A program made the translations under genes and the position numbers. 36,341 bases of DNA, taken from positions 1 through 36,341 of the forward strand of contig JAFGJO010000041.1 in NCBI GenBank assembly GCA_016929065.1, written 5' to 3'. The number at the start of each line of letters is the position of its first letter. Position 1 is the stretch's first letter. This stretch comes from Spirochaetales bacterium (GTDB lineage Bacteria > Spirochaetota > Spirochaetia > SZUA-6 > RPPD01). Of the stretch, positions 1 to 36,341 are shown one piece after another. Under the pieces are notes generated by a model, which was not told where the DNA came from, made no database searches, and was given only the letters and a program-made list of their open reading frames with translations.

Positions 1-19
1 GGATTATGTGAGTTTATCC

Positions 20-175
20 GGAGTTATGTTCCAAAATGGAATCTTGGAACATAACTCCACGTTAGATTGAAGAAAACTGATAACTCAAGTTATCAGTTTT
101 CGAATTATTTGAGTAGGGATCATCAGGTTTAATCCGGAGTTCTGCGCCAAAACTTTGTTTTGGCGCAGAACGTCC
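20..175. repeat. Three tandem near-perfect hairpins
   Basis: Three inverted repeats lie one after another. The first has arms at 20-34 and 44-58 (15 bp, perfect, 9-nt loop). The second has arms at 72-85 and 88-101 (14 bp, perfect, 2-nt loop). The third has arms at 139-153 and 157-171 (15 bp, perfect, 3-nt loop), and pairing can extend to 136-138 with 173-175 if G172 bulges. The first and third share the flank TCCGGAGTT and the stem core ending CCAA. They differ at three stem positions, each compensated on the other arm, so they look like diverged copies. Their function is unknown; a termination, mRNA-processing or intergenic repeat role is possible. No T-tract follows them on either strand. 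Confidence 0.8.
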
Positions 176-188
176 AGACACATATTAT
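160..188 (+). promoter_or_regulatory. Candidate promoter of outer-membrane protein gene
   Basis: TTGGCG (160-165) and TATTAT (183-188) are 17 nt apart. The -35 box lies inside the right arm of the third hairpin. The predicted leader is about 35 nt and ends in an AAGGAG ribosome-binding site before the ATG at 231. The match to consensus is moderate. Confidence 0.35.
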
Positions 189-230
189 AGATGAACAATA
201 ATTTATCATCGTACGAATGAAGGAGAAAGT

Positions 231-1664
231 ATGAAAATATCTCACAGAACAGTGCCTGGAATCCTCTTTCTGCTGTTCGCAGGCGGTATGGGATTCTCCC
301 AGGCGACTATAGATTTGGATGAAGACGACTTTTTTGGTTCCACAGAAGTGGAAGCAGCAGAAGGCCAGGCGGATGTCGAAAATATTGAGGATGAAATTGA
401 CAGAGAAATGGTGGGACTGTCGGGAAATCTGGAAGCTTCATCCTCCTATACCATGACGCGCGATTTTTTTTACGGGAACGAGGACTGGGACGCGAATACC
501 CTCTCGCACATGGTCATAGGCGACTTTTTGATTGATATCAGGCTCAAGAAAAACTTTCGTGCCTTCATGGACATCAATATCGGGTATTTGACAAACGGAC
601 AGCCGATTGTACACAATTTCACGGTGATCAATTCAACCGGTATTCCGGTTTATGATTACTCACTTCCGGGTCCATCGCCGACCCTAACGATTCTTCCGGG
701 AACACTTATCATGGTAACCGAAGACGCTACGACGCTGATTGGAATAAAAGAAATATTTGTCGATTTCAATATTGCCAATGCGGTGTATTTCCGCGCCGGC
801 AAGCAGGTGCTGCAATGGGGGCGCGGGTATTTGTGGAACCCCACAGATCTCATCAATATCGACCGGAAAAGTTTTTCCAACATGAGCGCACTCCGCGAGG
901 GCATTTTTGGTCTGAAAACTGATGTCGTTTTTGCCCGTGAGTTTCACTTGTACACCTTCCTTGATTTAAACGGAGTTGAAGATTTGGATGATATTGCTTT
1001 TTCGGCACGCGCAGAGTTTTTGGCAGGCACGGTTGAGTTCGGCATATCCTCCTGGCTGAAATACAATAAAATACCGGTATACGGTGCGGATATTTCTTTG
1101 CCGATTTTCTGGGATATCAGCATGACGGCAGAGGCAAGTTTGTCCTGGGGACACAATACGGGGAAAATGCGTACAGACGGCTCGACGTATGTGATGCGGG
1201 ACGAGCTGGTCCCCCGGGTTGCAGTAGGCCTTTCCCGGACATTTGATTTCATGGATGTCGATGACCGTATCATGGTCAATGCAGAATTTTATTACAATCA
1301 TGCCGGCTATGACGACAACATGTTCGAATCATTGAGTCTGGCAGATCTCGCTGTTTTCTATACGGATTACTATGAATCAGGCAATTATGGAAAATATTAT
1401 GGTGCCTTGTTTGTCACAATAAACGAGTTTTTTCGAAAGGATATGACATTGTCTGTTTCCGGTATGGGGAATTTCAGCGACCTGTCTTTTATTGCCATGG
1501 CGAGCCTCTCGATTGTACCGGTGAACAATTTTACATTGACGTTTACCGCAACATCGTACCTGGGACCCGACAACCGCGAATTTTCAATTTCAGTTAATCC
1601 CGAGTCGTATGCTCTGGGAAACAATATGCTGTCCTTGAGTGTCGGCGCGAAGGTTGTTTTTTAG
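231..1664 (+). CDS. Predicted outer-membrane beta-barrel protein
   Basis: The 477-aa product starts with an apparent signal peptide (about residues 1-24, ending GFSQA). A very acidic stretch follows (about 27-60, rich in D and E). The rest alternates polar and aromatic or hydrophobic residues as transmembrane beta-strands do. The chain ends in VVF, a terminal phenylalanine typical of outer-membrane barrels recognised by the BAM machinery. A conserved-looking segment around 190-205 (AGKQVLQWGRGYLWNP) resembles motifs in spirochaete and Bacteroidota barrel proteins, but I cannot name the family. AAGGAG precedes the ATG at good spacing, which fixes the start. The gene appears monocistronic, with hairpin arrays before and after it. 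Porin or substrate-uptake activity is possible but inferred from fold alone. Confidence 0.75.
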   Translation: MKISHRTVPGILFLLFAGGMGFSQATIDLDEDDFFGSTEVEAAEGQADVENIEDEIDREMVGLSGNLEASSSYTMTRDFFYGNEDWDANTLSHMVIGDFLIDIRLKKNFRAFMDINIGYLTNGQPIVHNFTVINSTGIPVYDYSLPGPSPTLTILPGTLIMVTEDATTLIGIKEIFVDFNIANAVYFRAGKQVLQWGRGYLWNPTDLINIDRKSFSNMSALREGIFGLKTDVVFAREFHLYTFLDLNGVEDLDDIAFSARAEFLAGTVEFGISSWLKYNKIPVYGADISLPIFWDISMTAEASLSWGHNTGKMRTDGSTYVMRDELVPRVAVGLSRTFDFMDVDDRIMVNAEFYYNHAGYDDNMFESLSLADLAVFYTDYYESGNYGKYYGALFVTINEFFRKDMTLSVSGMGNFSDLSFIAMASLSIVPVNNFTLTFTATSYLGPDNREFSISVNPESYALGNNMLSLSVGAKVVF

Positions 1665-1780
1665 ATTTACCTGTTTATTGTTTTTCAGTAATTCCTCCAG
1701 GAAGGCATTGGGGCAAAAAATATTTTGCTTTTTACTCACTACAGAAAAGAATTGCAGAACCTCGTACAAGAAGGGGATGA

Positions 1781-1954
1781 ATGTTCTTTATGCAACACAG
1801 TTGTTGCTTATGATATCTTTTTTTAGAAGAGTTATCACGATGTTGAATAATGAAAAAAAAGCATTGACGGCCGCATACTCAGCATGATGCCGCGTCATCC
1901 AGCGGTATCATGCTGTTAGTAGGCCAGGATGTTCTTTATGCAACATCGTGATAA
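1781..1954. repeat. Nested direct and inverted repeats in a non-coding gap
   Basis: The gap 1665-1976 holds no convincing gene. It contains a direct repeat ATGTTCTTTATGCAACA at 1781-1797 and 1929-1945. A perfect 14-bp inverted repeat lies at 1832-1845 (TTATCACGATGTTG) and 1941-1954. Enclosed between those arms is a hairpin with 14-bp arms at 1880-1893 and 1902-1915, containing one G-T pair. The layout could be a degenerate miniature element or a structured 3' region of the preceding gene. Confidence 0.7.
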
Positions 1955-1976
1955 ATAAAAATACATTAAACATATG

Positions 1977-2012
1977 AAAAAAAGGGCTTCTCAAAAGAGA
2001 AGCCCTTTTTTT
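1977..2012 (-). terminator. Rho-independent terminator (usable in both directions)
   Basis: GGGCTTCTC, loop AAAA, GAGAAGCCC is flanked by seven A's and seven T's, so it works as a terminator on either strand. On the minus strand it overlaps the stop codon of the discoidin-like gene (2011-2013). On the plus strand it would end transcription from the outer-membrane protein gene. Confidence 0.85.
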
Positions 2013-2724
2013 AATTGCTCACCTCACTGATGAGCGTATCCTCATATTTGGAGCCCGGATATACCGACAGTATTTTTATTGCAATAAACGTATAATTCTG
2101 CTTTCCCCGGGGAATTTTCACCATCGGCAGGGGCAGACTCTGATAATTGTTTTTATCGTCAAGCGTTATTCTGGTTTGGGCAAGCACGGTAATATTTTTA
2201 TAGATTTCACCGGTTTGCGTGATCTCTTTTTCATTTGACACCATGACCGACACCAGGACATCCTGCGGCCTGGAATTTCTAAGGTACGCGGCATTTGATT
2301 TTCCATACCCGCCCCATATCTTGACCGGTTTTTCCACGTTCACTTTCACGACAAGCGTTTCACCGATTCCGTCTCCCTCTGCGTCTTCGCACCATGCTGT
2401 TTTTGCATCGCCGTCCTGGGCGCGCTGCGGGGAATACATGCATGACCATTGATCAACTGCCATTTCATATTCACGAAGATCCTCATTCATTTTATCGGTT
2501 TTTACCGGCTTTTCCCCTTCGGCAGAAAGAAACGAAGTAGACCAGCTGTTGAATGAGCCTGTACCGGAAGTATCAAACTGATCGATAACAGATCCCACTT
2601 TCAGGTCTGACAGTGATGAATTGAATTCATCCGGATTCCTGCCATGCCCTTCATATGCCTGGCCAAAGATAAAAGCGGGTGCAAGCCAGCATACCATTAA
2701 TATTGTTGGAACAAAATATTTCAT
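2011..2724 (-). CDS. Secreted NADase-type glycan-binding (discoidin-like) domain protein
   Basis: The start is the internal ATG at 2724, preceded by AAGGAG at 7-nt spacing. An upstream in-frame start at 2763 would put 13 residues before the signal peptide. The 237-aa product has a signal peptide (MKYFVPTILMVCW onwards, cleavage near residue 21). Residues about 85-235 form a beta-sandwich-like domain with WSCMYSPQRAQDGDAKTAW, GDGIGE and a GGYGKSNAAYLRNSRP segment. This pattern fits the NADase-type glycan-binding domain, a relative of F5/8 type C domains that occurs often in spirochaete secreted proteins. Carbohydrate or surface binding is the likely role; the ligand is unknown. The residues before the domain are low complexity. 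The gene is followed directly by a strong terminator. Confidence 0.65.
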   Translation of the reverse strand: MKYFVPTILMVCWLAPAFIFGQAYEGHGRNPDEFNSSLSDLKVGSVIDQFDTSGTGSFNSWSTSFLSAEGEKPVKTDKMNEDLREYEMAVDQWSCMYSPQRAQDGDAKTAWCEDAEGDGIGETLVVKVNVEKPVKIWGGYGKSNAAYLRNSRPQDVLVSVMVSNEKEITQTGEIYKNITVLAQTRITLDDKNNYQSLPLPMVKIPRGKQNYTFIAIKILSVYPGSKYEDTLISEVSN

Positions 2725-2750
2725 AAAGACTCCTTGCCGTACAGGTAAAA

Positions 2751-2779
2751 AGTATACTGTCATATTTAAAAAATCACAA
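2751..2779 (-). promoter_or_regulatory. Candidate promoter of discoidin-like gene
   Basis: On the minus strand TTGTGA (2774-2779) and TATACT (2751-2756) are 17 nt apart. The predicted start gives a leader of about 20 nt that contains the AAGGAG site. Confidence 0.45.
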
Positions 2780-2844
2780 TAAATCAGACCTGAAAAAAAT
2801 ATTGCAGGAATATTAGAAAACGATCAAATGAAGCGATCAGAAGT

Positions 2845-2979
2845 TTATTCCTGTTTTTTTTCGGTTTGTTTCCCGGATTTTTTTACGGCGGAAATAATAC
2901 CGTAAATGATCAGCGCTCCGAGACTGCCCAGTACTGCAAGTCCCGCAATACTGGCGAGGAAAATCGCAATGAGAATCAT
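2845..2979 (-). CDS. 44-aa single-span membrane peptide
   Basis: This small gene reads MILIAIFLASIAGLAVLGSL, continues with a second hydrophobic stretch (about residues 20-29), then ends in a charged tail rich in K, Q and E. It looks like one transmembrane helix (about residues 2-29) with a basic cytoplasmic tail. The start lies 15 nt after the stop of the Omp85-type gene. The ribosome-binding site AGGAG overlaps that TAG stop, with a rather long 12-nt spacing, so translation may be coupled. An in-frame TAG just upstream excludes a longer form. I do not recognise a family. Possible roles are an assembly partner for the barrel protein or a small membrane regulator; both are guesses. Confidence 0.6.
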   Translation of the reverse strand: MILIAIFLASIAGLAVLGSLGALIIYGIISAVKKSGKQTEKKQE

Positions 2980-2994
2980 GGTGAATCCCGGCTC

Positions 2995-4125
2995 CTAAAA
3001 ATGTGCGTCAAACCCTATAACGAACGGCATCCAGCTGTCACCGGTCACCAGTGTTTTTGACAATGGGAACGCGGTATAGAACGTAAGGCTTGTGTACCCG
3101 ATCAGGTTGATGAATACACCTGCTCCGGCAGAAAACAAAAACCCGCTGTCCTGATAATACATAAAATCATAATATCCGCTATCAAAGAAGACAATAATGC
3201 CGGGAGTATTGGCTCCGAGCCCGAACAAATCAAACTGCATGATATTCAGCCGGAACTCGAGGTTCAGGACTGCTTTGAATTGCCCGTCAAACCGGGCGTC
3301 CTCGTAGCCTCGGACTGCGTTGCCAAGTCCCCAGCGCGGGCTTCGCCCACCGAGTGTCTGCTGGATATTTGCAGGCAGGACATTGCCTGCGCAGTAATCC
3401 AATGCAAGAAATGCTCCGAAATATCCGGAAAGCAGATTCAATTTTTCTTCGGGCGCGATATCGAACAGTTTAAGGAATCCTTTGGAAGAGAAGTTCACCC
3501 GTATAAAATCAGCGCGTCCGACAAGGTTGTTCATGAGGAACTCCGGGCCCCATTCGCCGGAAACTTCAGCGTATATACCCGTTTTTGTGCCATGCGGGTC
3601 GCGGGCGTCGAGGTCGTTAAAGCTGAAACCGAAAAGGAGGGAATTCTGAAAAAGGCCTGAGGTTTCTTCGAGGGTACTGTCAAAGAAAAGCTGGTTGAGA
3701 TCGGTATTTTCAATCGGAAAATCATACCGTATCTTGTAGAAGAGAAAGGCCTCAAGGAGATTGCGTTTCAAGCGGTTGTTAAAGACAATTCCCTGGGCAA
3801 TTCCCAGGTCAAACCGCGCGTTGATGCGGTCATAGTACGGGTCAATAGCAGGCTCATATCCCGGAAAGGTCCCGTCATACTGCTCATCGTTCAGGTCTCT
3901 GAAAAAGGTGACCCACTCGTAGCCGCCGCCGACGATTCCCCATAAAATGGTATCAGGGCTGCCGCTGTTCGGGTCTGAAATTATATAGCCAAGCCCCACG
4001 TCGGCGCCGAGAAGGCGTAATCCAAAGTTCAATAATAACGGATCCCGGTTTTCGGATAGTTCCTGGGCAAAAACAGCAGCGGTACACAGACAAAAGGCAA
4101 GTAGTGCGATTAAAAATATTTTCAT
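2995..4125 (-). CDS. Omp85/BamA-superfamily barrel protein without POTRA domains
   Basis: The 376-aa product has a signal peptide (residues 1-20, cleavage VFA-QE), then appears to be all beta-barrel. It carries VRGY at 271-274, the loop-6 signature of the Omp85 superfamily (BamA, TamA, FhaC), followed by a strand with conserved ED. It ends in GFDAHF, with a terminal aromatic residue as in BAM substrates. There is no room for the periplasmic POTRA repeats that BamA uses, so this is a barrel-only member of the surface-antigen (PF01103-like) group. It is unlikely to be the main BamA. GGGAGAG lies before the ATG. It is transcribed ahead of the 44-aa membrane peptide. Its substrate or role cannot be told from sequence. 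Confidence 0.75.
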   Translation of the reverse strand: MKIFLIALLAFCLCTAAVFAQELSENRDPLLLNFGLRLLGADVGLGYIISDPNSGSPDTILWGIVGGGYEWVTFFRDLNDEQYDGTFPGYEPAIDPYYDRINARFDLGIAQGIVFNNRLKRNLLEAFLFYKIRYDFPIENTDLNQLFFDSTLEETSGLFQNSLLFGFSFNDLDARDPHGTKTGIYAEVSGEWGPEFLMNNLVGRADFIRVNFSSKGFLKLFDIAPEEKLNLLSGYFGAFLALDYCAGNVLPANIQQTLGGRSPRWGLGNAVRGYEDARFDGQFKAVLNLEFRLNIMQFDLFGLGANTPGIIVFFDSGYYDFMYYQDSGFLFSAGAGVFINLIGYTSLTFYTAFPLSKTLVTGDSWMPFVIGFDAHF

Positions 4126-4143
4126 AATGCTCTCCCCTGTTAA

Positions 4144-4171
4144 ATGATGGTGAAAAAACCGAGTATGTCAA
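4144..4171 (-). promoter_or_regulatory. Candidate promoter of Omp85-type gene
   Basis: On the minus strand a perfect TTGACA (4166-4171) is followed after 16 nt by a weak -10, CATCAT (4144-4149). The predicted leader is about 12 nt and includes GGGGAGAG. Confidence 0.35.
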
Positions 4172-4216
4172 TAAGAAAAACATGCAAAAAGGCGTTATAC
4201 TGTACATTCCGGCTGC

Positions 4217-4246
4217 TTGACAGCATTCCAAAAGTATCTGTATCTT
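4217..4246 (+). promoter_or_regulatory. Candidate promoter of beta-helix lipoprotein gene
   Basis: A perfect TTGACA (4217-4222) is followed after 18 nt by TATCTT (4241-4246). The ATG at 4260 is only 14 nt beyond the -10, so the leader would be about 7 nt, and no good ribosome-binding site is visible. Confidence 0.4.
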
Positions 4247-4259
4247 GGGATAGGTTTTT

Positions 4260-5309
4260 ATGAAACACAATTGGCAGTATATTTCTTTTCTCATTGTTGT
4301 GATGTTTTTGCTGGTGTCATGCCCGTCAGGCGGATCAATCAACATTAACCGGGAAGCCGGTTTTGCGGAACAAAAAATACTCGTTGAACGATATTTTTCG
4401 GGCACAAAAGAAAAAGACGAAGAAACAAAAAGCAAAAAAATTGTACTCAACGCTGCGGAATTGGGGTTTGATCCCCTCGACAGTACTGTTATTTTGCAGA
4501 AATGCTTTGACTCTGATGCGGATGTTGTTATGGTGCCACGAATGGAATCGCCGTGGATCACCCTGCCGCTGCGTATTTCTCGTCCAATGACCGTGATCTT
4601 TGAAGAAGGATCGATACTTGAAGCAAAGAGGGGTGAGTATCACAATGGCGGAGATTCCCTGTTGACGATCAGCAATACATCTGATGTTTCTTTATATGGA
4701 TATGGTGCCCGGTTTCGCATGTTCAAGGAGGATTACCGCGAGCCTCCCTATAAAAAAGCGGAATGGCGAATGACAATTGCAGTCCGCGGTTCGGAAAATA
4801 TTTTAATTGCCGGCCTCCAGGCGGAAAACAGCGGGGGGGACGGAATTTATCTTGGACGCGGCCAGGATGACAAAACAAATATAAACATTCATATCAAGGA
4901 TGTCGTGCTGAAAAACCATTACCGTCAGGGAATCAGTATTATTACCGTAGATGGACTTGTCATAGAGAATTCATTCATTGAGGATACCGAGGGGACACCC
5001 CCTTCCGCTGGTATTGATTTTGAACCAAACAATCCGGATGAGATCATCCGGCGTGTACTGGTAAAAAACTGTGTTATACGAGGAAATTACGGAGCGGGAA
5101 TTCAGGGGTATTTCAAGAATTCCAATAAAGGATCTGAACCCTTTGACATTACTGTTGAAAACTGCACGGTGCGCGACAACCTGCTCCCGGTTTTTTTCCT
5201 GGGTTTTGAGCAAGGTGCACGGGGGAAACTGGTATTGACCAATAATGACCTCTTTGGTTTTTCCCTGATCCCCCAGATTCCTGAACAATTGGAAATAATA
5301 AAAAAATAA
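4260..5309 (+). CDS. Right-handed beta-helix lipoprotein
   Basis: The 349-aa product opens with a lipoprotein signal peptide (VMFLLVSC; cysteine at residue 21). Residues about 75-335 consist of short repeats of the parallel beta-helix type seen in pectate lyase and periplasmic copper-binding NosD-like proteins: runs such as ENILIAGLQAEN, GLVIENSFIED, RVLVKNCVIRGN and DITVENCTVRDN, each ending in an asparagine-turn. No catalytic residues can be assigned with confidence. A glycan-binding or glycan-cleaving role in the envelope is typical of the fold, but structural proteins share it. The gene is divergent from the Omp85-type gene across a 134-bp region holding both candidate promoters. A second beta-helix lipoprotein lies at 24786-25937. 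Confidence 0.7.
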   Translation: MKHNWQYISFLIVVMFLLVSCPSGGSININREAGFAEQKILVERYFSGTKEKDEETKSKKIVLNAAELGFDPLDSTVILQKCFDSDADVVMVPRMESPWITLPLRISRPMTVIFEEGSILEAKRGEYHNGGDSLLTISNTSDVSLYGYGARFRMFKEDYREPPYKKAEWRMTIAVRGSENILIAGLQAENSGGDGIYLGRGQDDKTNINIHIKDVVLKNHYRQGISIITVDGLVIENSFIEDTEGTPPSAGIDFEPNNPDEIIRRVLVKNCVIRGNYGAGIQGYFKNSNKGSEPFDITVENCTVRDNLLPVFFLGFEQGARGKLVLTNNDLFGFSLIPQIPEQLEIIKK

Positions 5310-5398
5310 CTGATTTATCACCCGGCTGGTTTTCGGGAAAAAAAATGGACGCGGATGTGTTTTAGGGATACATTTTATTATATTTGTGCGGGGGAATA

Positions 5399-5818
5399 AT
5401 GGACACCATCGGTCAGTTTTTACTGGTATGTATATTTTTTGCTTTGTTTATTTCTGTCGGGTTCACAGACGAACGCGAAGTGCTGGCATTTATTACCGGG
5501 TACAATCCTGTCCGGACAGTAGCAAAACCTGCACACGCAGAAACATTTCACCTCCAGTCGAATGAGCTGAAAATTATCGGCGCAGCACTTGTCCGGGTGT
5601 ATCAGCTCTATATTTCTCCGCAAGACATCCCCTCCTGTCCCTTTAATCCGACAGACAGTGAGTATGCCCGCCAGGCTGTTTCGAAATACGGCCTGATTGC
5701 CGGAATTCTCATGGCATCTGACCGGTACCAGCGGTGCAATGGTTTTGGTGCATGGTACTATCCTCGGGATCCGGAAACCGGCCGGCTCATTGATCCGGTG
5801 GAGAACAATCATCCATGA
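5399..5818 (+). CDS. YidD-like protein with N-terminal membrane segment
   Basis: The start is the ATG at 5399, preceded by GGGGG. The product is 139 aa. Residues 5-22 are a signal peptide or membrane anchor. Residues about 62-115 match YidD (membrane protein insertion efficiency factor): VRVYQLYISP, then CPFNPTDSEYA, then YGLIAGILMASDRYQRC. Canonical YidD has PTCS where this protein has PTDS, so the middle conserved cysteine is an aspartate (D86), while C80 and C113 remain. Known YidD proteins assist YidC-dependent insertion and are usually encoded beside rnpA and yidC. Here the domain is fused behind a membrane segment and sits in an operon with two TPR proteins. The stop overlaps the next start (ATGA). 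Confidence 0.7.
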   Translation: MDTIGQFLLVCIFFALFISVGFTDEREVLAFITGYNPVRTVAKPAHAETFHLQSNELKIIGAALVRVYQLYISPQDIPSCPFNPTDSEYARQAVSKYGLIAGILMASDRYQRCNGFGAWYYPRDPETGRLIDPVENNHP

Positions 5819-6693
5819 GCGTCCATCGCCTTTTCTGCCTGATTCTGTTTTTGGCAATTGTTTTTTCTTCACAGGGATTTGCCGAAACCGGCTATAATGA
5901 TCCCGCCATGATCCTTTCCTTTGCCGACTGGCTGTACTCTGAAAAAGAATTTGAACGCGCTGCCGGAGAGTATTACCGGTATTATTTTGTCGCACCGGAA
6001 TCACAAAAAGACGGTGTGCTGTCAAAAATCGGTTTCTGTTATGAGGGAGCGGGGGACTTTGCTGCTGCAAAAAAAGTCTATGAAACCTTTCTTGCGGAAT
6101 ATCCGGAGAGTAAAGAGTTTGAGGATGTGTATTACCGGCTTTCGTATTGTCTTTTCAGGCTTGGTGAACATGACGCAACAGCAGTGCGGCTGGCGGAAGT
6201 GCTCGCGGCCGGGGCTGCACAGCCTGCACGGCTGCTGCTTTTAACCGGTGTGAACCAGCTCGCATTGGAACAATGGGATGCAGCACAGCTTACATTTCAG
6301 GCGTATTGTGAAACCCCTGATGCACCGCAGAAAGAAACAGCAGAGCGATTGTCACAGTTTGCAATTTCTGCAAAAAATATTCCGGAGAAAAGCCCGGTGC
6401 TTGCCGGAATTCTGTCGGCAATATTTCCGGGGCTTGGAAAGTTTTATGCCGAGCGCAACGAGGATGCAATCGCATCGATTATTCTGGTAAGCCTTTTTGG
6501 CGGGCTTGCCGCCTACAGTTTCTATACAGACGGTGTTGAATCATTTTCGGGCTGGACATTTGCTTCTCTTGCGGGAATATTTTACCTGGGCGACATTTGG
6601 GGATCGGCGGTTGCAGCAGCAGACTATAATGACCATCAAAAGCGGCTGCTGAAAGAGAGTGTGGATGAGACAATATCCGAATTCCTGCCGTGA
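5815..6693 (+). CDS. TPR protein with C-terminal TM2-like membrane hairpin (paralogue 1)
   Basis: The 292-aa product has a signal peptide (residues 1-23), then about 150 residues of TPR-like helical repeats (FADWLYSEKEFERAAGEYYR; IGFCYEGAGDFAAAKKVYET; YRLSYCLFRLGEHDAT). A C-terminal pair of membrane helices (about 195-260) is introduced by SAIFPGLGKFYAERNEDAI, which resembles the PGxGxxYxG motif of TM2-type hairpins. It overlaps the YidD-like gene by 4 bp and the next gene by 29 bp, so the three are surely one operon. TPRs normally bind other proteins. The topology suggests a periplasmic TPR face tethered to the inner membrane. I know of no named family for the whole protein. Confidence 0.7.
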   Translation: MSVHRLFCLILFLAIVFSSQGFAETGYNDPAMILSFADWLYSEKEFERAAGEYYRYYFVAPESQKDGVLSKIGFCYEGAGDFAAAKKVYETFLAEYPESKEFEDVYYRLSYCLFRLGEHDATAVRLAEVLAAGAAQPARLLLLTGVNQLALEQWDAAQLTFQAYCETPDAPQKETAERLSQFAISAKNIPEKSPVLAGILSAIFPGLGKFYAERNEDAIASIILVSLFGGLAAYSFYTDGVESFSGWTFASLAGIFYLGDIWGSAVAAADYNDHQKRLLKESVDETISEFLP

Positions 6694-7546
6694 GTTTCTG
6701 TTGATTTTGGTTTTGATTGTTTTGTGTATGTCCGGCATATACGCTGATCCGGCAATTGATCTGGGTGACCGGTATTTTGCATCAGGAATGTACAGGGAAG
6801 CAATCACGGAATATTACCGCTTCATTTATTTTAACCCAAAAGACCTTCTGCGAAGCACTGTATATGAAAAGATTGGCAGGGCAGCTTTTTTTGATAACGA
6901 CTGGCCCGGATGTTCACGGAATATGAACAGGGCGGTTTTGTCGGCTGCGACACCAGAAGAAAAAGATGCCAGGGAGCTTGTGTTTGCAGAGCTCGCCCTT
7001 GCCGCAGGACAATACAGTACGGCAAAAGAGCAGTTGAAGAACATTCTTGCAGAAAGCAGGGATGAAAAATCGCTCCTGCGGAGTGCGTTTTTAATGGGTG
7101 TGTCATCGGTTTATACTTTTGACTGGAATACTGCATACCTCATGTTTGAAGAATATTTCAAGAAAACAAGCACCTTTTCATCCAGAACCGAGGGCAGGGT
7201 CCTCGCGCTTCTCAAGTTTGGAAAAAATGCGTATTACCGGGACCGAAATGTCGCAGAAATACTGTCCAATATTATTCCCGGAGCGGGACAGATGTATGCA
7301 GGTGATTTTTTTGAAGGGCTCAATTCATTGGCGGTCACCGGGCTTTGCGGAACCCTGATGATCTATTCTCTGGTCACCTACCGGTTTCAGGATGCCGCAA
7401 TTACATTTCTTTTTCTTTTTCAGCGGTTTTATGTCGGCAGCAGCTTTCATGCGGCCAGGATAGCAGTGGAAAAGAACAGGGAAAAAAGAACGATGATCGC
7501 TTCGGGGATCATGGAATTGCTGCTGCAGGATGCTGGAGTGCAGTAA
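6665..7546 (+). CDS. TPR protein with C-terminal TM2-like membrane hairpin (paralogue 2)
   Basis: This is a clear paralogue of the preceding gene, with the same order: signal peptide, TPR-like repeats (LGDRYFASGMYREAITEYYR is nearly the same as the matching repeat in paralogue 1), and a membrane hairpin introduced by SNIIPGAGQMYAGDFFEGL. Unlike paralogue 1, it keeps the full PGxGxxYxG motif. I chose the ATG at 6665 because GAGAG lies just upstream and it begins the signal peptide cleanly; a GTG at 6659 is possible. The product is 293 aa. The two paralogues arose by tandem duplication and may form a heteromer with the YidD-like protein; that is inference from the overlapping operon. Confidence 0.7.
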   Translation: MRQYPNSCREFLLILVLIVLCMSGIYADPAIDLGDRYFASGMYREAITEYYRFIYFNPKDLLRSTVYEKIGRAAFFDNDWPGCSRNMNRAVLSAATPEEKDARELVFAELALAAGQYSTAKEQLKNILAESRDEKSLLRSAFLMGVSSVYTFDWNTAYLMFEEYFKKTSTFSSRTEGRVLALLKFGKNAYYRDRNVAEILSNIIPGAGQMYAGDFFEGLNSLAVTGLCGTLMIYSLVTYRFQDAAITFLFLFQRFYVGSSFHAARIAVEKNREKRTMIASGIMELLLQDAGVQ

Positions 7547-7808
7547 CAAAGGGACACAAATAAAGGGGGCAAAGATCAGTGGAGAAGATGATTTCTTTGC
7601 GCTATCATTTCATGACAATTTTTTGTTTATATATAGAGAAAATTATATAAATAATTCATGAATTTCACTTTTTTTTCATTTTTATCGGCCGATATTATAG
7701 ACAAATATGTTTGTTTTTTCGTATTAATAGTAAAAAAGGATAAACGAAGCGGATTTTGATTTTTGCTTTATTACGGAGAGCACGAAATTTAAAAAGATTG
7801 GTGAATTT
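7547..7808. other. Non-coding gap, AT-rich
   Basis: This 262-bp gap has no supported gene. It is AT-rich and contains the palindrome ATCGGCCGAT (7682-7691). No terminator with a T-tract and no convincing promoter pair is visible. Confidence 0.6.
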
Positions 7809-8654
7809 ATGAAGATTCGACCGTTTAAAAAGAAACCACTGCCGTTAGTGACCGAAGGAGATTTGTGTCTTTTTTTTGTGGGTGTCGGGAGTGCCTTTTC
7901 GAAAATACATAACCAGACAAACCTTTTAGTGACAAAAGGAGATGAGCATGTGCTTGTCGACTGCGGGATAAAATGTCCGCAGGCATTATGGGAACTTGGG
8001 TGCCCGATCACCGATATCAAAAAACTGCTCATCACTCACTCGCACGCTGACCATATCGGCGGACTTGAAGAAGTTGCACTGATGGGAAGGTATCTTTCCC
8101 ACCGCCGGCCGACAATGATTATTTCCAAAGAGTATGAAAAAATGCTCTGGGATAATTCATTGAAAGGAGGCTGCGGATATAATGAAGAAGGCAAGCTCGC
8201 ATTTGACAAGTTTTTCAAGACAATCCGTCCCGAAAAGGTCGCGGATGCCGAACGGGAATTGTCTGAAGTGACAGTTGGCGATTTAAACCTGCGCATTTTC
8301 AGAACAAAGCATATCCCCGACAGTTCTTTAACCTGGGAAGCTTCTGCCTACAGTGTCGGTGTGATTATCGATAAAAGAATTCTGTTTACCAGTGACACCC
8401 GCTTTGATCCGGAATTTTTCATCAGTCTTGATATGGAATACCAGTTTGAGACCATCTTTCATGATTGCCAGTTTTTCAAGGGCGGGGTGCATGCATCACT
8501 TGAAGAGATTGCCGGATACCCGCTGGAGCTTCGAAAAAAAATGTATCTGACCCATTACGGCGACAATTTCAAGGACTTCAAGGTAAAAGTAAAGAAACTC
8601 GGTTTTGCGGGCCTCGCAGAGCAGCATGTATTCTATTGTTATGATGAAAAATAG
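7809..8654 (+). CDS. Metallo-beta-lactamase-fold hydrolase (RNase Z-like)
   Basis: The 281-aa product has the metal-binding motif THSHADH at residues 76-82, followed by GG. Further candidate ligands are the histidine in RTKHIPD (about 167), the aspartate in FTSDTRF (about 195-201) and the histidine in LTHYGD near residue 254. The spacing and the final LTHYGD fit the RNase Z/ElaC or PhnP-like branch rather than true beta-lactamases. There is no signal peptide, so it is cytoplasmic. The substrate could be a nucleic acid or a cyclic phosphodiester; I cannot tell which. Unlike tRNase Z, no exosite arm is evident. The stop is 3 nt from the stop of the convergent gene at 8658. Confidence 0.75.
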   Translation: MKIRPFKKKPLPLVTEGDLCLFFVGVGSAFSKIHNQTNLLVTKGDEHVLVDCGIKCPQALWELGCPITDIKKLLITHSHADHIGGLEEVALMGRYLSHRRPTMIISKEYEKMLWDNSLKGGCGYNEEGKLAFDKFFKTIRPEKVADAERELSEVTVGDLNLRIFRTKHIPDSSLTWEASAYSVGVIIDKRILFTSDTRFDPEFFISLDMEYQFETIFHDCQFFKGGVHASLEEIAGYPLELRKKMYLTHYGDNFKDFKVKVKKLGFAGLAEQHVFYCYDEK

Positions 8655-8657
8655 ATT

Positions 8658-9074
8658 TTATTTTGGCAGTTGGACATTTTTTTTCAAATATTCAATAACC
8701 TGATTTGTCAGATTCTCCTTGCCGAATGCCAGCCCGTTATAAATAAGCCACAAATACGGATCAGCGTCATACCATCTTTTTTGATACAGATCCAGCCGGT
8801 AGTTTGCAATAAAATCTTCAATTAAATTCGGATTTGCATTGTTAATGAGCGAGAGCACTCCCTGCACTATTTTGACACGTTTCTCGGTTTGAATGGTTTT
8901 CAGGACATCAAGATATTGGGCGAGTTCACTTTTTTCATCATACCACCGACGCTGTTCCATGAGACTACAATAAAGCATAGTAAATTTTGATTTGATTGCA
9001 AGGATATTCAGCAATAATTCAAGCGCGTCGATGTTGATTTTTTTCTGAGTGATCAGTATATTCTTCTGATACAT
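8658..9074 (-). CDS. Hypothetical 138-aa protein
   Basis: I do not recognise this product. It looks mostly helical, soluble and basic, with no signal peptide, membrane segment or clear motif. Two RRWYD/KRWYD-like segments (about residues 42-46 and 99-103) may mark a repeat. It is convergent with the metallohydrolase gene, only 3 nt apart. No good ribosome-binding site precedes the ATG at 9074, and an internal methionine near residue 33 could be the true start. Gene reality rests on length and on the lack of a competing frame. Confidence 0.5.
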   Translation of the reverse strand: MYQKNILITQKKINIDALELLLNILAIKSKFTMLYCSLMEQRRWYDEKSELAQYLDVLKTIQTEKRVKIVQGVLSLINNANPNLIEDFIANYRLDLYQKRWYDADPYLWLIYNGLAFGKENLTNQVIEYLKKNVQLPK

Positions 9075-9329
9075 AGTATCACGGGAAAATCATCAAAGAA
9101 ATATTTCTCACAAAGGTAAAGAGACCACAGAGGTGAACATAAGGTGCTTTTGAGGCATGATGGCAGTAAACGAGATGCCAAAATGGACAGGCGGATAAGA
9201 AGAAAAGACGGCCACAGAATGCAACGATTCTACAGATTAAGAAATTATCCGGGTAATCTGTGAAATCTGTGGTGAATTTTTCCCTGCGTTCATCAGCAGT
9301 TAAATATTTTTCAGGATAAAGGAAGTAAC
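9075..9329. repeat. Degenerate intergenic repeat DNA
   Basis: This 255-bp gap upstream of leuB contains low-complexity tracts of the CACAAAGG/CACAGAGG and ACAGATTA/AATCTGTG types. An 8-bp inverted repeat lies at 9232-9239 and 9254-9261. Such tracts recur between genes in many environmental genomes. No gene or clear promoter is visible. Confidence 0.5.
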
Positions 9330-10427
9330 ATGAAAAAGCATATTGCAGTTCTTGAGGGTGACGGGATCGGCCCGGAAATAATGGCCGAGGCCTTGAAGGT
9401 TCTTGAGGTTGTCACCAGAAAATACAATCACGATATTACGACCGAAAAAGCGCCCTTTGGCGCCTCGGCTTATTTTGAATTCGGTGCTTCCTTTCCTGAA
9501 AAGACCAAGGAAATTTGTGATAACGCTGATGCCATCATGAAAGGCCCTGTCGGCCTTGCGGTGGAGGACATGAAAAAAATACCCCTGGAAGAACGTCCCG
9601 AGAAAGCTGCGATTCTGCCGCTGCGTGCGCGGTACAACACCTATGCAAATTACCGTCCCGTGATTCTGCCCAAAGAGCTTGCAGATTTTTCTCCGCTGCG
9701 GCCGGAAATCATTGGTGAAGGGCTTGATATTCTGATGATTCGTGAACTGGTCGGAGGTATTTATTTTGGCGACAAGGTGGAGGGGGTGCATACCGATGAC
9801 ACGTACTCGCATGACAATTGCGCGTACAGCAGGGCAGAGGTTGAGCAGATTGCCCGCATCGCGTTCAAGGAAGCGATGCTGCACCGCAAACACCTGGTGA
9901 ATGTGCACAAAGCAAATGTGCTGGCCACGTCCCGGTTCTGGAACAGTATCGTCGACGAGGTACACAAGGAATTCCCCGAAGTGACGCTCGATTCGGTCCT
10001 GGTGGATAACGCGGCGTATCAGCTGGTAAAAAATCCGACCCAGTTCAACGGGGTGATGCTTCTTGAAAACATGCAGGGAGATATCATTACCGACCAGGCG
10101 GGAGGGGTGCTTGGGTCACTGGGATTAATGCCGTCGGCATGTGTCGGGAAAGACAAAGGGTATGTTGAACCCGCGCATGGTTCCGCTCCGGATATTGCCG
10201 GGAAAAATATTGCCAATCCCTATTCGATGATCGGCAGTGTCGCGCTCATGTTCGACAAACTCTTCGGCTGCAAAAAAGAAGCAAACAGTATCTGGGCTGC
10301 TCTTTTTAATGTGTTTGCGAAGGGATTTCGGACACAGGAGCTTGCAGGAAAATCCACTCCAAAGGAAAAGATTTTATCGACAACCGCGTTCGGTGATATG
10401 GTCGTTGAGTATATTGAGCAGAATTAA
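9330..10427 (+). CDS. leuB: 3-isopropylmalate dehydrogenase
   Basis: This NAD-dependent enzyme oxidises and decarboxylates 3-isopropylmalate in leucine synthesis. The 365-aa product shows the family order: EGDGIGPE (9-16), the substrate-loop arginines in LRARYNTYANYRP (98-110), RELVGGIYFG (138-147), the catalytic tyrosine in YSR (166-168), K194 in VHKANVL, and metal-binding D226, D251 and D255 (GDIITDQ). The recognition segment RPEKAAIL has one more residue than the usual RPETGLL but keeps the paired hydrophobics expected for isopropylmalate, which argues against isocitrate or tartrate as substrate. AAGGAAG precedes the ATG. There is no leuA, leuC or leuD beside it, so it is an orphan within this window. 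Confidence 0.88.
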   Translation: MKKHIAVLEGDGIGPEIMAEALKVLEVVTRKYNHDITTEKAPFGASAYFEFGASFPEKTKEICDNADAIMKGPVGLAVEDMKKIPLEERPEKAAILPLRARYNTYANYRPVILPKELADFSPLRPEIIGEGLDILMIRELVGGIYFGDKVEGVHTDDTYSHDNCAYSRAEVEQIARIAFKEAMLHRKHLVNVHKANVLATSRFWNSIVDEVHKEFPEVTLDSVLVDNAAYQLVKNPTQFNGVMLLENMQGDIITDQAGGVLGSLGLMPSACVGKDKGYVEPAHGSAPDIAGKNIANPYSMIGSVALMFDKLFGCKKEANSIWAALFNVFAKGFRTQELAGKSTPKEKILSTTAFGDMVVEYIEQN

Positions 10428-10714
10428 ACGAATTAAAATCAATATTATTTCGTTTTCAGGTGATCAGCCGCTGCAGTAAACCTGATCACTGGATCACTGC
10501 TTGATTTTGTATACTCTGTTGTTATAGAGTACACTGCTTCATGTTTTTCATTACATGCATACTCAAGTATAATCATTTTGATGCGCTTGTTGTTTTCATC
10601 TATCCGTATCGGAATAATCTCTCACCCCCGGGAATAGCCGTTTTTTTCAATAAACCTTTATTTCTCTTGCCTTCTTTTCGTGACATTATAGTTTTTTATC
10701 AGTATACTATTGCC
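10428..10714. other. Non-coding gap with two small inverted repeats
   Basis: There is no supported gene in this 287-bp gap. Inverted repeats lie at 10460-10467/10482-10489 (GTGATCAG) and 10512-10517/10526-10531 (TACTCT). The first could help end leuB transcription, but no T-tract follows. The promoter of the zinc-ribbon gene lies at the right end. Confidence 0.5.
10680..10708 (+). promoter_or_regulatory. Candidate promoter giving a leaderless transcript
   Basis: GTGACA (10680-10685) and TATACT (10703-10708) are exactly 17 nt apart. The ATG at 10715 is 7 nt after the -10, which is where transcription would start. No ribosome-binding site is present. Confidence 0.5.
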
Positions 10715-10969
10715 ATGGGTTATTATCTTGTTCTTGTATTTATCATGCTGCTGGTTGCCTGGTCCTTTGTTACTTTTATGAAAAGTTTCGGCAAGCCGGC
10801 GAAGCAGCGTTCCTCCCAAAACAGTCTTGAGGTGGTTCAATGCCCTCAATGCAGTACCTATCTCCCGGATATTATCAGCGCCAAAACACTGATTGAGTGG
10901 TTGTTTCAGCAGCGAACCTGTCCCCACTGTAAATGTATCATGGACAAAGAGGGTAATTTTATCAAATAA
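10715..10969 (+). CDS. Small membrane-anchored zinc-ribbon protein
   Basis: I take the ATG at 10715; the reading frame is open further upstream, but that part overlaps the promoter. The 84-aa product has one N-terminal membrane helix (about residues 2-20), a short basic linker, then CPQC and CPHC pairs separated by about 27 residues, as in a zinc ribbon. The central segment (TYLPDIISAKTLIEWL) resembles small PP0621-type proteins, where a membrane helix precedes a two-CxxC ribbon. The function of that group is unknown. Because the gene has no ribosome-binding site and sits directly on its promoter, it may be translated from a leaderless mRNA. Confidence 0.6.
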   Translation: MGYYLVLVFIMLLVAWSFVTFMKSFGKPAKQRSSQNSLEVVQCPQCSTYLPDIISAKTLIEWLFQQRTCPHCKCIMDKEGNFIK

Positions 10970-11010
10970 CCGTAATCACGGCAAAATTCCGACAAATTTC
11001 ACCGATATTA

Positions 11011-11041
11011 TGGTCAAGCGGGAAATTATACGATATAATTT
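11011..11041 (+). promoter_or_regulatory. Candidate promoter with palindrome over the -10
   Basis: TGGTCA (11011-11016) and TATAAT (11034-11039) are 17 nt apart, about 145 nt before the giant secreted-protein gene. A perfect palindrome with 8-bp arms (AAATTATA, 11023-11030; TATAATTT, 11034-11041) covers the -10 and could be an operator. It is AT-rich, so chance symmetry is possible. Confidence 0.35.
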
Positions 11042-11184
11042 TCTTGAGGCATTCATAAAACCCAGGGTGAAAATTTCATTTTTTATAATGTCTTCAATAG
11101 TAAAATACTCATAGAAGGACATTGGAGACGAGATTAATTTTCTGCCAGTATGTCCGGATTTTGATATAAAAACGGGAGAGATCC

Positions 11185-14100
11185 ATGAAAAGAAATCACC
11201 TTCCTTCCAGCCTGATTTTATTTTTTTGTCTGTTTGTCTTCGCTGCCGGGACTGCATTCGCAGCAGGAAGCGGGAACGCAGCACTCGACAAGACCGAGTT
11301 TGCACTGTCAGATATTCATGAAACACATCTCAACGTGACTGAACGTGGCCGTTACAGTGTGCAGGTGAAAAGTGCCACTGGTACCCGGATTGAGCTGGTA
11401 GACCGGATGGCAGGAAGTCTTGTCGCTGACGGGACAACAGGAAAAAAGGACGGACGGCTGGACATTATCCTGGAAGAAGGTGAATACAAGATTCTGCTGT
11501 TTCCGGATCTCGACAGCGGTGCATCGGCAAAACTTTCGGTTCACTCATTCACGGAAGAACATCCGGGTGTCAAAGTCGAAGATTTGCCGGTCCTCTATGA
11601 CGGTGATTACATTGAAACCACACTGAATGATCTATCCACCCGTTCCTTCTGGCTGTATTTTGAAAAAAAAGATGAGCTCCGGCTTGAAATCCTGGGACGT
11701 GCCCTGAAGGAATGCAGTATCTGGCAAAACGGCCAATGGCTGATGTCGTTGAAGCCGGAGATGAGTGTGTATGAAACCGCGGCCGGAAAACCGATGCAGT
11801 ATGCAGAGTACGCCCGCACCTTTGAACCGGGCCACTACCTTTTGGTGCTTTCCGGCGGCGAGCCGACACCCTGGCCGAATGAATCAAAAGAGTATCCATT
11901 ATATATCCGGCGCGGATTTCAGTACCTGGGTGAAGCGGGAATCAGAAAAGTAAAGGTTTCTCCATTTGGCAGGGACAGTTTTCTGGTTTCTTCAGCATCC
12001 AATTATTTTGAGTGTATTCGCAAGGATTTTCAGGACACGCGGATGAGCACCAGCCGGTTTCAAAGCGGATACTCACGGCATACCCGATCGCACACCGCGG
12101 TCATTAACAAGGATTCAAAGAGCCCGTTTTGTGCGTTCTCGGGAAGTAATTACGGTACGCAGCAGATTCTTACCCTTGAGGCAAAACCAGGTGACGAACT
12201 TGAAGTTCGATTTTTCAAATCAATCTACGGCACCGAGTCGTTTTATTTTGAGCGGTCAAAAGATGAAAAGATGTATTTTCTGGCAGGGCTTCCGTCGATC
12301 GAAGCGGAAAACACCCTGGATTTGACGCCCATCCTTCTCGATACATATGACAGTAAAATAGACAAGATGAAAGACATGGCCTTTCATGTAAGCGGCCGCA
12401 GTCCGCTGGTAAGAGAAGTAAATCTGTTCGGTTATAATTATATTTATCTGTATATAGAGGAACCGGGGACCTACAAGCTCGCCGAAACAAAAGAAGGCGG
12501 CGCGCATGGTGAATACCGGCTCCGCAGGGTCGATGAAATCCTGTTTCGCAATACTTCCACCCCCTACCAAAAGGCTGACGCCGAGTTCAAGGTGGTTGAA
12601 GGATTTTATCGCCTCGAAGTACGTCCTGTTGATGCGGGAATACTCCACTTTGCCTTCTACAAAGACTGGTCGCAGAACCCGGAAAACCTGCTTTCAAAGG
12701 ACGCGCCGAAACCAATATCCTCATTTGCCTGGCCGAGTGTTGCAATTGCAAAGAACGAAGGAAGCACAAAGCGGCTGTATGTCAATACACGTCACGAAAC
12801 ACAGCTCGGCCTGATTATGCGGGAACTGCCAATCAACCCGGCCGAACCGGTATCGTTTTATCTGCAGGCAAATGAAGAAGTGTCATTTCCGCTGATCATC
12901 AAAAATGAATCGTATTTGTATATTGACGGCACCGGATTAACGGTTACGCTTTCCGGCAAAAAAATACAATCCGGCTCTCCCCTGAAAAGCGGGAGTTATA
13001 CACTGCAGATAAAAAATAATGAAAAAGACACAGCGCTCTGTTCGGTGTATGCCTATGAAAAAACTCAGGTGGACCGTACACCAAAGCCCAATTTGAAACC
13101 GCTTGCAGAATCGTTTCCGGTGTTAACCGGGGAAAAACCCTGGTTCGCGGACTTTGAACGGAACGAGACAAAACGGCTACTCTTGCAGGTAGATAACCCC
13201 GGCCTGTACAGAATCGAAACAACCGGACGGCTCGCAATGTCTGTTTCCATTCAGACTGCGCTGATCCCGTCACTGGCGTCTGCCTCCGAGAATGGATCGG
13301 GCAGAAACGCGGTAATCGCACAGTATGTTCGTCCCGGCTATTACCTTGTCTCGGTGACGACACGGGGAAGAACAACCGGACGTGCAGGTGTGTTTTTGAA
13401 AAAAACCGCGCTTGTCGATGAGGGGAATCTTCCTGTTGATATTATCAGCCGCAAGACGATTCCGGGAGATGCCGCCTTGCGCTATTCCCTGTTGCCATTT
13501 GAAGAAGGGAAGTACCGCATTAATTCTTTCGGATTGGGCCTGCAGTTTCCGTTCCGGCTTGAAGACAAGGACGGCTATCCAATTGTACCGGAGGGAAAAA
13601 CCGGAACAGCGGTAACAATGCGAAAAGAACAATATGCGTTTTATTCGCTGCCGCTTACCTTTGAATCCCGCCGCCTGACCCGGTTTGTGAAAATTGAGGA
13701 CACCCTCACTGTAGATGCAAAAGAATATAAACTTGAACTGAACAAACAGCAGGAACATGTCTGGAAGGAATCAGAAAACCGTGTGCCGGATGTCTATACC
13801 ATTGAAATCCCCGCGAAGATGAATGTGAACATGTCTCTTTCCCGTGGAATGAAGGCGGAGGTGGTATCATCCAATGATTCAGTTGCACCTTTCGGGCTTG
13901 AGGGCGGCAAAAATATTTCTCTGTTTGCCGAAAAGGGGATGTATACAATCAGTGTCCAGGCGCAGGAAGAACAGAATCTGCTGCAATATTCAATTTCTGT
14001 AATGACCGCTGAGCTTGTACCGGGACTGATGATTTCCCTGCGGAGCATTCCCTCCACGGTGAATCTCAGTGTCGGGAACGACGCGGTTTATGATTTATGG

Positions 14101-16326
14101 AGTTTCGGGTTTACCGATATCAAGGCCTCTTTGTGGGACGAATCGGGAACCACTCTTTTGGCAGAGAGCGATGACCGGGAAAACGACTGGAACTTCCGAA
14201 TTACACAACGGCTGCAGCCGGGACGGTATCTACTGAAAATTGACCAGGTGGGGTATGCGTCCGGCAGTATCATGCTGTACTGTGACGAGACGACGCGGAC
14301 AAAACTTGCAGTCGGGCTTTTGCCCATCAAACTTGACCGTGAGATCGGAAAAAACATCATCGAAATCCCCATAAAGCCGGCTGCTGACGGGGTATTTTTA
14401 ATCACCGCAAAGAAGGGTGTTTCAGTTCAGTTTGCCGTGTATAAAAACGAAAAACTGTGCGCAAGGTCCCAGGATGTTCTGGCAGTTCCGCTTTTTGGAA
14501 ATACAGATTATTCCCTGCATGTATGGCAGGGTGAGGATGCCCCCCAGCAGGTGACGGCCGAGGGACATATGCTCACGGGCAGTGCCATTGCCCTGGGCGA
14601 TACGCCAAAAACAATCGGGGGTGCGAGTGCTTACCGTCTGTCGAATCCGCTGGGACTGGGATATTCATTTACAAGTAGTGATCCGGATGTTTATTTTTCA
14701 CCGGGATATGAATATCCCTGTAAATCATTATCAGAGTACTCGGTTCCGGTTTCAAGTACCGGTTTTCTGGTATCGGTTTCAAATGAATCAATTAAAGAGG
14801 TTATTGCACGTCCGCTTACTGTCGCACCGGGGAGGCCGGCTACTGTGTTTATCGAGGATATCGGTGCATCTTTTCTGCTGGAATCGGTCGAAGACCGGGT
14901 ATTCCTTGTTGAGGCCGAGACCCAGGGACTTCCGCCGGGAGTATTTCTGCTTCCACGGTCTGCATATAAAGCAGGTGAAATTACCTGGGCCGGTGTGGAG
15001 CTTGTTTCCAACGGGTCGTTTACCACTGCAGCGACTGGCGGGAAATACCAGGGAAAGGTATGGAACCTGTCGGCGTATACCGGCGGTATTGGACTGCGGG
15101 TAAACCTGAAGGTGACCGGTTTTGCAGTCCAGTCAGAAAAACGGATCGGGATCGGCGACACCGGCACCTTCATCATTGATCCGGGAAAAAGTGTCCGGGT
15201 GTATCTTGAAAAGGGCACCCAGGAAGTACAGCTTCTTCTGGAAAAAGGGTGCAGTGCAGGAGTATGGAACAATGGCCAGCCGCTGGGCATTGGCGTTGCA
15301 ATGCACGAAAACCGGGAACTGCGGGTGACGGTGGACGGCGGGGTTGTTGTGGTCATGAATACCGGAAAGCTTTCTGCTGCTGCAAGAGTGAGTTCTGCTT
15401 CTGTACGGCAGGAGCAGCTGTTGAGCATCCGCAGGGGAGAAAAGAGGGATGTGCTGTTTACCGATGAGGGAACAGTGACGGTTCAGGTGGCTACCCCGAA
15501 AAGCGATGATGTAGTCTGTGTCGGCGGTGATGTCCGAAGTGCAGTGCTGCGCGGAACCGACGGCAATATTTACCGGGGAACACCGGGAACTGTTGACCTG
15601 CCCTTTTTGTCCTTTCCCGGGGTAGCAGGTGAACTGGTGATTGAACATACCGCCGGAGCAGTGCAGATCTGGATTTCACAGAAAAATCTGGCTGCGGACA
15701 GCGGCGCGGGAGTTCCTCAGGGAAACCAGAAGAAAATCGGAAGCGGCAAGACCGATATCGATAACACCATGGCAACGTGGAGTTTTACCATGAATGCTCC
15801 GGGATTTGCGGTATTCCGTATTGCTGCGCCGGGTGTTGCGGCGTTGAGCGAAAAAGGATCGGTGACCATCCTGTCAATTTCGGGCTCAAGCGAGGAGCGG
15901 ACAATCATTAAATATCTGGAAAAGGGGACGTATGCGTTTTTAACCCGCCCGCTTGCTTCCATTAAAATGGAAGGATCATTCCATTTTCAGCAAGTCGTGC
16001 CGCAGACGTTCAAGACAGATGATGCCCAAACTGCATATTTTATCGGGAAAAATGAAATGCAGGCGTTCCGGTTTTCGGTGGAAGCAAAAGCGACAGTCGG
16101 CGTGGGTGTTGCCACAGATTCCGACCTGGTGAATGCGCGGCTCTACGACAAGTCGTTTCAACTGCTCGGTGAAGGGCGTTTGATGTTCCGGGAACTCGAA
16201 CCGGGTGAATATTATCTGGCGGTATTTGGAAAAGACAAGCCAGTGCGGTTTTCACCGCTGGTTTACGGGCATGAAGGCATGATTGCCGATGTTCCGCAAG
16301 AGGTGATTGACCGGTATAAAGACTGA
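11185..16326 (+). CDS. Giant secreted protein of repeated beta-sandwich domains, partner of A2M
   Basis: The 1713-aa product has a signal peptide (cleavage near TAFA-AG, residue 27). No enzyme motif or further membrane segment is visible. It is built from many diverged repeats, each containing a turn plus strand of the form PGxYxLxV: EEGEYKILL (about 95), EPGHYLLVL (213), EPGTYKLAE (426), VEGFYRLEV (471), KSGSYTLQI (601), NPGLYRIET (671), RPGYYLVSV (716), EEGKYRINS (773), EKGMYTISV (916), QPGRYLLKI (1011), EKGTYAFLT (1579), EPGEYYLAV (1672). The spacing suggests about 12-15 domains of the pre-peptidase C-terminal or similar beta-sandwich type. It lies 110 bp upstream of the alpha-2-macroglobulin gene on the same strand, and GGGAGAG precedes its ATG. 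It may be a periplasmic scaffold or binding partner of the macroglobulin; that is inference from position. I know of no described family. Confidence 0.7.
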   Translation: MKRNHLPSSLILFFCLFVFAAGTAFAAGSGNAALDKTEFALSDIHETHLNVTERGRYSVQVKSATGTRIELVDRMAGSLVADGTTGKKDGRLDIILEEGEYKILLFPDLDSGASAKLSVHSFTEEHPGVKVEDLPVLYDGDYIETTLNDLSTRSFWLYFEKKDELRLEILGRALKECSIWQNGQWLMSLKPEMSVYETAAGKPMQYAEYARTFEPGHYLLVLSGGEPTPWPNESKEYPLYIRRGFQYLGEAGIRKVKVSPFGRDSFLVSSASNYFECIRKDFQDTRMSTSRFQSGYSRHTRSHTAVINKDSKSPFCAFSGSNYGTQQILTLEAKPGDELEVRFFKSIYGTESFYFERSKDEKMYFLAGLPSIEAENTLDLTPILLDTYDSKIDKMKDMAFHVSGRSPLVREVNLFGYNYIYLYIEEPGTYKLAETKEGGAHGEYRLRRVDEILFRNTSTPYQKADAEFKVVEGFYRLEVRPVDAGILHFAFYKDWSQNPENLLSKDAPKPISSFAWPSVAIAKNEGSTKRLYVNTRHETQLGLIMRELPINPAEPVSFYLQANEEVSFPLIIKNESYLYIDGTGLTVTLSGKKIQSGSPLKSGSYTLQIKNNEKDTALCSVYAYEKTQVDRTPKPNLKPLAESFPVLTGEKPWFADFERNETKRLLLQVDNPGLYRIETTGRLAMSVSIQTALIPSLASASENGSGRNAVIAQYVRPGYYLVSVTTRGRTTGRAGVFLKKTALVDEGNLPVDIISRKTIPGDAALRYSLLPFEEGKYRINSFGLGLQFPFRLEDKDGYPIVPEGKTGTAVTMRKEQYAFYSLPLTFESRRLTRFVKIEDTLTVDAKEYKLELNKQQEHVWKESENRVPDVYTIEIPAKMNVNMSLSRGMKAEVVSSNDSVAPFGLEGGKNISLFAEKGMYTISVQAQEEQNLLQYSISVMTAELVPGLMISLRSIPSTVNLSVGNDAVYDLWSFGFTDIKASLWDESGTTLLAESDDRENDWNFRITQRLQPGRYLLKIDQVGYASGSIMLYCDETTRTKLAVGLLPIKLDREIGKNIIEIPIKPAADGVFLITAKKGVSVQFAVYKNEKLCARSQDVLAVPLFGNTDYSLHVWQGEDAPQQVTAEGHMLTGSAIALGDTPKTIGGASAYRLSNPLGLGYSFTSSDPDVYFSPGYEYPCKSLSEYSVPVSSTGFLVSVSNESIKEVIARPLTVAPGRPATVFIEDIGASFLLESVEDRVFLVEAETQGLPPGVFLLPRSAYKAGEITWAGVELVSNGSFTTAATGGKYQGKVWNLSAYTGGIGLRVNLKVTGFAVQSEKRIGIGDTGTFIIDPGKSVRVYLEKGTQEVQLLLEKGCSAGVWNNGQPLGIGVAMHENRELRVTVDGGVVVVMNTGKLSAAARVSSASVRQEQLLSIRRGEKRDVLFTDEGTVTVQVATPKSDDVVCVGGDVRSAVLRGTDGNIYRGTPGTVDLPFLSFPGVAGELVIEHTAGAVQIWISQKNLAADSGAGVPQGNQKKIGSGKTDIDNTMATWSFTMNAPGFAVFRIAAPGVAALSEKGSVTILSISGSSEERTIIKYLEKGTYAFLTRPLASIKMEGSFHFQQVVPQTFKTDDAQTAYFIGKNEMQAFRFSVEAKATVGVGVATDSDLVNARLYDKSFQLLGEGRLMFRELEPGEYYLAVFGKDKPVRFSPLVYGHEGMIADVPQEVIDRYKD

Positions 16327-16334
16327 TGTATCGG

Positions 16335-16409
16335 GTGTCTGGTTTGTATTGCCGGACACTCTTTGAAAAAATAAATGTCTGAACTGTTGTGCCGTGAGGA
16401 GACAGTTCA
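16335..16409 (+). promoter_or_regulatory. Two intercistronic hairpins
   Basis: The 110-bp gap between the giant protein and A2M genes holds two hairpins. One has arms at 16335-16342 (GTGTCTGG) and 16352-16359, with one G-T pair. The other has perfect arms at 16380-16387 (TGAACTGT) and 16402-16409. Neither has a T-tract. They may stabilise or process the mRNA and set different levels of the two proteins. Confidence 0.45.
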
Positions 16410-16436
16410 TCGTAAAATAATTGTGAGAGGTGGGAT

Positions 16437-19400
16437 ATGACCACAGGTATCAAAAAGATATTGTTTATACTTTTTTTGGGAGTTGTTGCTGCAGGTGCAG
16501 GCTTTTGTGAAGGTACCGCAGAAGACCGGACGGATTTTGGTCCGGGGAGTCCCGAGGTGCGTCAGGCACTCGACAAACAGGGACTGGTGATTATTCCCGA
16601 ATCATATCTTCGTGGATACGATCCGATCACTGTTTTTTTTAGTTCCGATGTGGGCCCAAAAGACGGCGGCCCGCTGGACAATCCGAAAGGGCTTTTGGAA
16701 ATTTCCCCGCCGCACCCCGGGGAATACCGGTTTATTGACTCACGGACATTGCAATTTTTACCTGCTGAAGGGTGGCCTGCCCTGCGGTCCTATACCATCC
16801 GGTCAAAAAATGTTGCAAGAATACTTTCCACCCTGATGGTGCCGCCGAGCAGCATTTCTCCCTCCAGCGGGTCGAAGGAACTGGAGCCGATAAAAAAGCT
16901 TTCTCTTGCCTTTCAATACCCGGTCGGCATCGCGGAGCTTGCAGAGATGATTTCTTTCGAGGAAAAAGACCTTCCCGGGGTCGGGGCAATGGCTTCGAGC
17001 TGGCTTACCGGCAAGGATTTTACCCTGAAGGTTCTGGACCGCAGAAGCGAGAAAGAACCAGCACGGTATGAGCTTACCTTTCACAATCCCATCACCTATG
17101 GAAAACAGCTGACCATGTACCTGCGGCTTGCAAAAGACGAGAAAATACAGGGATCATTGGCGACCTATACCTTCTCTACCAAGCAGGAGTTCAAGATTGC
17201 ATCGGTCGGTGCCGGGTATTTCAATCTTCCGGTATCTCTCCAGGGAAGCAGCTTTAACCTTGAACAGGCATTCAACTGCGGATCGGGGAAAACACCCCTG
17301 TTTATCGAGTTTACTGAAAATCTGCAGTCTCCTTCCATTGAGACGGTCAAACGGATGGTACACTTTGAACCCGCAGTACGGGACCTTACCTTTGATATTT
17401 CCGGTAAAAAACTTTATCTGTATTTTACTGTCGACCGTGAGACGCCGTATAAACTGACGGTGACCTGGCAGCCGTTGAAAAGCCGGACAGGACGGTCCCT
17501 TTCCGCTTTTGGCGATTCATCATTTTACTTCTATTATACCCAGAACAGTGCCTATCTGCAGTGGAAAAAGGGTGAAGCGATTGTTGAACGCTACGGGCCA
17601 AAGCATTTTCCAATGCAGGGTCGCGGGATAACCCAGGTCGATTTGAGAATTTACAAGATCGATGCAGAGAGCCGGAATTTCTGGCCGTTCCCGAATCAGC
17701 CGTTTGCCATTGATGAAGAATCACGTCCACCCATGCCCGGCGAGGAGCCGGAATACGGGCAGGATCTGCAGGCACAGATTCGGCTATTGGGCTCGCCTCA
17801 CGTGTCCCAGATTATTGCCCTGCCGATAACCGAAAAAAGCGGGTCGAGCCTGTTCGGGCTTGATCTTGCTCCGTATCTGCAGCGGATTTCTGGGGTCAAT
17901 GAACCGGGTACCTATTTAATCGGGTACCGGCTTTTGGGATCGACCACGCGCCGTATTTATGTGCGAATGACGGTTACCGACATTGCGCTCAGTACCATTG
18001 AAGAAGAGCATGCAGTCAATTTTGTGGTCACCTCGCTGTCCACCGGAAAACCGCTGGCCGGCGCCGAAGTAACGATTGATGGTGAAGAAAAATACAATGA
18101 ACCCTGGATTCCGGTGATATCCGGCATTACCGACAACACTGGCCAATACAGGTATCAGCATACCGCAAAATTAAAGGGAACCATAAAAAGAATACGGGTT
18201 AAATACAGGGGAGATGAGTTGGTGCTTGACCCGAATACTCCGCCCCAGCACTTCATGAACAATCACTGGTTCGGCGCAGGCGGTAGATGGCTGAGCTGGG
18301 TAAACTCCGAGCCGCGTCAGGAAAAAGAATCCGCACGCAGAAGGGGGTATATTTTTACCGAGCGGCCGGTCTACCGGCCCGAAGAACCTGTTCATATCAT
18401 GGGGTATGTACGGCTCCTGCAGCAGGGAAAAATTACAGCCGATGATGCAGGCCGAAAACGGTATGTCATTGTCACTGCACCGGGTTACAAGCAGTGGAGC
18501 TATCCGGTGACCCTTACCGGAAACGGGACCTTTTATGTGAAGTTTGATGAAAAAGACCTGCCCACCGGGGATTATTCGGCGGTGATTCGTGACGATAAAT
18601 CAGGTGAGAACCTGTCGACAATCAATTTTAAAAAAGAAGCCTACCGTGTCCCGCGGTTTGAGGCAACAATTACCGGCCCCGACCGGGTCCCTGTTGACCG
18701 CGAGTTTTCGTTGACACTCACCGCAGACTACTATGCAGGCGGACGGGTTGTCGGCCAGCAGGTGATCTGGGAAATCACAAAATACCCGTATACCATACGG
18801 CCCAAGGGCCTGCCCGGTTTTATTTTCTCCACCGATGAATCGTTCTCCGGCGGACGGATCTACGCGTATGACGGTGCAACCACAAAAAGGGATGTTACCG
18901 ATGATAATGGATCCGCGATATTGAAAATTAATCCTGCTATAGAACAGGCCGGCGTTCCGCGCCGGTATGTCATTGAAGGAACAGTGCAGGGAGCGGACGC
19001 CCAGACAGTTACTGCGGTCAAACAGGTGCTGGCAGTTCCGTCGTTCGCCATCGGATTAAAAGTCGACCGGTTCGTAAAGGATTCGAAAATAATAAAACCC
19101 GAAGTCATTATTATTGATCACGATGAAAAACCATTGTCCGGAAAGGAATTGACAGTCAGGCTGTATCACCGGGAATGGCATTCGTATTTAAGCGAGAGCG
19201 ATTTTACGACCGGTCAGGTGAAATATCATACTGATGTCGTGGACAAGGTGATCCAGGAGACAAAATATACATCCCGCGGTGAACCGCTTGTACTCACATT
19301 GCCCGTTGATAATGCCGGTGTGTATATCGTCGAGGTCATAGCCAGGGACAATCTTGGCCGGCTGCAGAAACTGCAGCAGGATCTGTATGTCGCCGGTGAT

Positions 19401-22271
19401 ACGCCGGTGAGCTGGAAAAAAGCATACGCGAATGTATTTGAGACCTCGCTCGACAAAAAGATATACGCGCCGGGTGAGTCTGCAAATATTTTATTAAAGA
19501 GCCCGTTCCAGGACGCCCGGGCGCTGATTGTTGTCGAAGGCCCTTCAAAGAACGATTATTACTGGGTCGATGTAAAAAACGGACAGGGTATTTTTACTTT
19601 GCCGGTGACCAAAGATATGGTGCCCCGCATCCCGGTTCATGCTTTGTTGATTCGCGGCCGACTACCGGATACCGGTGACACATTCACCGGACGGGTTGAC
19701 CGTGGTAAACCGATCGCCATGGCGAATACCACATGGGTCGATGTCGATTCTGTTCAGCATAAGGCAAAATTGACTCTTGAACATGCATCGACCGCTTTAC
19801 CGGGAACAAAAATGACCATGAAGCTGAAACTCACCGATGCGGCAGGCAGGCCTGCAAACGGTGAAGTCGCCCTGTGGCTGGTGGATCGGGCAGTCCTTGC
19901 ACTTGGGGAGGAAAAATCACTGAATCCGTTGAGTGCGTTTATCGATCCGGTGTATGCATACCTGCGGTTCAGGGAAACACGCAATGAAGTCGTGGGAAAT
20001 ATTCCACTCGAGGAACTGCCCGGAGGCGGCGGTTGGGATGATGAGGCCGGCCGTGCCATGAGCAAGGAAGAGATGGCGGACAGGCTGTTTAAAAAGACAA
20101 CGGTGCGTAAAAACTTCCAGACGGTCCCGTACTTTAATCCAAAGATAGATGTCCGCAATGGGTACGCGGAAATAACCATCGACTTGCCCGAGAACCTCAC
20201 TGATTTTGCCGTGCGCGCGATTGCGACGGTAGATACCGACAAATTCGGGACAGCAACCTCCGTCATATCGATTCGGCTGCCGTTGATTGTCCAGTCGGCT
20301 CTGCCGCGGTTTGTCCGTCCGGGGGATACATTTCTTGCCGGCGGGATCGGCCGTGTGGTTGAGGGCGATGCCGGCCCGGGAACAGTGGCGGTTGAGGTAG
20401 AGAATATCCAGCTTTCGGGCAAGGAAACGCAGAAACGCGACAGCCGTGCAGTGCAATGGAAGCCGAAACTGGCGGAAAAACTGTATTTTCCGTTCAAGGT
20501 GCCCAAAAGTATTTCCTACGAAGATGACAAGGAAGTGACGATCCGCATTGCGGTAGACCGGACAAGTGACGGAGCAAGCGACGGTTTCGAGAAAAAACTG
20601 CCGGTCCAGTTTGACAATAAGATGAGGCGGATCGAGAAACTGAGCAGTATTGATTCTGCAACAGCGCTGAAGATGCCGGTGCCGGGTGTTGCGCCGCGAA
20701 GCGGGACTGTCCGGCAGATGGTGGTACTCACCTATGAACCGGAGATGGTGAAGCTGCTGCAGTCAATGTACTTTTTAAAGACATATGTACACGGATGCAC
20801 CGAGCAGCGTGTTTCAAAGATTTATCCGAATATTGCGTTGAAAGACGCCTTAACCCAGATCGGGCTCGCCGAGGAATACAAGGTCTCGGATGCCGACTTT
20901 GCAGACCTGATGGCATATCTTGAAACCACGCTTACCGAGAGCGGGCTGTACAGTTTCTGGCCGGGTTCAACCGGGTATGTCAGCCTTACCTCGTATGTGG
21001 TCGAATTTCTGGTTGCCGCCCGTGATTCGGGACTGACAGTGCCGGCGAAACTGCTTGACCGGCCAATTCAGGCTCTGCGCCGTGCTCTCCGCTCGGATTA
21101 CAATTATTTTGTTTCGGGGCAGTCATTCCGTGAGCGGGTTGAGGCTCTTTCTGCACTCGCTGCTGCGCGGCAGTTTGAGGATCAGTACGCCTATCAGCTG
21201 CTGGTTGGCGCACAGGACGGTGATTTGTATACAAAGGCCAAAATACTCAGGCTTTTTCTGACAAATAAAAAACAGGACAATTCTGATGTCAAAACACTGC
21301 AGAAGCAGGTGTGGGACTCGACGGTATTCCGCAAGCGCGGTGCCGATGAACTGTTTGAAGGTTTTCAATATAAAAATGATTCATGGGGAGGGCTGGTCCT
21401 TTCAAGTGAAATACGTACTACCGCAGAGATTATCCGGGCGTTGTACCGTGAAAATCCCGATAACCGGCGGGTACAGCTCATGACCGATTACCTGGTGCAG
21501 AAGGGCGACTCTGCCGGATGGGGAAGCACCTCGAACAATGTTTCAGCGCTTCTGGCGTTTGCCGATATCCTGGGCCAGCGTACAGCGCAGAGCCAGCGCA
21601 AGCATACATTCAGGTTTACCTACGGCGGGAAAACGGCCGAGATCGATACCAACGGCAGAAACACATCGCTGTATCAGTTCAGAAGCGACAGTCCGGGAAT
21701 CATTGAATATGTTTCCGGCGACAAGAACAACATGCCGTCTGCATGGCTTGTTGTGGATTACATCCCCGAAGCAACGGGAGACCTGCTGCCAGCCGAGAAC
21801 AACGGGTTTGTTGTTGAAAGGGAACTGCTTGAATACGGTGAAGATAAAAAGCTTAAAGCGCGGCGGAAACCAGAGAAGGCAAGCCGGCAGACCTACGAGA
21901 TGGAAACAATTATTGAGGAACACGTCACGGTGATTAATGGTGAAACCAGAAATTTCGTTGCCGTGATGGTGCCGTTTGCAGCGGGATTCGAAATCATGAA
22001 CCCGGCTTTGGCAACGTCCTCGAAAGATGCACAGCCGCTGGGAAGACTTACGGCGAACCCGAGCTATACCTATTACGGTGATGATCAGGTAATTTTTTAC
22101 TATGATACACTCCAGAAGGGAACATACGAGTTTTACTTTAGAATCCGTGCGAGTTTTGAGGGAGAATATTCTCATCCGCCGGCAAGCGCCGAGTTGATGT
22201 ATGACCTGAATACCAGCGGCCGGTCAGATGGAACAAAGATTGTCATTATCCCGAAAAATGACGGAAAATAA
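16437..22271 (+). CDS. Bacterial alpha-2-macroglobulin with thioester
   Basis: The 1944-aa product is a YfhM-type alpha-2-macroglobulin, a periplasmic trap that is cleaved by a foreign protease, changes shape and binds it covalently. Features in order: signal peptide (residues 1-24); macroglobulin-like domains, including SLSTGKPLAGAEVTIDG (about 535-555) and the hallmark TERPVYRPEEPVHIMG (about 640-656); a bait-type region; the A2M domain (LPENLTDFAVRAIATVDTDKFG, about 1250-1270, with LPRFVRPGD following); and the thioester motif CTEQ with C1454 and Q1457. The alpha-helical thioester domain and receptor-like C-terminal domain follow. The cysteine at residue 23 sits in AGFC, a poor lipobox because of the phenylalanine, so lipid anchoring is doubtful although expected for the family. 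AGGTGGG precedes the ATG. pbpC follows by 18 bp. Confidence 0.92.
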   Translation: MTTGIKKILFILFLGVVAAGAGFCEGTAEDRTDFGPGSPEVRQALDKQGLVIIPESYLRGYDPITVFFSSDVGPKDGGPLDNPKGLLEISPPHPGEYRFIDSRTLQFLPAEGWPALRSYTIRSKNVARILSTLMVPPSSISPSSGSKELEPIKKLSLAFQYPVGIAELAEMISFEEKDLPGVGAMASSWLTGKDFTLKVLDRRSEKEPARYELTFHNPITYGKQLTMYLRLAKDEKIQGSLATYTFSTKQEFKIASVGAGYFNLPVSLQGSSFNLEQAFNCGSGKTPLFIEFTENLQSPSIETVKRMVHFEPAVRDLTFDISGKKLYLYFTVDRETPYKLTVTWQPLKSRTGRSLSAFGDSSFYFYYTQNSAYLQWKKGEAIVERYGPKHFPMQGRGITQVDLRIYKIDAESRNFWPFPNQPFAIDEESRPPMPGEEPEYGQDLQAQIRLLGSPHVSQIIALPITEKSGSSLFGLDLAPYLQRISGVNEPGTYLIGYRLLGSTTRRIYVRMTVTDIALSTIEEEHAVNFVVTSLSTGKPLAGAEVTIDGEEKYNEPWIPVISGITDNTGQYRYQHTAKLKGTIKRIRVKYRGDELVLDPNTPPQHFMNNHWFGAGGRWLSWVNSEPRQEKESARRRGYIFTERPVYRPEEPVHIMGYVRLLQQGKITADDAGRKRYVIVTAPGYKQWSYPVTLTGNGTFYVKFDEKDLPTGDYSAVIRDDKSGENLSTINFKKEAYRVPRFEATITGPDRVPVDREFSLTLTADYYAGGRVVGQQVIWEITKYPYTIRPKGLPGFIFSTDESFSGGRIYAYDGATTKRDVTDDNGSAILKINPAIEQAGVPRRYVIEGTVQGADAQTVTAVKQVLAVPSFAIGLKVDRFVKDSKIIKPEVIIIDHDEKPLSGKELTVRLYHREWHSYLSESDFTTGQVKYHTDVVDKVIQETKYTSRGEPLVLTLPVDNAGVYIVEVIARDNLGRLQKLQQDLYVAGDTPVSWKKAYANVFETSLDKKIYAPGESANILLKSPFQDARALIVVEGPSKNDYYWVDVKNGQGIFTLPVTKDMVPRIPVHALLIRGRLPDTGDTFTGRVDRGKPIAMANTTWVDVDSVQHKAKLTLEHASTALPGTKMTMKLKLTDAAGRPANGEVALWLVDRAVLALGEEKSLNPLSAFIDPVYAYLRFRETRNEVVGNIPLEELPGGGGWDDEAGRAMSKEEMADRLFKKTTVRKNFQTVPYFNPKIDVRNGYAEITIDLPENLTDFAVRAIATVDTDKFGTATSVISIRLPLIVQSALPRFVRPGDTFLAGGIGRVVEGDAGPGTVAVEVENIQLSGKETQKRDSRAVQWKPKLAEKLYFPFKVPKSISYEDDKEVTIRIAVDRTSDGASDGFEKKLPVQFDNKMRRIEKLSSIDSATALKMPVPGVAPRSGTVRQMVVLTYEPEMVKLLQSMYFLKTYVHGCTEQRVSKIYPNIALKDALTQIGLAEEYKVSDADFADLMAYLETTLTESGLYSFWPGSTGYVSLTSYVVEFLVAARDSGLTVPAKLLDRPIQALRRALRSDYNYFVSGQSFRERVEALSALAAARQFEDQYAYQLLVGAQDGDLYTKAKILRLFLTNKKQDNSDVKTLQKQVWDSTVFRKRGADELFEGFQYKNDSWGGLVLSSEIRTTAEIIRALYRENPDNRRVQLMTDYLVQKGDSAGWGSTSNNVSALLAFADILGQRTAQSQRKHTFRFTYGGKTAEIDTNGRNTSLYQFRSDSPGIIEYVSGDKNNMPSAWLVVDYIPEATGDLLPAENNGFVVERELLEYGEDKKLKARRKPEKASRQTYEMETIIEEHVTVINGETRNFVAVMVPFAAGFEIMNPALATSSKDAQPLGRLTANPSYTYYGDDQVIFYYDTLQKGTYEFYFRIRASFEGEYSHPPASAELMYDLNTSGRSDGTKIVIIPKNDGK

Positions 22272-22289
22272 GAGAGCCGTACAGAGGCG

Positions 22290-24740
22290 ATGCGCATAGG
22301 AAAGTTTTTAGCCATACTCATATCTCATGTGAACAGCACTATCCTGTTTTTTATCGGGGAGCTGCAGCGCAGGATCCCAAAAAAAATCACTGCACTGCAA
22401 GCGCGGCGGATCATTTTCTGGATTGTCGTGTCGCTGATCGCATTGATATTGCTGCAGGCTTTTTTAAAGGCTGACCTTGTCTCGCCCCCGGCAACACCCA
22501 TTTTTGAAGACCGAAGCGGCGCTTTTTTATCGGAGGGCGCAAGCGAATATCAGTCTTTGGGATTCTGGGATATTCAGGGTGAGATTCCCCCGCGAATCAA
22601 GGCAAGTGTGCTCATTATCGAGGACAAAAGGTTTTATTCGCACATGGGGATTGATTACTGGGCGCTCGGCAGGGCCTTTGTTTCAAATTTATTTTCACAG
22701 GACCGGCAGGGGGCGAGCACAATCCCCATGCAGGTGGCCCGGCTTCAGAATCCCGGCGACCGGAATATCATCAATAAAGCCAATGAAATGCTCATCGGAT
22801 TTTTTCTTTTACTTCGGCATGGGCATGAAAATGTTTTGCGCCATTATATGAAGATCGCACCGCAGGGACATCAGGCGCATGGATTTGCCTATGGTGCTCG
22901 GCGATTTTTCCGCAAGCCGCTCGTGGATGTGAACTGGGCCGAGGCTGCGCTTCTCGCGAGTCTGCCGAAATCCCCCTCGACCATGAATGTGTTCAATTAC
23001 TGGGGATTTCAGCGGGCACAGGCGCGCGCGCGGGTAATTCTGCGTCTGCTGTTCACCGCACACAAAATATCCCGTGAGGAATACCAGATTGCGCTCCGAC
23101 AACTGGGGGAGATGCATTTTCAGCTCCGCGAACAGCGGCCGGATAATGCCTATCACTACATTTTCCGGGCGATTCAGGAATACAGGGAAAAACCAAAAAC
23201 AGAAATTACCCGGCCGGTTCGAACAACCCTTGACAGTGATTTACAGGAATATCTTTCATCCCTTGCGGCCAATTCGATCATGTCGCTTCGCCAGCTGGGC
23301 GCGGGAAATGTTTCCATGATTGTTGCAAAACGGGATACCGGGGAAGTTGTGGGCTATGTCGGTTCTGCACAATATTTTGATGAATCATTTGCCGGTGCCA
23401 TCAACTACGCGGCAACGCCCCGTTCAAGCGGGAGCACGGTGAAGCCGTTTTTATATGCGCTTGGGCTTGAAAGCGGTGTCTATAATCCGGGAAGCATTAT
23501 CCCCGATCTGCCGTTTTCAATAATCGGGCCGAACGGAGAATACTCTCTGGGCAATTTTGATGAAGAATATCTGGGGCCAATGCTTTACCGCAGGGCTTTG
23601 GCGAACAGCCGCAACATTCCCACTGTGAGGGTTCTTGAACAAATTGGCCTTGACCGCAGCTATGATTATTTCCGTGAAATGGGCCTGGTCACCGATGACA
23701 AGCCGGCGGGTTATTACGGGTACGGCCTTCCGGTCGGGGGCCTGTATGTCACGCTGGAAGACCTTGTGTCAGCCTACGGAATCCTTGCCAATGACGGCAG
23801 GGAGTTTCATCTGTCATGGTTCCCCGATGAAAAAAAGAACGATACTCTCCCCCGCAGGCGCATGAGCGAGTACGCTGCCCGTGAAGTCACTCTTTTTTTA
23901 AGCGATACATTGGCCCGGCTTCCTTCGTTCAAGCGACTGGAGGCCCTTGAGTTTCAGTTTCCGGTCGCCATTAAAACAGGTACTTCGCAGGGATTCCGCG
24001 ATGCATGGGCAATTGCCTATTCGGATTCCTGGATTGTCGGGGCCTGGATGGGGCACCCGGAAAACCGGGCAATGAATCACATCTCGGGGAGTGTGGTTGC
24101 CTATCTTGTCCAGGACATCATGAACACCATCCATCCAAAGGAACGGCGGGGTGTTGACATTGTGCCGTTTAAAATTCCTGAGGGAACGGTTCCGGTGCGG
24201 GTCTGTATTTTTTCGGGGAAACGTGCAGGACCCGACTGTTCAGCCGTGTCCATTGAGTATTTTCCGGAGGGTACTGAACCCTATGACCTCTGCCCGGTTC
24301 ACCGCCGTTTTGCGGTGGATGCACGAACCGGTGAGCTTGCCGATGAACACACGCTGCCCCGGCAGATCGAGAGCCGGCTGTTTACTGTCCTGCCCCCGGA
24401 ATACGCGTCCTGGGGAGCGACGCACGGATTCGCCAAACCCGTGGTCGATACAAGCGAGGAGCCGCTTGCAGAAGTCAAACTGGTCTTTCCCATGGAGGGC
24501 ACCCGTCTTTTGCTTGATCCCGAGACGCCCCGGCAGTTTCAAAGCATTTCGCTGCGGTGTGAGGTGATGCCCTATGTCCCGGAGGTGATCTGGTATGTTG
24601 ACGGACAGGCATACGCAAAAGTTGGGTATCCCTACGAGGCGCGGTGGACCCTGCAGGAAGGCGAGCACGCATTCCAGGTGCGTTTTCCAAAGGCAAATGT
24701 GCGGTCAAATGTCATCACAGTTCGGGTTGGGTCGTATTGA
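22290..24740 (+). CDS. pbpC: Penicillin-binding protein 1C
   Basis: This bifunctional cell-wall enzyme polymerises and cross-links peptidoglycan at the outer face of the inner membrane. The 816-aa product has one membrane helix (about 41-58). The GT51 transglycosylase domain carries IEDKRFYSHMG (catalytic E111) and GASTIPMQVARL. The transpeptidase domain carries STVK (S382, K385), an SRN triad motif in ALANSRNIPT, and KTGTS (562-566). A C-terminal beta-sandwich of the BiPBP_C type (about 720-815, starting VKLVFPMEG) identifies it as PBP1C rather than PBP1A. GASTIPMQ has P where most members have T. It starts 18 bp after the A2M stop with GAGG upstream, so the two are co-transcribed, as in many proteobacteria, where PBP1C is proposed to repair walls when A2M meets intruding proteases. 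Confidence 0.93.
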   Translation: MRIGKFLAILISHVNSTILFFIGELQRRIPKKITALQARRIIFWIVVSLIALILLQAFLKADLVSPPATPIFEDRSGAFLSEGASEYQSLGFWDIQGEIPPRIKASVLIIEDKRFYSHMGIDYWALGRAFVSNLFSQDRQGASTIPMQVARLQNPGDRNIINKANEMLIGFFLLLRHGHENVLRHYMKIAPQGHQAHGFAYGARRFFRKPLVDVNWAEAALLASLPKSPSTMNVFNYWGFQRAQARARVILRLLFTAHKISREEYQIALRQLGEMHFQLREQRPDNAYHYIFRAIQEYREKPKTEITRPVRTTLDSDLQEYLSSLAANSIMSLRQLGAGNVSMIVAKRDTGEVVGYVGSAQYFDESFAGAINYAATPRSSGSTVKPFLYALGLESGVYNPGSIIPDLPFSIIGPNGEYSLGNFDEEYLGPMLYRRALANSRNIPTVRVLEQIGLDRSYDYFREMGLVTDDKPAGYYGYGLPVGGLYVTLEDLVSAYGILANDGREFHLSWFPDEKKNDTLPRRRMSEYAAREVTLFLSDTLARLPSFKRLEALEFQFPVAIKTGTSQGFRDAWAIAYSDSWIVGAWMGHPENRAMNHISGSVVAYLVQDIMNTIHPKERRGVDIVPFKIPEGTVPVRVCIFSGKRAGPDCSAVSIEYFPEGTEPYDLCPVHRRFAVDARTGELADEHTLPRQIESRLFTVLPPEYASWGATHGFAKPVVDTSEEPLAEVKLVFPMEGTRLLLDPETPRQFQSISLRCEVMPYVPEVIWYVDGQAYAKVGYPYEARWTLQEGEHAFQVRFPKANVRSNVITVRVGSY

Positions 24741-24785
24741 TTTTATAGTACGACTTGTATTTGAATCTATAGCGGATAAAAAACA

Positions 24786-25937
24786 GTGAAAAGCAGAAGG
24801 ATCCTTATAAATATTATTTTCCAATCCTGCTGGCTGTTGGCAGCCTGTCTCCCGTTTATTGATTCGGGCAGCCTGTTTTCGGGGAAGACCATTTATGTAC
24901 GCAGCCTCTCCCTGTTCGCAGTTCAGCATGCGGTAAACCAGGCTGCAGATGGGGATACCATCGTTCTGCCGAAGGGACAGGCCGAATGGAATGACAGTCT
25001 TTCGATTTCCTCGGGGATTCACCTGAAAGGTCAGGGGCCCGGCAATACGGTAATATCACAGACTGAAACAGACGGTTCGGCAAACCTTGTGTATATTGCG
25101 GGAAAGCAGGGAGCCCCGTTCATGGTTTCAGCCATCACCTTTACAGCCCCGGCATCTATCGAACCCAATCAATCTACCTCCATTTTTATCGCGGGTGACT
25201 GCAAGAATTTCAGAATTACAAATTGTGCATTTACTGCACAAAACGGCCATTCTATTAATATCCGCGGATATACCTATGGGGTCATTGATCACTGCGATTT
25301 TTTAAGCGCTGCCCAGGAAGTCATCGTTGTGTTTGATGGAAACAATGGGGAAGATTCGTGGCTTCGGCCCTTGTCGCTTGGGACGCAGGACGCTGTCTTT
25401 GTAGAAGACTGTACTTTTGATTTTCAGACGAAAGGGGATCATGCGATCACGTCGAATAACGGCGCGCGGTATGTGTTCCGGTATAACACCATTCAATCTT
25501 CCCGGGATACCAATTCCACCCAGGTTGACGCGCACGGCAATTATTTTGCCGACAGGGGAACTTTCAGTGTTGAGATTTATAACAATACACTGAAATCCGG
25601 CCGCAGCTGGTACGGCCTGTACATCCGCGGCGGGACCGGAGTTATTTTCAACAATACCTTTACCGGCGATTACCCCAACCCCATTGTGTTTACCTGCTAC
25701 CGCGCATTTGTGGAAGATGCGGGTACACCATGCGGGTATGTTGCCTGCAGCTGGCCGGCAATTGACCAGATTCATGATTTCCATGTGTGGAATAATGTGT
25801 GCAATGAGGCGCCTGCTTCCGTAACTGTCCTTGACCGGGGGCAGGACCAGCTGTTTGTGCAGAAAGGCCGGGATTATTTTGAAACCCCGCTCGCAGGATA
25901 TACACCTTTTGTGTATCCGCATCCCTTGAATAAATGA
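24786..25937 (+). CDS. Secreted right-handed beta-helix protein, probable lipoprotein
   Basis: The 383-aa product starts at a GTG, with only a weak ribosome-binding site. The signal peptide ends in LLAAC (cysteine 21), a good lipobox. Residues 35-75 (YVRSLSLFAVQHAVNQAADGDTIVLPKG) are the usual entry of pectate-lyase-type beta-helix proteins, where an AVNxAxxGDTI segment opens the solenoid. Repeated beta-helix turns follow (FRITNCAF, GVIDHCDF, AVFVEDCTFDF, VEIYNNTLKSG, GVIFNNTFTGD). Six or more cysteines in the C-terminal half may form disulphides. The residues resemble polysaccharide lyase scaffolds, but no catalytic set can be assigned. It lies 45 bp after pbpC on the same strand and might share its transcript. 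Confidence 0.68.
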   Translation: MKSRRILINIIFQSCWLLAACLPFIDSGSLFSGKTIYVRSLSLFAVQHAVNQAADGDTIVLPKGQAEWNDSLSISSGIHLKGQGPGNTVISQTETDGSANLVYIAGKQGAPFMVSAITFTAPASIEPNQSTSIFIAGDCKNFRITNCAFTAQNGHSINIRGYTYGVIDHCDFLSAAQEVIVVFDGNNGEDSWLRPLSLGTQDAVFVEDCTFDFQTKGDHAITSNNGARYVFRYNTIQSSRDTNSTQVDAHGNYFADRGTFSVEIYNNTLKSGRSWYGLYIRGGTGVIFNNTFTGDYPNPIVFTCYRAFVEDAGTPCGYVACSWPAIDQIHDFHVWNNVCNEAPASVTVLDRGQDQLFVQKGRDYFETPLAGYTPFVYPHPLNK

Positions 25938-25982
25938 GGGCGTGTTTACACAAAAAAAATCAATATGTGGTTCCATATTTGG

Positions 25983-26192
25983 CAATGCTGCAAAAGAAGC
26001 ACAGGAATATCAGATTTCACAGTGGCAAAAGTACGAGAATAAGGCAATTGATGAATTAAAATCAAAACCGGGAGTAACCGTCACTATTCCCACTCCGGCC
26101 GTCCGTCAGGAATTGTCGAGGCAATGCAGCCATTGTATGAAAAACAGTCTCCCGAGGTTCAGGATCTGATCCGCAGAATCCAGGCTGAATAA
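25983..26192 (+). pseudogene. Truncated, frameshifted dctP remnant
   Basis: The translation matches the last 70 residues of the intact DctP protein downstream. Up to about 26114 one frame reads NAAKEAQEYQISQWQKYE, then IDELKSKPGVTVTIPTP; the intact protein has KAAKETEAYQIDQWNQYE and KPGITVTIPAP. After that the homology moves to another frame (EAMQPLYEKQSPEVQDLIRR, ending QAE and TAA at 26190-26192). Restoring one T at about 26114 (GAATT-GTC to GAATTTGTC) joins the two, so a single-base deletion is the likely lesion. The 5' three quarters of the gene are missing. It lies directly upstream of intact dctP, so it looks like the leftover of a tandem duplication or of recombination. Confidence 0.85.
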
Positions 26193-26210
26193 TAAAAAAA
26201 AATATCCTAC

Positions 26211-26239
26211 TTGATTAACGTAATTGAGAGGTCTATAAT
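26211..26239 (+). promoter_or_regulatory. Strong candidate promoter of dctP
   Basis: TTGATT (26211-26216) and a perfect TATAAT (26234-26239) are 17 nt apart. The leader would be about 37 nt, carries a small inverted repeat (GGTTA 26250-26254, TAACC 26260-26264) and ends in AAGGAG before the ATG at 26283. Confidence 0.7.
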
Positions 26240-26282
26240 CGATTTTACAGGTTACAATTTAACCAAATGAAAGGAGAATTAC

Positions 26283-27281
26283 ATGAAAAAAGGGACATTT
26301 ATTGTACTCACTGCTCTACTAGTATTGAGCATGGTTTTCATGAGTTGCGGCGAACCGCCGTTGACAACCTACACCTTTAAACTGGGTGAAACACATGCAG
26401 ACGGATACCCCACTACGATGGGTGATTTACGGTTTGCAGAACTCGTAGAAAAATACACCGAAGGCCGCTTCAAGGTCGTTGTTGAAGCAAATGCAAAGCT
26501 CGGTGAAGAAAAAGTTGCAATTGAGCAGGTTCAGCTTGGTGCAGGCGTCGTCGATATGACCCGCGTCAGTCTTTCCGTATTCAGCTCATTTGTACCGGAA
26601 ACAGACGTGCTTCAGCTTCCGTATTTGTATCGGGGACAGGATCACATGTGGAATGTGCTTCACAGCCCGATCGGAGCAGAAATGTTCGAAGCAGCCAAGA
26701 AGGCGAACTTCGTCGGCCTTTGCTGGATGGAATCCGGAAGCCGGAACTTCTATACACGCACACTCGTTACAAAAGTTGCAGACCTGAAAGGGATGAAAAT
26801 CCGCGTTCAGCAGGCTCCAGTTATGGTCGACCTCGTGACAAACGTTGGCGCAGTTGCCACCCCGCTTCCGTTTGGTGAAGTATACCAGGCTTTGAAGACC
26901 GGTGTTGTAGACGGCGCGGAAAACAACTGGCCGAGCTATCTTTCACAGAGCCATTTCGAAGGCGCTCCGTTCTTTATCGAAGACGGCCACACGCGCGTTC
27001 CTGAAATTCTGGTTGTCAGCAAGAGACTGTTTGACAGAATCCCTGCAAATGATCAGGCTGCGATTCTTAAGGCTGCAAAAGAAACCGAAGCTTATCAGAT
27101 TGACCAGTGGAACCAGTACGAGAAAAAGGCCAAAGACGAAATCATGACAAAACCCGGTATTACAGTGACTATCCCCGCACCGGAAGTGCAGGCAGATTTC
27201 CAGAAAGCCATGCAGCCGATGTATGACAAACAGAGCCCGGCAGCTCAGGCGATGATCAAGAAAATCCAGGAAATTAAATAA
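26283..27281 (+). CDS. dctP: TRAP transporter substrate-binding lipoprotein (DctP family)
   Basis: This is the extracytoplasmic receptor of a tripartite ATP-independent periplasmic transporter, which takes up carboxylates or sugar acids using an ion gradient. The 332-aa product has a lipoprotein signal (VFMSC, cysteine 22). It shows the DctP hallmarks: TFKLGETHADGYP at the N-terminus, the carboxylate-binding arginine in MKIRVQ (R174), and the FGEVYQALKTGVVDGAENN signature (197-215). The ENNW segment resembles receptors for C4-dicarboxylates, sialic acid and sugar acids, but the ligand cannot be fixed. It has its own good promoter and a terminator, so it is made separately from the membrane subunits, which are encoded on the opposite strand and converge on it. 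Confidence 0.9.
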   Translation: MKKGTFIVLTALLVLSMVFMSCGEPPLTTYTFKLGETHADGYPTTMGDLRFAELVEKYTEGRFKVVVEANAKLGEEKVAIEQVQLGAGVVDMTRVSLSVFSSFVPETDVLQLPYLYRGQDHMWNVLHSPIGAEMFEAAKKANFVGLCWMESGSRNFYTRTLVTKVADLKGMKIRVQQAPVMVDLVTNVGAVATPLPFGEVYQALKTGVVDGAENNWPSYLSQSHFEGAPFFIEDGHTRVPEILVVSKRLFDRIPANDQAAILKAAKETEAYQIDQWNQYEKKAKDEIMTKPGITVTIPAPEVQADFQKAMQPMYDKQSPAAQAMIKKIQEIK

Positions 27282-27305
27282 TTTTATTTTTTCTGAATTA
27301 TTCAC

Positions 27306-27337
27306 GGGCAGGGGAACAATCCTCTGCCCTTTTTTTT
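27306..27337 (+). terminator. Rho-independent terminator of dctP
   Basis: GGGCAGGGGA (27306-27315), a 4-nt loop and TCCTCTGCCC (27320-27329, one G-T pair) are followed by eight T's. It lies 25 nt after the dctP stop. Confidence 0.9.
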
Positions 27338-27356
27338 GCCTTGACCGGCCCCTGCT

Positions 27357-27390
27357 AAAAAAAAAGGCCACCGCTGTGCGGAAGGCCTTT
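27357..27390 (-). terminator. Rho-independent terminator of dctQM
   Basis: Read on the minus strand, AAAGGCC (27390-27384) and GGCCTTT (27369-27363), with an inner CCGC/GCGG pairing, form a stem followed by a run of T's (27365-27357). It lies just after the dctM stop at 27413. Confidence 0.8.
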
Positions 27391-27412
27391 ATATTAACTG
27401 TAAGGAATGCGG

Positions 27413-28786
27413 TTATTTCGGCATTAAAAGATTCGGCAGAAACATCGTAATCTCCGGGATATAGGTAATCAAAAAAAGCGTTGCAAGCATGGAAATATAA
27501 AACGGCAAGCTGCCTCTGGCCGCGCGCATCAGGGTTATTTTTCCGACTGCCGCACCCACAAACAAGGCGGACCCCACCGGCGGGGTACATAATCCAATGG
27601 CGAGGTTTAAAATGAGCAGCACGCCGAAGTGAACCGGATCCAGGAATGCGGCCTGCACGACCCCGTCAACCATTCGTGGAAGACAGAGAACAGGATACAG
27701 AATGGGGGTACAAATAAGGATAAGCGGGGCCATGTCCATGATGCACCCCAGGATGAGCAGCATGATGTTGATCAAAAACAACAGCAAATATTTGTTCGTG
27801 GTGATTGACAACAGTGTATTTGTCGCCAGCTGCGGAACATGAAAAAAGGTGAGCAAAAAACCGAAAGCGGCGGCAGCAGCGATGAGGCTCATAACCACCC
27901 CGAGTGTTTTCAGCGAGGTGTACATGATTTTTATCATCCTTTTAAACGGGATCTGCCGGTAAATGACAAACGTAACAAACATGGCGTACAGAACTGCAAA
28001 GGCTGCTGATTCTGTGGCAGTAAAAATACCGGTGACCACTCCTCCGACCACAATGACAGCGGTCAATAATGCCAGGATCGCATCAACGGCAATTTTAGCG
28101 CCTTCTCTTAATGAGTAGAACTGTCCGCGTGGATATTTGCGGATCAGCGACAGGATAAATGCAATGACCATCAGGTTAATACCCAGCAGTATGCCGGGAA
28201 TATATCCGCCCAGAAAAAGCTTTCCAACCGATACGGTGAGCATCGAGCCCCCTGCAAGCTGGGAGGCAGTGGCAATGCTGAAGGCGAAAATAATCATGTT
28301 GTGGCTCGGCGGGATAATAACCCCCTGACATGCCGAACACACCGTGATACCCACGGAAAACTCATCATCATAGCCTGCTTTGCGCATCATGGGGATTTCA
28401 ATTGAACCCAGTGATGAAACGTCAGCAACCGCAGAACCGGAAATGCCGCCGTAAAACATACTGGCCATGACATTGACCAGTGCGAGCCCTCCCGGGAGCC
28501 ATCCGACAAGGAGGTTCCCGAACGCGACAATTCGCTGCGATATCCCTCCTTCGTTCATCACCTCTCCCATGATGATAAAAAACGGGATCGCAAGCAGGGC
28601 AAAGTTCATGGTGCCGTTTGCAAAGTAGGTGACGATTGCTTCAAGGCCGATTCCCCGTGTAATCGCCGTGACAATACTGGACAAGGCAAGAGCAAAGGTG
28701 ATGGGAAAACGCAAAATCACCATCAGAAAAAAGAGTCCCAAAAGAATTGCGATGCCGACCGCATCATATGAATATGTGTCAACCAT
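27413..28786 (-). CDS. dctM: TRAP transporter large permease
   Basis: This is the main membrane subunit of the TRAP transporter, which carries the transport path. From the ATG at 28786 it is 457 aa, the usual length, with about 12 hydrophobic segments. It shows DctM landmarks: RFPITFALALSS near the N-terminus, FALLAIPFFIIMGEVMNEGG, MFYGGISGSAVADVSSLGSI, and ACQGVIIPPSHNMIIFAF. The start was chosen because AGGAG lies 9 nt upstream; an in-frame ATG at 28813 would overlap dctQ by 35 bp and lacks this site. The overlap with dctQ is then 8 bp, indicating translational coupling. A terminator follows. Confidence 0.92.
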   Translation of the reverse strand: MVDTYSYDAVGIAILLGLFFLMVILRFPITFALALSSIVTAITRGIGLEAIVTYFANGTMNFALLAIPFFIIMGEVMNEGGISQRIVAFGNLLVGWLPGGLALVNVMASMFYGGISGSAVADVSSLGSIEIPMMRKAGYDDEFSVGITVCSACQGVIIPPSHNMIIFAFSIATASQLAGGSMLTVSVGKLFLGGYIPGILLGINLMVIAFILSLIRKYPRGQFYSLREGAKIAVDAILALLTAVIVVGGVVTGIFTATESAAFAVLYAMFVTFVIYRQIPFKRMIKIMYTSLKTLGVVMSLIAAAAAFGFLLTFFHVPQLATNTLLSITTNKYLLLFLINIMLLILGCIMDMAPLILICTPILYPVLCLPRMVDGVVQAAFLDPVHFGVLLILNLAIGLCTPPVGSALFVGAAVGKITLMRAARGSLPFYISMLATLFLITYIPEITMFLPNLLMPK

Positions 28787-29333
28787 GATTTTCTTCTCCT
28801 GTAATTTCTTCATCAGTTTTGGCCGCGCCTATTTTTAAAAAGTTCCGGTCAATAAACTCGTGGTCGAGTTTTAGTTCGAAAAGAAAAAAGATCGAGTCAA
28901 GCGTAATTAAAAGCCCCGCAAGCGGAAGAAAAATGTACTGCAGCATCAAGGGGAGAAACGGCATTGAGGAAAAAATCCCGTTTGTCAGGCTCATCTTGAT
29001 AATCGAATAATAAAAAATAACCCCGCCGATTCCGGCCATGAGTATATATTTCATTTTTTCAAGCAGTACAGTAAAAATCTTTGGAACCGATTTTGGAAAA
29101 AGATCAACATTGATGTGCAGCCCCAGTTTTACCCCGATCGCCATGCTTAAAAAGGTGATCGCCGGCATCATCATGTTCGTCGAGATTTCTTCCATTTGGG
29201 AAAATCCCATGCTGAAAAGACGGAGAACTACATTGATCGTGATGACGATAATCTGGGTACTTAAACAGGCAATAGCCAGAACAATCGAGGCGATGTGTAT
29301 GACATCCATTATTTTCTGAATTATCTTTGTCAT
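28779..29333 (-). CDS. dctQ: TRAP transporter small permease
   Basis: This is the four-helix partner of DctM. From the ATG at 29333, preceded by GGGAGG, it is 184 aa. The four hydrophobic stretches are at about residues 12-35, 53-72, 91-112 and 127-150. The second carries the family pattern FSQMEEISTNMMMPAITFLS and is followed by GVKLGLHINVDLF, as in DctQ proteins. The overlap with dctM is 8 bp. The receptor gene is not in this operon but lies on the other strand, tail to tail with dctM. Confidence 0.85.
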   Translation of the reverse strand: MTKIIQKIMDVIHIASIVLAIACLSTQIIVITINVVLRLFSMGFSQMEEISTNMMMPAITFLSMAIGVKLGLHINVDLFPKSVPKIFTVLLEKMKYILMAGIGGVIFYYSIIKMSLTNGIFSSMPFLPLMLQYIFLPLAGLLITLDSIFFLFELKLDHEFIDRNFLKIGAAKTDEEITGEENHG

Positions 29334-29440
29334 GAATATCCTCCCATTGAATATAAAAAAGATGAAAATCCCCAAACACTTGATTTTTTCAATACTAATA
29401 ATTATCGTATATTTGAATGCACATTGAAACGTCTATTTTC

Positions 29441-29468
29441 ATTATGTAAATCAAATACCAATTGTCAA
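29441..29468 (-). promoter_or_regulatory. Candidate promoter of dctQM
   Basis: On the minus strand a perfect TTGACA (29463-29468) and CATAAT (29441-29446) are 16 nt apart. The leader to dctQ would be about 100 nt. Confidence 0.6.
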
Positions 29469-29503
29469 GCATACACCGGGTATTTTTAGGGTTTTCGGGA
29501 AAT

Positions 29504-30058
29504 ATGGAAGAATACCGGTGGAAATTGCCGGATGGAGAGAAAATAATGGGAACATTACCGGAATATTATACAGAGCAGACCATGAACGGCAGAATAAAGG
29601 CACGGATCAAAATAGAAGGAATAGAAGATTTGACCCTTAAAAAAGTAATGAAAGAGGTTGAGAAGGGGAAAAAGTTCATTATTTTTCGGCTGAGTGTTTT
29701 TTTGATTTTTTATTTTTATCAGCACAGTTCATCAATCTATTTTACCGGTAAGAATCAACAAAACAGTCTTTATCGGACCCGGCTTTTTTTTATCGGGTTA
29801 TGTGCGGCACTCATCGTTGGCGTTGCGGCTTTTTTTATATTCGGGGTCAATACATTCAGTCTGCTCGATTTTTCAAAGGATTTCACCATGAACGCGGTGA
29901 TCCTGATGTTTCTGGGGCTGGGCGCATTTTTTCCGATTTCATCTTTGGTCATCAATATCCGCGGCGGTGAGGATATTACACCGCAGATACTGCGGTATCT
30001 TGAACTGTATGAAAACCATAAAAAGGGAGGCCCCTCGTGTCCGGCCCCCGGGTTATAA
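29504..30058 (+). CDS. Hypothetical two-helix membrane protein
   Basis: I take the ATG at 29504; an upstream TTG at 29462 overlaps the dctQM promoter. The 184-aa product has a charged N-terminal part (about 1-60, with an IKIEGIEDLTLKKVMKEVEKGKK segment). A possible weak membrane segment follows near 62-72, then two strong membrane helices (about 95-115 and 128-150), and a short tail that looks like low-complexity coding at the end (GGPSCPAPGL). I do not recognise the family. The ribosome-binding site is weak. It overlaps the LOG-family gene tail to tail by 6 bp and is divergent from dctQ. Confidence 0.55.
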   Translation: MEEYRWKLPDGEKIMGTLPEYYTEQTMNGRIKARIKIEGIEDLTLKKVMKEVEKGKKFIIFRLSVFLIFYFYQHSSSIYFTGKNQQNSLYRTRLFFIGLCAALIVGVAAFFIFGVNTFSLLDFSKDFTMNAVILMFLGLGAFFPISSLVINIRGGEDITPQILRYLELYENHKKGGPSCPAPGL

Positions 30059-30595
30059 TTGGGCGAGGACCACCTCAAGCGATTCGGCATTTTTTATAAT
30101 AGTAAAAAGAGATGTATCGTCTGCTGATGTAAAATTGTTTTTAATTAATATGCTAAAAAAATCATGAAGCGCTGTAAAATATCCGTTGCATTCTATACAG
30201 AACACCGGTTTGTCGTGGTATCCAAGCTGTTTTTTTGAAAGCACGCTGAATAGTTCATCGAGAGTCCCGACGCCGCCGGGCAGGACGACAAAGGCTTCGG
30301 CTTTATCTTCCATGATTTTTTTTCGTTCATCAAGTGTTTCTGTTTCAATGATCTCGTCGGCCTGTTCAAAACAATACCCCCGTTCGCGCAGCGGCCGTGT
30401 GATGACCCCGGAAAGTTTGCCGCCATGACTCCATGCGCTTTCTGCCATTGCACCCATGAGTCCGTTATTTCCCCCTCCATATACAATATGAAATCCCTGC
30501 TCAGCGAGGATTTTTCCTGTTGTGCGTGCTGATGTGTAATACTGCTGGTCAAGATGCCCGCTTGACGAGGCAAATACCGTGATACTCCTGTTCAT
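30053..30595 (-). CDS. LOG-family nucleoside 5'-monophosphate phosphoribohydrolase
   Basis: The 180-aa product has the LOG (lysine decarboxylase-like Rossmann) signatures: VYGGGNNGLMG (38-48), R91 K92 in LDERKKIM, and PGGVGTLDE (106-114). Family members cleave the N-glycosidic bond of cytokinin or other nucleoside monophosphates, releasing a base and ribose 5-phosphate. In bacteria they are often purine-nucleotide hydrolases (compare YgdH/PpnN). The start is 3 nt after the PRPP synthetase stop, so the two are co-transcribed. Pairing an enzyme that can yield ribose 5-phosphate with one that uses it suggests a nucleotide salvage link; that link is inference. Confidence 0.85.
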   Translation of the reverse strand: MNRSITVFASSSGHLDQQYYTSARTTGKILAEQGFHIVYGGGNNGLMGAMAESAWSHGGKLSGVITRPLRERGYCFEQADEIIETETLDERKKIMEDKAEAFVVLPGGVGTLDELFSVLSKKQLGYHDKPVFCIECNGYFTALHDFFSILIKNNFTSADDTSLFTIIKNAESLEVVLAQL

Positions 30596-30598
30596 GGG

Positions 30599-31702
30599 TT
30601 ATTCTTTCTGGAGCCGGGACTTGAAAACTTCACTGACCGATTTGTGGTAGTGAATTCGGTTGATTGTCCGTGAAAAAATATCGGAAAGACATTTCATTTT
30701 TACCATGGGTAATGCCAGAAAATCAGCTGCCTGGGGGATGCTGTTTGTGACCACGACCTGTTTGAGGTTGCATGTGGCATGCAGTTCTGCCAGCCGTTCG
30801 GGGGCGCTGCCGACAGAGAGGTTGTGGGAAACCCCGATATAGACTTCCCTGATCCCTTTTTCAAGGGCAAGTTTTTTAGTCAAAGCGAAAATTGTCCCGC
30901 CATTCGAGATCATGTCATCAAGAATGATTGCGGTTGTCTTGTTGCGGAAATCCCCGATAATTTCCGAGATGATTGCTTCTTCGGCCCTTGGACGGTATTT
31001 GCTTGCGATGGCACTGTTGATGTTCAGGGACCGGCTGAAATGGGTCACAAACTTTGAGGCACCGGCATCCGGAGCCACAGCAATCACATCATCCCTGCCT
31101 TCGAATCGTGAAAATTCATCCAGAAAAAATGTCAGCGGGTCCAGCAGGTATACAGTGATGCCATTATAGAATCCGCGCAGCTGGCCTGAATGCGGGGCCC
31201 AGATGATGAGCCGGTCGATTCCGGCAGCAAGGGCGAGGTCGGCCATGAGTTTTGCAGTGATGGGTTCCCTCTTGAATGCCGAGGGTTTGTCCTGCCGGGC
31301 ATAGGCAGGGTAAGGCAGCACACCGGTGATATGACGGGCGCCGTGTTCACGGAACGCCCGGACAGCGATAAGAAATGCCATGTAATTCTGATCGATTGAC
31401 AACCCCGAAAGCGGGTTAAACAAAGACTGAAACAAAAACACATCTGCACCATTGACATAGTGTTCCAGCCGGACACAGGTCTCGGTGTCGGTGAACCGGT
31501 GATCAATATCTTTCAGGTAGGTTGGAACTGAATGGCTCTTTGATTCAGCGGAAAGCTGTTTATACCGCTGCACTGTCTGTTCCGCGAGATAGGTCCCGGA
31601 ACTGCAGCTTGCAATGACAAGCGGCCCGCGCGAGGAATCCATCTGCCTGGCCTGTTCCGATGCGTACTGCTCCGGTGTATAAAACACTTTGTTTTTTTCC
31701 AT
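30599..31702 (-). CDS. prs: Ribose-phosphate pyrophosphokinase (divergent)
   Basis: This enzyme makes PRPP from ribose 5-phosphate and ATP for nucleotide, histidine and tryptophan synthesis. Motifs in the 367-aa product: YPAYARQDK (131-139; usual form YxxYARQDR), HSGQLRGFY (171-179), PDAGA (211-215), the flexible-loop SKYRPR (234-239, with K235 in the catalytic lysine position), and the PRPP loop DDMISNGGT (262-270; usual form DDMIDTGGT). It is about 50 residues longer than typical bacterial PRPP synthetases, with an unusual N-terminus (FYTPEQYASEQARQM), and HSGQ replaces the usual LHAxQ. It may be a separate subclass. It is followed by the LOG gene with a 3-nt gap. Confidence 0.82.
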   Translation of the reverse strand: MEKNKVFYTPEQYASEQARQMDSSRGPLVIASCSSGTYLAEQTVQRYKQLSAESKSHSVPTYLKDIDHRFTDTETCVRLEHYVNGADVFLFQSLFNPLSGLSIDQNYMAFLIAVRAFREHGARHITGVLPYPAYARQDKPSAFKREPITAKLMADLALAAGIDRLIIWAPHSGQLRGFYNGITVYLLDPLTFFLDEFSRFEGRDDVIAVAPDAGASKFVTHFSRSLNINSAIASKYRPRAEEAIISEIIGDFRNKTTAIILDDMISNGGTIFALTKKLALEKGIREVYIGVSHNLSVGSAPERLAELHATCNLKQVVVTNSIPQAADFLALPMVKMKCLSDIFSRTINRIHYHKSVSEVFKSRLQKE

Positions 31703-31990
31703 ACTGCTTTTCCGATCATACTGTGAAAATGGAAAATGGACAATAAATAGTCAAAAAAAGTTGCTGAAATTTATCAAAAAATCAGTTTTGTTATTGTCAT
31801 GCTTTAGAAAGAGGGTATTTTTCCCGATTCTTCAATTATGGGGTAATGTCATGTCAAACCGGGCTGTTTTTCCGGGAAACAGGAGATGTTCGCGGCACTA
31901 TCACAGAAAAAAAGGAAGACAGCCGGCACAGTTTTTTAATGGACAACCATGTAGTTCTGTGATGTAATAAAAAAAGCGGAGGCGGATGCC
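31703..31990. other. Divergent non-coding gap with promoters and an inverted repeat
   Basis: There is no supported gene in this 288-bp gap. For prs, the minus strand has TTGTCC (31738-31743) and TATGAT (31715-31720), 17 nt apart and only 13 nt from the start codon. For the plus-strand gene, TTGTCA (31794-31799) and TATTTT (31816-31821) are 16 nt apart. A perfect 9-bp inverted repeat (ATCACAGAA 31900-31908; TTCTGTGAT 31955-31963) lies in the leader of the cyclic-nucleotide-binding gene. The TCACA/TGTGA pieces resemble CRP half-sites but are in the opposite order and far apart. Confidence 0.4.
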
Positions 31991-32605
31991 ATGAAACTGG
32001 AACGCAATACATATGCACAATATGTAAAAACACTTGAACCCAACTCAACGATTTTCTGCGAAGGTGATGCCGGGGAAGAATTGTATATCATTATTGACGG
32101 GGAAGTGGAGATACGCAAAACAACAACCCAGGAAACGTCCAAAACTCTGATACAGCTGAAAAAGGGCGATATCTTCGGAGAAATGTCATTGATCGAGGGC
32201 AAACCGCGGTCGGCAACTGCGGTCACTGCAAAAAAAACACAGCTGCTCTGTGTCAACGATGAACTGTTTGAAACAATGCTTTCCAAAAATCCCGATTTTT
32301 CACGGAAAATAATCAAAATGCTCTCTGAACGGCTCCGCAAGGCAAACATGATCATCAAGAGCATCATGAGTACGAACAAGCTGAATCAGCTCTTGGGCGG
32401 GCTGCATGAATATGCACGGGAGAACGGGACGTCAACCTTTAAAGGGTACCGTGTAAATATTCCGCAGTTTATGGACTGGGCTTCACGGAAGCTGGGAATC
32501 ACCCATGATGAATCAAAAGCTCTTGTTGAGTCGCTGAAAAAAAGAAAGATTGTCACCGCTTCGGCTTTGGGCGATAATGAAATAATTTTGAGTACAAAAC
32601 GATAA
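31991..32605 (+). CDS. Cyclic nucleotide-binding domain protein
   Basis: The 204-aa product has a cNMP-binding domain (about 8-110) with EGDAGEELYIIIDGEVEI and the phosphate-binding cassette FGEMSLIEGKPRSATA (62-77), keeping E64 and R73 that contact cyclic nucleotide. A long helix follows (about 100-130, as in the CRP dimer helix), then a C-terminal region (about 135-204: VNIPQFMDWASRKLGITHDESKALVESLKKRKIV) that looks like a divergent winged helix but is not a clear Crp helix-turn-helix. It could be a transcription factor or a cyclic-nucleotide sensor acting on another protein. GGAGG precedes the ATG. No cyclase lies in the window. It converges with the helicase gene, 15 nt apart. Confidence 0.8.
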   Translation: MKLERNTYAQYVKTLEPNSTIFCEGDAGEELYIIIDGEVEIRKTTTQETSKTLIQLKKGDIFGEMSLIEGKPRSATAVTAKKTQLLCVNDELFETMLSKNPDFSRKIIKMLSERLRKANMIIKSIMSTNKLNQLLGGLHEYARENGTSTFKGYRVNIPQFMDWASRKLGITHDESKALVESLKKRKIVTASALGDNEIILSTKR

Positions 32606-32620
32606 CCATCCTGCCAATGA

Positions 32621-35110
32621 TTATTTTTCCATCAGCTCGGTGAGTTTTCGGTAAATTCTGCTGATTGCCTGTGTTTCATTTTTTGAAAAAGTCTTGTCCG
32701 CGACATCTGCAAGAATTTCCAGACTGGCCAAATTCGTGGACAATGCCGTGTAGAAACTTTTTTCGGCGGTGAGCCAGTAGGTTCCGTTTCCATCACTGCA
32801 GAGGCAGAGAAACCCGAGGGTTTTTTCCTTTTTCTGCCGCAGGGTCAGCCGCATGAGGTCCTCGAGCTGATTTAACAGATTGACACGGTGATGCGGCAGT
32901 ACAAAATCTTTTCTGCTTTCCCAATTGGTGAGGATTCCCTTGTCGATCTGGATCCGGGGAATAACCTCCAGAATCGTGTGCAGTTTGATCCCATGCATGA
33001 TCTCAAACCCTTCATACAACACCATGCCGCGGAGTTTGCGCGATCCCGGGACAAAGGGCAGTGACCGGCTTTTTCCGTTTTTTTGCCGGTAGAGTCCGGA
33101 CAGTTTTTTCCATTCAAGTTTGACAATTTTTCTGCCCTTGATAAAACTGACGGGGAAAAGTTCATTCCCTATTTTGATATTATTGGTAAAATCCCGTTCC
33201 CGGTCTTTTTTTACAAACTCTTTTTTGCCTTTTCTGCCCGGACGCAGGTTCGAGAGCAGCGACGGGTGAATTTTATTCAGCCATTCTTCCTTGAGGATTG
33301 AAACAGAGCGTGCGTACATTCGGGATGTTTTGACAATCTCTCCCGCCACGATATAATCCGGGTCTTTTCGAAACAGCACCGAACCGGGATGGATCAGAAT
33401 CTGCGCAGCGGTGATCGAACGGAACATGCTTCGGCCCATTCTCATGCAGACAAACTGAATGAGTCCCCGGGCAATGGTGCACAGGTAGTGTTCAAGACTG
33501 CCTCCGCCGGTAATGGGAATTTTGAGTTCTGATACAATTTCTTCGAGCTGGGTTTTTACATTGACAATTTCGTCCATGACCTTGCGGTCGAGATAGAATT
33601 TTTCGCAGAATGTATCCTTGTTTTTTGTCTCAGTGTATTGCCGGAAAATATTGAGATATGAAACGAAATCACCCAGCTCGTGGCGGAAGTGATGGTGTGC
33701 CTTGCGTGCTTCCATTTCCTCACCCTGCGGGAGGAGAAACGGATTGTTGGTGGTTAAAAATGAAGAGGCAATAAGAATTTCTTCCAGTACATCCGGGTGC
33801 TGGAGTATGGCCTCGACAATAATCCGTGAATGTTTTGGCAGCAGTGGAAACTGTGCCATCATTTTCCCGATTTTTGTCAAATTCCGTTCTGCATCAAGCG
33901 CATCGAGCATGTTGAGCGTATCAATAGCGCTGATGATGCCGTGCGAGGGAGGCGGGGAAATGAAGTCAAAGTTTTCAAAGTCATTGATGTTAATTTCTGC
34001 CATACGGAGGACAACCTCGGAAAGATCGGTCCGCAGGATTTCCTCTGTGGTGAACAGGGGCCGATTTTGATAGTCTTCCTTTGAATAAAGCCGGTAGCAG
34101 GTGCCTGCTTGTGTTCTTCCTGCCCGGCCCCGGCGTTGTTTGGCTGATGCCTTTGAAACCGAAGTTTCCACCAGAGAGGAGGTGTAGGTGTGGGGATTGT
34201 AATAATTTATTTTTACCAGGCCGGAATCAATGACCAATGTCACGCCGTCAATGGTAACGCTGGTTTCCGCGATATTCGTCGCGATAATCACTTTCCGTTT
34301 GCCGGGATACTTGATAAACACCCGTTCCTGCTCTTCGCTGGAAAGCCGCGCATAAAGGGGAAGCAATTGCAGGTCGGCGGCAATGGGCAGGGATTCGAGA
34401 GTGCTGGTGGTATCCTTGATGGGTTTTTCGCCTGATAAAAAAATGAGCACGTCGCCGGACGGTGTATTATTATGGTAATCGTGAACAATAGTGCCGATCG
34501 AGGCGATCATGGCGTCGTAGTCTGATTCCGGTTTCGGAGGCTGGTAATGAATATCAACCGGATAGACTGGCGTATCAATACTGACGATGGGGCATTCATC
34601 AAAAAAGACCGAGAATATTTCCGGATTGATGGTTGCCGAGGAAATGATAATTTTGAAATCGCTCCTGCGCAGCAGAATGCGTTTCAGCAGTCCCAGAATA
34701 AAATCGATATTCAGGCTGCGCTCATGCGCTTCGTCAACCATGATGACACTGTATGCCATCAAATCATAATCGGCCTTGATTTCTTGTAGAAGGGTTCCGT
34801 CGGTCATGATTTTTATTTTTGTCGTGGAATCGGTGCGGTCGGTAAAGCGCATTTTGTAACCGACAGTGTCGGGTATGGTCTTTTCTTGTTGCCGGGCGAT
34901 AAACTCGGTAACGGAGATCGCTGCAATACGCCGCGGCTGGGTTACCCCAATCACTCCTTTGTCAGCGTATCCTGCATCGTAGAGAATCTGCGGAATCTGT
35001 GTGGTTTTTCCCGATCCGGTGGGACTTTCCACGACAATGACCTGATGCACGTTGAGCGCATCAAGGATTTTTTCTTTTTGGCGATAGACGGGAAGGTCAA
35101 GATAATTCAT
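32621..35110 (-). CDS. DEAH-box ATP-dependent RNA helicase (HrpA/HrpB type)
   Basis: The 829-aa product (from the ATG at 35110) has GSGKTT (32-37), the DEAH box (126-129), SATIN, FLSGEKPI, TNIAETSVTIDGV and QRRGRAGRT, so all SF2 DEAH motifs are present. A helicase-associated HA2 region (ELSEVVLRMAEININDFENFDF onward) and a C-terminal OB-like region follow. It is far shorter than E. coli HrpA and near HrpB in length. A TTG at 35134 would overlap the upstream stop; the ATG lies 7 nt after that stop, with no strong ribosome-binding site. Such helicases remodel RNA or ribonucleoproteins. Co-transcription with the DUF2148 gene is likely from the spacing. Confidence 0.88.
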   Translation of the reverse strand: MNYLDLPVYRQKEKILDALNVHQVIVVESPTGSGKTTQIPQILYDAGYADKGVIGVTQPRRIAAISVTEFIARQQEKTIPDTVGYKMRFTDRTDSTTKIKIMTDGTLLQEIKADYDLMAYSVIMVDEAHERSLNIDFILGLLKRILLRRSDFKIIISSATINPEIFSVFFDECPIVSIDTPVYPVDIHYQPPKPESDYDAMIASIGTIVHDYHNNTPSGDVLIFLSGEKPIKDTTSTLESLPIAADLQLLPLYARLSSEEQERVFIKYPGKRKVIIATNIAETSVTIDGVTLVIDSGLVKINYYNPHTYTSSLVETSVSKASAKQRRGRAGRTQAGTCYRLYSKEDYQNRPLFTTEEILRTDLSEVVLRMAEININDFENFDFISPPPSHGIISAIDTLNMLDALDAERNLTKIGKMMAQFPLLPKHSRIIVEAILQHPDVLEEILIASSFLTTNNPFLLPQGEEMEARKAHHHFRHELGDFVSYLNIFRQYTETKNKDTFCEKFYLDRKVMDEIVNVKTQLEEIVSELKIPITGGGSLEHYLCTIARGLIQFVCMRMGRSMFRSITAAQILIHPGSVLFRKDPDYIVAGEIVKTSRMYARSVSILKEEWLNKIHPSLLSNLRPGRKGKKEFVKKDRERDFTNNIKIGNELFPVSFIKGRKIVKLEWKKLSGLYRQKNGKSRSLPFVPGSRKLRGMVLYEGFEIMHGIKLHTILEVIPRIQIDKGILTNWESRKDFVLPHHRVNLLNQLEDLMRLTLRQKKEKTLGFLCLCSDGNGTYWLTAEKSFYTALSTNLASLEILADVADKTFSKNETQAISRIYRKLTELMEK

Positions 35111-35117
35111 GTGTACA

Positions 35118-35651
35118 TCACTTTTGCCGGTCAAAAAACGGATTTTTGCCGGTCACGGTTAATGGAAACGCGTACGCGATTCGGACCTCCGGGCCAAGTA
35201 ATCCGCAGTTCACTGCAGCGAGGCCGGCGGTAAAGAGTATTCTGGTGTCGATTCTACAGTCGGCGGCAACCCCTGCGGCAGAACCGACCGCGATGCCGAG
35301 ATCTCCGGTATTGAATGCGCAAATCCCCCCGCGTGCCCGGTTTTCTGCACAATCGGAGAAACCGCAGATTCCGCATCCTTTCACATCCAAAGGGCTGATT
35401 TTGGTCCCGATCAGCAGCAGTGCCGGTGTCGAGGCCAGGGTCGCTGCATCACGTAAAAATGCAGAGGCATTATGTGTGTTCCCCCATTTAAGCATTTCAT
35501 CAATAATCGGCTTGATATCATTGCCGGTAACAAGCAGGATTTCAAGATTGTCTTTTCCCTTCGCTTTTGGCGCGGTGCGGGCGGCAACCGCCATGCGCCG
35601 GGCCGCGTCACGGATTCCCTCCTGCTCTAATTGGCTGCCTGGTATTTTCAT
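35118..35651 (-). CDS. DUF2148 ferredoxin-like cysteine protein
   Basis: The 177-aa product matches the DUF2148 group, called 'ferredoxin domain-containing'. It has a GCGICGFSDCAENRARGGIC cluster with C93, C96, C101 and C111 (CX2CX4CX9C), then FNTGDLGIAVGSAAG, a family hallmark. The cysteine set could bind an iron-sulphur cluster. The function of the family is unknown. There is no signal peptide, so it is cytoplasmic. The helicase start follows its stop by 7 nt. The gene appears to be leaderless: its ATG is 7 nt after the candidate -10. Confidence 0.8.
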   Translation of the reverse strand: MKIPGSQLEQEGIRDAARRMAVAARTAPKAKGKDNLEILLVTGNDIKPIIDEMLKWGNTHNASAFLRDAATLASTPALLLIGTKISPLDVKGCGICGFSDCAENRARGGICAFNTGDLGIAVGSAAGVAADCRIDTRILFTAGLAAVNCGLLGPEVRIAYAFPLTVTGKNPFFDRQK

Positions 35652-35657
35652 TCTGTT

Positions 35658-35686
35658 ATGCTAAGTCTCCTCTATTTTGTTGTCAA
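35658..35686 (-). promoter_or_regulatory. Candidate promoter giving a leaderless transcript
   Basis: On the minus strand a perfect TTGACA (35681-35686) and TAGCAT (35658-35663) are 17 nt apart. The ATG at 35651 is 7 nt past the -10. A GAGGAG lies in the promoter spacer, too far from the ATG to act as its ribosome-binding site. Confidence 0.45.
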
Positions 35687-35714
35687 CCGTAAAAAAAATA
35701 TCAAATTGTTTATA

Positions 35715-35742
35715 TTGAAATCCTGATACAGCGTGATATGCT
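35715..35742 (+). promoter_or_regulatory. Candidate promoter of the final hypothetical gene
   Basis: TTGAAA (35715-35720) and TATGCT (35737-35742) are 16 nt apart. The short leader contains AAAGGAG before the ATG at 35777. Confidence 0.4.
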
Positions 35743-35776
35743 TAATTATAGCAGATAATTACAAAGGAGTAAAACC

Positions 35777-36157
35777 ATGTTGAAAGAAGGAGCGGACATT
35801 CGGCAGCGTCCCGAAGAGGGGTTTCGGCGGTGGTTTTTCGGGAAAAACTGTGAGTTGATTTTATGGTATGACAGGCCGGATGGAGAACTCACCGGTTTTC
35901 AATGGTGTTATGATCAAATGATACACCAGAAAGCATTCAGCTATTTTGAAGGGAAAAAAAGCCATCGTTTTGTAACCGAGGGCCTTACCCCAACCGGCCG
36001 TGATGCACAAATGACAGGGATTTTAATGGGAGATGCAGGCGAAGTTGACCCGGATGTGATGAATCAGTTTATCGATGCGGCCGAATCAATTGATCCGGAT
36101 ACGGTTGATTTTGTACTTTGCGTCATGCGGGAATACAACAATCGCTTTGAAAAGTAA
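35777..36157 (+). CDS. Hypothetical 126-aa protein
   Basis: I do not recognise this product. It is soluble and acidic with no signal peptide. The N-terminal half is aromatic-rich and beta-like (RRWFFGKNCELILWYDRPDG, then TGFQWCYD, in which the W-rich strand pairs look like a small beta-sheet domain). The C-terminal half looks helical (DPDVMNQFIDAAESIDPDTVDFVLCVM). A good AAAGGAG site lies before the ATG, and a promoter-like pair precedes it. It is divergent from the DUF2148 gene. Confidence 0.65.
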   Translation: MLKEGADIRQRPEEGFRRWFFGKNCELILWYDRPDGELTGFQWCYDQMIHQKAFSYFEGKKSHRFVTEGLTPTGRDAQMTGILMGDAGEVDPDVMNQFIDAAESIDPDTVDFVLCVMREYNNRFEK

Positions 36158-36210
36158 ATAATGAACAAAATTTCACTTAGATGCGCAGGGAAAAACAGGA
36201 TGTCTTTACC

Positions 36211-36326
36211 AGATTGTGTCATTGCGAGCGTAGCGAAGCAATCTACTTGAAAAGAATTTCTCGCGAAGCCGCGAAGGACGCGAAGGGAAAGAAGTAACCG
36301 CGAATTACACGAATTGTCACGAATGG
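36211..36326. repeat. Widespread-type intergenic repeat
   Basis: An imperfect palindrome runs from AGATTG (36211-36216) to CAATCT (36239-36244) and contains CATTGCGAGCGTAGCGAAGC, a type of element seen between genes in many unrelated environmental bacteria. Three CGCGAAG units follow (36262-36268, 36270-36276, 36279-36285), then a degenerate CACGAATT tract (about 36299-36326). No gene is visible. Confidence 0.65.
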
Positions 36327-36341
36327 GGAGAGAAGAGAAGA

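Follow-up and report, generated by a model that had tools for sequence, protein, structure and literature searches.

A giant secreted protein is encoded with one distinct subfamily of bacterial thioester alpha-2-macroglobulins

Introduction

The pairing of bacterial alpha-2-macroglobulin (A2M) with PBP1C, and the combined defence and repair role proposed for the pair, are already known (PMC5764988, PMC4498604, PMC3328433). Accessory proteins have been described for the type II Mag system, in which MagA, MagB and MagF bind MagD (PMC5764988). Bacterial thioester A2Ms, by comparison, have so far been regarded as complement-like traps that stand alone and are paired with PBP1C.

Here we analyse a locus from the metagenome-assembled genome (MAG) of a Spirochaetales bacterium (class Spirochaetia) in which a thioester A2M and PBP1C are preceded by a 1713-aa protein, hereafter the giant. 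The giant looks like a main component of this periplasmic protection system that has gone undescribed, and a search of the open-licence literature found no description of the giant, of its A2M subfamily or of their strict pairing. If the giant is a near-obligate partner, one branch of A2Ms would work as a complex comparable to the type II Mag assemblies; this would open a way to study how A2Ms come to be positioned in the periplasm and why they travel with wall repair.

Results

The window (the whole stretch of DNA that was analysed, 36,341 nucleotides) encodes the giant (11185–16326), the A2M (16437–22271) and PBP1C (22290–24740) in series on the forward strand, which bears out the first-pass annotation of a secreted 1713-aa protein, a 1944-aa A2M and PBP1C in a row. 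The gaps are 110 bp between giant and A2M and 18 bp between A2M and PBP1C, and a purine-rich, RBS-like stretch lies 5′ of all three ORFs. The giant starts with a plain Sec signal peptide, followed by what translation, alignment and AlphaFold2 models suggest is an all-beta array of PPC-like domains. The A2M (1944 aa) has a signal peptide without a clear lipobox, carries MG2, A2M_BRD, A2M and MG10 (bMG10) domains that all score above their Pfam cut-offs, and reaches 3009 bits against the profile of the giant-associated subfamily described below. Its thioester motif, previously read as an intact CTEQ, is complete, with GCTEQ at residues 1453–1457 (20793–20807, forward strand) and C, T, E and Q (C1454–Q1457) invariant across 11 subfamily members. 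The PBP1C ORF (816 aa) has Pfam Transgly, Transpeptidase and BiPBP_C domains, and although its 445 bits to TIGR02073 (PBP_1c) fall below the 494-bit cut-off, this is the best match of all class A PBP models.

Several further features of the window and its genome were recorded. A right-handed beta-helix protein (24786–25937, forward strand) starts 45 bp past PBP1C and was not seen at the equivalent position in the related spirochaetes read; a conserved fourth gene 3′ of PBP1C was considered and rejected, the f2 spirochaetes having a different, 232-aa protein there. PADLOC returned no match to an anti-phage system at the locus. A 281-aa metallo-beta-lactamase-fold protein (7809–8654, forward strand) matches the anti-Pycsar Apyc1 model PF23023 (128 bits; cut-off 50), and could act as a phosphodiesterase of the cell or derive from a phage. 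On another contig of the same genome (G000:C7; L016, 3571–9606) lies a second A2M of 2011 aa with SCTEQ, outside the giant-associated subfamily; behind it, in the same orientation, comes a 612-aa ORF, and no second giant was found in this genome.

Searches of Pfam and NCBIfam placed the giant in no family at or above cut-off, the nearest NCBIfam model being the DVUA0089 family (27.3 bits vs. a cut-off of 29). Pfam likewise gave no PPC match (PF04151) in the 1713-aa protein, and a Rhizobium homologue reached 20.9 bits against a cut-off of 25.9. Database entries name members of the family “hypothetical protein” or, if they have a small additional domain, “lysozyme inhibitor LprI family protein”. 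The diverged repeats noted at first pass are real: the motif [PAEQKRS]GxYx[LIVFY] occurs 13 times, compared to 0.7 times in sequences shuffled for composition (at most 5 in any of 500), GxYx[LIVF]-type motifs occur 13–14 times compared to about once, and a profile compared with itself matches off the diagonal at E-values as low as 3e-19; the motif itself is looser than the PGxYxLxV first written for it, which occurs once in strict form. The family can be aligned over its whole length, and an 18-sequence alignment contains 50 invariant columns, including D1001, W1002 and N1003. One member alone (L012, genome G003) carries a short tandem insertion of about five GGRAE units at alignment columns of about 1485–1510. 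Homology of the giant to A2M MG domains was tried and found unsupported (hhalign probability <2%), and a comparison of the giant profile with the sequences of solved structures gave nothing below E = 0.4.

AlphaFold2 models of the two halves of the giant (residues 25–858 and 846–1713, 17–18 aligned sequences) predict its domain folds with good confidence (mean pLDDT 87.4 and 86.2, respectively), nearly all beta and with few disordered stretches. As modelled, the giant is a tandem array of PPC/CBD-type beta-sandwiches. The best supported domain of the N-terminal half (residues 640–741; 13102–13407, forward strand) is of PPC/collagen-binding type and aligns in VIA-align to the ColG CBD (1nqj) with Z 12.7, rmsd 2.0 and 92 of 96 residues aligned at 14% identity. 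A second PPC-type domain, which holds the invariant DWN (residues 942–1036; 14008–14292, forward strand), aligns to a collagenase PPC domain (5sv5; Z 11.6, rmsd 2.2, 91 of 105), and the same region matches NCBIfam FDP_fam at 4e-6, slightly below cut-off. The remaining domains match other small beta-sandwiches, with a PPC match less sharp than in these two. A catalytic domain was not recognised in the giant. Foldseek matches over the whole chain have no meaning (TM <0.2 when taken by query length), and the same holds for rows pairing the giant with C3, C4b and A2M, which are long beta-sandwich chains with TM ≤0.1.

These models bear on a decoy-substrate role, one of those first offered for the giant, in which it would be sacrificed to proteases that enter. 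The giant is large, secreted and encoded next to a trap, as a decoy might be; such a role is nevertheless the least plausible of those offered, and close to negligible in our estimate, because the protein is conserved, with its invariant columns extending across phyla, and is predicted to be well folded.

Residues 1035–1130 (14287–14574, forward strand) are predicted to take a PliG-like fold, aligning to the periplasmic g-type lysozyme inhibitor PliG (4dzg) with Z 11.5, rmsd 2.4 and 96 of 114 residues, a resemblance at fold level only and tied with that to PPC domains. In addition, an LprI domain (PF07007) is fused N-terminally, above the Pfam cut-off, in three alphaproteobacterial giants (L032, L033 and L182, from Methylocystaceae, Hyphomicrobiales and a Rhizobium plasmid). 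Both observations favour the strongest rival explanation, namely that the giant is no trap subunit and instead inhibits wall-degrading enzymes (lysozyme, other glycosidases) in parallel, with the A2M acting against proteases, the giant against lysozymes and PBP1C in repair. We regard this as unlikely. Pfam finds no PF07007 match in the 1713-aa giant, most members of the family likewise go without LprI, and PF07007 is a broad family in which inhibition is documented for few members. Moreover, inhibition by itself leaves unexplained why only one A2M subfamily needs a giant.

Full-length homologues of the giant, at 20–40% identity, occur in Spirochaetota, Acidobacteriota/Aminicenantes, Poribacteria, and Alpha- and Gammaproteobacteria. 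Among 61 relatives, three other spirochaete genomes encode full-length giants at 30–40% identity and others carry partial copies; in those three, the order giant, A2M, PBP1C is conserved on one strand. A single-sequence scan of the genome-collection contigs with the giant gave no match, whereas a profile built from five giants retrieved 20 loci, in Spirochaetales, Aminicenantes, Poribacteria, Holophagaceae, other Acidobacteriota, Gammaproteobacteria, Methylosinus, Methylocystis-type bacteria, Hyphomicrobiales and Plastoroseomonas. With the exception of Poribacteria, an A2M lies immediately behind the giant at every one of these loci whose contig continues past the giant. The giant stop and A2M start codons overlap by 4 bp in six loci. 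Cultured Methylosinus and Rhizobium both have the locus, with the whole trio of giant, A2M and PBP1C found on complete Rhizobium plasmids. In Rhizobium sp. C104 (L184) all three genes are annotated in pieces, which suggests that the cassette on this conjugative plasmid is decaying.

We next describe the A2M side of the pairing. A profile (A3) built from 11 giant-adjacent A2Ms divides A2Ms in two, with nearly complete members scoring above 1500 bits and all other A2Ms at or below 573 bits; all of its source sequences being giant-adjacent, the “subfamily” is partly defined by its partner, a circularity limited by the wide score gap and by the independent check of upstream DNA. In a drawn sample of 1,213 genomes (Spirochaetia 395, one Rhizobiales-type order 297, Acidobacteriota 247, Gammaproteobacteria 274), 23 encode a subfamily A2M; the upstream DNA is readable in 21 of these, and all 21 have the giant directly upstream in the same orientation. 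Some A2M is present in 173 of the 395 Spirochaetia genomes, and a subfamily A2M in 5, each with the giant directly upstream (5/5). The Rhizobiales-type order has subfamily A2Ms in 2 of 297 genomes, both with a giant, and Gammaproteobacteria in 4 of 274, again all with a giant (4/4). Acidobacteriota contribute 12 of 247, ten of them with the giant directly upstream; in the other two the contig ends at the A2M; of these, G400 (from which L027 comes) has a giant on another contig. By contrast, no giant adjoins the eight A2M loci of Acidobacteriota that fall outside the subfamily, of which seven include PBP1C and one is a lone A2M (0/8). The test that the first-pass annotation had set, whether giant homologues adjoin A2M and pbpC genes more often than chance, thus gave a strongly positive answer, and we saw neither a family mostly located away from A2M genes nor a match to a known unrelated function. 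The first-pass interpretation is for the most part upheld, but its broader suggestion of an accessory subunit new to bacterial A2M systems applies to one A2M subfamily and not to bacterial A2Ms in general.

The reverse search points the same way, with subfamily A2Ms in 18 of 19 tested giant-bearing genomes from the collection. Co-occurrence is near-exclusive, and the giant is made together with one distinct A2M subfamily in at least four phyla. In the spirochaete MAGs G026 and G034, pieces of the giant lie at contig ends and a subfamily A2M was not found. Three Poribacteria MAGs contain both a giant and a subfamily A2M on different contigs (pairs L022/L108, L038/L107 and L021/L109); the gene after the giant is not an A2M in two of them and the contig ends there in the third, while the A2M loci have neither a giant nor PBP1C adjoining. 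Retention of both genes when unlinked argues for functional coupling of giant and A2M.

The partners also share their inheritance. Patristic distances of giant and A2M correlate at r = 0.975 over 26 loci, those of giant and PBP1C at 0.958, and those of A2M and PBP1C at 0.979 (19 loci), values reached by none of 2000 Mantel shuffles in any case; many of the tree loci come from MAGs. Giant and A2M trees split the Acidobacteriota alike and against taxonomy, part grouping with Proteobacteria and part with Aminicenantes and Poribacteria. The two trees match and conflict with taxonomy at the same points, which indicates that the cassette has moved as a unit, or that its genes at least share a history. 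Transfer as a unit would also suit a giant that shares an operon with the A2M while being functionally uncoupled from it, and that travels with it by chance or through horizontal transfer, yet its retention in all readable cases across phyla, together with the unlinked Poribacteria pairs, makes this very improbable.

Near-obligate pairing and co-inheritance are also what one would expect if the giant were a stabiliser or assembly factor of its A2M, serving folding or half-life and not positioning, as MagB is for MagD in Pseudomonas (PMC5764988). We hold this to be somewhat less probable than the inhibitor explanation: at 1700 aa the giant is large for a chaperone, and its profile shows no sequence relationship to YfaA, YfaP, YfaQ and YfaT, the accessory proteins of the E. 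coli type II system (hmmsearch E ≥0.3 for those listed; hhalign probability <1%).

PBP1C is a less constant companion of the A2M than the giant, being missing or relocated at several loci. It does not lie beside the subfamily A2M in Poribacteria, at an Ectothiorhodospiraceae locus and at one Acidobacteriota locus (G727), and in Holophagaceae it is placed upstream of the giant. A clear lipobox is found in none of 24 giant-type A2Ms and is also missing from most of 8 classical A2Ms; the contrast is accordingly not used as evidence here, and an argument for tethering drawn from it would be weak.

Discussion

Taken together, these results make it probable that the 1713-aa protein is a dedicated partner of a distinct subfamily of thioester A2Ms, that giant and A2M together make up the core of a protection module in the periplasm, mostly but not invariably joined by PBP1C, and that the giant serves in it as a binding platform. 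Its most likely role is that of a scaffold or tether for the A2M, in keeping with the scaffold or anchor function suggested at first pass, which is the most plausible of the roles offered there. We prefer this role because the giant is a long, enzyme-free array of binding-type domains produced alongside one A2M subfamily, and because, by analogy, type II Mag accessory proteins bind and stabilise their A2M (PMC5764988). Caution is warranted, as chains of beta-sandwiches are common to many unrelated proteins.

Under the scaffold or tether model, the giant would be exported into the periplasm and reside there, its chain of PPC-like beta-sandwiches forming a long binding platform. We infer that it binds the A2M physically; it may also contact peptidoglycan, its glycans or the outer membrane, so that the trap would be held in position and kept stable. 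Proteases entering the periplasm would cut the A2M bait and be captured via the thioester, while PBP1C would repair the wall.

More tentatively, and at somewhat less than even chances, the locus could represent a third bacterial macroglobulin architecture, a trap made of two proteins, a 1700-aa multi-domain scaffold and a thioester A2M, that would assemble in the periplasm to ~400 kDa and optionally carry lysozyme-inhibitor domains, combining defence against proteases and lysozyme with wall repair in one horizontally mobile cassette. Because Methylosinus and Rhizobium with the cassette are in culture, the question of what bacterial A2Ms protect against can be put to the test in them.

PPC domains usually trail secreted proteases. 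The domains of the giant share their predicted fold with PPC and bacterial collagen-binding domains (Z up to 12.7), but unlike PPC-bearing secreted proteases the giant would be a PPC-like array that fills 1700 aa without a protease. The likeness to PliG and LprI inhibitors is confined to one domain of PliG-like fold and to the three relatives with LprI, a domain that the 1713-aa giant itself lacks. As in type I loci (E. coli yfhM-pbpC), a thioester CxEQ A2M with MG, BRD and MG10 domains is followed by PBP1C. However, the 1653-aa E. coli YfhM is a lipoprotein whose gene has no giant next to it, and its 113 bits to the subfamily profile, compared to about 3000 for members, set the present A2M apart as a separate subfamily, whose constant neighbour is the giant and not PBP1C. 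Type II Mag/Yfa operons (MagABCDEF, YfaPQSTA) differ in that their A2M is without a thioester, whereas the present A2M has GCTEQ, and in that their accessory proteins are small to medium in size and, in profile comparisons, not related to the giant; what they have in common with the locus described here is an A2M made together with dedicated accessory proteins.
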